DNA of 64,000 bases from Psychrobacter sp. PL19. Lineage in GTDB: Bacteria > Pseudomonadota > Gammaproteobacteria > Pseudomonadales > Moraxellaceae. The translations under genes were made by a program, and so were the position numbers. The DNA lies in contig NZ_JAGING010000001.1 in assembly GCF_017875835.1 (NCBI RefSeq), positions 1,612,001 through 1,676,000 of the forward strand, in the 5' to 3' direction. The notes beneath the pieces were generated by a model that searched no databases, was not told the origin of the DNA, and saw only the letters and a list, made by a program, of their open reading frames with translations. Positions 1-64,000 of this stretch are shown here, piece after piece (the stretch's first letter is position 1; every line of letters begins with the position of its first letter).

Positions 1-292
1 CAGTATTGAGATTGGCGACAAAATCGAGTCATTCTTAAAAGACTTAAATCTTAGCAGCATCGGTCACATCCGCCATAAAGGTGCCATGCTGGCTTTTGAA
101 TTAATTGACAGTGACGGTCAGCCAGATGCTGATGCCACTGCTAATCTAAAGCAGAAGTGCTTTGAGCAGGGTTTGTTGTTAGCATCTTGTGGTATGCATA
201 GCAACGCCATTCGTGTCATGGTGCCACTGACTGTTGAAGACGAAATACTTCAAGAAGGCCTCGATATTATTGGTACGTTATTGCAGGCCTAA
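1..292 (+). CDS. gabT: Class III aminotransferase, C-terminal end (4-aminobutyrate aminotransferase-like), 5' end outside window
   Basis: The frame is open from base 2 to the TAA at 290-292, so only about the last 96 residues are present. The segment GHIRHKGAMLAFELIDSDG matches the small C-terminal domain of class III PLP aminotransferases, where a glycine-rich 'R..G.M.AFEL' strand is conserved in GabT and PuuE. The PLP lysine lies upstream and cannot be seen. Family enzymes transfer the amino group of GABA or 5-aminovalerate to 2-oxoglutarate, giving a semialdehyde. The nearby APC permease and succinate-semialdehyde dehydrogenase support GABA use. Substrate is inferred from neighbours; an ornithine-type or other omega-aminotransferase remains possible. 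Confidence 0.72.
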   Translation, partial: SIEIGDKIESFLKDLNLSSIGHIRHKGAMLAFELIDSDGQPDADATANLKQKCFEQGLLLASCGMHSNAIRVMVPLTVEDEILQEGLDIIGTLLQA

Positions 293-626
293 TTTTTATA
301 AACGGTCTGAGCTCAGTTAATAAGTAATAATTGTAACTTAACAGTAAGGCTCTGATTTTAAATTTAAGTATCGTAACGGCGCCTTGCACGACAAGACGCC
401 GTTGTTGTCTGTGGTATTAGACGATAACCAAAGTAATCGTGCAAACCAACACAACAGGCAAATAAACAGAAATTGATAGATACGGAAAGATAACGATGAT
501 GGGCTATGCCCGAACAAACAAGCATGTAGCCAGATAAGCATTAAACCAGATAAGTATGATTGTGAATATTTATCTGGCTGAAGTGTCAAGGATGGACATG
601 GATGACACACGAACAAGGAGTAAGTT
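293..626. other. Intergenic region, gabT end to APC permease
   Basis: A 334-base stretch without a credible gene. It contains an imperfect hairpin at 375-403 (AACGGCG/CGCCGTT arms) with no clear T-run, and the repeated CCAGATAA motifs listed separately. An antisense reading frame at 338-802 runs into the permease gene and looks like a shadow. Confidence 0.5.
529..578. promoter_or_regulatory. Possible operator: three CCAGATAA motifs upstream of the permease gene
   Basis: GCCAGATAA (529-537) and CCAGATAAG (546-554) are direct copies. TTATCTGGC (570-578) is the exact inverse of the first. The cluster ends about 50 bases before the permease start codon, a usual place for an operator. No regulator is identified, so function is inference. 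Confidence 0.35.
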
Positions 627-2069
627 ATGTCTGGATTAAAAAAATCGTTGGGGACATTTGATATTATTGCTCTAGCGTTTGGTGCGATGGTAGGTTGGGG
701 CTGGGTAGTATTGGCTGGTGGCTGGATTATTGCTGCTGGAACTTGGGGCGCGATGTTAGCGTTCCTCTTAGGTGGTCTGGCAGTAATTTTGATCGGCGTC
801 ACTTATGCTGAGCTGGCCGCATCTATGCCCATTACGGGCGGTGAGCACACTTACACCCATAGGGCGTTAGGTGTCAACGTCTCCTTTATTTGCTCATGGA
901 GTATTCTGTTCGGTTACTTCTCCGTAGTGGCTTTCGAAGCGGTGGCGCTACCGACAGTAGTCGAATATTTTATCCCTAACTATAACCAAGGTTATCTATG
1001 GACCATCGCAGGCTGGGATGTCTATGCCACTTGGGTTGGGGTTGGGATGCTAGGGTCAGTGATTGTCACTTGGCTAAACATTCGTGGTATGGAAGTCAGT
1101 GCTTGGTTCCAAAAAACAGCAGTAGTTGGTATATTTTTGGTGGGTATATTACTGTTTATTGGTGCTGCACTATATAATCCTGCTACCTCAACTGCGGTAC
1201 AATCACCAGCGTTTATTGGCGGTGCAGCTGGGGTAATGGCAGTTATTGTCATGGTACCCTTTTTGTTTGTAGGCTTCGATGTAATTCCGCAAGCCGCTGA
1301 AGAGATCGATTTGACCCGTCCTAATATTGGTAAGTTTTTGATCATCTCAATAGTCATCGCAGTACTTTGGTATATCGCAGTCGCTTGGAGTGTTGGCACG
1401 ACGTTACCACTGATACAAGCAGAAGGTTCAACCTTAGCGACCGCTGATGCGATGACCAATGCTTGGAGCGGTAAGTGGGCGGGTGTTTTACTGGTGATCG
1501 GAGGGGTACTGGGTATTTTATCCAGTTGGAATGCCTTCTTAATTGGTGGTAGTCGTCTGCTGTATGCGATGTCCAAAGCCCGTATGTTACCGGCGTTTTT
1601 GAGTAAATTACATCCTAAGTACAATACGCCAGCCAACGCTATTTTACTCATTGGTGGTTTGGCGACCCTAGCACCATTATTTGGCCGCAAAATGCTGGTT
1701 TGGATTGTAGATGCCGGTGGCTTTGGTATTGTCATAGCTTATACTTGTGTGGCTATCTCTTTCTTAGTATTACGCTACCGCGAGCCTGATATGGTACGTC
1801 CGTTTAGAATACCAGCAGGTAAGCTCGTAGGTGTAGTCACTATCATTCTAAGCATTGGTCTATTGACCTTGTATATGCCAGGGATGCCTTCGGCGCTTAT
1901 CGGCATTGAGTGGTGGATCTTCCTCGGCTGGACTGTACTGGGGATTTCTTTATATGGCTATGCAAGAATCAAGTATCCAGGTACAAGCGAAGCTATCATG
2001 GCAGAAGAGCTACGTGAGTTAAAAATCGTCAATCAGCTGTGGTTAAAAGAAAATCCACCTAAAAAGTAA
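627..2069 (+). CDS. APC-family amino acid/polyamine permease
   Basis: A 480-residue inner-membrane transporter with about 12 hydrophobic segments and short cytoplasmic ends. The first membrane segment carries the glycine-rich FGAMVGWGW stretch typical of the amino acid-polyamine-organocation superfamily, whose unwound TM1 binds the substrate backbone. A strong ribosome site (AAGGAG) sits 6 bases before ATG 627. It lies between an aminotransferase of GABA type and a convergent semialdehyde dehydrogenase, so GABA, putrescine or a related amine is a reasonable but unproven substrate. A long hairpin terminator follows directly. Length is normal for the family and the frame is intact. Confidence 0.88.
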   Translation: MSGLKKSLGTFDIIALAFGAMVGWGWVVLAGGWIIAAGTWGAMLAFLLGGLAVILIGVTYAELAASMPITGGEHTYTHRALGVNVSFICSWSILFGYFSVVAFEAVALPTVVEYFIPNYNQGYLWTIAGWDVYATWVGVGMLGSVIVTWLNIRGMEVSAWFQKTAVVGIFLVGILLFIGAALYNPATSTAVQSPAFIGGAAGVMAVIVMVPFLFVGFDVIPQAAEEIDLTRPNIGKFLIISIVIAVLWYIAVAWSVGTTLPLIQAEGSTLATADAMTNAWSGKWAGVLLVIGGVLGILSSWNAFLIGGSRLLYAMSKARMLPAFLSKLHPKYNTPANAILLIGGLATLAPLFGRKMLVWIVDAGGFGIVIAYTCVAISFLVLRYREPDMVRPFRIPAGKLVGVVTIILSIGLLTLYMPGMPSALIGIEWWIFLGWTVLGISLYGYARIKYPGTSEAIMAEELRELKIVNQLWLKENPPKK

Positions 2070-2090
2070 ACCTATTTTAGGAGGAGACAG

Positions 2091-2138
2091 TGCAATAAAA
2101 AAAGCCTAGCGTTGAGACGCTAGGCTTTTTTTATTGCA
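2091..2138. terminator. Bidirectional rho-independent terminator, perfect 21-bp stem
   Basis: A perfect inverted repeat with 21-bp arms (2091-2111 and 2118-2138) and a 6-base loop. The GC core AGCCTAGCG is flanked by seven A/T pairs that give a U-run on either strand. It lies between convergent genes and can end both transcripts. Confidence 0.93.
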
Positions 2139-2161
2139 GTAAGAAGAATAAAACCTTGAAT

Positions 2162-3541
2162 CTATGCGCTGGTTCTATCGCGAATCAGCTTATAGTTTAG
2201 GAACTCAGTGATGCCAAGCGTACCAAGCTCGCGACCAAATCCTGAACGTTTAACGCCGCCAAACGGGATATTGGCTTCGCTACCAGAAGGTGTATTGATA
2301 TAGACCATACCTACTTCTAACTGCTCAGCAATCTCTGCTGCCAATGCCGAATCTTGAGTTTGGATAGAAGCGCCAAGACCGAAAGGCACGTCATTAGCAA
2401 TCTTGATAGCGTGCGCGACATCATGGGCTTTATAGATGACGGCAACAGGACCGAATAGCTCCTGACGATAGACATCCATTGAGTCATTGACATCGGCAAG
2501 TACTGCTGGCGCAAACCAAGCGCCAGGCTTATCTTTGACTATGCCGCCTTCAACTAGAACCGTAGCGCCAGCCTGTATCGCACCATCTAACTGCTTTTGC
2601 AGATTAACGGCAGCACTCTTTGATGACATCGGTCCAATAAAAGTATCTTCATTTAAGGGATCAGATAAAGTCATAGCTCGGACCGCATCGGTAAAGCCTT
2701 GTACAAACTTGTCATAGACAGCTTCAACGACAATTAAGCGCTTAGCAGCATTACAAGCTTGTCCTGTATTACCAAAACGACCTGTGATGGCGTCTGCTAC
2801 TGCCTTCTCTATATCAGCATCTGCTGCGACAATAAAGGGGTCTGAGCCGCCTAGTTCCAAAACAACTTTTTTGAGGGCGCTGCCTGCTTCTTTAGCGACG
2901 GCTGCACCAGCGCGCTCAGAACCTGTTAGTGACACACCCTGAACTCTACTATCTTGGATAATTGTTGCTGCTTGCTCATTGGTGGCGAAAATATTGTTAT
3001 AGACACCATCGGGTAAGCCGGCGTCTTTTAAAATCTCGACAATAACTTCTGCCGTCTTAGGGCACTGAGGAGCATGCTTTAAAATAATGGTATTGCCCGC
3101 CATAAAGTTTGGTGCGACGAAACGCGCTACCTGATAGTGGGGGAAATTCCATGGCATAATACCTAGCAATGCGCCGACTGGGAATTTCTCTACACTGGCT
3201 GAGCCTTGATCCACTTTAATCTCATCCGTTGCCAATAGCTGCTCGGCATTATCCGCATAGTAGCGATAGATATTAGCGACTAGACCGAGCTCTCCTTTAC
3301 CTTGGGCGACGGGTTTGCCCATTTCTGTAGTGATCATATCCGCCAGCTCATCTTGACGCTCAGTATAAATATCAGCAATTTTATGTAGTATTGCACTGCG
3401 CTCGCCGAGGGGCACTTGACGCCAGTCTTGAAAAGCATCGTCCGCTTTTTTGATCGCCTGCTGGATGTCTTGTTCATTCGCAGTAGGATAGGTGGCTTCA
3501 ACTTCGCCAGTTGCTGGGTTGGTTACTTGATATTCGCTCAT
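2162..3541 (-). CDS. gabD: NAD(P)-dependent succinate-semialdehyde dehydrogenase (GabD1/Sad-like)
   Basis: A 459-residue aldehyde dehydrogenase. The coenzyme loop MPWNFP is near residues 129-134, the SLTGS turn near 204-208, the general base Glu in LELGGSDP near 229, and the catalytic Cys in NTGQACNAAKR near 263. The short length and the GQAC-NAAKR variant fit the GabD1/Sad subgroup rather than the roughly 480-residue E. coli GabD. The enzyme oxidises succinate semialdehyde to succinate, the last step of GABA breakdown, which suits the gabT-like gene and permease on the opposite strand. AAGGAA stands just upstream of ATG 3541. Cytoplasmic and intact; the exact aldehyde is inferred. Confidence 0.87.
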   Translation of the reverse strand: MSEYQVTNPATGEVEATYPTANEQDIQQAIKKADDAFQDWRQVPLGERSAILHKIADIYTERQDELADMITTEMGKPVAQGKGELGLVANIYRYYADNAEQLLATDEIKVDQGSASVEKFPVGALLGIMPWNFPHYQVARFVAPNFMAGNTIILKHAPQCPKTAEVIVEILKDAGLPDGVYNNIFATNEQAATIIQDSRVQGVSLTGSERAGAAVAKEAGSALKKVVLELGGSDPFIVAADADIEKAVADAITGRFGNTGQACNAAKRLIVVEAVYDKFVQGFTDAVRAMTLSDPLNEDTFIGPMSSKSAAVNLQKQLDGAIQAGATVLVEGGIVKDKPGAWFAPAVLADVNDSMDVYRQELFGPVAVIYKAHDVAHAIKIANDVPFGLGASIQTQDSALAAEIAEQLEVGMVYINTPSGSEANIPFGGVKRSGFGRELGTLGITEFLNYKLIRDRTSA

Positions 3542-3615
3542 AAAAGTTCCTTGGGTTCAAAATCCGTTTTTGGTTATGTTTAAAAAGCTAATTGTAGAAC
3601 ACATAAATCTTGTTA

Positions 3616-3844
3616 CTATGCGTTGACCGCTGGCTGCTGCTGAGTAATACAATCAACATTTCCGCCGCCAAATACAATCTCTTTAGTACGTACTCCAACT
3701 ACCTGATGCCTAGGAAAGATTTTTTCAAGCTGCTGAATGGCTAAGTCATTATTTACATCATTATATTGCGGCACAATAATACCGTTGTTACAGATTAAAA
3801 AGTTGGCATAAGAGGCTATACAGACATCATTAGGATGATAAGCC
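3616..3844 (-). pseudogene. Agmatine deiminase C-terminal fragment
   Basis: About 75 residues read SYANFLICNNGIIVPQYND, then a segment ending GVRTKEIVFGGGNVDCITQQQP. These match the end of the agmatine deiminase (AguA, PAD_porph) family, including the GGGN..CIT.Q.P block with its catalytic cysteine. The upstream three quarters of a normal protein of about 350 residues is missing. Homology stops where the 140-bp repeat begins at 3845; the first 16 residues of the open frame are encoded by the repeat itself. No ribosome site is seen. It is therefore a broken gene. In context it suggests lost agmatine-to-putrescine metabolism next to GABA genes. Confidence 0.8.
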
Positions 3845-3984
3845 CTATAGTCAATGAAAAGTAATATCGATACATAACGTACTGCTGGCATACGTTTTTC
3901 TTGCTTGCTGTGCCTACGCAGACAGAGGCTACAAAAAGCTTATACCAGCAGTACCGTCGCGTTTTTAAGGTGTTTTAACTATAG
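3845..3984. repeat. 140-bp interspersed repeat, subfamily A, at a gene-fragment junction
   Basis: It begins and ends with CTATAG. Inside are inverted arms TACTGCTGGCATA and TATACCAGCAGTA around a core containing CTTGCTTGCTGTGC and CAGAGGCTACAAAAAG. Nearly identical 140-bp copies lie at 60913-61052 (same orientation) and 42891-43030 (opposite). There is no coding capacity, so it is a non-autonomous, MITE-like element. Both flanking genes are truncated at its edges. Confidence 0.9.
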
Positions 3985-4157
3985 GGTGTTTAAAAGATTT
4001 TATTGAAGGAAAAATTTTAATCCGCATTGATGAGATCACGTATCTATTAAATGAGGGCGACAGTTATGTCATTAATACCCACAATCCTCATACTTTTATC
4101 AATCCTAGTAATGCTATAACACGTATTATTAGTGCGCACACGCCAGCGACTTATTAA
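3985..4157 (+). pseudogene. C-terminal cupin fragment of an XRE/cupin-type transcriptional regulator
   Basis: The frame that stops at TAA 4155-4157 reads DFIEGKILIRIDEITYLLNE, then GDSYVINTHNPHTFINPSNA, then a tail ending ISAHTPATY. This is the cupin barrel end of HTH-XRE/cupin regulators, with G-D-S and the 'PH.F.NP' strand. The DNA-binding half is absent and the sequence enters the repeat at 3984 with no start codon of its own. Such regulators (PuuR type) often control putrescine/GABA genes, which fits the neighbours. It is a remnant and probably not translated. Confidence 0.68.
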
Positions 4158-4268
4158 GTCAAAATAAGTCAAAACACAGTACGGTTAATGGGAAGTGATA
4201 TTTTTAATTGATCCTACCAAAATAGGCAACAAGCTTCTTCTGTTAATAACCGTTGTTGTTAGCGTCTG

Positions 4269-5588
4269 CTATAAGCTTTCTTTGTTGATCGGTTCTGAAG
4301 CAGTAATTAGTTCAGACTTTTCTTTTACAGTTGGCGTTGTATTCTTTATAACGGCTTTACCCGCGAGTTCATTAACAGGTTTAGTCAGCTTTTTGGCTAT
4401 AGGTTTAAGGCGCTTTGTGAGCTTACGTGAAGAGTAGGTCGCGGTCCGAATGTTCTCTTCAGCGAGCGACTCATCATGTAACCCTTGATATACCGCAAGG
4501 GTCTCTTTAATCATTTCACGCATGGTAAATTTATTGGTCATCTCAGGTCGAGTAACGCTTTCTAACTGATTTCTCACGGCCTTACATAACGCTTGAGCGT
4601 TATATTTTTTGACCAATCCTTGCGGATATAATGGCTGTAGAATCTCGCTGAATGCAGCTTGATCCCAGCCAATGACTGGTGTACCCAGGTGAATCGCTTG
4701 TAAGGCGTTAATGCCGATAGACTCAGGCTCGTTGGCAAGTGCCATGACGATATTAGCTGCAGATAGCCATTCGCGCATGTCGTTACGCTTGCTACCGACA
4801 TAGGTAATACGCTCAGCAAGGTTGAGGGCAGTGGTACGCTGGCGGAAGTCTTCGTGAGCCACATCGCCATCTCGATGATCTTCATCCATAACGATAACGT
4901 GAATATTAGGAAATTGTTCTTGAAGATTACCTAAGATATCAATGAGCCATTCTTGACCGTATTCATTACCGATGACAGTCGGAAATACCAGCCATTTTTT
5001 GTGCTCAAGCTCAGGATATTCAGCAAAAGTATGTCGCAGCCAATAGACTGATGGATTGTGCCGGTAAGGATAACGGCGGGTATCGATACCGCGGTAGATA
5101 CGTTTGATCATCTTTGGGTCAACATCTTCAAGGCGTAGCCCTTTTTTTAGATAATTGGTGACACTATCAGATACCGTGATAATGGTATCGACATCGAGTA
5201 GCGCTTGTGAGTATTTATTAATGGGATAAAAGCCATACATGGTCGAGACCAGTTTTGGTGGCCGCTTAACTCGGGCACGCCGTAGTGCTAAATGCAGTAT
5301 CCAGGCTGGCGTTCGAGAATGTATATGAATGACGTCAGGGTTATATTGCTCAATGAGACGGCGTAGCGGCGCAATTTGTAGCAGGGACAACCAAGACTTT
5401 TTATTCATATATAACTGATGATATAGGTTGCCATCGCGCTCTAGGCGTCTAACCAAATCATTATCATCATCGGCACTAGAGATAATAATTGAAGTATGGT
5501 CATTTTTGACCAATGCGCGCCCAAGATGAAAGATACCGCGTTCGGATTCATCATGTTTCAAAGACGATAATAAGCGCATCACTTTCAT
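4269..5588 (-). CDS. GT4-family glycosyltransferase
   Basis: About 439 residues from ATG 5588; an upstream GTG at 5603 is open but less likely. The N-terminal half has an ESERG sugar/acceptor loop and the DVIHIHSRTPAW strand typical of GT4 retaining glycosyltransferases. The C-terminal Rossmann domain has ITYVGSKRNDMREWLSAANI followed by EPESIGINALQAIHLGTPVI, which holds the nucleotide-sugar binding E-x7-E pattern. The last 70 residues are basic and lysine-rich, perhaps for membrane contact. Expected to add a sugar to lipooligosaccharide or capsule on the cytoplasmic face; donor and acceptor are unknown. It stands alone, with the radical-SAM pair upstream. Confidence 0.8.
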   Translation of the reverse strand: MKVMRLLSSLKHDESERGIFHLGRALVKNDHTSIIISSADDDNDLVRRLERDGNLYHQLYMNKKSWLSLLQIAPLRRLIEQYNPDVIHIHSRTPAWILHLALRRARVKRPPKLVSTMYGFYPINKYSQALLDVDTIITVSDSVTNYLKKGLRLEDVDPKMIKRIYRGIDTRRYPYRHNPSVYWLRHTFAEYPELEHKKWLVFPTVIGNEYGQEWLIDILGNLQEQFPNIHVIVMDEDHRDGDVAHEDFRQRTTALNLAERITYVGSKRNDMREWLSAANIVMALANEPESIGINALQAIHLGTPVIGWDQAAFSEILQPLYPQGLVKKYNAQALCKAVRNQLESVTRPEMTNKFTMREMIKETLAVYQGLHDESLAEENIRTATYSSRKLTKRLKPIAKKLTKPVNELAGKAVIKNTTPTVKEKSELITASEPINKESL

Positions 5589-5793
5589 AATAGCGGTCGG
5601 CACCCGTTAGGTAATAAGTGGCTATTGTCAGGTAAAAAGCGATAAAACTCAACCTTAAGCAGGGGCTGAGGATGACAAATAGTTTTCAGTAGCGTCATAT
5701 TTAAACCCTAATTAGCATTTAGTTAGTAGTGCATGAGAAAAATTTAATAATAGATAAAATTCCGTAGTAAATAAAGGCTAATAATAAACAAAG

Positions 5794-6666
5794 CTAACGA
5801 CGTTTTTGTAAATGCTCTGCATCAGGAAGGAGTTGTTTTTCGCTTAAATATTTCCAATAACGCTGAGGTAAATACTGTCTATGCAAACGTGGGTTTTTGC
5901 GTTCTTTGATATTGACGTTAGTGAAGTAGCCTTGCCAAAACTGCTGATAGCGCTGTTCATCTACACTGTGCACGCTAGCAGGATTACGCAATACCGCATC
6001 ATCAAGGTTAGTTATAGTTTGTAAGTTGGCAGGACGAGACCGGGTGCTTTTACTTTTATCATAATAAACACCATAACCGCGGCTGAGATCATAAATCGCC
6101 CAGTGCTGATCCTGATAGCGCTGACGAAAATGCTCACCAATTAGTGGTAAGACATTGAAATCAGGTTCTACTCTAGCAAAATAGATATCATCATTGGTAT
6201 GCTCGAAGCGTACAAAGGCTTCCATTCGGTGCTTTTCACGGCCAACAGACTTGACGGTTTGTGCTAACTGTAAAACGTTTAGGTTGCCTAAGTCTTCCAT
6301 AACTGCTCGATCAGGATAGTCGATAGCGTACTTTACCACTTGGAATAAAGTTGTTCCGATATCCACTTTTTCAGATAATAAACCCCATAAAATCTGGCGC
6401 AACCCAGAACGCCCAATCAGATTATTGAGCTTAACCAGCACCCTTTGCGCTTTATCTGCCTCAGTTGCAACGCTGGTCGCATAATCTATTAATGAAGGTA
6501 CGTAGCAGTCATAAGCTGTTAGCTGGAGCGCTGTATTATGTTGAATTCTATGAGCATAGACATAAAATACCGCACTGAGCCACCCTTCAAAACTTGGCTC
6601 ATAAAGCACAATACTGGGCGTTAAATGACCAATAGGGTAAATCGTGTCTGGTAGCTGTTGTGACAT
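5794..6666 (-). CDS. TIGR03915/DUF4130-type protein, partner of the adjacent radical SAM protein
   Basis: A 290-residue cytoplasmic protein. It starts with LYEPSFEGWLSAVFYVY, the signature beginning of the TIGR03915 family, and ends with ERKNPRLHRQYLPQRYWKYL, the conserved DUF4130 end. This family almost always sits next to a TIGR03916 radical SAM protein, as here, and in some genomes it is fused to or paired with a uracil-DNA glycosylase. It is therefore thought to act in DNA repair or modification, but no reaction has been established that I know of. ATG 6666 is preceded by AGGATG. A degenerate repeat lies in the 220-base gap to the upstream partner gene. Confidence 0.85.
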   Translation of the reverse strand: MSQQLPDTIYPIGHLTPSIVLYEPSFEGWLSAVFYVYAHRIQHNTALQLTAYDCYVPSLIDYATSVATEADKAQRVLVKLNNLIGRSGLRQILWGLLSEKVDIGTTLFQVVKYAIDYPDRAVMEDLGNLNVLQLAQTVKSVGREKHRMEAFVRFEHTNDDIYFARVEPDFNVLPLIGEHFRQRYQDQHWAIYDLSRGYGVYYDKSKSTRSRPANLQTITNLDDAVLRNPASVHSVDEQRYQQFWQGYFTNVNIKERKNPRLHRQYLPQRYWKYLSEKQLLPDAEHLQKRR

Positions 6667-6740
6667 GGTTCATCCTAAAGTAGTCTTAAATATTCTACAC
6701 AGTCAGTACATTATTATAAACGACTCTCTTTCATTTTGAA

Positions 6741-6832
6741 CTGACTGTAGTGCTATATAGCGGACAAAAAATTTCTAGCCTACTGTGTGATTACGTCATT
6801 CCAGAGACTACAAAAATTTCTTTTAGCTATAG
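6741..6832. repeat. Degenerate copy of the interspersed repeat, subfamily C
   Basis: The reverse complement of about 6764-6823 reads GAAATTTTTGTAGTCTCTGG, then ATGACGTAATCACACAG, then GCTAGAAATTTTTT. It aligns closely with 17951-18006. CTGACTGTAG (6741-6750) and CTATAG (6827-6832) resemble the ends of the other copies. Exact borders are uncertain. Confidence 0.5.
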
Positions 6833-6886
6833 TGAACTTATTTTAAAAGGGTTCAGCTATGTCAGCTTTATCAAAGTAAGTCCTGA

Positions 6887-8155
6887 TTAAAATAAGGCCA
6901 ACTGGCCACTGCGCTGGTCTTTAAATTTAGTTTGCGTTTGTGCCAGCACATACTGGCGAAAGTTATCTCGGGTTAGATGCGCGAGATGTTCATTTTTACC
7001 CGTAGTAGCAATGAAGTATTTAGCACGGTTGACCGCCGCGCCCATCTTTTTTAAATGGTATAGAGTCAGCTGATTAAAATTACGTGCTTTGAGAATTTTT
7101 TTTGCAGTTTTGGTACCAATTCCCGGAATGCGTACGATCATCTCGTAAGACGCGGTCTGAATATTAACAGGGAAATGCTCGCGATGACGGATGGCCCATG
7201 CCAGTTTTGGGTCACAGTCTAGGTCCAAAAACGGCGAGTCAGGTTCAAGAATTTCATGAGCGCCAAAGCCATAAAAACGCATTAACCAGTCGGCTTGGTA
7301 CAGACGGTTTTCACGTACCATCGGCACTGGCGTGCCAATAGCAGGTAGGCGGCTATCCGCTAGCATCGGTACATAGCCTGAGTAGTAAACACGTTTGAGA
7401 TCATATTGTTTATAGAAATGACTCGATAACTGAATCACTTGTAGATCCGTCTCATTACTGGCACCGACGATCATCTGGCTAGTCTGACCTGCGGGTACAA
7501 ATTTGGGCGCTTTTTTATGAGTTTTACGACTCTCACGGATAGTAATAATTTCTTCTTTTATGGTTGCCATCGGCGCTTTTAATTGTTCATGCGACTTTTC
7601 TGGCGCCAGTAAAGCAAGGCCAGATTTGGTGGGTATTTCAATATTGACGCTTAAGCGATCCGCATACAGTCCAGCCTCTAGTAATAACTCTTTCGAGGCA
7701 CCAGGAATGGTTTTTAGATGAATATAACCGTTAAAGCGCTCACGGGTACGTAATATCTTTGCCACTTCAACCAGTCGCTCCATTGTATAGTCACCACTTT
7801 TAAAGATACCGGAGCTTAAGAATAAGCCTTCGATATAATTACGACGATAAAATTGCATGGTCAAATCAACCACTTCTTCGACACTAAATGCCGCGCGCGG
7901 TGTGTCGTTACTTTTTCTAGAAGTACAGTAAGCACAATCATAAATACAGTGATTGGTGAGCAAGATCTTAAGTAGACTGACACAGCGTCCATCTTCGGTA
8001 TAGCTGTGACAAATGCCTGACTGTGACGCATCGCCTAGACCGCCACCTTGGTTTTTACGAGTACCAGCGGAGGAAGAGCAAGAGACATCATACTTAGCCG
8101 CATCCGCTAAGATATTGAGTTTGCCCTGCAATCTTTCATAATTGATCGTTGCCAT
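6887..8155 (-). CDS. TIGR03916-type radical SAM protein linked to DNA repair/modification
   Basis: A 422-residue protein. The radical SAM cluster motif CIYDCAYC (Cys 70, 74, 77) binds a [4Fe-4S] cluster and S-adenosylmethionine. Extra conserved cysteines near residues 26, 49 and 58 precede it. A helix-hairpin-helix (RIPGIGTKTAKKIL, near 342-355) near the C terminus implies nonspecific DNA binding. This arrangement is the TIGR03916 family, paired with the TIGR03915 protein encoded downstream. The likely role is radical chemistry on a nucleic acid base, for repair or modification; the substrate is unknown. No strong ribosome site was seen before ATG 8155, but the N-terminal MATINYERLQGKL fits the family start. 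Confidence 0.88.
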   Translation of the reverse strand: MATINYERLQGKLNILADAAKYDVSCSSSAGTRKNQGGGLGDASQSGICHSYTEDGRCVSLLKILLTNHCIYDCAYCTSRKSNDTPRAAFSVEEVVDLTMQFYRRNYIEGLFLSSGIFKSGDYTMERLVEVAKILRTRERFNGYIHLKTIPGASKELLLEAGLYADRLSVNIEIPTKSGLALLAPEKSHEQLKAPMATIKEEIITIRESRKTHKKAPKFVPAGQTSQMIVGASNETDLQVIQLSSHFYKQYDLKRVYYSGYVPMLADSRLPAIGTPVPMVRENRLYQADWLMRFYGFGAHEILEPDSPFLDLDCDPKLAWAIRHREHFPVNIQTASYEMIVRIPGIGTKTAKKILKARNFNQLTLYHLKKMGAAVNRAKYFIATTGKNEHLAHLTRDNFRQYVLAQTQTKFKDQRSGQLALF

Positions 8156-8563
8156 AACTGGGGATTTACCAATTAATTTATGAAGGTTTATTTTATCAAA
8201 TATGTTGGTAAGTCATTGTAAATAAGAAAGAATCGAGAAAACAATGCGACAATTAGTGTCGTCCAGTAGCGGTTGTCAACACATAATAACAAACAAAAAA
8301 TAATTATTTTTACCCACGAAAAAAGGCCTTGAGTGATCAAGGCCTTTAGAATAATGCTAGAGCGTCATAAATGGCTGTATTTCCGCCAAATTGCGTCCGA
8401 TAGCTAGCTAATATAGTTATAATATTTTCAAAATAATTCGGGTTTGGCGAAAATATATTTCGTTTTTATCGTCATAATCCAATTGATGATAGGCCCAAGC
8501 AATAATAACTAAATAGTTCGGTGTCTAAGGTGCTATTAAAATAATCTATTAGATACTGTCAAA
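8156..8563. other. Intergenic region between the radical SAM gene and greA
   Basis: A 408-base AT-rich stretch. It holds the greA-side terminator at 8316-8347. The remaining sequence shows no open frame with family features and no clear RNA gene. Confidence 0.5.
8316..8347 (-). terminator. Rho-independent terminator downstream of greA
   Basis: Arms AAAGGCCTTGA (8322-8332) and TCAAGGCCTTT (8337-8347) form a perfect 11-bp stem with a 4-base loop. On the minus strand it is followed by a T-run. It lies about 215 bases past the greA stop, so the transcript would have a long 3' tail. Confidence 0.82.
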
Positions 8564-9040
8564 TTATCCGTAGATTACTTCCATAACCTCGTATTCAACC
8601 ACGCCTCTTGGGGTTTCGATACGCGCTTCATCGCCTTTATATTTACCAATCAGGCCACGGGCAATAGGCGAGTTAACCGAGATTTTACCGCCTTTAAAGT
8701 CGGCTTCATCATCACCGACGATTTGATAGCGTTTCTCTTCCTCAGTATCCATATTTTCAATGACCACCGTCACGCCAAATACTATTCGACCTTCTTTCGG
8801 TAAGGTAGCGATATCTATCACTTGCGCGCCACCAAGTTTGGCTTCGATGTCACGGATACGTGCTTCACAAAATCCTTGCTGCTCACGAGCGGCATGGTAT
8901 TCAGCATTTTCTTTTAGATCGCCGTGTTCACGGGCTTCAGCGATTGACGCTGTGATGCGCGGACGATCAATGGTTTTTAACTGCTTTAACTCGGCTTCTA
9001 AAGCCGCATGTCCTTGCGGAGTCATAGGGTAGCGTTGCAT
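8564..9040 (-). CDS. greA: Transcription elongation factor GreA
   Basis: 158 residues, the normal length. The N-terminal coiled coil runs to about residue 75. The tip motif carries two acidic residues in [20 protein letters not shown], which enter the secondary channel of RNA polymerase and stimulate cleavage of backtracked RNA. The C-terminal FKBP-like domain has [20 protein letters not shown]. It follows carA and carB on the same strand, an order common in Pseudomonas and Moraxellaceae, though a terminator and a 339-base gap separate it from carB, so it probably has its own promoter. Start ATG 9040 gives the standard [18 protein letters not shown]. Confidence 0.98.
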
Positions 9041-9379
9041 GTTTTTTCCTTAAACCAATAACATCACACCACCTCCTACTCTTAGTGAATAGTGAGATGG
9101 TGTTGGCGTTATTGCAATCAGTGTGGAATATAAAAAAGGGTGGCGTTAAGGCTGCTTAATTGTTAGGTTAATAGTAATTTTCAAGTCTATTTAGTCGCAA
9201 GTTGGCGTATTTTTAACTTATACATTCACTAACCAATCAACAATGGGCCTACGTAATAAAAAGCATAGTTGCCGTTTAGCCACTATGCTTTTTGAGTTTA
9301 GAACGGTCGTTTTAAAAATATTAACCAGTCTTTAGTAGGATTTTCAGCAAGCCCTACGGTTATGCTTAATTTACTGAAT
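9041..9379. other. Intergenic region, carB to greA
   Basis: 339 bases. It holds the carB terminator at 9258-9293 and, nearer greA, an imperfect dyad around 9070-9110 (ACACCACCTC against GAGATGGTGT) that could lie in the greA leader. No small gene is supported. Confidence 0.5.
9258..9293. terminator. Rho-independent terminator after carB
   Basis: Perfect 12-bp arms AAAAAGCATAGT (9258-9269) and ACTATGCTTTTT (9282-9293) with a 12-base loop. The A/T ends let it work on either strand; carB is the gene it would serve. Confidence 0.85.
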
Positions 9380-12300
9380 TTATTCAGCCACGTCAATAGC
9401 CTTTGCTTGCTCATGCAAATCTTGTAGCTTATATACCTCAAATGGCAGGTCGATCGCATAAGATTTGCAGACCGCGTCGGCTGCTCCTAAAGTAGTGACA
9501 TAAAAGACTTTGCCTTGTAAAGCGCTACGGCGAATGGAGAATGAATCCTCTTGTGCTTGTTTGCCTTCAGTGGTGTTAATGATTAAATTAATCTTACCAT
9601 TTTTTAGAGCGTCAACGATATGTGGGCGACCTGCAGTAACTTTGTTAATTTTCTGACAGTCAATACCGTTTTCTGCCAGTACTTTCTGCGTGCCCGTGGT
9701 GGCTACAATGTTGAAGCCAAAGTCTGCAAGCTGACGAGCGATAGGAGATATTTGCGCCTTGTCGCTGTCGCGAACTGAAATAAAGACAGTTTTAGTTTCG
9801 CCTGCAGTGGGTAAGCCAGGTAAGCGCTCATTACTACCGATAACGGCCTTGTAAAAAGCTTCGCCAAAGGTCTTACCAACGCCCATCACTTCACCAGTTG
9901 ATTTCATCTCAGGGCTCAAGATAGGATCGACACCAGGGAATTTAGCAAACGGGAAGACGGCTTCTTTGACTGCAAAAAATGAGGGAACAATTTCCTTGGT
10001 AAAGCCTTGCTCTTTAAGTGAAGTGCCAGCCATACAGCGTGCAGCAACTTTTGCCAACGAGGCACCGATACATTTAGAGACAAAAGGTACGGTACGTGCG
10101 GCACGTGGATTAACTTCTAAAATATAAACGGTCTCACCCTTTACGGCAAACTGGACGTTCATTAAACCAATAACGCCCAGCTCTTTCGCCATAGCGACGG
10201 TCTGCTCGCGCATAACGTCGCATAATTCATCTGATAGCGAGTAGGGTGGTAACGAACAGGCGGAGTCACCTGAATGCACACCAGCTTGTTCGATATGCTG
10301 CATAATACCACCGATGACCACGTCGGTGCCGTCGCAGATACAGTCTACATCGACTTCGATAGCGTCGTCTAAGAAACGGTCAAGCAATACCGGTGCTTCA
10401 TTTGAGGCCTGTACCGCAGTGCGCAAGTAATGTCTTAACTCGTCTTCGTTATAAACGATTTCCATCGCGCGCCCACCCAACACATATGATGGGCGTACTA
10501 CTAATGGATAGCCAACGTCCTTGGCTTTTACCAAGCCGTCTTCTAAGCTGGTCGCTAGGGCATTAGTCGGTTGGATAAGATTCAACTGTTGAATCATATG
10601 CTGGAAGCGCTCACGGTCTTCAGCGCGGTCAATCGCATCAGGGCTAGTACCGATAATCTTAACCCCAGCGGCTTCAAGGGCGCGGGCCAGTTTCAGTGGG
10701 GTTTGTCCGCCGAATTGTACGATAACGCCATCAGGCTTCTCGATCCGTACGATTTCTAATACGTCTTCTAGAGTGATTGGTTCAAAATATAAGCGATCTG
10801 AGATATCATAATCGGTCGAAACTGTTTCAGGGTTACAGTTGACCATGATGGTCTCGTAGCCGTCTTCACGCATTGCTAGCGCGGCATGGACACAGCAATA
10901 GTCAAACTCGATACCTTGACCAATACGGTTTGGACCACTGCCGATAACCATGATTTTTTTCTTATCAGACGGCTTGGCTTCACACTCGCTATCATAAGTA
11001 GAATACATGTAGGCAGTGCTGGTCTCAAATTCTGCCGCACAAGTATCCACACGTTTATAGACCGGATGCACAGCCAAATCCCAACGCTTGGTACGCAGTT
11101 GCTTTTGTGATATACCTAGCAGTTTGGCCAAGCGCAAATCTGATAAGCCTTTACGCTTAAAGCGACGTAAGTTTTTCTCAGTTAAACCACCAAAACCTAA
11201 TGCTTTAACGGTCGCTTCAGTGTTAACAATGTCTTCAATTTGTACTAAGAACCAAGGGTCAATTTTAGTGAAATTAAATATTTCATCGACCGTCATACCA
11301 ATACGGAAGGCATCAGCCACATAGTAGATACGTTCAGGCGTGGGAATAGTTAAGCGATTGGTAATCTCAGAACGGGCTTTATCAGCGCTAAGCGCGCCGT
11401 CTTTTATAGCAGCAAAGTCAATTTGCTCATCAAAACCATCTGAGCCAGTTTCCATACCACGTAAGGCTTTTTGCATGGATTCTTGGAAGTTACGGCCGAT
11501 AGCCATGACTTCACCCACTGATTTCATCTGAGTTGATAACGTATTATCGGCTTGTGGAAATTTTTCAAAGTTAAATCTAGGTATCTTAGTGACTACATAA
11601 TCAAGCGCAGGCTCAAAGCTGGCTGGGGTTTTGCCACCGGTGATGTCATTTTGCAATTCATCAAGCGTATAACCGACAGCCAATTTGGCGGCGATTTTAG
11701 CAATGGGGAAGCCCGTGGCTTTTGATGCCAATGCTGATGAGCGCGATACGCGTGGGTTCATTTCAATCACAACCATACGACCGGTGTCAGGATTGATACC
11801 GAACTGCACGTTAGAGCCGCCAGTTTCAACACCAATCTCGCGTAGTACTGCCAATGAGGCGTTACGCATGATTTGGTACTCTTTATCGGTCAAGGTCTGT
11901 GCTGGCGCAACCGTGATAGAGTCGCCAGTATGTACGCCCATCGGGTCAAAGTTTTCAATCGCACAGATGATGATACAGTTGTCGTTTTTGTCACGAACCA
12001 CTTCCATCTCGTACTCTTTCCAACCAATCAAGGACTCATCGATGAGCAATTGATGGTTCGGCGATAAGTCAAAGCCGCGCTCACAAATTTCGATAAATTC
12101 ATCACGGTTATACGCGATGCCACCACCGGAGCCACCCATGGTAAATGAAGGGCGAATGATACAGGGATAGCCCATTTTTTCTTGGGTCGCAAACGCTTGT
12201 TCCATGGTTTCAGCGGTTTCAGCACGTGGACATTCTAGGCCAATACGTTTCATGGCTTTATCAAATAAGTTGCGGTCTTCTGCCATCTCAATCGAATCTT

Positions 12301-12658
12301 TGGTCGCGCCAATTAACTCGCAATTATACTTGGCTAATACACCATGTTTGTCCAACTCTAAGGCACAGTTCAGTGCCGTTTGTCCGCCCATGGTTGGCAA
12401 GATAGCATCAGGGCGTTCTTTAGTAATAATTTGCTCAACCGTTTGCCAAGTAATCGGTTCAATATAAGTGGCATCAGCCATCGCTGGGTCAGTCATGATG
12501 GTTGCAGGGTTGGAGTTGACCAAGATGACGCGGTAGCCTTCTTCTTTTAGCGCTTTACACGCCTGTGCACCTGAGTAATCAAATTCGCACGCTTGCCCGA
12601 TGACGATAGGGCCTGCGCCAATGATAAGAATGCTTTTTATGTCGGTACGTTTTGGCAT
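9380..12658 (-). CDS. carB: Carbamoyl-phosphate synthase large subunit
   Basis: 1092 residues, slightly longer than the 1073 of E. coli. Two homologous ATP-grasp halves are visible. The first has [17 protein letters not shown] and [15 protein letters not shown]. The second has [17 protein letters not shown] and [14 protein letters not shown]. The C-terminal methylglyoxal-synthase-like allosteric domain begins near residue 945. The enzyme makes carbamoyl phosphate from bicarbonate, two ATP and ammonia channelled from CarA, for pyrimidine and arginine synthesis. carA lies 126 bases upstream in the same direction, so the two are likely co-transcribed. Start ATG 12658 gives the usual [17 protein letters not shown]. 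Confidence 0.99.
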
Positions 12659-12784
12659 AATTAGGGCTACCTTCGTTTAAGTGATATTTTAATTGAGGTG
12701 TACTTTGAATTTTTATTTGTTGCGACAGTAGACGCACTAATTGCTCTTAGCGCCTTTTCTATTTATTACTGTTTTTATATTAGA

Positions 12785-14026
12785 TTAAGCTTGGGCTGTT
12801 TTAGCCGCTTCCATCATTTCAGCAAACTTATCAAATAATGGCGCACAGTCATGCGGACCAGGGCTGGCTTCTGGATGACCCTGGAAGCTAAAGACGGGCT
12901 TGTTAGTCAGCTCGATACCTTGGTTAGTACCATCAAATAATGAGCGATGAGTAGATTTGACATTATCGGGCAAAGTATCTTCATCAACGGCAAAACCATG
13001 ATTTTGACTGGTAATCATCACCGTACTGGTTGCTAAATCTTGTACGGGATGGTTGGCACCATGATGGCCAGTCTTCATTTTAATGGTACTTGCGCCGCTG
13101 GCGAGACCAATCAGCTGATGACCCAAGCAGATACCAAAGGTAGGAATATCGGTCTGCTCGATAATGTGACGGACGCTATCGATAGCGTAAGTACAAGCCG
13201 CTGGATCGCCAGGACCATTGGATAAGAAAATACCGTCTGGATTCATGGCTAGCACATCGGCGATAGGCGTTTGGGCTGGAACAACGGTAACGTGACAGCC
13301 ACGGTCAACCAGCATACGTAGGATATTGGTCTTGCTACCAAAGTCATAGGCGACCACGTTATATTTTACTTCAATATGAGTGCCAAGTTGTTTGAAGAAG
13401 CCACCAGTACCGCTATCATGAGCACCCGCTGTGTCACGGTTGAGTAGGGTATCTGACAATTCCCAGGTACCTGCTGTCCATTCAAAGCCATCAGGATTAC
13501 AGCATTCTTTTGCCAAGTCCATACCGGCTATACCAGCGAACTCTTGAGCCAGTTTAATGGCTTGTTGCTCATCATTAGTGCTGATGGTTTCGCCATCAGA
13601 GGCAGTCATGATACAGCCATTCTGTGCGCCTTTATCACGCAGTAAGCGTGTCAGCTGGCGCGTATCAATCTCAGCAATAGCAACCGTATCGTGCCGTTTC
13701 AAGTAGTCAGTTAAAGATTCAGAATTACGGAAGCTAGAAGTGACCATGGTTGAATCACGAATGATGAGGCCTTCTGCCCAAATCTTGTGACCATTACCAG
13801 ACTCTATATCCTCGCTATTGGTACCAGTGTTACCGATGTGTGGATAGGTTAGGGTAACCAATTGACGGGCGTAGCTGGGGTCAGTAAGGATTTCTTGATA
13901 GCCTGTCATGGCTGTATTAAACACCACCTCACCGACACGATGGCCTTGACTACCGATACTTACACCGCGAAAAATCGTACCGTCTGCTAGTGCCAAAATT
14001 GCTTGTAGTTCTGTCGATGAATTCAA
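12785..14026 (-). CDS. carA: Carbamoyl-phosphate synthase small subunit (glutaminase)
   Basis: 413 residues. The N-terminal CPSase domain starts [17 protein letters not shown] and contains [17 protein letters not shown]. The C-terminal class I glutamine amidotransferase has the nucleophile Cys near 300 in [11 protein letters not shown], and the His/Glu pair near 384/386 in [11 protein letters not shown]. It hydrolyses glutamine and feeds ammonia to CarB. An insertion near residues 190-215 (a segment containing [11 protein letters not shown]) makes it a little longer than the E. coli protein. First gene of the carAB unit; transcription starts within the 449-base upstream gap. Confidence 0.98.
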
Positions 14027-14475
14027 GGGTTGCCTCCGCTGTGTTTAGTGAGTGCCATTATAATTTTTGGTTAAGATCTTCACCTAAGTGAGCAATTCTT
14101 ATCTTTATAATTACCACTAAATAGAGTAAGACGAGCGTCGAAGGCAAAAATTTTCCACAAAAAAGCGAGAAGACATTATCAATGAGAACTACCAAACCCA
14201 CTAGATAGTGAATGAGTAAATCGCATCATGTCCGCTCGCTTAGGCACAGATTTTGTGCATTATATATAACAAACGCCCAAATAGCCAGCCGATTTTGTAG
14301 CGTAGTAGCAAATAACTAAGTAGTCTGTTAAGAAATAGTGATAAATTTTTTGAGTTAACTGCTTGTTTTGAAATAGATATTAGTCTATTACTACTTATGT
14401 TATTAACCTTTAAAGCATCCTAATCAAAGTACTTTAAACAGGACAGGTATCAAAATTGAGACCTTAAAAATTAAG
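14027..14475. other. Intergenic region upstream of carA
   Basis: 449 AT-rich bases. It must contain the carA promoter. A TATAAT-like box on the minus strand (14057-14062) is visible, but no matching -35 box is convincing. No PyrR-type, PurR-type or ArgR-type operator could be recognised with confidence. No small gene is seen. Confidence 0.45.
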
Positions 14476-15027
14476 CTATTTAAATTGATAATGCACCGTT
14501 AGACCATAATAATCTGGCGCTAATGAAGGTGCAATGTACAATTGATCATTATAACTTTTGGTTAAATACATGCTACTAGCGACACCTAGTGCTGCCCCAG
14601 CCAATACATCGACTGCATCATGCTCGTCGGCCTCTAAGCGGCTATAGGCCACAAAGCTTGCGCCAATATAAGCTGGAATACTATATTCCAAGCCATAACG
14701 TTTGTGAATAAAGCTGGCACCTTGAAAGGCGACCGAGGTATGGCTTGATGGAAATGATTTATCATCGCTACCATTGGGTCGTTCCTTATCAATAATTGCT
14801 TTTAGCCCATAGGTCACCGCAAGATTAGTGCCGAACGCTTGATAAAATTGCTGACGCCCAGATTTATCATCCTTATAATATGTGCTACCGTAAGCAATTG
14901 CTGGTATCGCTATTGCGATAATATCGCCTGCTTTTTCAGTACCAGAGCTATTGGCGGCTTGAGCAGGACTGGCTATAATCAAGCTACTCGATAATAGTAT
15001 AAAAGCTATATATCCTTTGCCGTTCAT
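14476..15027 (-). CDS. PAP2-family (lipid) phosphatase, exported
   Basis: 183 residues with a signal peptide (cut expected after SPAQA, near residue 24). All three PAP2/acid phosphatase signatures are present: K-x6-RP as KAIIDKERP (Lys76, Arg83), PSSH as SFPSSHTS (His96), and SR-x5-H-x3-D as SRLEADEHDAVD (Arg130, His136, Asp140). The His pair performs phosphoryl transfer. With a signal peptide and moderate hydrophobicity it probably acts in the periplasm or at the membrane on lipid or nucleotide phosphates. The substrate is unknown. The 'PSSH' variant replaces the more common PSGH. Confidence 0.87.
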   Translation of the reverse strand: MNGKGYIAFILLSSSLIIASPAQAANSSGTEKAGDIIAIAIPAIAYGSTYYKDDKSGRQQFYQAFGTNLAVTYGLKAIIDKERPNGSDDKSFPSSHTSVAFQGASFIHKRYGLEYSIPAYIGASFVAYSRLEADEHDAVDVLAGAALGVASSMYLTKSYNDQLYIAPSLAPDYYGLTVHYQFK

Positions 15028-15220
15028 GGCTTTATTCCTTAAGCGTTTTATAGTTGAGTGATTATACTATTTGGACAATTATACTGTTTTTGGTGATGAT
15101 ATTATAAAGTCTATACTATTTTTTATAATCCTCTAGCAGCCATTGATCGCTACCTACTAATAAGTACTATCAACAATTACTATCAACAAGTGCTATCGAC
15201 ATAAATGACAAGGAGTCGTT

Positions 15221-15757
15221 ATGATTTACCAATATTTAGACAAAACACCTGAGTTTGCCGTACCTTTTAATGGCTGGGTTGCTGACTCAGCACGCGTTAT
15301 TGGTGATGTTTATTTAGGCCATCAAGCCAGCGTTTGGTTTGGTGCGGTCATTCGCGGCGACAATGAGCGTATTCATATCGGTGACTATAGTAACGTGCAA
15401 GAAAACAGTGTCATCCATACCGACCAAGGTATTGAGGTCAAAATCGGCAATCATGTCACCATTGGTCATTTAGCGATGTTACATGGCTGTGAAGTCGGTG
15501 ATAATAGCCTAATTGGTATCGGTGCGGTGATACTCAATAATGCCAAAATCGGTAAAAACTGTATTATTGGTGCCAAAGCGCTCGTTACTGAGGGCAAAGA
15601 AATTCCAGATAATTCGCTAGTGATGGGCGCGCCTGCCAAAGTGGTCAAGACTTTAACGGACCAACAAGTGGTTATAATCAAATGGTCTGCGCTGCACTAC
15701 GCTGCCCGCTGTCAAGACTTCAAGACTGGTTTAAAAGAAATTGAACAACCAGAGTAA
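15221..15757 (+). CDS. Gamma-class carbonic anhydrase-like protein (YrdA family)
   Basis: 178 residues forming a left-handed beta-helix of hexapeptide repeats (for example [20 protein letters not shown]). The three metal-binding histidines of the family are visible in [14 protein letters not shown] and LHGCEVG. Family members bind zinc or iron and several hydrate CO2; others have no proven activity. Cytoplasmic, trimeric by analogy. ATG 15221 follows AAGGAG by 6 bases, a strong start. The HAD gene follows closely and may be co-transcribed. Confidence 0.9.
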
Positions 15758-15780
15758 ACCTGTCTGAACTACTATAAACT

Positions 15781-15808
15781 TTATGATTTATGATTTATGA
15801 TTTATGAT
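15781..15808 (+). repeat. Heptanucleotide tandem repeat (TTATGAT x4) at a start codon
   Basis: Four perfect TTATGAT units (15781-15808). Each holds an ATG. The last one, at 15804, is in frame with the HAD hydrolase gene. Because 7 is not a multiple of 3, the upstream ATGs are in other frames. Confidence 0.9.
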
Positions 15809-16553
15809 CAACGAGACTTTTAATATGAGCACGTCTGCCACCAATACTGACACGCTATCCGATAATACAGAAAATACACTGCGTACATTAGCGTTATTTG
15901 ACCTAGATCATACCTTGCTAGACGTCGATAGCGATTATTTGTGGGGCGAATATATTGTTACCCAGGGATTGGTTGATGAAGCTCAATACCGAACCGCCAA
16001 CCAAGCTTTTTATGAGCAATACATTGATGGGTCGCTTGATGCCACCGAATATAATGAGTTTGTGGCCCAGTTTTTGACCACTCTGCCATTGACGCGTTTG
16101 CACGCTATACGGGAAGACTATATTAAATGTGAGATTGAACCACATATACGTCCAAAAGCTCTAGCAGTGCTGGGTGAGCATTTAAAGCTAGGTCATGACG
16201 TGGTGATTATTTCTGCGACTAATGACTTTGTAGTGTCTGCCATTGCTGAACGCTTTGGTATCGAGAACGTTAATGTCTTAGCTACGCCATTGGAGATTAA
16301 GGATCAGCGCTATACGGGTAAGTTACTTGATAAGCCTAATTTTAAAGAAGGCAAAATTTATCACTTGGATAAATGGCTTGATAAGCAACAAGCAGCGGGT
16401 ATTAGCTTTGAGAAAACTTATGCCTACTCTGATTCTAAAAACGATATTCCACTACTTGAATGGGCAGATGTGGCTATTTGTGTGTCACCTGATGATGCCT
16501 TACATGCTCATGCGTTAGCGCATCGCTGGGCAGTAGAAGACTGGTCAATTTAG
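15804..16553 (+). CDS. HAD-superfamily hydrolase, IB subfamily (SerB-like phosphatase)
   Basis: Up to 249 residues. Motif I is ALFDLDHTLLD, with nucleophile Asp33 and acid Asp35. Motif II is in VVIISATND, the motif III lysine is in NFKEGKIYHL, and motif IV is YAYSDSKNDIPLLEWA. The layout matches the HAD-IB group containing phosphoserine phosphatase and the TIGR01490 proteins. The substrate is a small phosphomonoester of unknown identity. Two starts compete: ATG 15804, inside the heptanucleotide repeat, and ATG 15825, seven codons later, which has ACGAG about 10 bases upstream. I favour 15825. It follows the carbonic anhydrase-like gene by 46 bases. Confidence 0.85.
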   Translation: MINETFNMSTSATNTDTLSDNTENTLRTLALFDLDHTLLDVDSDYLWGEYIVTQGLVDEAQYRTANQAFYEQYIDGSLDATEYNEFVAQFLTTLPLTRLHAIREDYIKCEIEPHIRPKALAVLGEHLKLGHDVVIISATNDFVVSAIAERFGIENVNVLATPLEIKDQRYTGKLLDKPNFKEGKIYHLDKWLDKQQAAGISFEKTYAYSDSKNDIPLLEWADVAICVSPDDALHAHALAHRWAVEDWSI

Positions 16554-16793
16554 CTGGTCAATTTAGCAGAGCACTTTGATCTAATCTCATTTACAATATT
16601 GTCTTGCCGTTTGACTACTTCAAAGGGGATACAGAGAGGCTGTAGCAGTTTTTTTACTTAACCTTGCTCTCTCTGGCTTGTGCACAGCATCCCAAATTTT
16701 TTACCATCTTCAGATCAATGCTAGCGTCTCTAATCAATACCAGCGTTAAGTAGCGATTTTTAATCATTATCAAATGTATTTACAGGAAAAATT

Positions 16794-17889
16794 ATGGAAA
16801 TCAACCCGTATCAAGAAACCATCAAAGACCTCGCCGAGCGTGGACAGGATTTACGGAGGTATCTTTGACTTTGATGGCAAGCAAGAACGTCTAGAAGAAG
16901 TTAACTTAGAGCTAGAAAATCCTGAGCTATGGAATGATCCAGAGCGTGCGACCAAAATTAATAAAGAAAAAAGCCATCTTGATAGTGTTATCGATGTGGT
17001 GGTGTCACTTGAAACTATTTTAGAAGACGCGTCTGTCATGCTAGATTTAGCAGTAGAGGAAGATGACGAATTATTGCTAGCGGATGTACAAGCTGAATTA
17101 GATAGCGCTGAAAAACGCGTTGCTGACTTAGAGTTTCGCCGCATGTTTAGCGGTGAGATGGATCCTAATAATTGCTACTTAGATATTCAATCGGGTAGTG
17201 GCGGCACCGAAGCGCAAGATTGGGCGGAAATGCTATTACGCATGTATACACGCTGGGCTGAGGCACATGATTTTAAAGTTGAAGTGATTGAAGTGTCATC
17301 GGGCGGGGTCGCTGGTATCAAGTCTGCAACTATTGCTATCAAGGGCGATTATGCCTTTGGTTGGTTGCGCACCGAGATTGGTGTGCATCGCTTAGTACGT
17401 AAGTCACCGTTTGATAGTAACAATGGTCGTCATACTTCTTTTGCTGCGGTCTTTGTATCACCTGAAATCGATGATGATATCGATATCGATATCAACCCAG
17501 CTGATTTGCGTATAGACACCTACCGCTCAAGCGGCGCAGGCGGTCAGCATGTGAACACTACTGACTCGGCGGTGCGTATTACCCATGAGCCTACTGGTCT
17601 CGTAGTGACCTGTCAAAACGAGCGTAGCCAACATGGTAATAAAGCGACCGCTATGAAAATGTTACGTGCTAAGCTGTATGAGCTTGAAATGCAAAAACGT
17701 ATGGAAAAGCAGCAAGCAGTCGAAGATGGTAAGTCTGACGTCGGTTGGGGCAGTCAAATTCGCTCCTATGTGCTTGATGACTCACGTATCAAAGACTTGC
17801 GCACTGGTGTTGAGACCTTTAACACTGGCGCAGTACTGGACGGTGATCTTGATCAGTTTATTGAAGCCAGTCTTAAAGCAGGACTGTAA
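16794..17889 (+). CDS. prfB: Peptide chain release factor 2, with programmed +1 frameshift
   Basis: Translation starts at ATG 16794 ([20 protein letters not shown]) and meets an in-frame TGA at 16866-16868 after 24 codons. A +1 shift at CTT (16863-16865) continues at GAC 16867 to the TAA at 17887, giving about 364 residues, the E. coli length. The stop-codon recognition motif SPF is in [11 protein letters not shown], and the catalytic GGQ is in [17 protein letters not shown]2 releases peptides at UGA and UAA. The frameshift provides autoregulation: high RF2 ends translation at the UGA. An apparent longer frame starting at 16774 is an artefact of reading only the +1 frame. Confidence 0.97.
16854..16869 (+). 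promoter_or_regulatory. RF2 programmed frameshift site
   Basis: CGGAGGTATCTTTGAC combines an internal Shine-Dalgarno-like CGGAGG, three bases before CTT, with the slippery CTT-TGA-C. It matches the E. coli prfB site (AGGGGGTATCTTTGAC) in all functional parts. Confidence 0.96.
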
Positions 17890-17946
17890 GCATGCAAGCT
17901 TTTAAAAGTAATAGTATTAATTTGCTTAAAAGCCAATAAAGTGTGA

Positions 17947-18006
17947 CTGAGAGAAATTTTGCAGCCTCTGGAGCGACGTAGTCATACAGCAAGCTAGAAA
18001 TATTTT
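17947..18006. repeat. Interspersed repeat, subfamily C core
   Basis: Contains GCAGCCTCTG, then GAGCGACGTAGTCATA, then CAGCAAGCTAGAAATATTTT. The outer parts match the other repeats; the centre differs. It is the direct relative of the minus-orientation copy near 6764-6823. It lies 45 bases before the ppnP start. Confidence 0.55.
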
Positions 18007-18050
18007 AGTCAGTATCAGGTAAGTTAAACAAATGTAATCTAAGGAGTATT

Positions 18051-18335
18051 ATGCCAACTGTTAATAATTATTTTGACGATAAAGTAACCTCTATCGCCTT
18101 TCAAACGGCAACTAAAACTGCCACCGTTGGTGTTATGTCGATTGGTGAGTATGAATTTGGCACTAGTGAATTTGAGACTATGAGTGTAGTCAATGGCGCA
18201 TTGACGGTTAAACTGCCAGAGAGTGACGAATGGCAAACCTTTGAAACGGGTCAGCAATTTACCGTTGAAGCGCAGCAAAAATTCAACGTTAAAGTTGCGG
18301 TAGAAACTGCTTATTTATGTGTTTATGGTAAATAG
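18051..18335 (+). CDS. ppnP: Pyrimidine/purine nucleoside phosphorylase PpnP
   Basis: 94 residues, exactly the size of E. coli YaiE/PpnP (DUF1255). The conserved cupin-like core reads [33 protein letters not shown] and [12 protein letters not shown]. The family splits purine and pyrimidine nucleosides with phosphate, giving base and ribose-1-phosphate. Cytoplasmic. ATG 18051 has AAGGAG six bases upstream. A clear terminator follows, so it is a single-gene unit. Confidence 0.94.
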
Positions 18336-18370
18336 TGTTGTACTAGATTAAAGTGTCAAAATATTAAATA

Positions 18371-18403
18371 AAAACGTCAAACGTTTTACGCTTGGCGTTT
18401 TTC
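18371..18403 (+). terminator. Rho-independent terminator after ppnP
   Basis: AAAACGTCAA (18371-18380) pairs with TTGGCGTTTT (18392-18401) through ten pairs including one G-U, with an 11-base loop and a short T-run. Confidence 0.8.
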
Positions 18404-18456
18404 ACGTTTACTTATGCCTAATATCTACTGATGCACAGCTGAGACCAAATGAGTAA

Positions 18457-18573
18457 TTATAAATTCTTACGGTATTGCATAATATCAGTTTCAGTAGCGA
18501 TACTTTTATAGAGGGCACGCGCTGGCGCATTGCTTTTTTGAGTGGTCCAATAAACACGGCGGCCACTTGTTTG
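18457..18573 (-). pseudogene. GNAT acetyltransferase C-terminal fragment
   Basis: On the minus strand the frame ends GRRVYWTTQKSNAPARALYK and then a tail finishing MQYRKNL, followed by TAA. This is the C-terminal end of a GNAT N-acetyltransferase (the 'vyW.T...N..AR.LYd' strand-helix and final 'Yr..l'). The first 100 or so residues, including the acetyl-CoA loop, are absent; upstream sequence in this frame is unrelated. It is a decayed gene that meets a topoisomerase fragment on the other strand. Confidence 0.7.
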
Positions 18574-18622
18574 ACCCCTGCCGTCAAATCCGGACGACTG
18601 AACTTGGGATATATTATCGAGC

Positions 18623-18859
18623 GCCCCAGACAGCCGCATCTGTCAAGCACTGGTCGCAGAAGTGGTCAAGAACGTCGCCGATGAGCTGGGAAACACGCCT
18701 ACCGTGTGCATTTCTTCTTATAATCATCCGATTGTTATTGAGCAATTTTTAGCAGGGCAGTTTTTTGAAACTTACTAACAAGCCCGTCGTGGTCGCACTA
18801 GAAAGCATCAGCGCTGCGAAGAAAAGGCCTTGCTAGGGTTTTTAAGAACATTGTCATAA
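18623..18859 (+). pseudogene. Type IB DNA topoisomerase C-terminal remnant
   Basis: The frame reads CQALVAEVVKNVADELGNTP, then TVC, then SYNHPIVIEQFLAGQFFETY and a stop. It then continues in the same frame with QARRGRTRKHQRCEEKALLG and ends at TAA 18857-18859. 'LGNTPAVCR.SYIHP' around the active-site tyrosine is the hallmark of bacterial and poxvirus topoisomerase IB, and an 'EEkALL' helix ends the family. The catalytic Arg/Lys domain is missing and the internal stop removes the last 30 residues. The repeat element begins at the final stop codon. Confidence 0.7.
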
Positions 18860-19012
18860 TATAGTTGATTCAATTTAAAAAAGGTACAGTGCTACTGGCA
18901 TGAATTTTTTGCAGCCTCTGTCACGCTTGCGAACAGCAAACAAGAAAAATTTATACCAGTGGCACATTGCTATTGCTATACATGACCCTTTTTTATTGTG
19001 AACTGACTATAG
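18860..19012. repeat. Interspersed repeat, subfamily B
   Basis: About 153 bp. Inverted arms GTGCTACTGGCATGAA and TTTATACCAGTGGCAC surround a core with GCAGCCTCTGTCACGCTTGC and AACAGCAAACAAGAAAAA. It ends CTGACTATAG. The copy at 54843-55020 is the same subfamily in the opposite orientation. Confidence 0.85.
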
Positions 19013-19228
19013 CTTATGGTTTGCTAATCATTGCATTACCAAGTGTTCTATCACTAACTATTGCATTAGTATCTATAAAAATGATACGTTACGTATTGAA
19101 ATAGTAATGAAGTCACGGTATTAATAAGTAAATTTAAATATAATATGCCAAAATGGTTTATATCGTATAACCTATCTTTATGTTTCTGTATTTTATTAGT
19201 TCAAACTCTATCGCTAAAGGATTAGCTC

Positions 19229-21013
19229 ATGACTACTACCTCTGAACATGCAACCCCTACCGCAGCGGCGGCTTCTAATTTGACCGACACCGACACTCAA
19301 AGCTCACATACTGAGCATTCAGTATCAGTATCAGTATCAACGCCCAAAAGCTACGCTGACTATTATAATAACTTTGGTATGAATACGTTATTAGAAGAAA
19401 TATTTGGTGCCCATCCTGATGACCGTTTAAATGCTTATATGGCCTGTTGTGGTCGCCATGTTCGAGATGGCCGCGCAGATAATACTGCCTTAGTTCATGA
19501 AGATACCGCAGGCAAAATGACACGCATGACCTTTGGTGAGTTGGATAATGCCAGTGCACAAGTGGCTAACTTATTGCAGTCTTATGGTGTGCAGGCAGGA
19601 GATAGGGTGGCCACTATGTTGCCTAGAACGCCTGAGCTATTGGTAGTAGTACTGGCCACATGGCGACTGGGTGCAATCTATCAGCCACTCTTTACCGCTT
19701 TTGGTTACGACTCTATCAAGTATCGTATGGATAAAGCCGAGACTAAAGTGGTATTCACCAATAATGACAATCGTGACAAGTTTAAAGACTTAGCGCAGCA
19801 AACCAAAATGGTGATGGTTGGCAGTCAAAGCGACAGTCAAACTTTGGGTGATGACAACTATTTTATTAAGCTGGCTGAGATAAGAGCCAAACAGCCGAAA
19901 ATGACAGAACCTATTATTTTAGACACTGATGCGCCATTTTTGCAGATGTTTACCTCAGGGACGGTAGGTAAATCTAAAGGGGTCAACGTACCCTTAGCAG
20001 CGTTGCCAGCGTTTTATTTATATATGCGTTATGCGATTGATTTGCGCCAATCTGATAATTATTGGAATATGGCCGATCCAGGTTGGGCATATGGTCTGTA
20101 TTACGCTATTACCGGGCCATTATTATTGGGTGTGACTACCTATTTTAATGAAGCCGGTTTTGACGCTGCTAATACTCGCGACTTTATGGTTCGGCATAAA
20201 ATTACCAATCTGGCCTCTTCACCGACCGCCTTTCGCATGATGAAATCCAGTGGAGTATTTGAAGCGTTCTCTACAGACGCTGCTAATAACGACAGCAATA
20301 AATTGTCATTACGTTGTGCCAACTCAGCAGGTGAGACCCTTAATACTGAAGTTGTCGGTTGGGTAGAGAGTCATCTAGGCTGCAAGGTCTGTGATCAGTA
20401 TGGACAAACCGAGACTGGTATGACTTGCTGTGAGCACCATGCGTTAGAACATAAAAAACCAGTTGGCTCTATGGGAATGGCGCTACCAGGGCATACGCTA
20501 GTAATATTAGATGATGACATGCAAGTATTACCTGATGGCGAGCAAGGACAGCTTGCAGTCGTAGTCAGTCAATCGCCAGCGTTTTATTTCCGTGGCTATA
20601 GCTGGAACGAAAAGCAAGCCTTTGCTGATGATTACTACCTGACTGGAGACATTGTAGAGCGCCACCATGATGGCAGCTACTGGTTCTCAGGGCGTGACGA
20701 TGACATTATCATGACCGCAGGCTACCGAGTGGGCCCCACCGATGTTGAAAATACCGTATTAGAGCATGAAGCAGTCGCAGAGTCCGCTGCCGTAGGCATA
20801 CCTGATGAAGTACGTGGGTGTATGATAAAGTCTTATGTGGTGCTTAAAGACGGCATCGAGGGCAGCGATGAGATTGCTCAGCAAATCAAAAATTTGGTAC
20901 GCGAGCGTCTATCGGCACATGCTTATCCACGTGAAGTTGAGTTTATTAAAGAGTTACCAAAGACCCCAAGTGGCAAGATCCAGCGCTTTTTGCTACGCAG
21001 TTTATCGGCGTAA
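19229..21013 (+). CDS. AMP-forming acyl-CoA synthetase (ACSM/medium-chain or short-chain type)
   Basis: 594 residues of the ANL adenylating superfamily. The phosphate loop TSGTVGKSKG is at about 242-250, the DQYGQTETG motif is central, and YYLTGD and FSGRDDDIIMTAGYRVGP mark the hinge. The catalytic lysine is near 583 in PKTPSGKIQR. The AGYRVGPTDVE segment resembles acetyl/propionyl and medium-chain (ACSM) ligases. It activates a carboxylate to its CoA ester with ATP. The first 45 residues are low-complexity, Ser/Thr-rich, with a short TCAGTA-type repeat (SVSVSVS); the folded domain starts near SYADYYNNFG. An SDR gene follows and may act on the product. Confidence 0.85.
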   Translation: MTTTSEHATPTAAAASNLTDTDTQSSHTEHSVSVSVSTPKSYADYYNNFGMNTLLEEIFGAHPDDRLNAYMACCGRHVRDGRADNTALVHEDTAGKMTRMTFGELDNASAQVANLLQSYGVQAGDRVATMLPRTPELLVVVLATWRLGAIYQPLFTAFGYDSIKYRMDKAETKVVFTNNDNRDKFKDLAQQTKMVMVGSQSDSQTLGDDNYFIKLAEIRAKQPKMTEPIILDTDAPFLQMFTSGTVGKSKGVNVPLAALPAFYLYMRYAIDLRQSDNYWNMADPGWAYGLYYAITGPLLLGVTTYFNEAGFDAANTRDFMVRHKITNLASSPTAFRMMKSSGVFEAFSTDAANNDSNKLSLRCANSAGETLNTEVVGWVESHLGCKVCDQYGQTETGMTCCEHHALEHKKPVGSMGMALPGHTLVILDDDMQVLPDGEQGQLAVVVSQSPAFYFRGYSWNEKQAFADDYYLTGDIVERHHDGSYWFSGRDDDIIMTAGYRVGPTDVENTVLEHEAVAESAAVGIPDEVRGCMIKSYVVLKDGIEGSDEIAQQIKNLVRERLSAHAYPREVEFIKELPKTPSGKIQRFLLRSLSA

Positions 21014-21199
21014 ACTATTGACTGACTATCGGCTGAATAATATTGTTTTATAGACTAAGCGTGCTTTTTAATAAGTGTTATTGAGTAGTAATTCTTTAAA
21101 ATAGCAATTTCTTTCTTCAAAGTAGAGCTTATTAAAAATAAAGCTGCTTAGAATAGGCCATCAATAAAATACTAGACAATGATTCGTTAAGGGATAATG

Positions 21200-21988
21200 A
21201 TGAAAATTCAAGACAATAGCTTTTTAGTGACTGGCGGTGCATCAGGATTGGGTGAAGCGGTTGTGCGTGCTATCGTCGCTCAGGGTGGCAATGTGGTTAT
21301 TGCAGATTTGAATGAATCAACTGGGCAAGCACTGGTCAAAGAGCTGGGCGATACTGCGCGCTTTATGCGTTGTGATGTTACTAGTGGTGAAGAGGTGCAA
21401 GCCGCTGTCACTTTAGCCGAACAAGCATTTGGTGGCCTGCAAGGGTCAATCAACTGCGCAGGTATTGCTGTCGTGCAGAAGCTGTTAGATCGCGATAACA
21501 ATCCAGCTGATTTAGATGCTTTTAGTCGTGGCGTCAATATCAATCTAGTTGGCTCTTTTAATGTGGCGCGTTTGGTCGCTGCTAGTATCGCACGCCGAGT
21601 TGCAGCTGACAAAGACAATGGCGATACAGAAAAGAATGCAGATCAAGGCATCATTATTAATACTGCTTCCGTTGCCGCCTTTGATGGGCAAGTCGGCCAA
21701 GGTAGTTATGCGTCTTCCAAAGCTGGGGTTGTGGGACTAATGCTACCATTAGCGCGTGAGCTGTCGCGTCATGGTATTCGCGTGATGACTATTGCCCCTG
21801 GGGTATTTGCCACGCCAATGATGAATAGCATTCCTGAGAAAGCTCGTGAGCAGCTAGAAACGGCAGTGCCTTATCCTAAGCGCTTAGGCGAACCTAGTGA
21901 GTTTGCCAAACTAGTAACCCACATCATTGATAATAGCTATTTAAATGGTGAAGTGATTCGCCTAGATGGCGCGATTCGTATGGTTTAG
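21200..21988 (+). CDS. SDR-family dehydrogenase, 3-hydroxyacyl-CoA dehydrogenase type 2-like
   Basis: About 262 residues. The N-terminal NAD site is VTGGASGLGEA; catalytic Ser157, Tyr170 and Lys174 lie in INTASVAAF and GSYASSKAG. C-terminal MTIAPGVFATPMM and LNGEVIRLDGAIRM match the HSD17B10 (type II 3-hydroxyacyl-CoA dehydrogenase) subgroup. Likely oxidises a 3-hydroxyacyl-CoA in beta-oxidation of short or branched chains. The preceding ligase could supply the CoA ester. Two ATGs overlap at 21197 and 21200; spacing to AAGGGA favours the second. A strong terminator follows. Confidence 0.87.
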   Translation: MKIQDNSFLVTGGASGLGEAVVRAIVAQGGNVVIADLNESTGQALVKELGDTARFMRCDVTSGEEVQAAVTLAEQAFGGLQGSINCAGIAVVQKLLDRDNNPADLDAFSRGVNINLVGSFNVARLVAASIARRVAADKDNGDTEKNADQGIIINTASVAAFDGQVGQGSYASSKAGVVGLMLPLARELSRHGIRVMTIAPGVFATPMMNSIPEKAREQLETAVPYPKRLGEPSEFAKLVTHIIDNSYLNGEVIRLDGAIRMV

Positions 21989-22028
21989 AGCTGGTCTAGC
22001 TAGATGCCTACCTACGTTACAACGTGAG

Positions 22029-22070
22029 ACTCTGTTATTGTACTATTTGTACCGTAACAGAGTTTTTTTA
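22029..22070 (+). terminator. Rho-independent terminator after the SDR gene
   Basis: ACTCTGTTA (22029-22037) pairs with TAACAGAGT (22055-22063), followed by seven T. Confidence 0.9.
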
Positions 22071-22280
22071 GTATTTTAGTTGACTGGTTTTTATCATATA
22101 GAACTCATTACGTAGATCTAAAACTAAGACTAAGACTAATAATATAAAAGAGATCTGCTACGATTCATTCTGCCGCTATCTGATTTTATTTAACCAATCT
22201 GTACACAGTTTTGCATAGCGCTTTGATAGAGTGTTGCACTACGATTAATACCCTTAAATATTGGTTGTAAGGAAAGGCTT

Positions 22281-22862
22281 ATGCTGTTTTTTTATCCGAG
22301 TGCTAGCAAAAATATGCATTGGCTACTCATTGCCATTGGCCTGAGTATTAGTGCGTTCATGAGTACCAGTGCAATAGCTCATGTAAAAATTTCGTCTGTC
22401 ACTGCAAAAAGCTCTTCAAATGATAGGCAAGATAGGGCTGTTATTGATAAGGTATTCGTCGATAAGTCTGAACGCACTTTGCAGTTATTAAGCGACGATA
22501 AAGTGATTAAATCCTATCGTATCGCCCTAGGTGGTAATCCAATAGGTCATAAGCAACAACAAGGTGATAAGCGTACGCCAATAGGCCGCTATACTCTTGA
22601 TTATAAAAACGAAAAATCTAAGTTTTATCGTTCTATTCATGTCAGTTATCCGAATGCAGCTGACAAGGCGCGAGCTAAAGCGCTAGGTGTTAGTCCGGGC
22701 GGTGATATCATGATCCATGGACAAACCAATGGCCGCGGTCATCTGGCGTCGGTCACTCAACAACGCGACTGGACTGAAGGCTGTATTGCGGTTACTAACG
22801 ATGAGATGGATGACATCATGGCAATGGTAGAGTTGGGAGTAGCGATTGAAATCGTTGAGTAA
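22281..22862 (+). CDS. Exported L,D-transpeptidase-fold (YkuD) protein, YafK/DpaA-like
   Basis: 193 residues. A long signal sequence ends near residue 34 (STSAIA). The YkuD domain follows: RTPIGRYTLDYKN, IMIHGQTNGRGH with His147 and His155, and the nucleophile Cys168 in DWTEGCIAVTN. Most L,D-transpeptidases have S/T-H-G-C; here it is T-E-G-C, as I recall for YafK (DpaA), which cleaves Braun lipoprotein from peptidoglycan. So it may hydrolyse or form peptidoglycan links in the periplasm. It is transcribed alone between a terminator and clpB. Confidence 0.82.
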   Translation: MLFFYPSASKNMHWLLIAIGLSISAFMSTSAIAHVKISSVTAKSSSNDRQDRAVIDKVFVDKSERTLQLLSDDKVIKSYRIALGGNPIGHKQQQGDKRTPIGRYTLDYKNEKSKFYRSIHVSYPNAADKARAKALGVSPGGDIMIHGQTNGRGHLASVTQQRDWTEGCIAVTNDEMDDIMAMVELGVAIEIVE

Positions 22863-23238
22863 GGCTGATAAACCTTTGAGCTTATAATAAATGTCCTATT
22901 CATTTAAACCTCGACACTCCTTAAGTATCGAACCCATCTAAATTTGCTTATCACTCAATATTTTCTCTTGAAATATTTCTTTAAAATACTCATTAATTAT
23001 TTATGATTAAAAGGATTGCTACTGTCAAATCCATAAGCAGTTTTTATCATTAGTAATAAGTAATTTGCTTATATTTTCTACTTATACTGATAAGTAAATA
23101 TTTATTATCCACGTGATGCAGTCCTTAGTTGAAATTCGACTTGACCTGCCATATATAAATAATAGCTAACAGTAAGCGGTAACCTCAAATACTTATAAAA
23201 ACTCCGCTACTTAACCTTAATTATAGAAGGACATAATG
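22863..23238. other. clpB leader and promoter region
   Basis: About 375 AT-rich bases with no gene. It includes the possible heat-shock promoter at 22967-22995. A strong ribosome site (AAGGA) precedes clpB. Confidence 0.5.
22967..22995 (+). promoter_or_regulatory. Possible sigma-32 promoter for clpB
   Basis: CTTGAAA (perfect -35 for sigma-32), a 14-base spacer, then ACTCATTA, a partial match to CCCCATNT. It lies about 240 bases before clpB, a known heat-shock gene in this class. The -10 match is weak. Confidence 0.35.
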
Positions 23239-25833
23239 ATGAGATTCGAAAAATTTACTCAAAAATTGCAAACCGCTATTCAAGAAGCACAAAGTTTGGC
23301 ACTAGGGCATGATCATACCGGTATTGATCCTGTGCATTTACTGGGCATATTACTGCAAGATGAAGCTAATTTGTCTATCTGTCAGCAAGCAGGGGCTTCT
23401 ATCCCAGCACTGAAAAATGGGGTGGCAAAAGCTCTAGACAAGCAAGCGACTATTGCTGAGCCTACTGGAGACGTTAATCTAAACCCAAGCTCAGTAAAAA
23501 TATTGAACCTTGCTGATCGCCAAGCACAAAAAGAAGGCGATGACTTCATCGCTACTGAATGGGTGATATTGGCATTAGCAGAGCAAGGCGAAACCAAAAA
23601 AATATTTGAAAGTGCTGGCGTGACTGCGGCCAAACTCAAAGTGGTCATCGAAGAGCTACGCGGTAACGAGACCGTTAACAACCAGAACGCGGAAGATCAG
23701 CGCGATGCGCTAAATAAATATACGATTAACCTGACGGAACAGGCTGAACTTGGCAAGCTCGATCCGGTGATTGGCCGTGATGAAGAGATACGCCGTACTA
23801 TTCAAGTCCTGTCACGCCGTACTAAAAATAACCCAGTGCTCATTGGTGAACCTGGAGTGGGTAAAACTGCGATTGTCGAAGGGTTAGCACAAAAAATTAT
23901 CAATGGTGATGTGCCAGAAGGTCTACGCCGTAAAGAAGTCTTGTCCTTAGATTTAGGCTCATTGATAGCAGGCGCGAAGTTCCGCGGTGAGTTTGAAGAG
24001 CGCCTCAAAAGTGTGCTTAGTGACTTATCGAAGCAAGAAGGCAATGTGATTTTATTCATTGATGAGCTGCATACTCTAGTTGGCGCGGGTAAAGCGGATG
24101 GTGCCATGGATGCTGGTAATATGTTAAAACCTGCGCTGGCACGCGGTGAGTTGCACTGCGTCGGTGCGACTACCTTAGATGAATATCGCAAATACATCGA
24201 AAAAGATGCTGCTCTTGAGCGCCGCTTTCAAAAAGTATTGGTCGATGAGCCCACCGTTGAAGATACCATTGCCATTTTGCGTGGCCTCAAAGAGCGTTAT
24301 GAGTTGCATCACGGTGTCGATATTCAAGACAGTGCGATCATTGCCGCGGCGCGCATGAGTCATCGCTATATTACCGATCGTAAGCTGCCTGATAAAGCCA
24401 TTGATTTGATCGATGAGGCTGCCAGCCGTCTACGAATGGAAATGGACAGTAAGCCTGAATCTTTAGGGAAGCTTGATAGCCGTCTCATTCAACTAAAAAT
24501 GCAGCGCGAAGTGCTCAAAAACGAAGAAGATGCCGGTGCGCAGGCGGAGTTAAAATCGTTAAATCAGCAAATCGATGAATTAGACAAAGAATACGCTGAT
24601 TTAAATGAAATTTGGCAAGCAGAAAAAGCGTTGGTTAAAGGCAGTCAACAGCTCAAAGACGAGCTGGATAAAGCGCGTACTGCTTATGATAAAGTGAGCC
24701 GCGAAGGTGATTATGAAGCGATGTCTAAGCTGCAATATGAGACTATTCCACAGCTTGAGCGCCGTATTCATGAGTTCGATCTGGCTGAGCAAAAAGAGCA
24801 GAGTGACACACCCAGTGTTAAACTATTGCGTAATAAAGTCACCGACAATGAGATCGCCGAAGTCGTCAGTGCAGCAACGGGTATTCCGGTCAGTAAAATG
24901 ATGCAAGGCGAGCGCGATAAGCTGCTGGCAATGGAAGAGAAGTTGCATGAGCGCGTTATTGGTCAGGATGAAGCGGTAGAAGCGGTTGCCAATGCGGTGC
25001 GCCGTAGTCGCGCAGGCTTGTCTGATCCTAACCGTCCTTCAGGGTCGTTCTTATTTTTAGGACCAACAGGGGTAGGTAAAACTGAGCTGACCAAATCACT
25101 TGCTAACTTCTTGTTTGACTCTGAAGATTCGCTGGTGCGAATTGATATGAGTGAGTATATGGAAAAACACAGCGTTAGTCGTTTGGTGGGTGCGCCTCCA
25201 GGTTACGTGGGCTACGAAGAAGGCGGTGCGTTGACCGAAGCGATACGCCGTAAGCCTTATAGTGTCGTGCTGTTTGATGAGGTTGAAAAAGCGCATCCTG
25301 ATGTGTTTAACATTCTATTACAAGTGTTGGATGACGGGCGTTTGACCGACTCACAAGGTCGAGTGGTAGATTTTAAAAACACGGTTATCATTATGACTAG
25401 TAACTTAGGCTCGCATAAAATCCAAGAAATGGTTGGCGAGAGCTACGATGATATTAAAGCGGAAGTTATGAGCTCAGTCGGCGAGCATTTCCGTCCAGAG
25501 TTCGTTAACCGTATTGATGAGATTGTCGTCTTCCATGCGCTCGGTCAAGAGCAAATGTCGGGTATTGCTGATATTCAGATTGATCGTTTGCGTGGCCGTT
25601 TGCAAGAGCGCGAGCTAGACATTGCCTTGTCCGATGCGGCGATGAGTCAATTGGTCGCGGTAGGCTACGATCCTGTCTATGGCGCGCGTCCACTAAAACG
25701 TGCCATTCAACAAGAGATCGAAAACCCATTATCTTTAAGGTTGTTGGCTGGTGACTTTGTGGCGGGTGACATCATCAAAGTTGATATTGGCGCTAACGAT
25801 AAACTCACTTTCGATAAGCTGAGAATGAGTTAA
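23239..25833 (+). CDS. clpB: ATP-dependent disaggregase ClpB
   Basis: 864 residues from the second of two adjacent ATGs (AAGGA spacing is better). The N-terminal Clp repeat domain reads [23 protein letters not shown]+ domain 1 has Walker A GEPGVGKT near 205 and the pore-loop region [13 protein letters not shown] long coiled-coil middle domain spans about 410-520. AAA+ domain 2 has GPTGVGKT near 605 and the conserved [13 protein letters not shown]. The hexamer extracts proteins from aggregates together with DnaK. Length and all key motifs match E. coli ClpB. The transcript ends at a good terminator. Confidence 0.99.
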
Positions 25834-25908
25834 GACTAGGCCCTTATTTAGTCTTTTAACGCTATTAGTCTTTTAACGTCAATTTTTTAATCTAAGATTG
25901 TAATACCG

Positions 25909-25948
25909 ACCCCTTATTTGCACCAGCGGATAAGGGGTTTTATTTTTT
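25909..25948 (+). terminator. Rho-independent terminator after clpB
   Basis: ACCCCTTAT (25909-25917) pairs with ATAAGGGGT (25930-25938), then a T-rich tail. Confidence 0.9.
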
Positions 25949-26036
25949 TACCTCCTAAGCAATTCTACTGTGTTATAAATAAGTTGCGTTGTAATAAAAA
26001 ACTGATACGGGTGAATAACTAATTTCGGGGACCAAA

Positions 26037-27332
26037 ATGTTAATCAATACCAAACGTACAAGCGCTGTTTTGAGCATGATGGCACTATTATTTAGCACCT
26101 CTGCCTGCTCTAACCCATCAACGGTGAACACAGATACAGCAAGGGTGGAAAAGGCTGATAATAAACCAGCCAATAACATCCAGACATCTGACGATTCTAT
26201 ATCCGATGGGAAAACGCGTAATAATAAACCTGCTTTTACGACCCAAGCCGTCGCTAGCTTTGATGAGCCGTGGGCTATGACCGCGCTACCTAAAAATGAT
26301 AATGGTAGTAGCTCTGAACCGCTCAAACTGCTAGTGACCCAAAAGACAGGGGAGTTATTCGTTGTTGACACTGATAGCGGAAGTAAGACGGCAATAGGCG
26401 GGGTACCTAAAGTCGCTTATGGTGGGCAAGGGGGATTAGGCGATATTATTCTTGCGCCAGACTTTGCAACTAGCAATATGGTATATCTAAGTTATATAGA
26501 AGCTGGTACAGGTTCTAAAAATAATACTTTTGGGGCTAAAGTCATTAAAGCCAAACTGATGGGGTTGAAGACCATGACACCAAGCCTGCAATCAATCGTC
26601 CCAATTTGGCAGCAGACGCCAAAAGTTAAAGGACAAGGGCATTATAGCCACCGTTTACTATTTTCCCCTGATGGACGTTATTTATATATTAGCTCTGGTG
26701 ATCGGCAGGCAAAAGACCCCGCGCAAGACATGACTGTCAACTTGGGTAAAATAATACGGCTGAATTCTGATGGCTCTGTACCAGCAGACAATCCATTTGT
26801 TCGTAATACTAATACCAATGACATCACCCAGCAAGTTTGGACACTAGGTCATCGTAATGTACTGGGTATGGTCTTTGATAAAGCAGGCAAACTTTGGGTA
26901 CATGAAATGGGTCCAAAAGGCGGGGATGAGTTCAATTTGATAGAAAAAGGCAGCAATTATGGTTGGCCTATGGTGTCTAATGGGCGTAATTATTCAGGCA
27001 CTGATATCCCTGATCATGATACCCGACCTGATCTTGTCGCGCCCAAAATTACCTGGACGCCGGTGATATCGCCGTCCTCTATGAGTATATATTCGACCGG
27101 TAGCTATAATGACTTTCCGGCATGGCAAGGCAATGCGCTGATCAGTGGCCTATCATCCAAAGCGTTGATAGTGGTGAATTTGGCTGCAAGTAATACTACT
27201 AATAATGCCCCTTATGAGCGTTATCGCTACGACATGGGTCAGCGTATCCGTGGTGTACTGGCGGTAGATGGTCAAGTGTGGTTATTAGAAGATGGCAATA
27301 ATGGTAAGTTATTGCGATTGCTGCCTGATTAA
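26037..27332 (+). CDS. PQQ-dependent aldose sugar dehydrogenase-like lipoprotein
   Basis: 431 residues. The signal peptide ends in FSTSACSN, where Cys25 could be lipidated; the lipobox is imperfect. A six-bladed propeller follows with the soluble glucose dehydrogenase (YliI/GdhB) motifs GGQGGLGDIILAPDF, HRLLFSPDGRYLYISSGDR, GHRNVLGMVFD and GPKGGDEFNLI. Family enzymes oxidise aldoses with pyrroloquinoline quinone in the periplasm. The family's active-site His is expected before RLLFSPDG and is present (YSHRLLF). No PQQ synthesis genes are in the window. It stands alone between clpB and the BCCT pair. Confidence 0.86.
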   Translation: MLINTKRTSAVLSMMALLFSTSACSNPSTVNTDTARVEKADNKPANNIQTSDDSISDGKTRNNKPAFTTQAVASFDEPWAMTALPKNDNGSSSEPLKLLVTQKTGELFVVDTDSGSKTAIGGVPKVAYGGQGGLGDIILAPDFATSNMVYLSYIEAGTGSKNNTFGAKVIKAKLMGLKTMTPSLQSIVPIWQQTPKVKGQGHYSHRLLFSPDGRYLYISSGDRQAKDPAQDMTVNLGKIIRLNSDGSVPADNPFVRNTNTNDITQQVWTLGHRNVLGMVFDKAGKLWVHEMGPKGGDEFNLIEKGSNYGWPMVSNGRNYSGTDIPDHDTRPDLVAPKITWTPVISPSSMSIYSTGSYNDFPAWQGNALISGLSSKALIVVNLAASNTTNNAPYERYRYDMGQRIRGVLAVDGQVWLLEDGNNGKLLRLLPD

Positions 27333-27569
27333 ATAAGGTGTTCACACGGCTGGCTCGATAAATTGGCCGATACTCAGAACCGCATATGTCGTAGCAAGTG
27401 TGGGATTTTTTGAGCGTTACTATTGTCAATAACGTATTATAATACTGGCGAACTTAACATAAGATATTGAAAATAAGTCAATTATTTTTATCAGGTTGGT
27501 TTTTGTAAAAAATTGATAATTAGTGGTTAGTTTGTTAAAGTGACTTTCCTTAAAATTTGAGATTAGAAA

Positions 27570-29219
27570 ATGGATCATGTAAAAGTTGGTAGGTTAGGTC
27601 CGTTTCCGCGGGTGAGTAAGCCCGTTTTTATTACTTCAGCGTTACTTATCGTTGGATTTATTATTTTTGGTGCTTTTTTTACCGAGACTGCGGGTACGCT
27701 ATTTAGCTTTTTACAAAACTTTATCACCGATAAATTTGGCTGGATGTTTATTATTTTAGTCAACACAGCGTTAATACTTTGTATTTATCTGGCAACGAGC
27801 CGTTACGGTGACATTCGTTTGGGGGCGCAAACTGAGACGCCGCAATACAGCCTGTTTTCTTGGATTGGAATGTTGTTTTCGGCTGGCATCGGTATCGGGC
27901 TGGTGTATTGGGGAACTGCTGAGCCGTTATACCATTTTATGGCACCGCCACTTGGTGAAGCCGAAACAGTTGAAGCCGCCAAGCAGGCCATGAGTATCTC
28001 ATTTTTACATTGGGGACTACATGCCTGGGCGATTTATACCATAGTGGCCTTGTCTTTAGCTTACTTTCATTTTCGCCGTGGACTGCCTTTATCTATTCGT
28101 TCAACGCTATATCCAATATTGGGTAAAAAGATTTACGGTCGCTGGGGTCATATGGTCGATATCTTAGCGGTATTTGGTACCATGTTCGGCGTAGTGACGT
28201 CCCTAGGTTTAGGGGTCATGCAGATTAACTCAGGCCTCGAAGGGTTATTTGGTATACCAAACAACTTGACGGTGCAGTTTATTATCATTGCGTTTGTAAC
28301 CGCCTTAGCTTGCGGGTCTCTGATGTTAGGTCTTGATAAAGGTATCAAGCGCTTAAGTGATATTAATATGGGCTTTACGGGTGTACTGCTCGCCTTTATG
28401 GTAATTCTAGGGCCAACACTATTCATTTTTAATAGCTTCATTGAAAATATCGGCAATTATCTAGTAGCCCTAGTACCGTTGTCAACATGGGGCGAGTCTT
28501 ATAGTAATACCGACTGGCAGAGCGCTTGGACGATATTCTATTGGGCATGGTGGGTAAGCTGGGCACCATTCGTAGGGGTATTTATCGCGCGTATTAGCCG
28601 TGGTCGTACTATCCGTGAGTTTGTATTGGGTGTTCTATTCATTCCCATGTTGATTCTGTTTTTCTGGTTTACCACCTTTGGTGGTGTGGCTATTCATATG
28701 GAGCTGCTAGCCGCCCTTGACCCAGCATTGGTCAGTCCAGGATTGGTCGAAGCGGTACAAGCGGATAGCGGTAGCGCCATTTTTAAACTGGTTGAGTATT
28801 ATCCACTTGCCAAGCCGATCACCTTGTTAATCGTAATTATGATTGTCCTTTGGTTCGTGACCTCATCGGATTCAGCAAGTTTCGTTATTGATATGCTGAC
28901 CGCGGGTGGCGATACCAATCCACCGAAGATTCAGCGCTTATTTTGGGCAATCATGGAAGGCTTAATTGCCGCTATACTATTAGCAGCAGGTGGATTAAGT
29001 GCGTTACAAGCAGCCGCTATTGTCGCTGGACTACCGTTTGCTTTGGTAATATTTGTGATGATGTATGCGCTGTTGCGCGGCTTAAGTCGAGATCGATTGA
29101 TACTTTATCGGGCGCAGCAGTACTTTATTACTGAGGAATCAGCAGATCATAACTCGGCTAACGAGTTCGTCGATGAGAAACTATTGAAAGGGCCACCTAA
29201 GCTTACTAAGGGGGACTAA
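27570..29219 (+). CDS. BCCT-family betaine/carnitine/choline transporter, copy 1
   Basis: 549 residues with about 12 membrane segments. The family signature WIGMLFSAGIGIGLVYWGTA followed by EPLYHF is near residues 90-118. The later helix block FYWAWWVSWAPFVGVFIA, then RISRGRTIREF, is the BCCT-specific substrate and ion region. Family members import glycine betaine, choline or related zwitterions by Na+ or H+ symport for osmoprotection. The C-terminal tail is short, unlike osmosensing BetP or BetT tails. The very similar copy 2 follows, with its own promoter region. The leader before ATG 27570 has a weak ribosome site (GAGAT). Confidence 0.94.
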   Translation: MDHVKVGRLGPFPRVSKPVFITSALLIVGFIIFGAFFTETAGTLFSFLQNFITDKFGWMFIILVNTALILCIYLATSRYGDIRLGAQTETPQYSLFSWIGMLFSAGIGIGLVYWGTAEPLYHFMAPPLGEAETVEAAKQAMSISFLHWGLHAWAIYTIVALSLAYFHFRRGLPLSIRSTLYPILGKKIYGRWGHMVDILAVFGTMFGVVTSLGLGVMQINSGLEGLFGIPNNLTVQFIIIAFVTALACGSLMLGLDKGIKRLSDINMGFTGVLLAFMVILGPTLFIFNSFIENIGNYLVALVPLSTWGESYSNTDWQSAWTIFYWAWWVSWAPFVGVFIARISRGRTIREFVLGVLFIPMLILFFWFTTFGGVAIHMELLAALDPALVSPGLVEAVQADSGSAIFKLVEYYPLAKPITLLIVIMIVLWFVTSSDSASFVIDMLTAGGDTNPPKIQRLFWAIMEGLIAAILLAAGGLSALQAAAIVAGLPFALVIFVMMYALLRGLSRDRLILYRAQQYFITEESADHNSANEFVDEKLLKGPPKLTKGD

Positions 29220-29350
29220 AAACTGGTACCAGTTATTTTGTCAGTTATCTGATTAAGAACTTTATTAAGCAACGGCCAATGACATTGTTCTGAATTAAGA
29301 AGTTAATTCTCTATAAGTTAGTTGTAATGTACCGTTAACATTTCCATAAC

Positions 29351-29392
29351 ATTAAACCCTAAGGTAGCACGCCGCCTTAGGGTTTAATTGTT
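29351..29392 (+). terminator. Terminator between the two BCCT genes
   Basis: Perfect 14-bp arms ATTAAACCCTAAGG (29351-29364) and CCTTAGGGTTTAAT (29375-29388). The T-run is short (TTGTTTT). Confidence 0.8.
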
Positions 29393-29477
29393 TTCAACCC
29401 GTTAATGTGTCTGACTAGATTTGATAGTTACTAAATATGTTGTTAAGGTATGCTCCTTAAAAATTTGAGATTACTAC

Positions 29478-31133
29478 ATGGATCATGTGAAAGTTGGCCG
29501 ATTGGGCCCTTTTCCACGGGTAAGCAAACCTGTGTTTTTATCTTCGACAATTCTAATTGTCGCATTTATTATCTTTGGCGCCTTTTTTAACGATTTGGCG
29601 AGTGAAGTGTTTGGCCAAGCAAAAGCGTTTATTTCTCTGCGTTTTGGCTGGTTCTTTATTGTGGTGGTCAATTTAACTTTAGTTATGAGCATTTACATGA
29701 TGTTTAGTCGATACGGTGATATCAGGCTCGGCCATCAGAACGAGAAGCCGGAGTATAACCTAGTATCTTGGATTGGCATGCTGTTTTCAGCCGGTATCGG
29801 TATTGGATTGCTCTATTGGGGTACGGCTGAGCCGTTATATCATTTCATGGCGCCACCATTAGGAGAGGCTGAAACGATCGCTGCTGCTAAGCAGGCAATG
29901 AACATCTCGTTCTTGCATTATGGTCTACATGTATGGGCTCTCTACGGAATGGTCGCTTTGTCATTGGCTTATTTTCATTATCGTCGCGGCCTACCACTGG
30001 CCATTCGCTCGACACTATACCCAATATTAGGTAAAAAAATCTACGGCCCATGGGGTCATACAGTCGATACTTTAGCCGTATTTGGTACCATGTTTGGGGT
30101 AGTAACCACCTTGGGTCTTGGGGTATTACAGATTAACTCAGGCCTCGAGACTTTATTTGGTATTCCCAATAATATTACTGTACAGATTATTTTGATTGCC
30201 TTTATCACTATGCTAGCAGCGCTATCTTTGTTTATGGGGCTTGATAAAGGCATTAAGCGCCTAAGTGATATTAATATCTTTTTAACCATCGTGCTACTAA
30301 GCTTTGTGATTATTTTAGGGCCTACCCAGTTTATCTTTAACAGCTTTGTCGAAAATATCGGTAACTATTTACATCAGGTTATCCCGTTAGGTCTCTGGAC
30401 TGAGTCTTACGATGGTAAAGATAATTGGCAGTCATCATGGACGACTTTCTATTGGGCATGGTGGATTAGCTGGTCGCCATTCGTTGGGGTGTTCATTGCG
30501 CGTATCTCTCGTGGCCGTACTATTCGCGAGTTTATATTAGGCGTATTATTGATCCCTATTACTATTCTGTTTTTATGGTTTACAGCCTTTGGTGGCGCAG
30601 CGGTACACATGGAAATGCTAGCGGCTGCTGATCCCAGTATGGTTAGTCCTGGTCTTATCGAAGCGGTACAAGCAGATTATGGTAGTGCGATCTTTAAGTT
30701 AATGGAGTCCTATCCCTTTGCACAACCTGTGACGCTACTGATCATCGTAATGATTGTACTGTGGTTTGTGACCTCGTCAGATTCGGCTAGCTTTGTCATC
30801 GATATGTTGACCTCTGGTGGGGATACTAACCCACCGAAGATTCAACGTCTATTTTGGGCAGGAACTGAAGGCGTTATTGCTGCGGTATTATTGGCAGCAG
30901 GGGGCTTAGGTGCACTACAAGCGGCCTCTATTGTCTCGGGCTTCCCGTTTGCTATTGTGATCGTGGTGATGATGTATGCGCTACTACGTGGCTTAAGTCG
31001 CGATCGTTTGATTCTGTATCGCAACCAGCAATGGTTCACTACTGAGGAATCTGCAGAGCATAACTCAGCCAATGAATTCCGTGATGAGCATTTATTAGAA
31101 GGCCCACCAAAAATTAATGAGCCCAATAAGTAA
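29478..31133 (+). CDS. BCCT-family betaine/carnitine/choline transporter, copy 2
   Basis: 551 residues, clearly a tandem duplicate of copy 1. The first residues (MDHVKVGRLGPFPRVSKPVF) are identical, and so are the WGTAEPLYHFMAPPLGEAET and SRGRTIREF blocks. Differences cluster in membrane segments 1-2 (NDLASEVFGQAKAFISLRFG) and the loop LGLWTESYDGKDNW. That pattern suggests a split in substrate or regulation after duplication. The leaders (AAAAATTTGAGATTA/AAAATTTGAGATTAG before ATG) are also alike. A terminator lies between the copies, so they are separately transcribed. Confidence 0.94.
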   Translation: MDHVKVGRLGPFPRVSKPVFLSSTILIVAFIIFGAFFNDLASEVFGQAKAFISLRFGWFFIVVVNLTLVMSIYMMFSRYGDIRLGHQNEKPEYNLVSWIGMLFSAGIGIGLLYWGTAEPLYHFMAPPLGEAETIAAAKQAMNISFLHYGLHVWALYGMVALSLAYFHYRRGLPLAIRSTLYPILGKKIYGPWGHTVDTLAVFGTMFGVVTTLGLGVLQINSGLETLFGIPNNITVQIILIAFITMLAALSLFMGLDKGIKRLSDINIFLTIVLLSFVIILGPTQFIFNSFVENIGNYLHQVIPLGLWTESYDGKDNWQSSWTTFYWAWWISWSPFVGVFIARISRGRTIREFILGVLLIPITILFLWFTAFGGAAVHMEMLAAADPSMVSPGLIEAVQADYGSAIFKLMESYPFAQPVTLLIIVMIVLWFVTSSDSASFVIDMLTSGGDTNPPKIQRLFWAGTEGVIAAVLLAAGGLGALQAASIVSGFPFAIVIVVMMYALLRGLSRDRLILYRNQQWFTTEESAEHNSANEFRDEHLLEGPPKINEPNK

Positions 31134-31169
31134 CCGTTCTAAAAACGGCTAAAAATTAGTGTTAATAAT

Positions 31170-31204
31170 AAAAAACCCAGCTTGTCACTAAGCTGGGTTT
31201 TTTA
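31170..31204 (+). terminator. Rho-independent terminator after BCCT copy 2
   Basis: AAAAACCCAGCTT (31171-31183) pairs with AAGCTGGGTTTTT (31190-31202), a perfect stem with a T-run. Confidence 0.92.
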
Positions 31205-31220
31205 TCTTGGCTCGGCTAGG

Positions 31221-31271
31221 AAATATGCCAGCAGTGTGTTATGTATCGATATTACTTTTCATTGACTGTAG
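31221..31271. repeat. Half copy of interspersed repeat, subfamily A
   Basis: TATGCCAGCAGTGTGTTATG followed by TATCGATATTACTTTTC and ATTGACTGTAG matches one half of the 140-bp element (as at 42980-43030). The other half is missing. Confidence 0.8.
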
Positions 31272-31328
31272 TTAATATTCTAGAAAGTTATGACTGAAAG
31301 CATGGGATGCACTGGTAAGCTTGTCAGG

Positions 31329-31670
31329 TTATGAGCACTCTCCCTTAACATAACCACTCGCTTCCGGAGTGCCACACGCTGAGCAGGCGTTACCTGCAGT
31401 ACGATAATTTATCTCTGATTTGGTTTTAATAGTGACGCAGACAGGATCGTATTGCATGGTACACAGGTTATTTTTAGGATTAAAAGATGGGCACTGAGTG
31501 AAGTCGACTGCGTTAGACGCTTCATTATTAGTATTGGCAGAGTAAGGTGATTGCAGAGGAGTGGTATCGGGAGCGGGGATATTGACTATACCAGTACAGC
31601 CCGCCAAAGCCATCGTTATTGACAATCCCAATATTGATAGCCATGATCGGGATAAATTTTTAGTAGTCAT
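31329..31670 (-). CDS. Lipoprotein with a Kazal-type inhibitor-like domain
   Basis: 113 residues. The signal peptide ends with lipobox LAGC (Cys24). After a Ser/Pro/Asn-rich linker, the C-terminal 55 residues contain six or more cysteines in a Kazal-like pattern: CTMQYDPVCV, then an aromatic strand, NACSACG, and a final GEC. Kazal domains inhibit serine proteases by presenting a loop near the second cysteine. In bacteria such small lipoproteins are mostly uncharacterised and could be protease inhibitors at the cell surface. It stands alone on the minus strand. Confidence 0.72.
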   Translation of the reverse strand: MTTKNLSRSWLSILGLSITMALAGCTGIVNIPAPDTTPLQSPYSANTNNEASNAVDFTQCPSFNPKNNLCTMQYDPVCVTIKTKSEINYRTAGNACSACGTPEASGYVKGECS

Positions 31671-31818
31671 AAGATGTCCTTGTCTATGGATGCAATGAAC
31701 TTTATTAAAATTATATTCAAGCTTGAATCAATTATTCATCATCATACCCTATTCATCATCATATCTTATTTTCCATATCGTAGAAAATAATGAAGGTGGG
31801 AAGAGTCTATTGCGCACA

Positions 31819-31849
31819 AAAAAATAGCCCATCAATTAGATGGGCTATT
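31819..31849 (-). terminator. Rho-independent terminator after the DUF3144 gene
   Basis: AATAGCCCATC (31823-31833) pairs with GATGGGCTATT (31839-31849), loop AATTA; on the minus strand a T-run follows. Confidence 0.9.
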
Positions 31850-31868
31850 ACGTTGGTTAATACGTTAA

Positions 31869-32267
31869 TTATGACTCTTTATCTATATTAATGTATTTGT
31901 CAAAATTTTGTGCATAATCAGTCAGATTGTCACTCAGCATTTGACGGTATTGTTTGACATAGAATTCTACAATATCGTCTTTTTCTTTAGCAAAGTCTTC
32001 ACCTTTGATAAAGCCAATTGAGGCGACCGAGGCGCTATAACGGGCTGCTGCATATAGTAGGGATGCGCCCACTTGTCCTGAATGCGCATCATCACCTAAT
32101 TGATTGTTTGCAACACCAATAATAGCATCAGCGCGTTGATAAAATCCTTGCATTTCTTTAGTAATTTCAACACTAGCATTATTGTCAGTATTAGCACTGT
32201 CATTGAGATTCAAGTGGTCGTCTTGCACATTGCCTTGATTATTATCTTGATTATTGTCTTGAGACAT
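31869..32267 (-). CDS. DUF3144-family protein
   Basis: 132 residues. The first 45 are Asn/Gln/Asp-rich (MSQDNNQDNNQGNVQDD), encoded by short tandem repeats, and look disordered. The rest, FYQRADAIIGVANNQL and SASLLYAAARYSA-like helices followed by YVKQYRQMLSDNLTDYAQNF, is the helical DUF3144 domain of gammaproteobacteria. No catalytic residues are apparent and no function is established to my knowledge. Cytoplasmic. AGGAACAG precedes the ATG at moderate distance. Confidence 0.78.
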   Translation of the reverse strand: MSQDNNQDNNQGNVQDDHLNLNDSANTDNNASVEITKEMQGFYQRADAIIGVANNQLGDDAHSGQVGASLLYAAARYSASVASIGFIKGEDFAKEKDDIVEFYVKQYRQMLSDNLTDYAQNFDKYINIDKES

Positions 32268-32480
32268 AAGCTGTTCCTATTAACGATGTATATATATGGG
32301 TTTATAGTGAGCCAACTACCAAGTTGTTATGGTGTCAGACCCACTTAATGTACGATGTGTACTATTGACGTTGGTCTTGCTTGCAGTAATTCATATCCGA
32401 TTGACTGGGTAAAATGGGTCATTAAAATAATAATGCTTAAAAGAATAATAGCCATAGTGTAACCTAAAATTGACCGGTAA

Positions 32481-32536
32481 AAATAAAAGCCGGACTCCTA
32501 TTCACGCATAATGCTGTTATGAAGTCCGGCTTTTAC
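32481..32536 (-). terminator. Rho-independent terminator after metK
   Basis: AAAAGCCGGACT (32485-32496) pairs with AGTCCGGCTTTT (32523-32534). The loop holds a smaller hairpin (CATAA..TTATG). On the minus strand a T-rich tail follows. Confidence 0.88.
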
Positions 32537-32581
32537 ATTTTTTTGACTATTACTTATGACTATAAATCGTAAATATATGAG

Positions 32582-33748
32582 TTATAGACCAGCATCTGCT
32601 TTTAGCATTTCCGCCTTATCTGTTTTTTCCCAAGTAAAGGCAGTCTCAGAACCTTCGCGCCCAAAATGTCCGAAGGTAGCGGTTTGCTGATACATAGGCT
32701 GTAGTAAGTTAAGCATACGAGTAATACCATAAGGACGCAAATCAAAATGTTTACGAATCAGACGGATGATTTCATCAGAGCTGATTTTACCAGTACCAAA
32801 GGTATTGACCGAAATAGAAGTCGGTTCAGCAACACCGATAGCATAACTAATTTGTACTTCACAGCGCTCAGCAATACCTGCTGCGACCAAGTTTTTGGCA
32901 ACATAACGTACCGCGTAAGCGGCGCTACGATCGACTTTTGAAGGATCCTTACCGCTGAATGCACCGCCACCATGACGCGCCATACCGCCGTAAGTATCAA
33001 CAATAATTTTGCGTCCAGTCAGTCCTGCGTCACCAACGGGACCACCGATGACGAACTTACCGGTTGGGTTGATATGATAACGAGTACCAGCATGTAACAA
33101 ATCGGCTGGCAGTACTTGCTTAATAATTGATTCCATTATGGCTTCTTGTAGATCCGTCTGAGAAATACTAGGGTCATGCTGGGTAGATAGCACCACTGCA
33201 TCAATAGCTACAGGACGGTCACCATCGTATTTTAGCGTTACTTGCGCTTTGGCATCTGGACGTAACCATGGTAGCTCACCGGCCCGGCGTAATTCAGACT
33301 GACGTTCCATTAAGCGATGTGCATACTCAATAGCGGCTGGCATTAATACTTCAGTTTCATTACTGGCATAACCAAACATAAGGCCCTGGTCGCCAGCACC
33401 TTGCTCTTCTGGATTGTTGCGATCGACACCTTGGGCAATTTCAGGGGACTGCTTACCAAGCATGTTGATGACCGCACAGGTCTCACCATCAAATCCAAGA
33501 TCTGAATGATGATAGCCAATACCGTTGACGGTATCACGTACAATACGTTCAAAATCAATGTTAGCGGTGGTGGTTATCTCACCTGCCAATACCACTGCGC
33601 CCGTTTTGACTAGCGTTTCACATGCCACGCGCGCATGCAGATCCTCACGTAAGATGGCATCAAGTATAGCATCTGAGATTTGGTCAGCCATCTTATCGGG
33701 ATGGCCTTCGCTTACGGATTCTGAAGTAAATAAGTTGTATTCAGGCAT
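32582..33748 (-). CDS. metK: S-adenosylmethionine synthetase
   Basis: 388 residues from ATG 33748, giving [20 protein letters not shown] longer TTG-initiated frame to 33772 is unlikely. Signature motifs are [31 protein letters not shown] and [20 protein letters not shown]. It makes SAM from methionine and ATP; the product is needed by the radical SAM and methyl-transfer enzymes of the cell. Tetrameric, cytoplasmic. It has its own terminator and a 427-base upstream gap; no SAM riboswitch could be recognised there. Confidence 0.99.
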
Positions 33749-34175
33749 AATGGGATCACTTAATTGAATCAATAAAAGTAGAAAAAAGCATAACGGCTGA
33801 GCGCAGCTTTAATTAATATGAGCCTTGCAATCATTTGCTCGGCAGTTAATTGGTTTTGCTAAATAGTCTTAAAATATACTTAAATATAGGTATTACTGAT
33901 ATAGGTGTTACTAACAATATGCTGCTGTATTTGGATGGTTTTGGCTTAAAACTATTAAGATAAAATTAACGCTCAATTACCGCTATTATTACGCTCATCA
34001 CCTTATTGTTATCATGGCAATTAAGGTACGGTGTTGGCTTAAAAATAGACTTATTCTACCCTTAAACATCACAAAACTCTAGTGAGCTGCGCTTGTTCTA
34101 TTATAAGTAATACTCAACAATACGTTTGTCAGGTCAAAATAGCGCTGTAACCCGTTGCTGAACCTACTAATAGCA
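33749..34175. other. Intergenic region upstream of metK
   Basis: 427 AT-rich bases. A short imperfect direct repeat TAGGTATTACTGATA/TAGGTGTTACTAAC is at 33886-33915. No known SAM-binding riboswitch fold or convincing promoter could be read by eye. Confidence 0.45.
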
Positions 34176-34871
34176 TCACAAATCTACAAATACCGCTTTG
34201 TCTTTAAACCTGCATTCAGCATACACTGGGCAGGCGCCACATTTTGGCGTGCGTGCTTGACACGTATAGCGCCCATGCAAGATAAGATAATGATGCGCAT
34301 CAAGCATCAAGTCATCTGGAATGCGCTCGACTAGCTTTTTCTCTACTATTAATACGTTTTTACCTGTTGCCAGTCCAGTACGATTGCCTACGCGAAAGAT
34401 ATGGGTATCAACCGCCATAGTTGGTTGACCAAAGGCGGTATTGAGTACCACGTTAGCCGTCTTACGACCGACGCCAGCTAATGACTCTAGGTCTTTACGG
34501 TTATCAGGGACTTGGCTATTAAATGTAGTGATTAAATCGCGGCAAGTTTTGATTACGTTTTTAGCCTTGGCATTATATAAGCCAATATTTTTAATATACG
34601 CTTTGAGTCCGTCTTCGCCTAAGGCCAAAATTGCCTCAGGAGTATTGGCCACTGGATACAACTGTTGGGTGGCAATATTGACACTCACATCCGTTGCTTG
34701 CGCGGATAGAATCACTGCGATCAGTAGCTCAAAGTGACTGTGGTAATTTAATTCAGTCACTGGCTCCTCAATCGTCGCTGCCAACTTTTCAAAAAAGGGG
34801 CGCACGTCGCGATTGAGCAAGCGTCTCGAGGGCGGGGTATCTGCCGTTTTATGCTTAACAGTTTTACTCAT
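34176..34871 (-). CDS. nth: Endonuclease III
   Basis: 231 residues from ATG 34871 (MSKTVKHKTADTPPSRRLLN); the frame is open to 35000 but the extra 43 residues overlap the upstream gene's end and are not family-like. The helix-hairpin-helix LAGVGRKTANVVL holds the catalytic lysine, and the catalytic Asp is in AVDTHIFRV. The [4Fe-4S] cluster ligands are C-x6-C-x2-C-x5-C in CQARTPKCGACPVYAEC. It removes oxidised pyrimidines and cuts abasic sites. The rnfB-like gene lies 94 bases upstream on the same strand, a pairing also found in Pseudomonas and Escherichia rnf clusters. Confidence 0.97.
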   Translation of the reverse strand: MSKTVKHKTADTPPSRRLLNRDVRPFFEKLAATIEEPVTELNYHSHFELLIAVILSAQATDVSVNIATQQLYPVANTPEAILALGEDGLKAYIKNIGLYNAKAKNVIKTCRDLITTFNSQVPDNRKDLESLAGVGRKTANVVLNTAFGQPTMAVDTHIFRVGNRTGLATGKNVLIVEKKLVERIPDDLMLDAHHYLILHGRYTCQARTPKCGACPVYAECRFKDKAVFVDL

Positions 34872-34965
34872 GGTATTTTGGCTGTTGTTAGTGAATGTGA
34901 ATATCAATATATTTACAGCTATTATTTTAGGAATAACGCTTAGGTATCGGGTCAGGGGAGCGTGA

Positions 34966-35898
34966 CTATAGCTGAGACAGTTGCGCTTGTAACGCTTCAA
35001 GCTCAGCTTGCTTGCTGCTATTTTCTCGGACGCTTAGCTGCTTCTCTAGCTTTTTAATTTTGCTGCGTAGCTTGGCTGCAGCAATGGTATCTTTTGCTTG
35101 TTGCTCACTGATATCAAGTGTTTGCGTGGTAGCGTTATTAAGTTTGGCCTCTACCATACTGACGACAGGTCTACTATTACTGCTATCAGCAAGCTGCTCG
35201 GTGACGCGTCTGAGATGATTGTGATAACGTTGACGCAGGTCGTCCTGCTCTTGTACACGCTCGGAAGTTGGTAACGGTCGCTCAATAGTAACCAAATCAA
35301 TGCAATCCACTGGGCAGGGCGCTATGCACAGCTCGCAGCCGGTGCACAAATCGGTAAAAATAGTATGCATATGCTTGCCCGTACCGACAATGGCATCGAC
35401 CGGACAGGCAGGGATACACTTGGTACAGCCGATACAATCATCTTCACGGATAACCGCCCGTACTTCACGAGGGCGCTCGGTTAGAGCGTCTATCGGCCAC
35501 TTTGAAGGTACTGCAGTCAATGAGTCGGTAGGATTGGGGACGCTTGGGTCATAGGCAACTGAGTTTATTGCGACCGGACTTTTTGTGGCATGACTTTTTG
35601 CGATAGAGTCTTTTATAACCGTTTTTTGCTTAACAATATTACCTATCGCGTCACTAACAGGCTGACCACCGGGTACGCATTTATTGTACGGCTCGCCGTC
35701 GATGACAATGGCAGTTGCATAAGGCAGACAGCCGTCTGGATGATCACAGAGACCACACTGAGTTTGTGGTAAGCAGGCATCAACTTGCACAATCTTTGCC
35801 TGTATTTCGGCGGGCAGGGTCTCTATGCTTAACGTATTAAAGAGTATCGGCAGATTTGCTAAGCGTGTGTGCGTAGTGGCGTGTATAGTACTGGGCAT
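34966..35898 (-). CDS. RnfB-like iron-sulfur protein (stand-alone)
   Basis: 310 residues. The N-terminal Fe-S (4Fe-4S, RnfB-type) motif is ACLPQTQCGLCDHPDGCLPY. Two ferredoxin clusters follow: CIGCTKCIPACPVDAI near 155 and CTGCELCIAPCPVDCI near 185. The C-terminal 90 residues form a charged, coiled-coil-prone tail. RnfB belongs to the membrane Rnf/Rsx electron-transfer complex, but this protein lacks the N-terminal membrane helix and no rnfACDGE genes are nearby. It may donate electrons to a partner such as the SoxR-reducing system, or have its own role. Located directly upstream of nth. Confidence 0.82.
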   Translation of the reverse strand: MPSTIHATTHTRLANLPILFNTLSIETLPAEIQAKIVQVDACLPQTQCGLCDHPDGCLPYATAIVIDGEPYNKCVPGGQPVSDAIGNIVKQKTVIKDSIAKSHATKSPVAINSVAYDPSVPNPTDSLTAVPSKWPIDALTERPREVRAVIREDDCIGCTKCIPACPVDAIVGTGKHMHTIFTDLCTGCELCIAPCPVDCIDLVTIERPLPTSERVQEQDDLRQRYHNHLRRVTEQLADSSNSRPVVSMVEAKLNNATTQTLDISEQQAKDTIAAAKLRSKIKKLEKQLSVRENSSKQAELEALQAQLSQL

Positions 35899-36006
35899 TT
35901 AATTCATGGCCTTAAGACTGGCGTAAAGAAAGTGGCAATATATGAGTGGCAATATGTACATGACGATATACAACAGTATTAATAGTAACAGTAGCCATAA
36001 TAAACG

Positions 36007-37026
36007 CTAAAGCGACAGGCCCTGCTCATGAACAATTTGCGCTATCAACTCATAAGCGATGCTGCCTTTAAACGGTATCTTAGGCAGGTTAGAGATATCA
36101 AAAAAATCGGCGTGCGACAGCTCATCTTCTTGCAGTACGATATCACCACTCGCATAAGACGCCCGAAATCCAAGCATCAAATTAGACGGGAACGGCCACG
36201 GTTGACTACTGACATAGCGAATGTCTGTCAAACCGAGACCGACTTCCTCAGCTACTTCTCGTACCACTGCATGCTCTAAACTTTCGCCCACTTCTACAAA
36301 CCCTGCAATCAAGCCATATTGTAACGGTTGGCTTTGCTTGCCGTAACGATGATGATGTGCCAATAAAACCTGCATTTCACCCGTTTGTGGGTTGGGACGG
36401 GTAATGGCAGTAATAACACAAGGCTGTACTCGTGGATATTGGCGTAGTTGGCAGACTTTACACACCATAGCGCGCTCATCTAGTCTAGCAGCACTCACTT
36501 TGGAACCACAACGACTACAAAACTGGGTATCGGCTTGCCAGCGTAGCAATTGTACAGCTTGGCTAAGCTGGGCGGAAAGCGCCATGGGCAGTTGAGTGAT
36601 GAGCTGTCGATAGGTAATAAAAGCGTTACTATCTGAAGTGCTATCTGAAGTGCTATCTGAAATACTACTTAAATTGCTATCTATAATTACTGGCAACGCA
36701 ATATTATTCGCTACAGCATAGCCATAAGTAATGGCGCTGGTTGCCGGCGCACTAGCCTTTATAGCGTCGACGTCCATGCTGACTTCGCTGTCACTATTAG
36801 CAGCACCATTAGTAACGCAGCAATCAGGCTTCCAATGATTGGGTGCGAGACTTTCAACTAACTCTACGCGCCCAACTTGATAAGCTTGTAGACATTCACT
36901 ATCGTTTACGGTGGCAACATCAGCAAGGCTATCAAAATTAGGCAGTTGAACCTGTAGTGGCCACCAGCCATCAAGTGTTTTCTGACATAGGATGGTCTCA
37001 TCATTAAATATAAAAGTGCTGGTCAT
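36007..37026 (-). CDS. nudC: NAD+ diphosphatase / RNA deNADding Nudix hydrolase
   Basis: 339 residues. The zinc ribbon is FCSRCGSK..CKVCQLRQYPR. The Nudix box follows as GFVEVGESLEHAVVREVAEE. Downstream is SQPWPFPSNLMLGF, the motif that marks NADH pyrophosphatases. It cleaves NAD(H) to NMN(H) and AMP and removes NAD caps from RNA. The N-terminal domain is longer than in E. coli (257 aa) and includes a Ser/Asp-rich insert (SDSTSDSTSDS) encoded by a 12-bp tandem repeat at 36630-36660, probably a disordered loop. ATG 37026 follows GGATAG. Confidence 0.93.
   Translation of the reverse strand: MTSTFIFNDETILCQKTLDGWWPLQVQLPNFDSLADVATVNDSECLQAYQVGRVELVESLAPNHWKPDCCVTNGAANSDSEVSMDVDAIKASAPATSAITYGYAVANNIALPVIIDSNLSSISDSTSDSTSDSNAFITYRQLITQLPMALSAQLSQAVQLLRWQADTQFCSRCGSKVSAARLDERAMVCKVCQLRQYPRVQPCVITAITRPNPQTGEMQVLLAHHHRYGKQSQPLQYGLIAGFVEVGESLEHAVVREVAEEVGLGLTDIRYVSSQPWPFPSNLMLGFRASYASGDIVLQEDELSHADFFDISNLPKIPFKGSIAYELIAQIVHEQGLSL
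36630..36660. repeat. 12-bp tandem repeat inside nudC
   Basis: TATCTGAAGTGC repeated 2.6 times, coding an in-frame STSD-type insert. The length is a multiple of 3, so copy changes keep the frame. Confidence 0.8.
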
Positions 37027-37114
37027 AATAAGCTATCCAAGGCAAGCATAAGCCAAATCAGGCACAAACTTGTTCAAAATAATGGGTTTAATAGTAGCAA
37101 AACAGCCATAATGG

Positions 37115-38797
37115 TTAAGCAGCAAGTAACTGACTTAAGCTGTACTGAGCGACATCAAGCGAGCACTTGCTCACAGGACGATTGTGCTCAAACCCATCCA
37201 AGCGATAATCTACTGCCATCATCACATCAGCGATATAAGTGAGGCTATCGTCTTCGATACGCTGCTCGTTTGTGAGACACTGTTGGATATAATCTGCCAA
37301 TTGATTGAGCATGTTGGCAGCGGTTGGTAGTTGTAAAAAACGTACAGCACCGGCAACTTGGCGTAGCATCTCAGGCATATTTTGAATATTAAGCATATCC
37401 CGCTCTGCCTCAGATAGGTAATCATTGATGGCTTGTTCCGCACTAGCAATGGCAGTACGACTCTCTTGTACTAGGGTGTTATAGGCAGTATTAAGTTGGT
37501 GCAATGAAATATGAGGGTTATTCAGTGGCAAATAAACCGTTCCTGGGGTATGCATTTCTGCCATAGCAATGGCTGCATTTTCAGCATGCATTAACGCTAA
37601 CAATAAATGATCAAAATCTTCAGGAGACGGTGTCTGCCAGTCGGTTATCGCATCTGCCGCTGCACGCAAGCTGGTTGCGGCACCTGACAAGCCTAACAAG
37701 TGTAATACTGAGCTCAGCTCTTTAAGCGCATTGATGATTTGTGCGGTTTGCATAGTGGCAGGGTTGATCATATCACCGCGTGCATAATTATCGACATTTT
37801 CTTTGATAGTATTAATTTGAGTTTGAATAATGCTGTTTAAAGTATCCGTAAGCGCACGGTTGGGACCAAGTAAGAAGCGCTTTATCTGCTCGTATTGTGA
37901 TCCTTCTAGTCGGTTAAGCGCATACTGCTCACGCAGCAGCGGGCACTTTTTATTATTACGCTGGAAGGCAAAACTCACCAAGTCAGCAAAACGGCTGTCC
38001 ATTATTGGCAGGTAGCTATGAAACTGTTGCTCCAAGTAAATGAGCGTATGTTTTTGGCTAAGACTCAGGGGTAACGTGGCTGCAAGATCAGTGACCGCAA
38101 CCATTGCTGCTTGCCAAAACAGGCTACTTGTATGCGCCGCTATCAAGGTACAGGCAGCGCTCATAGCCTCTAGTTTTTGCTGATCATCTTGACTGAGCAT
38201 GCCCTGTTGATGGTGTAGCGCTACTCCAAGGCCGCTGCGATAAGCATAGGCCAATAAGTCATTATCGAGATTAAGCTCACTCAGTGGTTGGAAGTTTTGT
38301 TCAGGGTTAGCAATAATCACGCTGCTATTACTAAAATTAGTGAAATAATCTACCGTGATAGCGGGCTCTGTTTCATAAGTATGTAGCTTATTGATAATAG
38401 GCAGTAATAGGGTCGGCTCTACCGTTTCAGTTAACAGTACAAATTCAATATAGCGGTCAAGCGTCATGATAGCTTCTGACAAGTCCATAATTAACGCGGT
38501 ATCATTATTATCAGCACCATCATAAAGCCGCTGAAGACTATGAACGATAGCATTACTTAGTACCTGTCCACTCGCTAGCGCAATCATCTTAAAGATACCG
38601 GATAGCTGTTTGAAGACGTTAATAGACTCTAATAGTAACGGGGCTTGAGTATTATCGTCATTAAATTTGCCCAAATTAATTTCAGTATTTTTGAGCGTGA
38701 TTATAATCTCATCATGCAATATATGTAGTGATGGTAGATCGAAGTTAGTAATACTATGGGTTGGGGCAGTTAGTGTCATTTGCTCAGACTGGTTCAT
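37115..38797 (-). CDS. fimL: FimL-like protein (degenerate HPt/ChpA N-terminal homologue)
   Basis: 560 residues from ATG 38797, near the size of P. aeruginosa FimL. It is all-helical with repeated HPt-like modules (near 65-120, 395-440 and 490-550), for example LMDLSEAIMTLDRYIEFVLL and SLTYIADVMMAVDYRLDGFE. This resembles the N-terminal part of the ChpA/PilL histidine kinase, but no phosphorylatable His, kinase or receiver domain is seen. FimL in Pseudomonas acts with PilG and FimV to raise cAMP and type IV pilus function. The call is from overall pattern and length; the pil-chp genes are not in this window. Confidence 0.6.
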   Translation of the reverse strand: MNQSEQMTLTAPTHSITNFDLPSLHILHDEIIITLKNTEINLGKFNDDNTQAPLLLESINVFKQLSGIFKMIALASGQVLSNAIVHSLQRLYDGADNNDTALIMDLSEAIMTLDRYIEFVLLTETVEPTLLLPIINKLHTYETEPAITVDYFTNFSNSSVIIANPEQNFQPLSELNLDNDLLAYAYRSGLGVALHHQQGMLSQDDQQKLEAMSAACTLIAAHTSSLFWQAAMVAVTDLAATLPLSLSQKHTLIYLEQQFHSYLPIMDSRFADLVSFAFQRNNKKCPLLREQYALNRLEGSQYEQIKRFLLGPNRALTDTLNSIIQTQINTIKENVDNYARGDMINPATMQTAQIINALKELSSVLHLLGLSGAATSLRAAADAITDWQTPSPEDFDHLLLALMHAENAAIAMAEMHTPGTVYLPLNNPHISLHQLNTAYNTLVQESRTAIASAEQAINDYLSEAERDMLNIQNMPEMLRQVAGAVRFLQLPTAANMLNQLADYIQQCLTNEQRIEDDSLTYIADVMMAVDYRLDGFEHNRPVSKCSLDVAQYSLSQLLAA

Positions 38798-38957
38798 AGT
38801 TTTTCCCATCAATTGCTGATCACGAGAGGTGGTTATCTATAATATAATGATATAGAAGTGATGACGATTGTTTATTCATAAGGGTGTGATGGTTGCTATC
38901 AGAGTCATTAAAAGCGTGCTGTATGCCTGGCAGTATCATAAGCCATTAGCAATTTAT

Positions 38958-40634
38958 TCACTGTGATATTTTAGCCTGTATCTCAGGGTAGTCTGCTGCT
39001 AATGCGGTATACCAACTCTGATCGGTGGTCTGATCTACGGTAGATGCTAATAATAAAGACGCCAGCTGGGCAAAGTTAGCATGGGCAGTGGGCGCGCCGT
39101 CCGTTTGGCTGTCTTCTTCAATGGCGAGAGTGACCTGACCACCAGTCATTGCCAAATAGACTTCCGCTAAGATCTCTGAGTCCAATAATGCGCCATGGAA
39201 AGTACGGTCTTGCTTACCAACATTTAAGCGGCGTACCAGAGCATCTAGGGTGTTCTTTTGTCCAGGATACTGCTGTTTGGCCATTGCTAGCGAGTCGGTT
39301 ACTTTTATCCGCTGCGCAAAGTCTGTGATGCCTGCCTTATTGAACTCCATCGACAAAAAGCTGATATCAAACGAGGCATTGTGGGCGATGATTTCTGCCC
39401 CATCCATAAACTCGTACAGTGATTTAGCGACTTGGTCAAAGGTTGGTTTGTCGGTTAAAAATGCTTCAGAGATCCCATGAATACGGATCACTACCTCATC
39501 CATGCTACGCTGCGGGTTGATATAGACATGTAGTTTTTCACCCGTGAATTTACGGTCAATCATTTCTACAATACCCACTTCAATAACTCGGTCGCCTTTA
39601 AGCGGATCTAAACCTGTGGTTTCAGTATCCATAATCAGCTGACGACTGGCTTCATGGCGATGAATGGGCTGTGGCAATAGTGGTCGAAAATGGGGATTAG
39701 CACGGCTGGTATCGCCGTCAAATTTTGGCGCATCATTCGGCGCGGCGGGCTCGGTAGTCTGTATTGAGGTATTGGTTGCTGGCATGGCTTTAGTACTCAC
39801 TGGAGCGTTACTGATTGAAGCGCTGCTCATCGGCTGGGTCACAATGTTAGCTGTCACGTCATCATCTATAATATCATCATCTATAATATCATCATCTATA
39901 ATATCATCATCTATAATGCCATCATCTATAATGCCATCATCTATAATGCCATCTGATTCATCGTCGATCATATTAAAGCCCAATGGATCATTTTTTAGCC
40001 AATCATCATCAGAAGTTATTCGATTATCGTTAGGCATTATTTGCTCTTTTTTTTTAGCAGAATCGTCCAGAGTTATGGTGACATTGGTTTTAAGCGCATC
40101 GTTATTTATATCGTTACCAATCAGTGCTTCACTACTGGAAGTCACACCAAGATTTGCCAGCTCATCGGCCTTTTCGTTACCAGGATGTCCAGCATGACCT
40201 TTGACCCAGTGCCAGTTAACGTCACGCGCTCGACGTAGCTCATCTAGTTGCTGCCATAAGTCTTGATTGGCAACTGGTTTTTTGCTGGCCGTCTTCCAGC
40301 CTTTTTTCTTCCAGTTATCGATCCAATCGGTAATACCGTTTTTAACATAGCTTGAGTCGGTCCAAATTTCAAGCTTTTGCGCCTGTGGGCTATGTTTAAG
40401 CGCTTGAATAGCTCCCATCAGCTCCATTCGGTTATTGGTAGTCTCGCTATCACCGCCATATAAATCTTGTGTACGCCCGTCGCTAAATATCAGATGCGCA
40501 CCCCAGCCGCCTGCGCCTGGGTTGCCTTTGCAGGCCCCATCAGTATAAGCAATCGTCGCGTCTATTTTGGCTGCCATTGGATCAATAGCGTTATTTTTAG
40601 TGGCTTGTTGTACAGGCATATTGTGGTCTGACAT
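38958..40634 (-). CDS. rnhA-dnaQ: Fused ribonuclease HI and DNA polymerase III epsilon exonuclease
   Basis: 558 residues. RNase HI (about 25-165) keeps its active-site acids: Asp32 in [11 protein letters not shown], Glu71 in NNRMELMGA, Asp93 in [10 protein letters not shown], Asp157 in [10 protein letters not shown] 165-residue acidic linker includes six DD(D/G)II-type repeats. The DnaQ exonuclease (about 333-510) has [11 protein letters not shown] (Asp336, Glu338), [13 protein letters not shown] and the [15 protein letters not shown] motif with catalytic His and Asp, then a short polymerase-binding tail. It joins proofreading with RNA primer/hybrid removal. Separate genes in E. coli are adjacent; in Moraxellaceae they are fused. 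Which of three nearby ATGs starts translation is uncertain. Confidence 0.95.
39858..39947. repeat. 15-bp minisatellite in the rnhA-dnaQ linker
   Basis: Six copies of a unit close to ATCATCATCTATAAT (first copy GTC..., last two GCC...) plus a partial seventh. Each copy adds DDDII or DDGII to the linker; the 15-bp unit keeps frame. Confidence 0.93.
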
Positions 40635-41026
40635 AAAAACTCATTGGTCTAATAAAGGGTAAACGCGTAGTGGCATGAGAGGCTTGGTAGGCGTTAGGTA
40701 GCTACTGGTAATATATTTATCAGCTACTGATGACTGGGCTTGATTATAACAAATTCGTCGCCAAAATGGGCAATAGCAATGCATGAAATAGTATATCGAC
40801 ATATCAAAGTAGCAACGCGCTAATTTTCTGTTAAAATAAGTATAACTAACGGCGTTATCTATGGTTTAGCTGGCTTAAACCAAGGGTAATGACAGGGTCA
40901 TAACAGGTACAGCGATAGATTTTGTCTAACATTTTATTAAAAAACTAGTTATGCCAAAACCGATCATTAAAACACTTCCAGTAAAGTCTTTCATAATACA
41001 GCTTTTTAACGCAGGATGACCATACC
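40635..41026. other. Divergent intergenic region
   Basis: 392 bases between the rnhA-dnaQ start and a lipoprotein gene. A partial dyad (GTAGCTACTG/CAGCTACTGA) near 40697-40730 is visible. Nothing else could be identified. Confidence 0.4.
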
Positions 41027-41584
41027 ATGGCTTTACGCTCAGACGTTATGCGCAAAAAATTGACCCTATTGACTGTCTGCATCACTGCGAGCAGTGCACT
41101 ATTTTTGGCAGGTTGTAATGATACTAGCACCACGGCGGTGGCTGATAAGGCGGCCACTACTGAACCGGATTTATCGGTGTTTGAAGGCTGTTATACCGTG
41201 AGTAATGATGAGCCCGCGCAAATAAAAGTCAGTGAACAAGATGGCACTTGGGTTATGCAAATGAAAGAGCCTGCTAGTGCCAAGCGTGTTTGGGATACCC
41301 CTGAGCGGTTAGAAGTGGTCGATAAGAGTCAAATACCTAAGTTTTTCTCTATTGACCCTGATAATGTCGATGCGGTTATTGCGCGCCCTGATAGGGTATT
41401 GGTCCTAGCACATGTTAAATCTGTTTATGCCAATATCGATCCGCTGCTTGATAGTGAGTATTTATCGTATATTTATAAAGGGGCCAATACTATTTACCGA
41501 GTAGATTGCGATGATATTAATACTGATATTTTAGCCAATCCACACGCCAATATGGTGATAGATAATGTGAATGACAGTGTCTAG
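41027..41584 (+). CDS. Predicted lipoprotein of unknown function
   Basis: 185 residues. A lipoprotein signal peptide ends LFLAGC (Cys28 from ATG 41027, which follows AGGATG by about 9 bases). The mature part is about 155 residues and has two further cysteines (near 60 and 165) that could pair: EGCYTVS and YRVDCDD. It is acidic, with a beta-rich IKVSEQDGTWVMQM strand. No family is recognised. The orientation is divergent from rnhA-dnaQ. An internal ATG at 41048 is an alternative start but lacks a ribosome site. Confidence 0.72.
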   Translation: MALRSDVMRKKLTLLTVCITASSALFLAGCNDTSTTAVADKAATTEPDLSVFEGCYTVSNDEPAQIKVSEQDGTWVMQMKEPASAKRVWDTPERLEVVDKSQIPKFFSIDPDNVDAVIARPDRVLVLAHVKSVYANIDPLLDSEYLSYIYKGANTIYRVDCDDINTDILANPHANMVIDNVNDSV

Positions 41585-41690
41585 CAGTAATGTACCGTCA
41601 ATAATTTTTAGTTTGTGCTACCAGTAGCCTATAATTCGCAACGTAGCATGATATGACAGCAGTCATCTAGCAAATATATGGTCAGTGAAT

Positions 41691-41999
41691 ATGAATTTTT
41701 TTAGTTATGTCGTGTTAGGTGGGTTCTCTTATGCAGCGGGTTGGGCAATACGCACCTATGTGCTAGAAAAGCAACCTGCGCCAGAGCAGCCGTATAGTTT
41801 GAAGCATCCCACGATTTTAGGTTATATGGGTGGTTTCTTTATTATTATGCTGATTGTTTCGTGGATGATTGGGCGCTATGCACTCGGCCATGTCACCCTT
41901 GATCTACCCTTTATTATTATTAATAGTATAGTCGCCACCTTTGTTTATTCATTCAGCCTGAATCCAGAAAAAATACGTTACGATGTCCCTGATTCTTAG
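41691..41999 (+). CDS. Small inner-membrane protein
   Basis: 102 residues with about three hydrophobic segments: VVLGGFSYAAGWAI, ILGYMGGFFIIMLIVSWMIG and FIIINSIVATFVYSFS. A charged segment with EKQPAPEQPYSLKHP lies between the first two. No family or motif is recognised. A GTG two codons earlier (41685) is an alternative start. It follows the lipoprotein gene by about 100 bases and ends 19 bases before the convergent DUF1232 gene. Confidence 0.6.
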   Translation: MNFFSYVVLGGFSYAAGWAIRTYVLEKQPAPEQPYSLKHPTILGYMGGFFIIMLIVSWMIGRYALGHVTLDLPFIIINSIVATFVYSFSLNPEKIRYDVPDS

Positions 42000-42018
42000 C
42001 AACAGTTAATCAAGGCAG

Positions 42019-42417
42019 TTAGGATTTTTTCTTTAAATCAGTAGACGTCTTGCCAGAAGGCTGATTCTTTTTCCAGGTCTGATACTTTTCTAGATCCTTT
42101 TTGATCAATTTCAAGCAAAAGGTCAAGACTAACGCATCATCAATATGGCCGATAATCGGAATAAAATCTGGGATGACATCGATAGGGTTGAGTACATATA
42201 ATAAGCCAACGACCACTGCTGAGATAGTCTTGTAGGGTACATCACGATAGTTACCTTGGTAATAGTCTTTCACCAAGCTCATAAATAACATTAGGTCTTT
42301 ACCAGAGCGCTCAAGATAACTGCTGTCTTTGAGCTTTTCTTTGAGCGTCTCTTCTTTGTTAATAATGTACTCAAGATCAGCATCCAGCATTTCATCGGTT
42401 TTTTTATTACCAGCCAT
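42019..42417 (-). CDS. DUF1232 (YkvA-family) membrane-associated protein
   Basis: 132 residues. The DUF1232 core reads AVVVGLLYVLNPIDVIPDFI followed by PIIGHIDDALVLTFCLKLI. The paired 'NPIDVIPDfIP..G.iDD' motif defines the family, whose function is not established. N- and C-terminal tails are lysine-rich. ATG 42417 has AGGAG seven bases upstream and is preferred over ATG 42423. Convergent with the small membrane protein gene. Confidence 0.85.
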   Translation of the reverse strand: MAGNKKTDEMLDADLEYIINKEETLKEKLKDSSYLERSGKDLMLFMSLVKDYYQGNYRDVPYKTISAVVVGLLYVLNPIDVIPDFIPIIGHIDDALVLTFCLKLIKKDLEKYQTWKKNQPSGKTSTDLKKKS

Positions 42418-42423
42418 TATCAT

Positions 42424-42643
42424 TCTCCTAGTGTAATATTAATTATCTCATACTATAACAACAGTGTCAGCGCGCGCCATGTGCGGTGGTTGAGTGATTT
42501 GTTGTGCGTGGGTAGCAGTAACTGTTTATGATTAACTCTCAGTCTCTAATTTTAATAATAGCAAAAAGCCAACCATAAATCAGGGCTGCGCCATTATTTT
42601 TATTAGTAAGTCAGTTAAAGTGTCGTGTTTCAATTAGCAGGAT
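42424..42643. other. Intergenic sequence before the tandem-repeat arrays
   Basis: About 220 bases between the DUF1232 start and the first tandem array, part of a 616-base gene-free stretch. No promoter, RNA or gene is supported. Confidence 0.4.
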
Positions 42644-42868
42644 ATTAAAACAAAGCATTAAAACAAAGCATTAAAACAAAGCATTAAAACAAAGCATTAA
42701 AACAAAGCATTAAAACAAAGCATTAAAATACAGTGCTGAAAAAAACGGTTAGCAGCTAAGTCCCAAATATAAAATAGTAAAAACTAAGCTCTTAAATAAA
42801 AGCTCTTAAATAAAAGCTCTTAAATAAAAGCTCTTAAAAAATAAATTCTTAAAAAATAAATTCTTAAG
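42644..42868. repeat. Three successive short tandem arrays
   Basis: ATTAAAACAAAGC (13 bp) occurs six times perfectly at 42644-42721. AAGCTCTTAAATAA (14 bp) occurs three times plus a partial at 42786-42840. ATAAATTCTTAAAAA (15 bp) occurs about twice at 42841-42868. The units differ in length and sequence, so each array arose separately. No open frame crosses them. Confidence 0.95.
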
Positions 42869-42890
42869 AGAATGTTATTAAAGACAAAAG

Positions 42891-43030
42891 GTACAGTTAA
42901 AACACCTTAAAAACGCGACGGTACTGCTGGTATAAGCTTTTTGCAGCCTTTGTCTGCCTAGGCACAGCAAGCAAGAAAAATTTATGCCAGCAGTATGTTA
43001 GGTATCGATATTACTCTTCATTGACTATAG
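42891..43030. repeat. 140-bp interspersed repeat, subfamily A, inverted orientation
   Basis: GTACAG at the left end and CTATAG at the right. The interior matches the reverse complement of 3845-3984 almost base for base; the core is TGCCTAGGCA, a perfect palindrome here. It ends 10 bases before the S66 peptidase start codon. Confidence 0.92.
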
Positions 43031-43039
43031 CAGTAGACT

Positions 43040-44314
43040 ATGCCCCCGACCAAACAAGCTTTAGAGCAACTATCAATAGACTCAGCGGTAAAGTCTGAGC
43101 TTAGTCGCCGACAGTTCTTACGCCAAGTAGGTATAGGTGCAGGGGCAGGTTTGCTGGCAACTCAAGGTATCTCGCAGTCGCTAGCAGCTACAGGCATTAA
43201 TGAAGATAGTAGCGCGCAGCTGACCAAAGATGACCTACCAAGAGTAACGGTTGAAGACAAACCGTCACCACAGGTGCTAGTGCCACGCGCACATTGTATA
43301 GTACCTAATATTGAGACTCGCCTATTTGCCAGCTCCAACGTGGGTAACAATGATGCACGTAACCAGTTGGCACTAGCGCGTATGGCATGTGCGGGGTTTA
43401 AGGTAGCTAACTCGGCTATCGTTAGTCGGCAATATTTGCGCTTTGCTGGGACGGACTCGCAGCGCGCTAGCGATCTACAAAATATTGCGACGGGTGCTAT
43501 AGCTGTGCCCAAACTGCTGCTTGGCGTGCGTGGTGGTTATGGTGCGGTACGTTTATTGCCCATGATAGATTGGCAAACATTAGGGCGCATCATGCAAGAG
43601 TGCGGTACCATACTGGCAGGCTTCAGCGATGTTACCGCTATCCAGTGTGCGCTATTGGCGCAAGGGGGCATGAGTTCGCTTGCCGCCCCGATGCTCTATA
43701 GTGAGTTTGGCAAGAGTAATCCTGATAAGGTCAGTTGTCGGCAGTTTGCCGAAGCGTTAAGCAACCCAAATCTAACTATTGATGTTCAGAGTGCGGCATT
43801 GACCAGTCAGCAGTTACCCACCATTCTTGCGAGTGATGACTCTTATATAATGAGTCAGACCTTAACAGGTACTATTTGGGGTGGTAACCTCAGCGTGGTA
43901 TCGGCACTGACGGGCAGTGATTATCTACCGCGTATTGATGGTGGTATTGTGTTCTTAGAAGATGTCGGTGAGCAGCCATATCGAATTGAGCGCATGCTAT
44001 ATGACCTGTATTTGGCTGGCGTGTTCAAGCGTCAACAAGCCATCGTATTTGGCGCATTATCGGGAGCAGGTGAAGACAGCTATGATGCTCGTTATGATGT
44101 GGCAACCGTTATTCGACAGCTTCATAAGCTAACTGGATTGCCTATTTATAATGGCATGAGCTTTGGTCATATCAGTAAAAAGCAAAGCTTTCCGTTAGGA
44201 GCACGTTGTCAGATCAGCTCTAACACTATCGGTGGCTATCGTTTGACTTTTTCTGATTATCCAACTATCAAAGCAGATAGCATTAATGTTGAAGGCTTGT
44301 GGCAGACAGTTTAG
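43040..44314 (+). CDS. Tat-exported LD-carboxypeptidase (peptidase S66, LdcA-like)
   Basis: 424 residues. A twin-arginine signal, SRRQFLRQVGIGAGAGLLAT, ends near residue 50 (SLAATG). The S66 domain follows: GVRGGYGAVRLLP, GFSDVTAIQ with the nucleophile Ser, FLEDVGEQPYRIERML with the catalytic Glu, and GMSFGHISKKQSFPLG with the catalytic His. It would trim the terminal D-Ala from tetrapeptide muropeptides. Cytoplasmic LdcA has no signal, so this periplasmic version is unusual. No Shine-Dalgarno sequence is visible before ATG 43040; the repeat element occupies that position. Confidence 0.87.
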   Translation: MPPTKQALEQLSIDSAVKSELSRRQFLRQVGIGAGAGLLATQGISQSLAATGINEDSSAQLTKDDLPRVTVEDKPSPQVLVPRAHCIVPNIETRLFASSNVGNNDARNQLALARMACAGFKVANSAIVSRQYLRFAGTDSQRASDLQNIATGAIAVPKLLLGVRGGYGAVRLLPMIDWQTLGRIMQECGTILAGFSDVTAIQCALLAQGGMSSLAAPMLYSEFGKSNPDKVSCRQFAEALSNPNLTIDVQSAALTSQQLPTILASDDSYIMSQTLTGTIWGGNLSVVSALTGSDYLPRIDGGIVFLEDVGEQPYRIERMLYDLYLAGVFKRQQAIVFGALSGAGEDSYDARYDVATVIRQLHKLTGLPIYNGMSFGHISKKQSFPLGARCQISSNTIGGYRLTFSDYPTIKADSINVEGLWQTV

Positions 44315-44353
44315 TTTTATATTGGATTAAAAGTAATAGTACTTGGTAGGACA

Positions 44354-45244
44354 TCACAACAAGTAGTTCTCCTGAACATACTCAATACATAGCTCATAAA
44401 AAGCTTGAGCCGCTGGGGAAATGGATTTATTAGCCAATTTGAAAATACCAATTTGTCTATTTAAAGAAGGGTCGATTAAGCTTATCCAGATCAACTCAGG
44501 CTCATTAGATGGGAAGGCGAGTCTCGGCAAGGTCGTGATACCCAGATCGTTTCTTAATAATGCAAATAAGGAGGTGATATTTTCTATAGTGTAACGAGCT
44601 TTGCGGTTAAGCGCTTCTGCAGGGGTGTTTTCGAGCAGCTTACAGGTGCCATTGTAGATAAATGGCTGGGTCATGAGTTGTTCCCATTTTAGCCCTTGCG
44701 ACTGACTTAATTTACTGTTCAGCTCATTGCTTTTAAGACAGACCACACCAATTGGATCTGATATGAGCAAGGTAAAATCAATATCTGTTTGATTAATACT
44801 GGTACAGTTACCCAGTGCTAAATCCACTTCACCCGTTAGTAATCGATTTGCCACACCAATAGAATTATCATCTATCAACACAATCTCGATATCGGGATAT
44901 TTCTTTGAGTAGGCGACCAATACGCTAGGCAGTAGCTTGGTGACCAGCGATGGCACACTAGCAATTCTTATTTTGCCTTTATCCCCTGATGCTATGGCTT
45001 GCAAATCATCTGCTAACGCTTGATAAACACTCAGAAACTGCTGAATCTTGGGGACACAGCTTTCTCCAAAAGGTGTCAGTGTCGCTTTGTTGCCGACCTC
45101 AAACAAACGCTGATCCAGTGTTTTCTCAAGCTCTCTGATTGATGCCGATATCGCTGCTTGTGAGCGATTGGCACGATTGGCTGCCGCCCGAAATCCGCCT
45201 TCTTCTATCACAAATAAAAAATGTCGTAACTGCTGTAGTTTCAT
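44354..45244 (-). CDS. LysR-family transcriptional regulator
   Basis: 296 residues. The winged helix-turn-helix at the N terminus reads RHFLFVIEEGGFRAAANRAN, RSQAAISASIRELEKTLDQR and LFEV. The C-terminal periplasmic-binding-like effector domain has IRIASVPSLVTKLLPSVL and the DLALGNC segment. It is divergent from the ridA gene with a 185-base gap holding a dyad typical of LysR sites, so it very probably controls the adjacent catabolic run. The inducer is expected to be the pathway substrate or an intermediate. Length is standard. Confidence 0.93.
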   Translation of the reverse strand: MKLQQLRHFLFVIEEGGFRAAANRANRSQAAISASIRELEKTLDQRLFEVGNKATLTPFGESCVPKIQQFLSVYQALADDLQAIASGDKGKIRIASVPSLVTKLLPSVLVAYSKKYPDIEIVLIDDNSIGVANRLLTGEVDLALGNCTSINQTDIDFTLLISDPIGVVCLKSNELNSKLSQSQGLKWEQLMTQPFIYNGTCKLLENTPAEALNRKARYTIENITSLFALLRNDLGITTLPRLAFPSNEPELIWISLIDPSLNRQIGIFKLANKSISPAAQAFYELCIEYVQENYLL

Positions 45245-45297
45245 AGTGGTTAGCGCCTGTGTGCTTATTAATATGATCAGAAATACTATAATCTTAG

Positions 45298-45316
45298 TGA
45301 TAGATTAAATCTATCA
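45298..45316. promoter_or_regulatory. LysR-type binding site (T-N11-A dyad)
   Basis: TGATAGATTAAATCTATCA is a perfect 9-bp dyad around a single A and contains T-N11-A. It lies in the divergent lysR-ridA gap. A weaker dyad GTTAG..CTAAC at 45334-45351 could be the second half of an activation site. Confidence 0.6.
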
Positions 45317-45429
45317 TATTTAATATTTAATTGGTTAGATTAATCACTAACAAGGGCGTAGCATAAATGTCATACCAGATGAACGCTAAGAAATAATTTA
45401 TAAAAACCTCATTCAAAGGAATTGAATCC

Positions 45430-45819
45430 ATGACTACCCAATCAACCAAACAAGCGGTTAAAACGTCACTTTATGCATCTAAATCGCCCCTTGAGTGGGC
45501 AATAACTAGCAATGGCACGTTATATACTGCGCAAATTCCTATTGATGACAATGGAGAGGTAGTCGCTGGTGGTATCGAAGCCCAAGCGCGTCAAACGCTA
45601 AATAACCTGAAGCACACGCTAGAATGTGCCAATACCAGTATGGACTCGGTATTACAGGTATTAATCTATGTTACAGATCGCGAGTATCTAAAAATGGTCA
45701 ATCAAGTCTACGCTGAATACTTTACTGCGCCCTATCCAAATCGAGCTGCCCTAGTCATATCAGGGTTAGCGCGAGAAGAGATGCTGGTAGAGCTAGTGGT
45801 TTATGCGGCAGTACCATAA
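45430..45819 (+). CDS. RidA-family enamine/imine deaminase
   Basis: 129 residues of the YjgF/YER057c/UK114 (Rid) family. It has TAQIPIDDNGEVVAGGIEAQ followed by ARQTLNNLKHTLE, and PNRAALVISGLAREEMLVEL, which keeps the arginine used by active RidA to bind the substrate carboxylate. RidA hydrolyses reactive enamine/imine intermediates released by PLP or oxidase enzymes. It is the first gene of the run facing lysR, with AAAGGA before ATG 45430. The presence of RidA implies that the pathway makes an enamine or imine. Confidence 0.92.
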   Translation: MTTQSTKQAVKTSLYASKSPLEWAITSNGTLYTAQIPIDDNGEVVAGGIEAQARQTLNNLKHTLECANTSMDSVLQVLIYVTDREYLKMVNQVYAEYFTAPYPNRAALVISGLAREEMLVELVVYAAVP

Positions 45820-45915
45820 AATTTAATAGCAGGTCACCTTTTACGCTTTAGTAATTTACAGATTTTATTTATCATTCAACTTTTTACTTGTAAGAAATTA
45901 ACTGAGGACACGACT

Positions 45916-47394
45916 ATGTCAGCCCAAGCATTATCAACCCAAGCACATAAGCAAGATCCACAAAAATCAATTTATATTAATGGTGAATGGCAAGCAGGTA
46001 GCGATACTATTGCTAACATTAACCCGTCAGATACTAGCGAAACCATCGGTAACTATTCCCAAGCAAGCAATCAACAAGTTGAAGATGCTATTGCTGCTGC
46101 TCGCCTAGCGCAGCCAAAATGGGAAAAAACCCCTATGGAAAAAAAGCAGTCAATTCTACAAGCGATTGGCGATGAGATGATTGCCCGTTGTGATGAATTA
46201 GGTACCTTGTTATCACGTGAAGAAGGCAAGCCTTTTGGCGAGGGTCGTGGTGAGATTTATCGTGCTGGACAGTTCTTTCATTATTTTGCCGCAGAAGTAT
46301 TACGTCAAATGGGCGATATTGCTGATTCAGTACGTCCTGGAATCAAAGTAGAAGTCACCCGTGAGGCCGTCGGTGTGGTCGCTATTATCTCCCCTTGGAA
46401 CTTCCCAACTGCCACCGCGGTATGGAAAATTGCCCCAGCCTTAGCCTTTGGTAATAGCGTCATTTGGAAGCCTGCTAACTTAACCCCAGCCAGTGCCGTG
46501 GCCATCGCTGAAATCATTCACCGTCAAGGCATGCCTGAAGGGACTTTTAACCTGCTACTAGGTGGTGGCTCAACGGTCGGCGATGCCTTGATTAACTCAA
46601 AAGACATCGATGCGGTCAGTTTTACCGGCTCTGTACCAACTGGCCGTAAAGTTGCTGCGGCAACCGCCCCTAACTTTGTGCGTTGTCAGTTAGAGATGGG
46701 CAGTAAAAATGCCTTGGTTATCGCTGATGATGCCGACTTACAACTGGCCATCGATTCGGCAGTTGCGGGTGCTTTTGGGGGTTCAGGACAGAAATGTACC
46801 GCCTCTTCACGCTTAATTGTCATGGATGGTATTCATGATGCTTTCGTTGAGGGGGTAGTGGCAAAAATGAAAACCTTAAAAGTGGGTCACGCACTTGATG
46901 AGGGTATTTTTATGGGACCAGTGGTTGATGATAAGCAGCTCGCATCGAACATGGACTGGATCGAAAAAGCCAAGCAAGCCGGTGCTCACTTAGCCTTTGG
47001 TGGCGAGCGTTTAGACATGCCGCATGAGGGTTATTATATGTCGCCAACCTTATTTACTGAGACTGATAGTAGCTGGGATATCAACCAAGAAGAAGTGTTT
47101 GCCCCACTGGCTTGTGTGATGCGCGTGAAGAGTTTAGAAGAAGCCATTGCTATGACTAATGACACCCGCTTTGGTTTGACTGGTGGCATCATTACGCAAA
47201 GCTTGCGTAGCAGTGCGATGTTTAAAGAGCAAGTACAAGCAGGCTGCGTCATGGTCAACTTATCTACTGCCGGTACCGATTATCATGTGCCATTTGGTGG
47301 CCGTAAAGAGTCAAGCTTTGGCCCACGTGAGCAAGGTCAATACGCTAAAGAGTTTTATACCATTGTCAAAACAGCTTATCAAAAAGCGTACTAA
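45916..47394 (+). CDS. NAD(P)-dependent aldehyde dehydrogenase (2-oxoglutarate semialdehyde dehydrogenase-like)
   Basis: 492 residues. SPWNFPTATAVWKIAPAL is the coenzyme/active-site entrance, SFTGSVPTGRKVA the glycine turn, QLEMGSKNALV contains the general-base Glu, and GGSGQKCTASSR contains the nucleophilic Cys. The start YINGEWQAGSD and the GQKCTASSR variant are closest, from memory, to 2-oxoglutarate semialdehyde dehydrogenases. Second gene of the LysR-linked run, 96 bases after ridA, with GAGGA before the ATG. It probably oxidises the semialdehyde produced after the RidA step. The exact substrate is inferred. Confidence 0.87.
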   Translation: MSAQALSTQAHKQDPQKSIYINGEWQAGSDTIANINPSDTSETIGNYSQASNQQVEDAIAAARLAQPKWEKTPMEKKQSILQAIGDEMIARCDELGTLLSREEGKPFGEGRGEIYRAGQFFHYFAAEVLRQMGDIADSVRPGIKVEVTREAVGVVAIISPWNFPTATAVWKIAPALAFGNSVIWKPANLTPASAVAIAEIIHRQGMPEGTFNLLLGGGSTVGDALINSKDIDAVSFTGSVPTGRKVAAATAPNFVRCQLEMGSKNALVIADDADLQLAIDSAVAGAFGGSGQKCTASSRLIVMDGIHDAFVEGVVAKMKTLKVGHALDEGIFMGPVVDDKQLASNMDWIEKAKQAGAHLAFGGERLDMPHEGYYMSPTLFTETDSSWDINQEEVFAPLACVMRVKSLEEAIAMTNDTRFGLTGGIITQSLRSSAMFKEQVQAGCVMVNLSTAGTDYHVPFGGRKESSFGPREQGQYAKEFYTIVKTAYQKAY

Positions 47395-47514
47395 GAGTCA
47401 GTTAGAAAAACATGCTAATAGTGAAGTGTGGTTGGTAAAGTTTGTCCTAGCCACACTGTCTTGGTTTCGAAGTTAGCCGAATATATCTATAAGAAACATA
47501 AAAGGAATTTGAGA

Positions 47515-48504
47515 ATGTACCAAGACCATATCGTCATTGATGGATTACAGTATAGCCATTGGGATCGTGACTATTTCAAAATGCTGCAAGCCAGCGGTAT
47601 TCACGCGGTACATGCCACCTTGGTCTATCACGAAGATTCACGGCAGACTTTGACCCGCTTCGCTGAATGGCATGCGCGCTTTGAGCAAAATTCAGACCTC
47701 ATTCTGCCTGTTTATTCAGTGTCTGATATTGAAACGGCAAAGCAACAGGGCAAAGTGGGTATCTTTTTTGGCGGGCAGAACTGTTCACCGATTGATGATG
47801 AGATTGGCCTTATTAGTGTGATGCGCCGCTTAGGTTTGCTCGTTATGCAACTGACTTATAACAATCAAAGCTTACTAGCAACCGGTTGCTATGAGCAGAA
47901 TGATTCCGGTGTTACTCGTTTTGGTCAGCAGGCGATCGCAGAGATGAATCGGGTCGGTATGATTATTGATATGTCGCACAGCGCTGAGTTCTCAACGCTT
48001 GAGGCAATCGAGATGTCCACGCGACCTATATGTATCAGTCATGCCAATCCGACTACTGCGCATGAAGCATTGCGTAATAAGTCTGATGCCGTTATCAGCG
48101 CTTTAACCAAGGCAGGCGGGCTATTAGGTTTCAGTCTATACCCGTTCCATTTGCCCAATGGTAGCGCTTGCACGCTTGCAGATTTCTGTAGGATGATTGC
48201 TGATTGTGCGGATAAGTATGGGGCTGAGCATTTAGCGATTGGTAGTGACTTGTGCCTCAATCAACCACAAGCAGTACTTGAGTGGATGCGTAATGGTCGT
48301 TGGTCAAAAGCGATGGACTATGGCGAAGGCAATGCCAATAATTCAGGCTGGCCGGATACGCTACCCTGGTTCGCTGGCAAGGACGGCATGGAGAATATCT
48401 ATAACGGACTGCTAAATCATGGTTTCAATGACCAGGATGCTGGAAAAATTATTGGTCAGAACTGGTTCAATTTTCTTGAGAGTGGTATAAAACCCGTCGC
48501 TTAA
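47515..48504 (+). CDS. M19 (renal dipeptidase-like) family protein with altered metal site
   Basis: 329 residues from ATG 47515 (MYQDHIVIDGLQYSHWD), which has AAAGGAA upstream; the open frame from 47428 is not supported. The M19 barrel is clear: IDMSHS (His155), ISHANP (His176) and AIGSDL (Asp245). But the canonical N-terminal H-x-D is L-x-Y (residues 11-13), and the bridging Glu of 'EGG' is Phe85 in FFGGQN. It may therefore hold one metal or none. A similar M19 variant lies in the dimethylglycine/betaine catabolic cluster of Pseudomonas, as I recall. Third gene of the run; role likely catabolic but not simple dipeptide cleavage. Confidence 0.82.
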   Translation: MYQDHIVIDGLQYSHWDRDYFKMLQASGIHAVHATLVYHEDSRQTLTRFAEWHARFEQNSDLILPVYSVSDIETAKQQGKVGIFFGGQNCSPIDDEIGLISVMRRLGLLVMQLTYNNQSLLATGCYEQNDSGVTRFGQQAIAEMNRVGMIIDMSHSAEFSTLEAIEMSTRPICISHANPTTAHEALRNKSDAVISALTKAGGLLGFSLYPFHLPNGSACTLADFCRMIADCADKYGAEHLAIGSDLCLNQPQAVLEWMRNGRWSKAMDYGEGNANNSGWPDTLPWFAGKDGMENIYNGLLNHGFNDQDAGKIIGQNWFNFLESGIKPVA

Positions 48505-48680
48505 AAACCTTTATGCTACAAGCATAGGCAGTATTCATTATTGTATAAGGTTAAAGGTCATTTAAAAGGTCATTTAGATCATCGAAAATTAACGTGTGGT
48601 CAGGCAAAGTAAGGCAAGGAAAAGCTGTTTAGATGCACCCCTAATTTAAATAATGTAACGCTATCATATGGAGCCACACC

Positions 48681-50363
48681 ATGGCCGATTTAAAGGGATT
48701 TAACCGAGACAATGAGCAAGGACGCTCGCATAATGCTGGTAAAGCAGGCGGCGCTTTGAATCCTGTAGAAGACACATCTGATACTTTAGGACTCAAAAAC
48801 CCTGCATTTTGGTACAGCGGCGGGTTTATTATCGCCTTTGTTCTTATGGCGATCTTTGCAGAAGAACAGCTAGCCCAAGTAGTCAATGCAGGCTTTGTTT
48901 GGTCAGCCAAAATCTTTGGCCCTTTTTGGCAAATCTTACTATTAGCGACTTTTATAATTGCTTTAGCAGTCGGGGCTGGCCGCACTGGGCGGGTTATTTT
49001 AGGTAATCTACCCAAGCCTGAAATGGACAACTTCAAATGGATGGCGATTTTATTTTGTACGCTACTGGCTGGTGGCGGCGTCTTTTGGGCAGCCGCTGAA
49101 CCCATTGCGCATTTCGTTTCAGCACCGCCTTTATATGGTGAATCAGCTGATCTACAACAAAGAGCGTTCAATGCGCTATCACAATCATTTATGCATTGGG
49201 GATTTTTAGCCTGGTCGATCGTCGGTAGCTTGACCGCCATTGTGGTTATGCACTTACATTATGACAAAGGCTTGCCGCTCAAACCTCGCACGCTTCTGTA
49301 CCCCATGTTTGGTGAACGGGTGCTTACCGGTCATACCGGCGCAATTATTGATGCTTGCTGTATCGTCGCGGTGGCTGCCGGTACTATCGGTCCCATTGGC
49401 TTTTTGGGTCTACAAACCAGCTATGCCCTCAACACCTTATTTGGTATTCCTGATACGTTTACCACTCAACTTATCATTATCATATTTGCTATTGCCCTTT
49501 ATACCCTCTCGGCGATTAGTGGGCTTGCGCGTGGTATGCAAATACTCAGTCGCTTTAACGTCATCCTAGCAGTAGCATTGATGTTATTTATTCTAATATT
49601 TGGGCCCACCAACTTTATTGTCAATGGCTATATTCAAGGTGTTGGCACTATGATCCATAACTTTATCCCGATGGCAACTTATCGCGGTGATGAAGGTTGG
49701 CTTGGTGGTTGGACGGTATTCTTTTGGGGTTGGTTCTTGGGTTATGGCCCGATGATGGCAATCTTTATTGCTCGTATCTCCCGTGGTCGTACCATTCGTC
49801 AGCTGATCACAACGGTCTGTATTATTGCCCCACTAGTCACTTGCTTTTGGTTCACGGTGGTTGGTGGTTCAGGCCTAGCATTTGAGATTGCCAATCCGGG
49901 TAGTGTCAGTACGGCTTTTGAAGGCTTTAACCTTCCTGGTGCGTTGTTAGCAATCACACAGCAGCTGCCGTTTCCTTTGATTACTTCCTTACTGTTTATC
50001 ATTTTGACCATGGTCTTTATTGTGACTACCGGTGATTCAATGACTTATACCATCAGTGTGGTTATCAGTGGTGAGCACGAGCCCAACGCTATGATTCGCA
50101 CCTTTTGGGGCATCATGATGGGGGTAACGGCTATCGTTCTAATCTCGCTTGGTGCAGGTGGCGTGACTGCTTTGCAATCCTTTATCGTCATTACCGCTGT
50201 GCCGGTGTCTTTTATTCTGCTTCCATCGTTGTGGAATGGCCCAAAAATTGCCCAGCAAATGGCTTACGACCAAGATCTTTATCGTCCTAACCGGGTCGAG
50301 ACTAATCATCGCATCGCTGAGGAAAAGCGTACCAAAGAAACCGTTACCAAAAAGATCGACTAA
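48681..50363 (+). CDS. BCCT-family transporter of the LysR-linked cluster
   Basis: 560 residues, about 12 membrane segments. It is only distantly related to the two tandem BCCT proteins. The signature is GGGVFWAAAEPIAHF instead of GIGLVYWGTAEPLYHF; the motif TVFFWGWFLGYGPMMAIFIA precedes RISRGRTIRQL. A 45-residue hydrophilic N-terminal tail precedes the first helix. Imports a trimethylammonium or similar zwitterion by family rule; the changed signature suggests a different substrate from the osmolyte-type copies. Fourth gene of the run, 176 bases after the M19 gene, with its start at ATG 48681. Confidence 0.92.
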   Translation: MADLKGFNRDNEQGRSHNAGKAGGALNPVEDTSDTLGLKNPAFWYSGGFIIAFVLMAIFAEEQLAQVVNAGFVWSAKIFGPFWQILLLATFIIALAVGAGRTGRVILGNLPKPEMDNFKWMAILFCTLLAGGGVFWAAAEPIAHFVSAPPLYGESADLQQRAFNALSQSFMHWGFLAWSIVGSLTAIVVMHLHYDKGLPLKPRTLLYPMFGERVLTGHTGAIIDACCIVAVAAGTIGPIGFLGLQTSYALNTLFGIPDTFTTQLIIIIFAIALYTLSAISGLARGMQILSRFNVILAVALMLFILIFGPTNFIVNGYIQGVGTMIHNFIPMATYRGDEGWLGGWTVFFWGWFLGYGPMMAIFIARISRGRTIRQLITTVCIIAPLVTCFWFTVVGGSGLAFEIANPGSVSTAFEGFNLPGALLAITQQLPFPLITSLLFIILTMVFIVTTGDSMTYTISVVISGEHEPNAMIRTFWGIMMGVTAIVLISLGAGGVTALQSFIVITAVPVSFILLPSLWNGPKIAQQMAYDQDLYRPNRVETNHRIAEEKRTKETVTKKID

Positions 50364-50467
50364 GCGAGTTATTAATATAGCCAATAATTTATTTGCCGAT
50401 TAACGCTATTAGCTACAGGCATCAAACAAGTTGTTGGCTTAACCCATTATTTAAGGTGGTAATTAAC

Positions 50468-52189
50468 ATGCAACACAGCCCATTAATCAATAATAATTCA
50501 GTCAATAACAAGCTAGACGCAGTCAGCTTACGTACCCCTGATTCTCGCACTCCGGATGTGGTGATGCATTCTGAGCGATTAGGTGCAATGCACCAAACCC
50601 GTATTAGCTTTGTGCGTACGTTACTGCGTAAAATTGACAAAGAGAGCTGGACGTTGAGCAAACATCTTTGGGATTTAGATAAAGATGGTTATGGGCAAGT
50701 TATTTATCGCTTACAAACCCCTGAACACGTTTATCACTTGGTGGTGTTCTGCAATCAGATCGCTGATGAGGAGCGTAATGATCGCGTGATTGCGCAAAAG
50801 TGGGACGTTACTTTTGCTCTAGTCTATGGCGAAATAGGCGAGGAGCTGCTGGCCAATCTAAAAGCCAACGTGCCGCTACAAGAAGCGGGCCGCAACTCTA
50901 ATATGGTCATGGTGCTCGCGCGTGCCAATAAAAGTGTCCGGGTTTTTGATCATATTGTCAGCTCGCTTGCCGATGGACAGCAGCCTGACCTTGATGTGTT
51001 GGCACAAGTGGGTTATATCCTGCGTACCACTGCGGTCTATGGCAACGGTAAATTTGGTATTTTTGACTTTAAGCCTTTAAATCATAGCGAAGATTTTAAC
51101 CAGTCTTTTCGCGCGCAGATGTGTGCGGTTTATTTGCTGCGAGAATTCAGCCTTGATTGGGTTGATTATTTGGCTGAGCAAAAGGGTGGCAGCAAGGCAG
51201 TCAGCTTACATCCAGAAATTAAGCGCTATTTAGGTATTGGTAATGCCACTGGCCTTGGTATGGCGCCTTATTTAATTAATCATCCTTGTGTTGTTGATCA
51301 ATGGCTAAGCGCTCGTGAAAGTGGGCTACAAGCGGTATTGGTTTGTGATATTGAACCTAAAAAAGTAGCAATATTTACAAACCTAACGAGCCGTGCGATT
51401 CAGCACTTCTCTGAAGTGGTGACTATTAACGAGCCACAAATCGTACTAAATAGTAGGGTGGTTAATGAGTTAACGGCGTTACAGAACAATCTCACAACTA
51501 AACTTGAAGCCTGCATCACTTGGGCGGATTTTTTACAGCGTAACGATCATCTGAGTTTTGAGAGCCAAGAGGTCATGATCTCTTGCCTGATGGAGCTTTA
51601 TCCTGAGCGCGTTGATCCATTTTCTGGGCAAGCCAATGCTGACGAGAGTATGTCGCTACCCAGTGGTAAGGTTGTTCAAGACCTTATCGCAGTATTAGAA
51701 GCGCGTTATCAGTGGGCAATCAGCATTGATTTTGCCGCAGTAGATAATGTCTATTGGTTTTGGTATCGCTCTGAGGATAAAGAGGAGCCAAGAATGGGCG
51801 TGCGTGGACAAGAACATGGCGATGACAAAGAGTTTCTATTGGATATTGGCAGACAAGCGAATAATTTGTACTTAGCATTACAACAAGCCGATTCGCAGCA
51901 ACTTCTTTCTGAATTTATATTAAGCCAGCCAAAGTATCGTTCAATTGCTCGGCGTGTCTGGACCATGGGCCATAAAAAAATGGGTGATATCCAGATTAAC
52001 GTGTTGCAAAAGACCGCATTACCGATGCATTTATTACGCTGTAAATTGTCTATGTTTGGTGCGACTAAGTTTGATCCTAGATCGGATCGCTGGGTACGAG
52101 TCACGCTATTCCAAGGGGCGCCTTTATTCAAGGAAGTACACAGTGATGAGTGGCTATTTCCTCTTTTACCAAAAATAAATAAGCTATAA
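50468..52189 (+). CDS. Unassigned 573-residue cytoplasmic protein of the LysR-linked cluster
   Basis: The start at ATG 50468 follows AAGGTGG by 8 bases; an upstream frame to 50393 is unsupported. No signal peptide or membrane segment. I recognise no family. Visible features are SFVRTLLRKI then WTLSKHLWDLDKDGYGQVIY near 35-70; a TAVYGNGKFGIFDF block near 200; GIGNATGLGMAPYLINHP near 260-280; and a C-terminal WRS-like WFWYRSEDKEEPR segment near 435. The invariant-looking Gly/Asn/Pro block suggests a catalytic or nucleotide-binding loop. It sits between the BCCT gene and a second unknown, in tight co-direction (55 bases to the next), so it is probably an enzyme of the same pathway. Confidence 0.8.
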   Translation: MQHSPLINNNSVNNKLDAVSLRTPDSRTPDVVMHSERLGAMHQTRISFVRTLLRKIDKESWTLSKHLWDLDKDGYGQVIYRLQTPEHVYHLVVFCNQIADEERNDRVIAQKWDVTFALVYGEIGEELLANLKANVPLQEAGRNSNMVMVLARANKSVRVFDHIVSSLADGQQPDLDVLAQVGYILRTTAVYGNGKFGIFDFKPLNHSEDFNQSFRAQMCAVYLLREFSLDWVDYLAEQKGGSKAVSLHPEIKRYLGIGNATGLGMAPYLINHPCVVDQWLSARESGLQAVLVCDIEPKKVAIFTNLTSRAIQHFSEVVTINEPQIVLNSRVVNELTALQNNLTTKLEACITWADFLQRNDHLSFESQEVMISCLMELYPERVDPFSGQANADESMSLPSGKVVQDLIAVLEARYQWAISIDFAAVDNVYWFWYRSEDKEEPRMGVRGQEHGDDKEFLLDIGRQANNLYLALQQADSQQLLSEFILSQPKYRSIARRVWTMGHKKMGDIQINVLQKTALPMHLLRCKLSMFGATKFDPRSDRWVRVTLFQGAPLFKEVHSDEWLFPLLPKINKL

Positions 52190-52244
52190 ATGCTGGATGG
52201 GCTGACACCATCACCTTCATAAGTGTCATAGAGAGGAGTAAGAC

Positions 52245-52970
52245 ATGATCGTATCGCATAATGAAATTGTAACGACAGTGAATAAAGCCTTTTTGGGCAT
52301 GCAGCGTGAAGTAGGTGAGGCTGATTTGATTGCTTCTATGGTGGCAGAGCTACAGATGGCGGGCCTCAATGGTATCTTACACTTTAATAATGCCAGTCCT
52401 TTTATCCTATCTGAACGTGATGTCGCTATTGATATAGTCTCACAAGGCGAGAGTGAAGTCCGCTTAGATCTACATGGCAGCAGTCTGGTCTGTCATCTAC
52501 CGGTAGTGATGGACTATGCCCTTGAAAAAATGGGCAAGCGCGATCATTTTAAAATCTATTTGCACAACTGTCACAATCGCTGGTTGGCCTATAGCGAGTT
52601 GGTAAATCTCGCTGCAAAAGGTATTGCTTGTCTGGCCAAATGGGATAATGGCAGCGCACCCAAGCATACAATATTTACTTTAGATAAAAGATTTGTTTAT
52701 CCTGATCTGTACTTTTTTAATGAGGTACAGAACAACTATAGTACTAATGATATGGTTATTGAGCTGTCGACCGCTAACTTTGATATCGAAAAAGACATTC
52801 AACATTTTGATCGTAAAGTATCAACAGATGAGCTGTTTGCAACCCATCAACGTGCATGGAAAGAAGGGATCTATGTCTGCGATGAGCAGTGGGCGACACT
52901 CAAAAAAAGTGCCGCTGCGATTTTGGTAGAAAATAGCGAGGCATCAAGTAAAGGGGCAGGGGGCGTATAG
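52245..52970 (+). CDS. Unassigned 241-residue protein (possibly DUF3726-like)
   Basis: Start at ATG 52245 behind AGAGGAG. The N terminus, HNEIVTTVNKAFLGMQREVG followed by EADLIASMVAEL, is helical and resembles the DUF3726 family of uncharacterised proteins, from memory. A central beta-rich part includes VRLDLHGSSLVCHLPVVMDY and the end is KESIYVCDEQW-like (KEGIYVCDEQWATLKKSAA). No catalytic motif, signal peptide or membrane helix. It ends the run, so it is a likely partner or chaperone of the 573-residue protein encoded 55 bases upstream. Family call uncertain. Confidence 0.75.
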   Translation: MIVSHNEIVTTVNKAFLGMQREVGEADLIASMVAELQMAGLNGILHFNNASPFILSERDVAIDIVSQGESEVRLDLHGSSLVCHLPVVMDYALEKMGKRDHFKIYLHNCHNRWLAYSELVNLAAKGIACLAKWDNGSAPKHTIFTLDKRFVYPDLYFFNEVQNNYSTNDMVIELSTANFDIEKDIQHFDRKVSTDELFATHQRAWKEGIYVCDEQWATLKKSAAAILVENSEASSKGAGGV

Positions 52971-53298
52971 ACTATAAAAGGGCTTTCAATAATGGGTCTA
53001 GAGCGATCTTAAGTATAGAATTTAATGATTTGAAAGTCTCAATGTATATGAATATGTACCTGGTAGCGACGTTAAGACATGCTCACAGGATGATAGGTTC
53101 ATAGCATGATAATTATTTATATTAAAATAGTATAAAAAAACAATTACATCAAACCTGAAACCCATCATACTACTGTGCTTGAATTAATCGTCTGCGACAA
53201 ACTCGTGGTAGAGCTGAATTTACAGCTTTCGACCCTATATTGGAATCATACTGTAGATTCAACGACCCACGTACGGACCTAATCATTAGGAATCTGAC
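52971..53298. other. Intergenic region after the LysR-linked cluster
   Basis: 328 bases, AT-rich. No terminator hairpin with a T-run was found after 52970, nor a repeat copy. Nothing else is identified. Confidence 0.45.
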
Positions 53299-54225
53299 AT
53301 GATTGTCCGGCACAAACCCAATGCCCTTAAGCTATTTTTTACCCTTCGTGGCTCTATCCTCCCGAAGATTTATCTCCAAATTTTGCTGATCACCTTGCTG
53401 AGTGCTGTAATAACCAGCATTCAGCATTGGTTTCCCAGTTTTTTCTCCTCCTATAGTACCGCTCCCTTCACTTTACTTGGGATTACTCTATCGCTGTTTC
53501 TTGGCTTTCGTAACAATGCGAGCTATCAACGTTGGTGGGAGGCTCGAGGCTTATGGGGCCAGCTGGTATTTGATGCCCGCAGCCTGACTCGGCAAGTACT
53601 CTCGTTTATGGATGAGGAGACTGAGAATGGACGGCACACCCAGCGGTGCATCATTCACCTTGCCATCGCTTTTACTCATGCACTTAGGCATCGACTTCGT
53701 GACACCTCGCCTTGGCAGGACGTCGATCGCTTTGTAGAGTCAGAACACCACCTCAGCATGCGTCAGGCGCAAAATTTGCCTGAATATTTAATGCGGCTGA
53801 TGGGCAAAACGCTTGGCTATAGTCGGCGTCAGCGTTTATTTTCGGAGCTTATGGTACAAAATATGGACGAACGTCTGACTTCTATGACTGTAGTTTTGGC
53901 TGCCTGCGAACGCATTCAGAATACGCCATTGCCGTTTGCTTATACGCTATTGGTACACCGTACTACTTATCTATATTGCTTTATGTTGCCTTTTGGCTTG
54001 GTGTCTTCTTTAGGCTGGGCGACTCCTTTAATTTGTGCTGTGATCGCCTATACTTTTTTTGGTCTAGACGCGCTCAGTGAAGAGCTAGAAGAGCCTTTTG
54101 GCTTGGCCGCTAACCATCTGCCACTTACCGCTTTGTCACGCACTATCGAAATCAATTTATTGGAAGCACTGGGAGAAACGGATCTGCCACCTGCTATTGT
54201 TTCTAAAGAGGGTTGGTTACAATAG
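53299..54225 (+). CDS. Bestrophin-family ion channel (YneE/UPF0187)
   Basis: 308 residues. The first helix begins ILPKIYLQILLITLLSAV; the family signature GITLSLFLGFRNNASYQRWW follows, with EARGLWGQLVFDARS. Paired C-terminal helices contain LPFGLVSSLGWATPLICAVI and the FFGLDALSEELEEPFG motif. Bacterial bestrophins form pentameric channels in the inner membrane, shown to pass cations for one Klebsiella homologue; family role here is unknown. Independent of the upstream cluster by a 328-base gap. The stop codon is the start of a 14-bp tandem repeat. Confidence 0.93.
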   Translation: MIVRHKPNALKLFFTLRGSILPKIYLQILLITLLSAVITSIQHWFPSFFSSYSTAPFTLLGITLSLFLGFRNNASYQRWWEARGLWGQLVFDARSLTRQVLSFMDEETENGRHTQRCIIHLAIAFTHALRHRLRDTSPWQDVDRFVESEHHLSMRQAQNLPEYLMRLMGKTLGYSRRQRLFSELMVQNMDERLTSMTVVLAACERIQNTPLPFAYTLLVHRTTYLYCFMLPFGLVSSLGWATPLICAVIAYTFFGLDALSEELEEPFGLAANHLPLTALSRTIEINLLEALGETDLPPAIVSKEGWLQ

Positions 54226-54260
54226 AAAGCCTGCAAGAGAAAGCCTGCAAGAGAAAGCCT
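54224..54260. repeat. 14-bp tandem repeat over the bestrophin gene stop codon
   Basis: AGAAAGCCTGCAAG occurs twice perfectly and then as AGAAAGCCT. The first unit begins within the TAG stop (54223-54225). Confidence 0.88.
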
Positions 54261-54381
54261 CTAGAAATGCTGAGCACAGCTTAGGGCTTATTGTTTCCAT
54301 GCATTCGAATAGACGAAAAATCTCTTATGCTTTATCTAGCATTGTTATACCACTACAAACTATCTGAAATTGGATAAGACG

Positions 54382-54771
54382 ATGATTCAAACTATTATCC
54401 ATTATTTTCTACATTTTGGCATGCCGCTGATTATCGCCTATATGTTCTTTCCTGACGACTATAAACGAGTCTATTTGATCCTATTAGCAACCATGTTGGT
54501 AGATTTAGACCATTTGTTAGCCACGCCTATCTTCTCACCCAATCGCTGTAGCATTAATTTTCATCCGCTCCATACTTATTATGCAATGGCAGTCTATACG
54601 GTTATGTTATTTTTGCCGAAGCCCTATAAAATAATTGGTTTAGGATTATTACTACATATGCTGACTGATTTAAATGATTGTGTAATGACCTATCTTAATT
54701 GTCCCCAGTGTTTGAATGAGGCTCCTGCCCGTGAATTAGTAGAGTGGTTTGTCAGAGCCACTAAGTTTTGA
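54382..54771 (+). CDS. DUF6122-like membrane protein
   Basis: 129 residues from ATG 54382; a TTG at 54370 is less likely. Four hydrophobic segments surround conserved polar motifs: LLATMLVDLDHLLATPIFSP, RCSINFHPLHTYYAM and LLLHMLTDLNDCVMTYL. The VDLDHLLA and FHPLH motifs and their acidic/His pattern match the DUF6122 family and resemble YdjM-type metal-dependent membrane hydrolases (LexA-regulated YdjM family). The catalytic role is unproven. Inner membrane. Confidence 0.72.
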   Translation: MIQTIIHYFLHFGMPLIIAYMFFPDDYKRVYLILLATMLVDLDHLLATPIFSPNRCSINFHPLHTYYAMAVYTVMLFLPKPYKIIGLGLLLHMLTDLNDCVMTYLNCPQCLNEAPARELVEWFVRATKF

Positions 54772-54842
54772 CACAACTGTGACTACGTCGTTTAGCTTCT
54801 CTTTCATAAATTGGCCCCTTCAAGAACTTCCAGAAGTGGCGT

Positions 54843-55020
54843 GTATAGTTCACTATTCAATGCCAATCAAATATTCGCTACAATATGACCATAGTTGTTG
54901 GGATATTAGTAGGTGCGCCACTGGTATAAACCTTTCTTGCGTACTGTCCGCAAGCGTGACAGAGGCCGCAAAAGTTCATTCCAGTCGCACTGTATCTTGC
55001 TTAAATTGAATCGACTATGA
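54843..55020. repeat. Interspersed repeat, subfamily B, extended copy
   Basis: GTATAGTTCACT at the left and ATTGAATCGACTATGA at the right; inside are GCGCCACTGGTATAAA and CGTGACAGAGGCCGCAAAAG. It corresponds to the reverse complement of 18860-19012 but is about 25 bp longer, through extra sequence near 54860-54905. Confidence 0.85.
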
Positions 55021-55107
55021 TATTAAGCTTTATACTTTTTATAACTCATTTTGATAGACCTAGCAGCAAAAGTAATGTTCAAAAAACAAAGCTTTTTATC
55101 AAGTCGT

Positions 55108-55521
55108 TTAGTCACGCTTGGGCGGTACGGAATAGGTGCCAACAACATGTGCGACCAAGTCGCTAGAGCCTTCTGAGTACAAAGAAACCTCGCCTACCAT
55201 TAGCGTACGTCCTGCTTTTATTAGGGTGCAGTCAGCAATAATACGTGCTTCCGCTGATGGTTTACGCAAAAAATTGATGGTAAGGCTTGTCGTCACGGTC
55301 AACGGTACAATACCAATTTTACCAAGTATCGCGACATAGATTGCTACATCAGCAATGCTCATTAATAGGGGGCCGGAAACCGTGCCACCAGGACGCAGCT
55401 CTTCTATACCAATACCATGCGATAAGATCGCACCATTATCACCTACTGCCTCAACCATGAATTTAGCTTGTGGAAACTCTAATGCCATAAAGGCAACAAT
55501 CTCTTCTTTGCTTGCAGACAT
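55108..55521 (-). CDS. PaaI-family acyl-CoA thioesterase
   Basis: 137 residues from ATG 55521, which has AGGAG at good spacing; a GTG two codons upstream is less likely. Single hot-dog fold: ELRPGGTVSGPLLMSIADVA, TVTTSLTINFLRKP and VGEVSLYSEGS. The 'R.GGtvsGp.l...aD.A' helix carries the catalytic acid region. It hydrolyses acyl-CoA esters, often aromatic or short chain. Cytoplasmic and transcribed alone. No paa genes are near, so the substrate is open. Confidence 0.87.
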   Translation of the reverse strand: MSASKEEIVAFMALEFPQAKFMVEAVGDNGAILSHGIGIEELRPGGTVSGPLLMSIADVAIYVAILGKIGIVPLTVTTSLTINFLRKPSAEARIIADCTLIKAGRTLMVGEVSLYSEGSSDLVAHVVGTYSVPPKRD

Positions 55522-55898
55522 ATACACTCCTGAAATTTAATTGTCTTTGTTGTTAACTACCTATTTTTCTCATTGAGGTTCATCAAGTTGTTAATGTCTC
55601 GTTGAATCCTGATAGCAGCTTGCTATTTGAAGCGTTTAAAGGGCTTATCTGGTTTGTAGGATAGTCTACGGTATGGTTTGACGCTAGCTTATTCTATATT
55701 CTAGCTTATCCTATAAAGGTACCTTTTACTTGATTGATTTGACTGGTAGGTATTCTTTGTCCTTCAAAGCTCTATAAATCGTTAGTTGTTATAGTGATGT
55801 AATAACAGCAGGGTCGAAGGTAACTGGCAGATGTCATTGGTATGAGATTCAGCTATAGTAAATATTTATATAAACCAATTAAAATAAAGAGATTGATA
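55522..55898. other. Divergent intergenic region
   Basis: About 377 bases between the PaaI gene and a lipoprotein gene. It contains a short imperfect repeat (CTAGCTTATTCTATATT/CTAGCTTATCCTATA) near 55683-55715. No gene or RNA recognised. Confidence 0.4.
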
Positions 55899-56600
55899 AT
55901 GAAAAAATTAGGATTGTGTATTGCGCTCGGACTGAGCTTAGGCGCTTGTGCTGGTGGTATAAATAGTGGAACAATGACGGGTAACGTAAACCAGAATAAC
56001 GTTGTCACTCAGTATCCCGTTGAGACCGCGATGCTTAATATTTATGTCAAAGAGCGTAGCCAAAAGTTAATGGCGGTAGTAGGCAACCAAAATGTATTAG
56101 CAGACATTAAAGTCACGCCTAAAGGCAGCATGGTGTTCAATAATAAACAGGTACAAGGTACCGAAATAAACACGATCACCAAGTCAAACAATCAAGTCAT
56201 TAATCAATCAGTGGTTATCAATTATTTTACTCTAAAGCCATTAGTATTCCAGGGTTTTACTGATAGTTCAGGTGAGTATTCGCTATCGACTCAAACGACC
56301 ACTATCCCCAAACTGGCTAAGGTCGGCGATTCTAGTCCGTTGATAACTGAGACCGTATATAGCGACAGCAGCAAACGTAAGAAGATAGGCATGTATAGCC
56401 AAGACTGGTCTTTGACGCGAGATACTAATAACACGGCATGGTTCTGTATTAATAGCTCAGAAAACACCTTGTTAGCTTTTGATCCTAATGGTGCATCAGT
56501 AGAGTGCTACAAAATTAATGCAAAAGGCGACATCTTGGATAGCAGGCTAACTATTAAAGGGCCTGAGGGTGTTGGGACGATAAACTTTACCAGTAGATAG
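55899..56600 (+). CDS. Predicted lipoprotein of unknown function
   Basis: 233 residues from ATG 55899 (MKKLGLCIALGLSLGACAGG), with lipobox LGAC at Cys17. The longer open frame to 55842 would put 19 residues before the signal sequence and is rejected. The mature part is beta-rich and asparagine-rich, with strand repeats such as VVINYFTLKPLVFQGFTDSS. No family recognised; beta-sandwich folding and outer-membrane location are guesses. A terminator follows. Confidence 0.7.
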   Translation: MKKLGLCIALGLSLGACAGGINSGTMTGNVNQNNVVTQYPVETAMLNIYVKERSQKLMAVVGNQNVLADIKVTPKGSMVFNNKQVQGTEINTITKSNNQVINQSVVINYFTLKPLVFQGFTDSSGEYSLSTQTTTIPKLAKVGDSSPLITETVYSDSSKRKKIGMYSQDWSLTRDTNNTAWFCINSSENTLLAFDPNGASVECYKINAKGDILDSRLTIKGPEGVGTINFTSR

Positions 56601-56638
56601 CTAGTGATTTAAAGTTTTTTCGATAGATTACTAATAAA

Positions 56639-56677
56639 TAAACCCACTCAATAATAAATATTGCGTGGGTTTTTTGG
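56639..56677 (+). terminator. Rho-independent terminator after the lipoprotein gene
   Basis: AAACCCAC (56640-56647) pairs with GTGGGTTT (56665-56672), extended by CAATA/TATTG; six T follow. Confidence 0.87.
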
Positions 56678-56822
56678 TTTGGTAGCTTCATAAAAGAGCT
56701 AATAAGTCCAAATATGTCCGTTTCACTGGCTTTGAGTCGCCATTAAGAACAAAGAGCATTACCACTATTTTCACTAAGGGTAAGAATTGGGGTAGCTTTT
56801 TCAAGCCATCACAAAATACACG

Positions 56823-56859
56823 CAAAAAAATACCGCCAACTATAACTAGTCAACGGTAT
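56823..56859 (-). terminator. Rho-independent terminator after tRNA-Leu
   Basis: On the minus strand ATACCGTTGAC pairs with GTTGGCGGTAT (11 pairs, three of them G-U) followed by seven T. It lies 17 bases after the tRNA 3' end. Confidence 0.78.
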
Positions 56860-56875
56860 TTTCTGTACTACTATA

Positions 56876-56962
56876 TGGTACCCGGAGCCGGACTTGAACC
56901 GGCACGCTATTGCTAGCGAGGGATTTTAAATCCCTTGTGTCTACCAATTTCACCACCCGGGC
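56876..56962 (-). tRNA. tRNA-Leu (anticodon UAA)
   Basis: 87 bases with encoded CCA. Acceptor stem GCCCGGG/CCCGGGT-type, class II long variable arm (CGCTAGCAATAGCG), T arm GCCGGTTCAAGTCCGGC. The anticodon stem AGGGA/TCCCT holds TTTAAAA, giving anticodon TAA. A tRNA-Cys gene lies upstream on the same strand. Confidence 0.97.
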
Positions 56963-57087
56963 AAAACTTGTATTATCTACTAAGCACATGCTAATTGGTA
57001 AGCAAACTACTTGTTAGATAGTGGTCGCTATTATAAGCAATTATGCTGATAAAGCAAGCCAAAATTAACGTAACGTTAATAAAAAAT

Positions 57088-57161
57088 TGGAGGCTGGGGT
57101 CGGAATCGAACCGGCGTTAACGGAGTTGCAGTCCGCTGCATGACCACTCTGCCACCCAGCC
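57088..57161 (-). tRNA. tRNA-Cys (anticodon GCA)
   Basis: 74 bases with encoded CCA. Acceptor GGCTGGG/CCCAGCC; anticodon loop CTGCAAC gives GCA; T arm GCCGGTTCGATTCCGAC. Cys followed by Leu(UAA) on one strand is the order of E. coli cysT-leuZ; the glycine tRNA that precedes them there is not seen here. Confidence 0.97.
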
Positions 57162-57435
57162 AATCAAGGATGCCTATATTAGCAAAAATATTAAAAATTA
57201 CAAGTCATTTCTTCAACGAAACTACTTTAAAGCTACTTTATTTAGCATCGTCACTGCATTTATGCCTTATTGATACTTGATTGGCTTAACAATGGTTATT
57301 TTACTACTCTAATAAACAGCTTATGTTGGTGCCATTACTTAAGAAATCATCACCAAGCTGTTGCTCAGTGATATTAGTGATGTCAGTAATGTTGCTCATA
57401 ATAGCCATCAGATACGCTTTGAAGGAAACAAAACG

Positions 57436-57570
57436 CTAAACGATGTCTGTATTATTACGTTGAGCTTTTTTAATATCGCGATAGGTTGCGGTGCAAATCA
57501 GTATCAGCACCCCAAGCGTAATCGCCGGCCAGATTAAAATATAAAATCCGTAGACATAAACATTATCCAT
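57436..57570 (-). CDS. Small membrane partner of the SSS symporter (44 aa)
   Basis: ATG 57570 follows AAGGAGTT, a strong ribosome site, and the frame ends at TAG 57436-57438. The 44-residue product has one membrane helix, VYVYGFYILIWPAITLGVLI, then a basic tail TYRDIKKAQRNNTDIV. Single-helix 'putative transporter small subunit' proteins of this shape, with the IWP segment, are found beside SSS symporters in Moraxellaceae and Pseudomonas. It begins 47 bases after the symporter stop, on the same strand, so they are probably co-translated and may form one complex. Too short for many gene finders. Confidence 0.75.
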   Translation of the reverse strand: MDNVYVYGFYILIWPAITLGVLILICTATYRDIKKAQRNNTDIV

Positions 57571-57617
57571 ATTAACTCCTTATAATAGTTACCCATTCGT
57601 TAATTGTTACCAGAGCG

Positions 57618-59303
57618 TTAAGCATCTGGTGCCGGCTGCGCATCAACCTTAGACTTTTTATCGTAACTACCAACGCGCTGTTGGATTAAGTCAAAGTCAA
57701 AGCGTTCATTACCCATCAGACTAACAATCACACAAACGATAGTACTGACGCCATAAGCGGTCAACGAGGCGATCAGCACCATATATTGACGTAAGAACCC
57801 GGTGGCGAATATCAACATGAACAGCAGCGCAATGACAGTCGCTAACAGTCCTATTTTACGACCTAAGAAGCCAAAGACCATGAGTCCTATGACCACTGCG
57901 CCGCCAACACTGGCCATAACTTCAAAGAATAGCGCCGTTATACCGACGATCGGGATCAGCTCAAAGCGAGCGATACAAAAGAATAACAGCCCTACGATTA
58001 CTGCTGCGGTAAAGGCGGTATTGGTCACTCGATTCCAGTACACACTGGCTATTACTGGAAAGACGATGGACCCCCATAGTGCACCAACAAATACCAACAT
58101 TACCAGAATATCAAGCTTGAAGCTGGCAAAAATAAGACCGGCAGCAGTGGCGACAATCATAGTGCCACGACCGACTAGCATCATAGTTTTTGGCTTTACT
58201 TTACCTTCTTTGGCAATATTTTTGCCATAGACATCGGCCATCATAATGGTTGAAAGAGCCGATAAATCTGAGTCAGCGGTTGATGACAAGGAACCGATAA
58301 CCAAAATAAAGAAGAGTGCGATAAATACTGGATGTAGATACGTACTAACCATCTGTGGAATCAGGTTATTCATATTGCCATCGAGCGGCTCGACACCAAT
58401 AGTGACTGCCATTAAACCTATCATGCCCAAGCCGATAACGATACCGGCATAGCCGACAGTGGCGGTGACAAAGGTGGCTTTGATTTTGGTCTTATCAATC
58501 GCAAATAAGCGCTGCGTGATGGTTTGGTTACCAATAGCATAAGCCAACACGGCGACAAAAAACGGCGCACCTTGTTGAAAAAAGGCTTCAGATGAAAAGA
58601 AATTTTGCTGCTCAAAAGTCAGGTTCGACAGTCCGCTAACCATGACTGCAGGGCCACCCATAGAGAATAGCACTGCTGGAATAATAACGATACCAATCGC
58701 CATCAAGGCGACTAATTGAGCAAAATCGGTAAATACTGAAGCGCGAAAGCCAGAGGTTAAGGTATAGCTAAGCACCCCGACACCCGCAATAATGACCCCA
58801 GTCTGAAATGATAATGGTGACAATACCGATACCAAAGCACCCGCTGCGGTAAAGTTGACCATCAAGCTAATTAAGCTGCCCATAATGTTAGATATGGCTA
58901 AAATTAATTGGCTTGATGAACCATGACGGGCATGAATAAGCTCGCCTAAAGTGTGTCCATTAGGTGCCAGTTCACGAAAACGCATGCCAAAGGGATAGAT
59001 GAATAAAATCATCAACGCACCCCAAAAGCCATAATGTATCGGCCCCGAAACCCCATATTTATAGCCGGAAGTAGCAGCTGCATAAAATGACGCCGCCCAA
59101 ATCCAGGTTGCGGTCATACTCGCCGCACCCATGCCAAAGCCGACACTGTGGCCTGCCACCATAAAACCAGAGGTGGTTTCCTTATCTTTTTTAATTAATA
59201 AAGACAGTAAGTAAGTACCGCCATAAAACGCGACCAATAAAGCAATAATAGTCAGCGCTGAAAATTGGAACAATGACTCAGCTTTCAAATTCACACCTCG
59301 CAA
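57618..59303 (-). CDS. Sodium:solute symporter (SSS family)
   Basis: Up to 561 residues with 13-15 membrane helices. The family's first helices are SGFMVAGHSVGFGMGAASMT and ATWIWAASFYAAATSGYKYG; the Na+-site region is YTLTSGFRASVFTDFAQ, and SLSSTADSDLSALSTIMMAD is the conserved helix 8. The pattern resembles urea/DUR3-like and uncharacterised symporters; the substrate is unknown. No ATG is present at the start: TTG 59303, GTG 59294 and TTG 59288 are candidates. GAGGTG lies five bases before TTG 59288, which I favour. Downstream partner: the 44-aa protein. Confidence 0.88.
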   Translation of the reverse strand: MRGVNLKAESLFQFSALTIIALLVAFYGGTYLLSLLIKKDKETTSGFMVAGHSVGFGMGAASMTATWIWAASFYAAATSGYKYGVSGPIHYGFWGALMILFIYPFGMRFRELAPNGHTLGELIHARHGSSSQLILAISNIMGSLISLMVNFTAAGALVSVLSPLSFQTGVIIAGVGVLSYTLTSGFRASVFTDFAQLVALMAIGIVIIPAVLFSMGGPAVMVSGLSNLTFEQQNFFSSEAFFQQGAPFFVAVLAYAIGNQTITQRLFAIDKTKIKATFVTATVGYAGIVIGLGMIGLMAVTIGVEPLDGNMNNLIPQMVSTYLHPVFIALFFILVIGSLSSTADSDLSALSTIMMADVYGKNIAKEGKVKPKTMMLVGRGTMIVATAAGLIFASFKLDILVMLVFVGALWGSIVFPVIASVYWNRVTNTAFTAAVIVGLLFFCIARFELIPIVGITALFFEVMASVGGAVVIGLMVFGFLGRKIGLLATVIALLFMLIFATGFLRQYMVLIASLTAYGVSTIVCVIVSLMGNERFDFDLIQQRVGSYDKKSKVDAQPAPDA

Positions 59304-59965
59304 TTGTTTTAAATAAATAAAATTTTGTTGGATTCTATAAAAACTGTTGGGACTATAATAAAAACCACTAAGCCAGTATAGGAGTCGTCACAATTGTTAA
59401 TTAGCCACATTAAGTCGTGCCATACTATCTGAGTCGCTGGCGACCAAGTATTGCTACAGGCAGTGATAATATAGGGTCGACTAGTTACTATTAGCGTCTG
59501 ATAATGGAGTACCCATTACGCCCACGAGCGATACATACGCCGCAAAGCTATTAGTAATAAATACCAAGTAGATACCTATTATAAGGTCAAAACTAATAGC
59601 ATCAGTACAGATAAGCACTAAGTCAATAACCTAGGCTATAGTAGGACAGCTAGTATTATTAGTACTAACACAGAGTTGTGCTTCTGCACACGTCACGGCT
59701 GGTACTCGTTGATACTAATGGGCTCTTAGTGACAAATTGCTAGGTGAACATGTCACTAGCAACTGGTATGTGATACACCTGAAGTAATAGTTACAATACT
59801 AAAAACAGCCCCTCATTTATCATTAAAAATAGTTTGTTATTTGATAAATAAAGCTACAACTATGTTAAACCTATGTAACATTAACACTCTACAAGGGTAT
59901 CCTATTATCGGTGTAATCTCAAATTTATTAGTTATCCAACCACCAACATCGTTCCAGTAGACCAT
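59304..59965. other. Intergenic region upstream of the SSS symporter
   Basis: About 660 bases with no supported gene, RNA or repeat copy. It must contain the symporter promoter. Some short CTAGTATTA/TTAGTACTAA dyads occur near 59650-59675. A long regulatory region or an unannotated RNA cannot be excluded. Confidence 0.4.
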
Positions 59966-60004
59966 AAAAAACCTCAAGGGAGATTATACACTTGAGGTTT
60001 TTTT
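59966..60004. terminator. Rho-independent terminator after the ABC ATPase gene
   Basis: AAAAAACCTCAAG (59966-59978) pairs with CTTGAGGTTTTTT (59991-60003), perfect 13-bp stem; works on both strands, with the minus-strand ABC gene as its user. Confidence 0.9.
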
Positions 60005-60046
60005 GATTTGAAATCAGCGACTTTAATGGTACTCAAACTTAAATAA

Positions 60047-60841
60047 CTAGCTTAAAATTAAGCTGTCATCTTCGACTTTTTCGCCACGAGTTTGCTCGAA
60101 CATATCCAGCAAATCATGCACAGTCATACCTTGACGTTTTTCACCTGCAACATCGAGTACCACTTCGCCTTGGTGCAACATCACGGTTCTAGTGCCGTGT
60201 GCCAATGCCTGTTGCATTGAGTGGGTGACCATCATGGTGGTCAGATTATTGTCAGTGACAATCTGATCGGTTAACTTTAATACAAAAGCCGCGGTCTTTG
60301 GGTCAAGAGCGGCCGTATGCTCGTCGAGTAATAGGATTTTAGACGGCTGTAATGAGGCCATCAGTAGGCTGACTGCTTGACGTTGACCTCCTGATAACAA
60401 GCCCATGCGATCCGTTAAGCGATTCTCTAAGCCTAACTTGAGTACGGACAATTTTTCTCGGAATAGCTCACGATTGTTAGAGTTCAAGGCATAACTTAAC
60501 CCTCGTTTGCCGCCACGTTTATAGGCCAAGGCCATATTTTCTTCAATGGTTAGCGCCTCACAGGTGCCTGCCATCGGGTCTTGAAATACCCGCGCTACCC
60601 AATGGGCACGCTGATGGGTAGTCTTTTTGGTGACATCGATACCATTGAGTAAGATTGAACCACTATCCACTAAGTTTGTGCCACTGACTGCATTCAAAAA
60701 CGTTGATTTACCCGCACCATTGGTACCAATAACGGTCACAAATTCGCCATCAGCGATGTTCATATTAATACCGCGTAGGGCAGGGTTTTCGATCGGCGTT
60801 CCCGGATTAAAGGTCAGCCGCAAATCTTTGGCTTGCATCAT
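60047..60841 (-). CDS. ABC transporter ATP-binding protein (TrpZ-type)
   Basis: 264 residues. Walker A GTNGAGKST near 36-44, signature LLSGGQRQAVSLL, Walker B ILLLDEHTAALDP with catalytic Glu, and H-loop VTHSMQQALAHG. The subgroup is the one paired with ABC_sub_bind (PF04392) binding proteins and single-type permeases, associated in Firmicutes with tryptophan/tyrosine (TrpXYZ). It powers import. Start: two ATGs, with GAGGAA upstream. The permease gene lies 251 bases upstream, with a 140-bp repeat inserted between; this lengthens the operon. Confidence 0.93.
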   Translation of the reverse strand: MMQAKDLRLTFNPGTPIENPALRGINMNIADGEFVTVIGTNGAGKSTFLNAVSGTNLVDSGSILLNGIDVTKKTTHQRAHWVARVFQDPMAGTCEALTIEENMALAYKRGGKRGLSYALNSNNRELFREKLSVLKLGLENRLTDRMGLLSGGQRQAVSLLMASLQPSKILLLDEHTAALDPKTAAFVLKLTDQIVTDNNLTTMMVTHSMQQALAHGTRTVMLHQGEVVLDVAGEKRQGMTVHDLLDMFEQTRGEKVEDDSLILS

Positions 60842-60912
60842 AACTATGGTTCCTCAGTTACTATTTTTTTAGTCACTAGTTCTTAATTACTATTCCTGAT
60901 GCTTCATTCAAG

Positions 60913-61052
60913 CTATAGTCAATGAAAAGTAATATCGATACATAACTTACTGCTGGCATACGTTTTTCTTGCTTGCTGTGCCTACGCAGACAGAGGCTGC
61001 AAAAAGCTTATACCAGCAGTACTGTCGCGTTTTTAAGGTGTTTTAACTATAG
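60913..61052. repeat. 140-bp interspersed repeat, subfamily A, between ABC permease and ATPase genes
   Basis: Begins and ends CTATAG and matches 3845-3984 with only a few changes. It separates the permease stop (61093) from the ATPase start (60841) in what would otherwise be one operon. Confidence 0.93.
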
Positions 61053-61092
61053 GTGAGCACAGTCGCTTTTATCGTGGCTTTAGTCGTTGATC

Positions 61093-61992
61093 TTAAGCGC
61101 GTAATTTACGGCTTAAAAATCTATTCTTAGCTTTAGGCAATACCAAAGCGAATACCACCAATAATGCGGTAATCAAGTTCAAGTCTTGCGGGCCAAAGCC
61201 AATGCTACGCAGGATATCGCTCGATAGTGCCACTTGAATGAATAGCTTATAAAGGACCGCACCGACAATAACCGCAATGGTAATCAGCCAAATACGTTTA
61301 GCAGGAATGATGGTCTCCCCAATAATAACTGCTGCCAGACCAATAACGATAGTACCAATACCAATAGAGATATCTGCGCCACCCTGGGTCTGTACAAATA
61401 ACGCACCGGCTAAGGCAATCAGTCCGTTAGAAACTGCCATACCGACAATGGTCATCCATGAGGTATTGATACCTTGGGCTTGGGCCATTTTTAGGTTGGA
61501 GCCCGTTGCCCGCATCGATAGTCCGGTTTCGGTATTATAAAACCAATCTAAAAATAACTTCGCGAGGACCACCACCACGCCAATAATCAAACAGCGCATC
61601 CAATAGCCATTACCATCATTAACTAGGGAGCTAAATACAGTAGTTTCACCTAATAAGGGCAGGTTTGGCGCCCCCATAATGCGTAGGTTGACTGAGTATA
61701 GTGCTACCATCACTAAAATACTGGCCAACAGTTGCAAAATACCGAGTTTGACATGTAACCAGGCGGTGACAATACCTGCCACAGAACCTGCAAGCATACC
61801 AAAAGCGCAAGCCAGCCAAGGGTTGATGCCCGCGATAATAGAGATACCTGCAACCGCGCCACCTAACGGAAAACTACCGTCTGCTGTTAAATCAGGAAAA
61901 TCTAGAGTACGAAAAGAGATAAGGACGCCAAGTGCTACGAGGCCATAAATCAGACCACTTTCAAGCGCACCAAAAAATGCAATTAGAGACAT
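61093..61992 (-). CDS. ABC transporter permease (TrpY-type)
   Basis: 299 residues with 8-9 membrane helices. The family start is GALESGLIYGLVALGVLISF followed by RTLDFPDLTADGSFPLGGAV. The conserved ATPase-contact loop is ETGLSMRATGSNLKMAQAQG. Binding-protein-dependent permease of the BPD_transp_2 group, probably a homodimer. Partner of the ATPase downstream and binding proteins upstream; substrate likely an amino acid or related small molecule. Start ATG 61992 fits the family. Confidence 0.9.
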   Translation of the reverse strand: MSLIAFFGALESGLIYGLVALGVLISFRTLDFPDLTADGSFPLGGAVAGISIIAGINPWLACAFGMLAGSVAGIVTAWLHVKLGILQLLASILVMVALYSVNLRIMGAPNLPLLGETTVFSSLVNDGNGYWMRCLIIGVVVVLAKLFLDWFYNTETGLSMRATGSNLKMAQAQGINTSWMTIVGMAVSNGLIALAGALFVQTQGGADISIGIGTIVIGLAAVIIGETIIPAKRIWLITIAVIVGAVLYKLFIQVALSSDILRSIGFGPQDLNLITALLVVFALVLPKAKNRFLSRKLRA

Positions 61993-62391
61993 AAGGGATC
62001 AGTAAGTCATAACCAAGCGTTCAGGGTCTATGGCGAATAAATGAGCGTCATTCATAAATACCTATTATCCGAACAGCCAGGCGGTGAATTTAACAGATTA
62101 AACAATCTGCGGTTAGGGTAAACCAAAACATGTCACGATGGGGAACTATCATAATCTACCTTGGCTTAAGATTTGAGTTTAAAATTTTGGCTCAAAACAT
62201 TAAGAACTTTCAACACTATCAAATGCTCAAAATAGAAGCTTATAGCGTAACTAAAACAATAAGCCCAGCTAATTGACTTATCGCTGGGTTTATATATTGA
62301 ACAAACATATTAAGGCATGAAAGACAGATGACTACTGATCATTAAATATTTAGTAAAACCACCTGTCTAACGTTGTGACTAATAAAAAACG
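61993..62391. other. Intergenic region between binding-protein and permease genes
   Basis: 399 bases. It contains a weak hairpin at 62262-62292 (CCCAGC/GCTGGG arms) that could partly end the binding-protein transcript and so make more binding protein than permease. No small gene. Confidence 0.45.
62262..62292 (-). terminator. Possible attenuating hairpin after the binding-protein gene
   Basis: On the minus strand ACCCAGC...GCTGGGC followed by TTATTGTTTT. The stem is short and the tail interrupted. Confidence 0.35.
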
Positions 62392-63414
62392 CTATTCTAC
62401 CACTTCTTTTGCTTTATCGATAACCGCTTGTGGCAAACTGATGCCTTCAGCTTCGGCATTTTTTGGGCTGACATATAAATCAAGAACCTGGGGGGTGTAA
62501 ACCGCGATCTCGCCTGCTTTTTCACCTTTTAAAATGCGCACTACAATCTTACCGGTTTCGCGACCAAGATCATAATAATTGACCCCTAATGCCGCAACAG
62601 CACCACGCGCAACAGAGCTAGTATCAGAAGCGATCAGAGGAATCTTGCTTTCTCTAGCCACTTGGTACAGCGACTCATAAGCTGAGACCACGTTATTATC
62701 GGTTGAGGTATAGATCATGTCGACCTTACCGGCAAGGCTACGGGCTGCCATAGCAATATCAGTACTACGTTGCGCTGGGGCCTCATGCACCTTGATACCG
62801 AGTGGTGCCAGTTTTTCTTTTAACGTTTTTAGAATAATGGTTGAGTTGACTTCACCTGGGCTATAAACATAACCGACGTCTTTTAGACCTGGAATAATTT
62901 GGCGCATTAATTCGATTTGCGGTTCATAAGGAAGCGCATCTGAGGCACCGGTAACGTTAGTACCAGAGCCATCAAGTTTCGGAACCAGCTTGGCTTCGAC
63001 TGGGTCGGTAACCGCTGAGAATACTAAAGGAATACTACTGGTCGACGCAGCAACTGATTGCGCAGATGGGGTGGCAATAGCAACGATGACGTCTGGATTG
63101 TCCGCGACGAATTGCTTAGCAATCTGACCCGCTGTTGCGGTGTTACCTTGTGCACTTTGGTAATTAATGGTTAGGTTTTCACCTTCTTTAAAGCCGGCCT
63201 CAGCCAGCTCATCGATAACGCCTTTACGCACTTCGTCGAGTGCAGGGTGATCAACAATAGCGGTGATGGCAACAGTTTTCATAGCCGTTGCCGCATCACC
63301 AGCCGCCGCGTCATTAGCAGTCGTATCTTGCCCTGACTGATTGCAACCGGTCAGGATAGTGGTACAAACTCCACCCCATAATAGAGCTTTGGCAAAACGA
63401 TTTCGATACAACAT
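62392..63414 (-). CDS. ABC transporter substrate-binding lipoprotein (TrpX-type)
   Basis: 340 residues. Lipoprotein signal ending ILTGCNQ (Cys24). ABC_sub_bind (PF04392) family: AITAIVDHPALDEVRKGVID, AIATPSAQSVAAST, PLVFSAVTDPVEAKLV and DMIYTSTDNNVVSAYESL. Binds the solute in the periplasm and delivers it to the permease. Family members in Firmicutes bind tryptophan. The next upstream gene (63574-64000) is a paralogue, so the transporter may use two binding proteins. Confidence 0.93.
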   Translation of the reverse strand: MLYRNRFAKALLWGGVCTTILTGCNQSGQDTTANDAAAGDAATAMKTVAITAIVDHPALDEVRKGVIDELAEAGFKEGENLTINYQSAQGNTATAGQIAKQFVADNPDVIVAIATPSAQSVAASTSSIPLVFSAVTDPVEAKLVPKLDGSGTNVTGASDALPYEPQIELMRQIIPGLKDVGYVYSPGEVNSTIILKTLKEKLAPLGIKVHEAPAQRSTDIAMAARSLAGKVDMIYTSTDNNVVSAYESLYQVARESKIPLIASDTSSVARGAVAALGVNYYDLGRETGKIVVRILKGEKAGEIAVYTPQVLDLYVSPKNAEAEGISLPQAVIDKAKEVVE

Positions 63415-63529
63415 AGGTGTTACTCCTAAAAATAGTAATGTGTCCGTACAATAAATACAGGGTAGTGTTCACAGCAGTTATAAATAATTAATATTTATTT
63501 GCTGGCAGTTATGTGCTTCCTTGCTATTT

Positions 63530-63590
63530 GAGCTTTATTTCTGAGTTTTATTTTTGAGCTTTATTTTTGAGCTTTATTTTTGAGTTTTGG
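63530..63590. repeat. 13-bp tandem repeat over a stop codon
   Basis: Four units close to GAGCTTTATTTTT at 63530-63581, then a partial. The stop codon (63574-63576) of the paralogous binding-protein gene lies inside the array, as does its final codons' DNA. Confidence 0.85.
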
Positions 63591-64000
63591 TATCAACATT
63601 GATGGCATTTTTAAGCATATCTGCTGGCAAGTTAACCCCTTGCGCTTTAGCGTGTTTAGGGCTGACGTATAAAGTTAGCTCATTCATGACTTCAGGCTTG
63701 ATGGTGTTAACTGCTTCGCCATTGAAGATTCGGTAAACCATTTTGCCGGTGATACGACCAAAGTCGTAATCATTAACACCCAGGGCGGCAGTTGCACCGC
63801 GCTGAACACTGAATTCATCTGAGGCAATAATCGGCATTTTAATTTCATTAGCCGCTTGGGTCATCGCTTCAAAAGCGGATGCCACGTTATTATCAAATGA
63901 GGTATAAATGATGTCGGCACGTCCTTGTAAGCTGCGCGTTGCCATCCCAATATCTGTGGGGCGATTGGCGGGGATATCTAGTAATGACAGGCCTCGCGCC
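63574..64000 (-). CDS. Second ABC substrate-binding protein (TrpX-type), 5' part outside window
   Basis: The minus-strand frame is open from the window edge to TAA 63574; at least 141 residues are present, reading LDIPANRPTDIGMATRSLQG and IIYTSFDNNVASAFEAM. These align with the same positions of the complete paralogue (PAQRSTDIAMAARSLAG; MIYTSTDNNVVSAYESL). The C terminus ends NVDTKTQK. Signal peptide and N-terminal lobe lie beyond base 64000. An internal ATG at 63945 is not the true start. Confidence 0.9.
   Translation of the reverse strand, partial: ARGLSLLDIPANRPTDIGMATRSLQGRADIIYTSFDNNVASAFEAMTQAANEIKMPIIASDEFSVQRGATAALGVNDYDFGRITGKMVYRIFNGEAVNTIKPEVMNELTLYVSPKHAKAQGVNLPADMLKNAINVDTKTQK

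Follow-up and report, generated by a model that had tools for sequence, protein, structure and literature searches.

A conserved gene cluster of Psychrobacter and Vibrio that may degrade homarine or a related betaine, with RidA in the place of an Ldh_2 reductase

Seven neighbouring genes of Psychrobacter sp. PL19, lying in a window of 64,000 nucleotides (the whole stretch of DNA that was analysed), appear with moderate confidence to encode a pathway that breaks down homarine (N-methylpicolinate) or a closely related N-methylpyridinium betaine, and in which a RidA-family protein would split an imine where related clusters hold an Ldh_2 protein that would reduce it; we infer both the substrate and the chemistry. 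Judging from sequence, the cluster is common to Psychrobacter and Vibrio, and is related to one of roseobacters and other alphaproteobacteria. The gene order, strands and coordinates given in a preliminary description of this DNA are correct, with the LysR gene divergent from six co-directional genes (Table 1), and its LysR, RidA, ALDH, M19 and BCCT assignments are borne out by Pfam.

Table 1. Features of the cluster in the PL19 window
Feature	Position	Strand	Domain, prediction
LysR-type regulator	44354-45244	-	PF03466 and PF00126; predicted regulator of the cluster
19-bp perfect palindrome with T-N11-A core	45298-45316		predicted LysR operator
RidA-family protein	45430-45819	+	PF01042; predicted imine hydrolase
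Aldehyde dehydrogenase (ALDH)	45916-47394	+	PF00171; predicted C5 semialdehyde oxidase
M19-fold protein	47515-48504	+	PF01244; predicted hydrolase; H-x-D and bridging-Glu metal ligands gone
BCCT transporter, altered cation box	48681-50363	+	PF02028
ORF573, 573 aa	50468-52189 (ATG start)	+	no Pfam/NCBIfam family; predicted first-step enzyme
DUF3726 protein, 241 aa	52245-52970	+	DUF3726 by Pfam; predicted shortened Ldh_2-fold partner

Conservation and distribution of the gene set

The proposal that these genes form one conserved unit is sustained by the 35 loci from named genomes (34 from Psychrobacter and one from Vibrio ostreicida, with the partial locus L047 on a 4-kb contig excluded), all of which contain the seven genes, some of them disrupted by frameshifts or deletions. 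Five of these loci are confirmed again by profile search, and LysR, present in all 35, exceeds 100 bits within 8 kb in 34. The open reading frame list starts ORF573 at a TTG at 50393 (598 aa); the database entry of the window's own protein has 573 aa, and its best relatives in the database are mostly of 563–590 aa. Scans for promoters and terminators give numbers near chance (18 promoters against a mean of 19.3; 12 terminators against a mean of 8.4, standard deviation 2.8).

The T-N11-A dyad described between LysR and RidA (TAGATTAAATCTA, 45301-45313) is indeed perfect, and forms part of a perfect 19-bp palindrome (TGATAGATTAAATCTATCA, 45298-45316). This palindrome goes beyond chance, since it is found with zero to three mismatches in 34 of the 34 Psychrobacter LysR–RidA gaps, against 0.02 cases with up to three mismatches expected from base shuffles over all 40 gaps. 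The six remaining gaps, from Vibrio and from relatives that we infer to be "Vibrio-class" on the basis of kinship, names of similar proteins and G+C content, show four or five mismatches in four cases, six in one and eight in V. ostreicida, with means of 7.7–8.0 in their shuffles.

Within the genus Psychrobacter, 53 of 105 genomes contain ORF573, which is also present in 53 of 385 alphaproteobacteria, 11 of 38 relatives and 29 of 398 genomes phylum-wide (counts that include the PL19 genome where it belongs), as well as in 168 plasmid records. The 86 other loci considered here comprise 73 genome loci and 13 hand-picked loci from these plasmid records, seven of which were chosen after the two cluster versions had been noticed; six fragmentary genomes among the 53 alphaproteobacterial ones with a match (G569, G576, G579, G586, G590, and G823) are left out, and L001-L011, L048-L076 (short duplicates), L047 (partial), L090, L164, and L165 are not counted. 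The expected co-occurrence of the two unassigned proteins with RidA, ALDH and BCCT holds throughout Psychrobacter and V. ostreicida (35/35), but only partly elsewhere, where ALDH lies within 8 kb in 44 of the 86 loci, RidA in 18 and BCCT in 22, a partial rarity of the kind that the preliminary description had named as counting against a shared pathway. As ORF573 lacks a close ALDH in 45 of the 86 loci (14 of these with Ldh_2 and one with RidA), the core may serve several substrates. ALDH, M19, ORF573, DUF3726, and LysR are homologous between the window and the alphaproteobacterial sister cluster of the Ldh_2 type.

The core pair and its accompanying proteins

The two odd proteins were suspected to be the core of the system, and their association is in keeping with this: DUF3726 lies within 8 kb of ORF573 in 83 of the 86 other loci (M19 is nearby in 80), and both are fused in Mesorhizobium. 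As orphans, however, they fare differently. ORF573 has no family by Pfam or NCBIfam; its AlphaFold2 model (pLDDT 87.8, pTM 0.89) finds no PDB match at E ≤ 0.001, and its two matches among solved sequences (E 0.11 and 0.75) are taken as chance. A UniRef name (on P0125) would make it a Zorya ZorC EH-domain protein, a candidate rejected because Pfam detects no such domain. The DUF3726 protein, on the other hand, is no orphan; sub-threshold Pfam matches to Ldh_2 and a predicted fold match indicate that it is a truncated relative of the Ldh_2 oxidoreductases, a kinship that rests on these two lines, as the probability by hhalign alone against Ldh_2 proteins is only 1.8%. It has no match among solved sequences, the literature search found no paper on DUF3726, and neither protein of the pair matches PHROGs. 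Unlike the Ldh_2/DpkA/YiaK/AllD oxidoreductases, with chains of 313–361 residues, it comprises 241, and the S-H-G motif that is invariant in the Ldh_2 proteins of these loci reads M-A-G in the same weak hhalign register. It is likely to be a non-catalytic subunit.

The ALDH is closest to C5 2-oxo-semialdehyde dehydrogenases: its best NCBIfam models are two for 2-oxoglutarate semialdehyde (2,5-dioxovalerate) dehydrogenases (482 and 477 bits, both below the cut-off), against 393 bits for betaine-aldehyde and 312 bits each for L-piperidine-6-carboxylate and 2-hydroxymuconic semialdehyde dehydrogenases. With metal-ligand positions that we take to be those of renal dipeptidase, M19 dipeptidases hold the dinuclear zinc ligands H-x-D, a bridging Glu and two His, whereas the window protein keeps only both later His and the Asp (H155, H176, and D245, conserved in 80 of 80 aligned sequences). 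Its H-x-D reads L-Q-Y, with Leu as the first residue in 79 of the 80, and the bridging Glu is absent. The nearest solved chain (2i5g, E 1e-55, 320 residues aligned), presumably PA5396 from Pseudomonas aeruginosa, is an M19-type amidohydrolase with a different cluster context.

Glycine-betaine BCCT transporters exhibit an aromatic box of W/W/Y in TM4 and W/W/W in TM8 (PMC12093977, excerpt), which is incomplete in the window BCCT; in comparison with 8zw8, the TM4 Y is replaced by V and the TM8 W-W..W by W-F..Y. The betaine-like substrate originally proposed is supported by the BCCT of the window and by glycine-betaine-type ABC transporters in some relatives, and the predicted imine and semialdehyde steps of the same proposal are likewise supported.

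RidA and Ldh_2 as alternative genes

As a member of the set, RidA is fixed in Psychrobacter and V. ostreicida (35/35), but in other lineages an Ldh_2 reductase replaces it. Ldh_2 is absent from all 35 of these loci and, by whole-genome search, from PL19; of another 16 gammaproteobacterial genomes, 15 (seven Psychrobacter, three f17, and five f29) show none at E ≤ 1e-40, the exception, G083, having one match of 33%. Outside Psychrobacter, a close ALDH (above 700 bits within 6 kb) is present at 41 loci, of which 18 hold only Ldh_2 (above 250 bits), 16 only RidA (above 90 bits, both within 8 kb), none both and seven neither, an exclusion with a Fisher p of 2.6e-6 in which kinship between loci is not removed and for which the three profiles were built from the same loci. 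Removal of 12 hand-picked plasmid loci leaves 29, divided into 11 with Ldh_2 only, 11 with RidA only, none with both and seven with neither. The loci with neither gene include L150, with a RidA-like remnant of 28 residues (tblastn), L120, which stops 261 bases past ORF573, and L134, where ORF573 is in pieces.

On an ORF573 tree of a quick kind, with long branches, the RidA and Ldh_2 states require at least four changes. A single RidA clade is rejected (AU p 4.7e-6), but the rows kept outside it include L150 and the outgroup, and the count of changes is therefore relied on instead. The position of the RidA gene differs between Psychrobacter/Vibrio and the Caballeronia and f17 loci, and in alphaproteobacteria the Rid genes are of another Rid subtype and may be mere neighbours of the cluster. 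Ldh_2 proteins of 37–42% are encoded elsewhere in the genomes of the RidA versions G119, G135, and G219, and G355 holds one locus of each type.

The nearest solved relative of the Ldh_2 profile is the delta1-piperideine-2-carboxylate reductase DpkA (E 3.3e-68; the next best relative reaches 7e-51). This imine reductase has served to methylaminate an oxo acid reductively (PMC6237917, excerpt). Imine hydrolysis by RidA proteins needs an arginine equivalent to Arg105 of TdcF (PMC4433059, excerpt), which is present in the window RidA as R105 within a PYPNRA motif and is kept in 43 of 45 aligned sequences.

Proposed pathway, homarine and competing explanations

In the proposed pathway, BCCT would import the betaine, and ORF573, together with the truncated Ldh_2-like DUF3726 protein, would open the ring between C5 and C6 to give an N-formyl-N-methyl C5 semialdehyde. 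The ALDH would oxidise the aldehyde of this compound, the M19-fold protein would strip its formyl group, and RidA would hydrolyse the resulting N-methyl enamine/imine of 2-oxoglutarate, yielding methylamine and 2-oxoglutarate. Clusters of the other version would instead use the DpkA-like Ldh_2 to reduce the same imine to N-methylglutamate, which Mgd (N-methylglutamate dehydrogenase) would convert to glutamate; with an imine-splitting gene in place of an imine-reducing one, the same compound would thus yield different end products. The proposed C5–C6 cleavage would need oxygen, but ORF573 shows no known oxygenase or flavin family in Pfam or NCBIfam. Only tentatively, we suggest that ORF573 and the gutted Ldh_2 subunit DUF3726 could represent a new class of N-methylpyridinium-carboxylate ring-opening enzyme with a fold not in the PDB, and that gammaproteobacteria could use a hydrolytic RidA branch that releases methylamine and 2-oxoglutarate, bypasses N-methylglutamate and was gained or lost several times.

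Homarine is common in marine invertebrates. A homarine paper of 2026 reportedly describes a homABCDER operon with five enzymes, a regulator and an N-methylglutamate intermediate; our literature search for hom genes gave citations and metabolite reports only. These components would match ALDH, M19, ORF573, DUF3726, Ldh_2, and LysR of the roseobacter-type locus L077. The Ldh_2-type relatives probably resemble this operon, and the earlier statement that no pathway with this gene set had been described is therefore probably outdated. Homarine is also an osmolyte of marine diatoms and is drawn down fast by R. pomeroyi (PMC12817926, excerpt), and its catabolism involves Mgd, as stated in a paper that cites the 2026 work (PMC13390433, excerpt). 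The PL19 genome, however, has RidA, no Ldh_2 and, by whole-genome search, no full-length MgdC/SoxA-type gene, and the window is consequently classed as a putative variant of the homarine pathway rather than as a member.

Sarcosine-oxidase-type subunit genes, a family that includes Mgd, adjoin Ldh_2 versions in Ruegeria, Shinella, Aliiroseovarius, Roseateles, and G151. Within 8 kb, none above 300 bits accompanies the 16 RidA versions, and the same narrow span contains one at only L081 among the 18 Ldh_2 versions. Across 80 of the 128 genomes then known with ORF573, MgdC/SoxA-type genes (E ≤ 1e-60, MgdC and SoxA not being separable by search) occur in none of the 18 Psychrobacter genomes, in one of the 27 gammaproteobacterial genomes overall and in 52 of the 53 others. 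The alphaproteobacterial RidA versions lie in genomes that also hold such genes, as does the gammaproteobacterial RidA version G083, with one 18 kb away, and MgdC-type genes are found near cores that lack both ALDH and Ldh_2 over a span of 8 kb (G654, G696, and G779). As a marker of methylamine assimilation, a GMAS-type synthetase (TIGR03105) scores above its cut-off in 8 of the 26 genomes covered, among them 2 of 17 gammaproteobacteria, and is not detected in PL19.

A pathway of the same kind that is unconnected to homarine and serves another quaternary or N-methyl compound, such as trigonelline, proline betaine, a carnitine-like compound or pipecolate betaine, seems rather unlikely. The substrate range of BCCT and glycine-betaine-type ABC transporters covers many betaines, the two diverged cluster copies in single genomes (L032 and L041 of Psychrobacter TAE2020; G119, G135, G219, and G355) could mean two substrates, and a distant relative resides on pSymB of the soil and root bacterium S. 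meliloti; however, the Mgd-family neighbours of several Ldh_2 versions fit an N-methylglutamate end product, and the ALDH scores higher with the C5 models than with those for betaine-aldehyde and L-piperidine-6-carboxylate. The trigonelline (tgn) pathway of Acinetobacter baylyi resembles the cluster in its N-methylpyridinium carboxylate, ring opening, ALDH, hydrolase and LysR, but there a flavin monooxygenase paired with a reductase opens the ring, and no such Pfam domain is present in the seven window proteins.

Improbable, too, is a hydrolysis between N and C6 that would open the ring to 2-(methylamino)muconate semialdehyde, which ALDH would oxidise to 2-(methylamino)muconate and RidA, acting like a 2-aminomuconate deaminase, would convert to 4-oxalocrotonate. 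This route needs no oxygenase, 2-aminomuconate deaminase is a Rid-family enzyme, and the window RidA matches 6izh, which bears that name (E 4.5e-8); yet 41 of the 48 solved sequences matched by RidA score better than 6izh, the ALDH falls from 482 bits with a C5 model to 312 with the 2-hydroxymuconic semialdehyde model, and the Ldh_2 alternative and Mgd-family neighbours are left unexplained. Even less credible is a RidA that only quenches 2-aminoacrylate as damage control and is co-transcribed by happenstance, outside the pathway, for although RidA commonly protects PLP enzymes (PMC4433059, excerpt) and Rid genes are frequent, with subtypes varying between lineages, Pfam finds no PLP-enzyme family among the seven proteins, and RidA is kept in 35/35 loci, at differing positions between lineages and never with Ldh_2 in the 41 loci.

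If the cluster degrades homarine, its two versions would send the nitrogen either to glutamate within the cell (reductase and Mgd) or to methylamine, possibly released (RidA). A function would then be at hand for the ORF573 family, which is matched by at least 7,164 database entries but by no Pfam model, for DUF3726, and for a branch of M19 proteins that annotation pipelines name "membrane dipeptidase".

The seven-gene unit in the window and its relatives in Psychrobacter and Vibrio

The LysR gene is faced by six genes in the order RidA (a predicted imine hydrolase), aldehyde dehydrogenase (ALDH), M19-fold protein (M19), betaine-type transporter (BCCT), ORF573 and a DUF3726 protein, a shortened relative of the Ldh_2 fold. 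This gene set and its T-N11-A dyad, both noticed in the preliminary description, are confirmed. The genome carrying them comprises 3.12 Mb in one contig, and the nearest named ORF573 relatives come from Psychrobacter.

Features of the cluster and its surroundings in the window
Feature	Position	Strand	Remarks
Peptidase S66 (LD-carboxypeptidase)	43040-44314	+	adjoins the LysR gene; Tat-type signal at N-terminus (TIGR01409, 21.6 bits)
Cluster of seven genes	44354-52970	LysR -, other six opposite	gene calls and Pfam
Palindrome TGATAGATTAAATCTATCA	45298-45316		T-N11-A core; in the LysR-RidA gap
Bacterial bestrophin	53299-54225	+	PF25539, E 2.2e-108; downstream of cluster
DUF6122 protein	54370-54771	+	E 4.2e-41; downstream of cluster

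ORF573 occurs in 53 of the 105 genomes of the genus, the window's own included, and the full set of seven genes is found in all 35 loci read from named genomes (34 Psychrobacter and one Vibrio ostreicida). Profiles built from the same loci detected ALDH, M19, ORF573, DUF3726 and RidA in each of the 35, and Ldh_2, a DpkA-like oxidoreductase predicted to be an imine reductase, in none. A few genes are broken, and frameshifts split genes in some draft genomes. The palindrome recurs with up to three mismatches in all 34 Psychrobacter LysR-RidA gaps, where shuffling the bases in the full set of 40 gaps predicts 0.02 such cases in total; since the gap sequences are related, this conservation is a footprint rather than a set of independent events. 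A weaker relative (four to five mismatches) lies about 100 bp before RidA in four of six Vibrio or Vibrio-class gaps, the remaining two having six mismatches and, in V. ostreicida, eight, no better than shuffles.

Several loci show individual changes. Residues 229-493 are missing from the BCCT gene of Psychrobacter faecalis (locus L013, 8993-9882) and from that of genome G016 (L004, 3332-4221), both with intact ORF573 and DUF3726 genes, and in Psychrobacter sp. FME6 (L022, 7778-11524) a stretch of about 2 kb splits ORF573 behind residue 68. Psychrobacter sp. TAE2020 holds two diverged copies of the cluster (L032 and L041), each with its own LysR, whose ORF573 proteins are 77% and 85% identical to that of the window. 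ORF573 is reported with one in-frame TAG at L148 (genome G388, from the Vibrio-like family f29). No S66 match was found in any of loci L001-L047.

A widespread core of ORF573, DUF3726 and M19

Relatives of ORF573 were found in 29 of 398 genomes drawn phylum-wide, in 53 of 385 alphaproteobacteria and on 168 plasmid records whose hosts range from Phaeobacter and Ruegeria to Sinorhizobium; of 7,998 candidate database proteins scored, at least 7,164 match it. Some hosts have genomes of 1.2-1.4 Mb (G696, G779, G539 and G744), with 28-36% G+C in the stretches fetched, which suggests SAR11-type ocean bacteria. Among 86 loci outside Psychrobacter and V. ostreicida, DUF3726 (83/86) and M19 (80/86) lie within 8 kb of ORF573, and in Mesorhizobium sp. 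131-2-1 ORF573 and DUF3726 are fused into one gene of 814 residues (L086, 8944-11388), so that these three proteins form the core.

ALDH, LysR and a betaine transporter join this core in about half of the 86 loci. A close ALDH (>700 bits, within 6 kb) is present in 41, accompanied by LysR in 32, BCCT in 21 and a betaine-type ABC binding protein in five. Some of the other 45 loci adjoin a trimethylamine-methyltransferase-like and a homocysteine-methyltransferase-like gene, or class III aminotransferases, all named by eye from sequence. A distant trio on S. meliloti pSymB (L084, 9010-12456), with an ORF573-like protein of 27-28% identity, a DUF3726-like protein and M19, is accompanied by an IclR regulator, an ABC transporter and an aminotransferase. 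The core may thus open or hydrolyse several related compounds. Near the cluster on a conjugative plasmid of Pseudomonas sp. MPC6 (L080, 13312-18234), a second BCCT, two mandelate-racemase-family genes and their own LysR form a set resembling a second betaine pathway.

RidA and Ldh_2 as proposed alternatives for one step

Ldh_2 follows DUF3726 in clusters of Ruegeria, Aminobacter, Shinella, Aliiroseovarius, Roseateles, Mesorhizobium and Tritonibacter, while a RidA-family gene takes its place in those of Psychrobacter, Vibrio, Pseudomonas MPC6, Phaeobacter and Sulfitobacter. Within 8 kb, the 41 non-Psychrobacter ALDH loci hold only Ldh_2 (>250 bits) in 18 cases, only RidA (>90 bits) in 16, both in none and neither in seven (Fisher p 2.6e-6, kinship not removed). 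Omission of 12 hand-picked plasmid loci leaves 11, 11, none and seven of 29, respectively. The 45 loci lacking a close ALDH include Ldh_2 in 14 and RidA in one.

The two states require at least four changes on the ORF573 tree, where the RidA locus L093 is sister to five Ldh_2 rows on a well-supported branch. RidA itself belongs to two Rid subtypes and stands before ALDH in Psychrobacter and Vibrio, after DUF3726 in Caballeronia and Marinobacter-like loci, and near LysR on the opposite strand in roseobacters. The closest solved relative of the cluster Ldh_2 proteins is DpkA, an imine reductase according to PMC6237917. That a reductase and a hydrolase of imines should replace each other points to a step acting on an imine, the central inference of this analysis.

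Neighbours of the N-methylglutamate dehydrogenase family and a possible homarine route

Sarcosine-oxidase-type subunit genes, a family that includes N-methylglutamate dehydrogenase (Mgd) and whose model cannot tell the two apart, adjoin Ldh_2 versions in Aliiroseovarius (all four subunits) and in Ruegeria, Shinella and Roseateles (two or three in the stretch read). A helix-turn-helix gene separates them from LysR in Ruegeria and Aliiroseovarius, a layout resembling the tmaR-mgd arrangement in PMC13390433, which also assigns Mgd a part in homarine catabolism. A gene of the type of the Mgd subunit MgdC occurs within 8 kb of ORF573 in five of 62 searched genomes outside the genus (G151, G570, G654, G696 and G779), corresponding to two Ldh_2 versions, three cores without a nearby Ldh_2 and no RidA version; in the RidA version of G083 it lies 18 kb away. 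Among 80 genomes searched, of the 128 then known with ORF573, MgdC/SoxA-type genes are present in one of the 27 gammaproteobacteria and in 52 of the 53 remaining genomes. Gammaproteobacteria, whose clusters read are RidA versions, are therefore mostly without Mgd, although lineage and version are confounded in this count and alphaproteobacterial RidA versions do have such a gene. The window's genome yielded no Ldh_2, no full-length MgdC/SoxA and, for methylamine assimilation, no GMAS-type synthetase over the cut-off.

The homarine operon homABCDER reportedly encodes five enzymes and a regulator, with N-methylglutamate as product, and each of these would have its counterpart in the roseobacter-type cluster. 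If the homarine ring were opened between C5 and C6, an N-formyl-N-methyl C5 semialdehyde would result, which oxidation by ALDH and formyl removal would convert into the N-methyl enamine of 2-oxoglutarate. Ldh_2 versions would reduce this enamine to N-methylglutamate, and its hydrolysis in RidA versions would yield 2-oxoglutarate and methylamine. Such a course would give every cluster gene a task; its weak point is the ring opening, as neither a known family nor a cofactor motif was detected in ORF573.

The preliminary reading is partly right: the unit is real and conserved, is linked to a LysR gene and has uptake of the betaine type, but it is probably no longer an undescribed pathway. The window cluster most likely represents the RidA variant of a kind of pathway described in 2026, and its centre most likely includes at least one protein family without a recognised fold.
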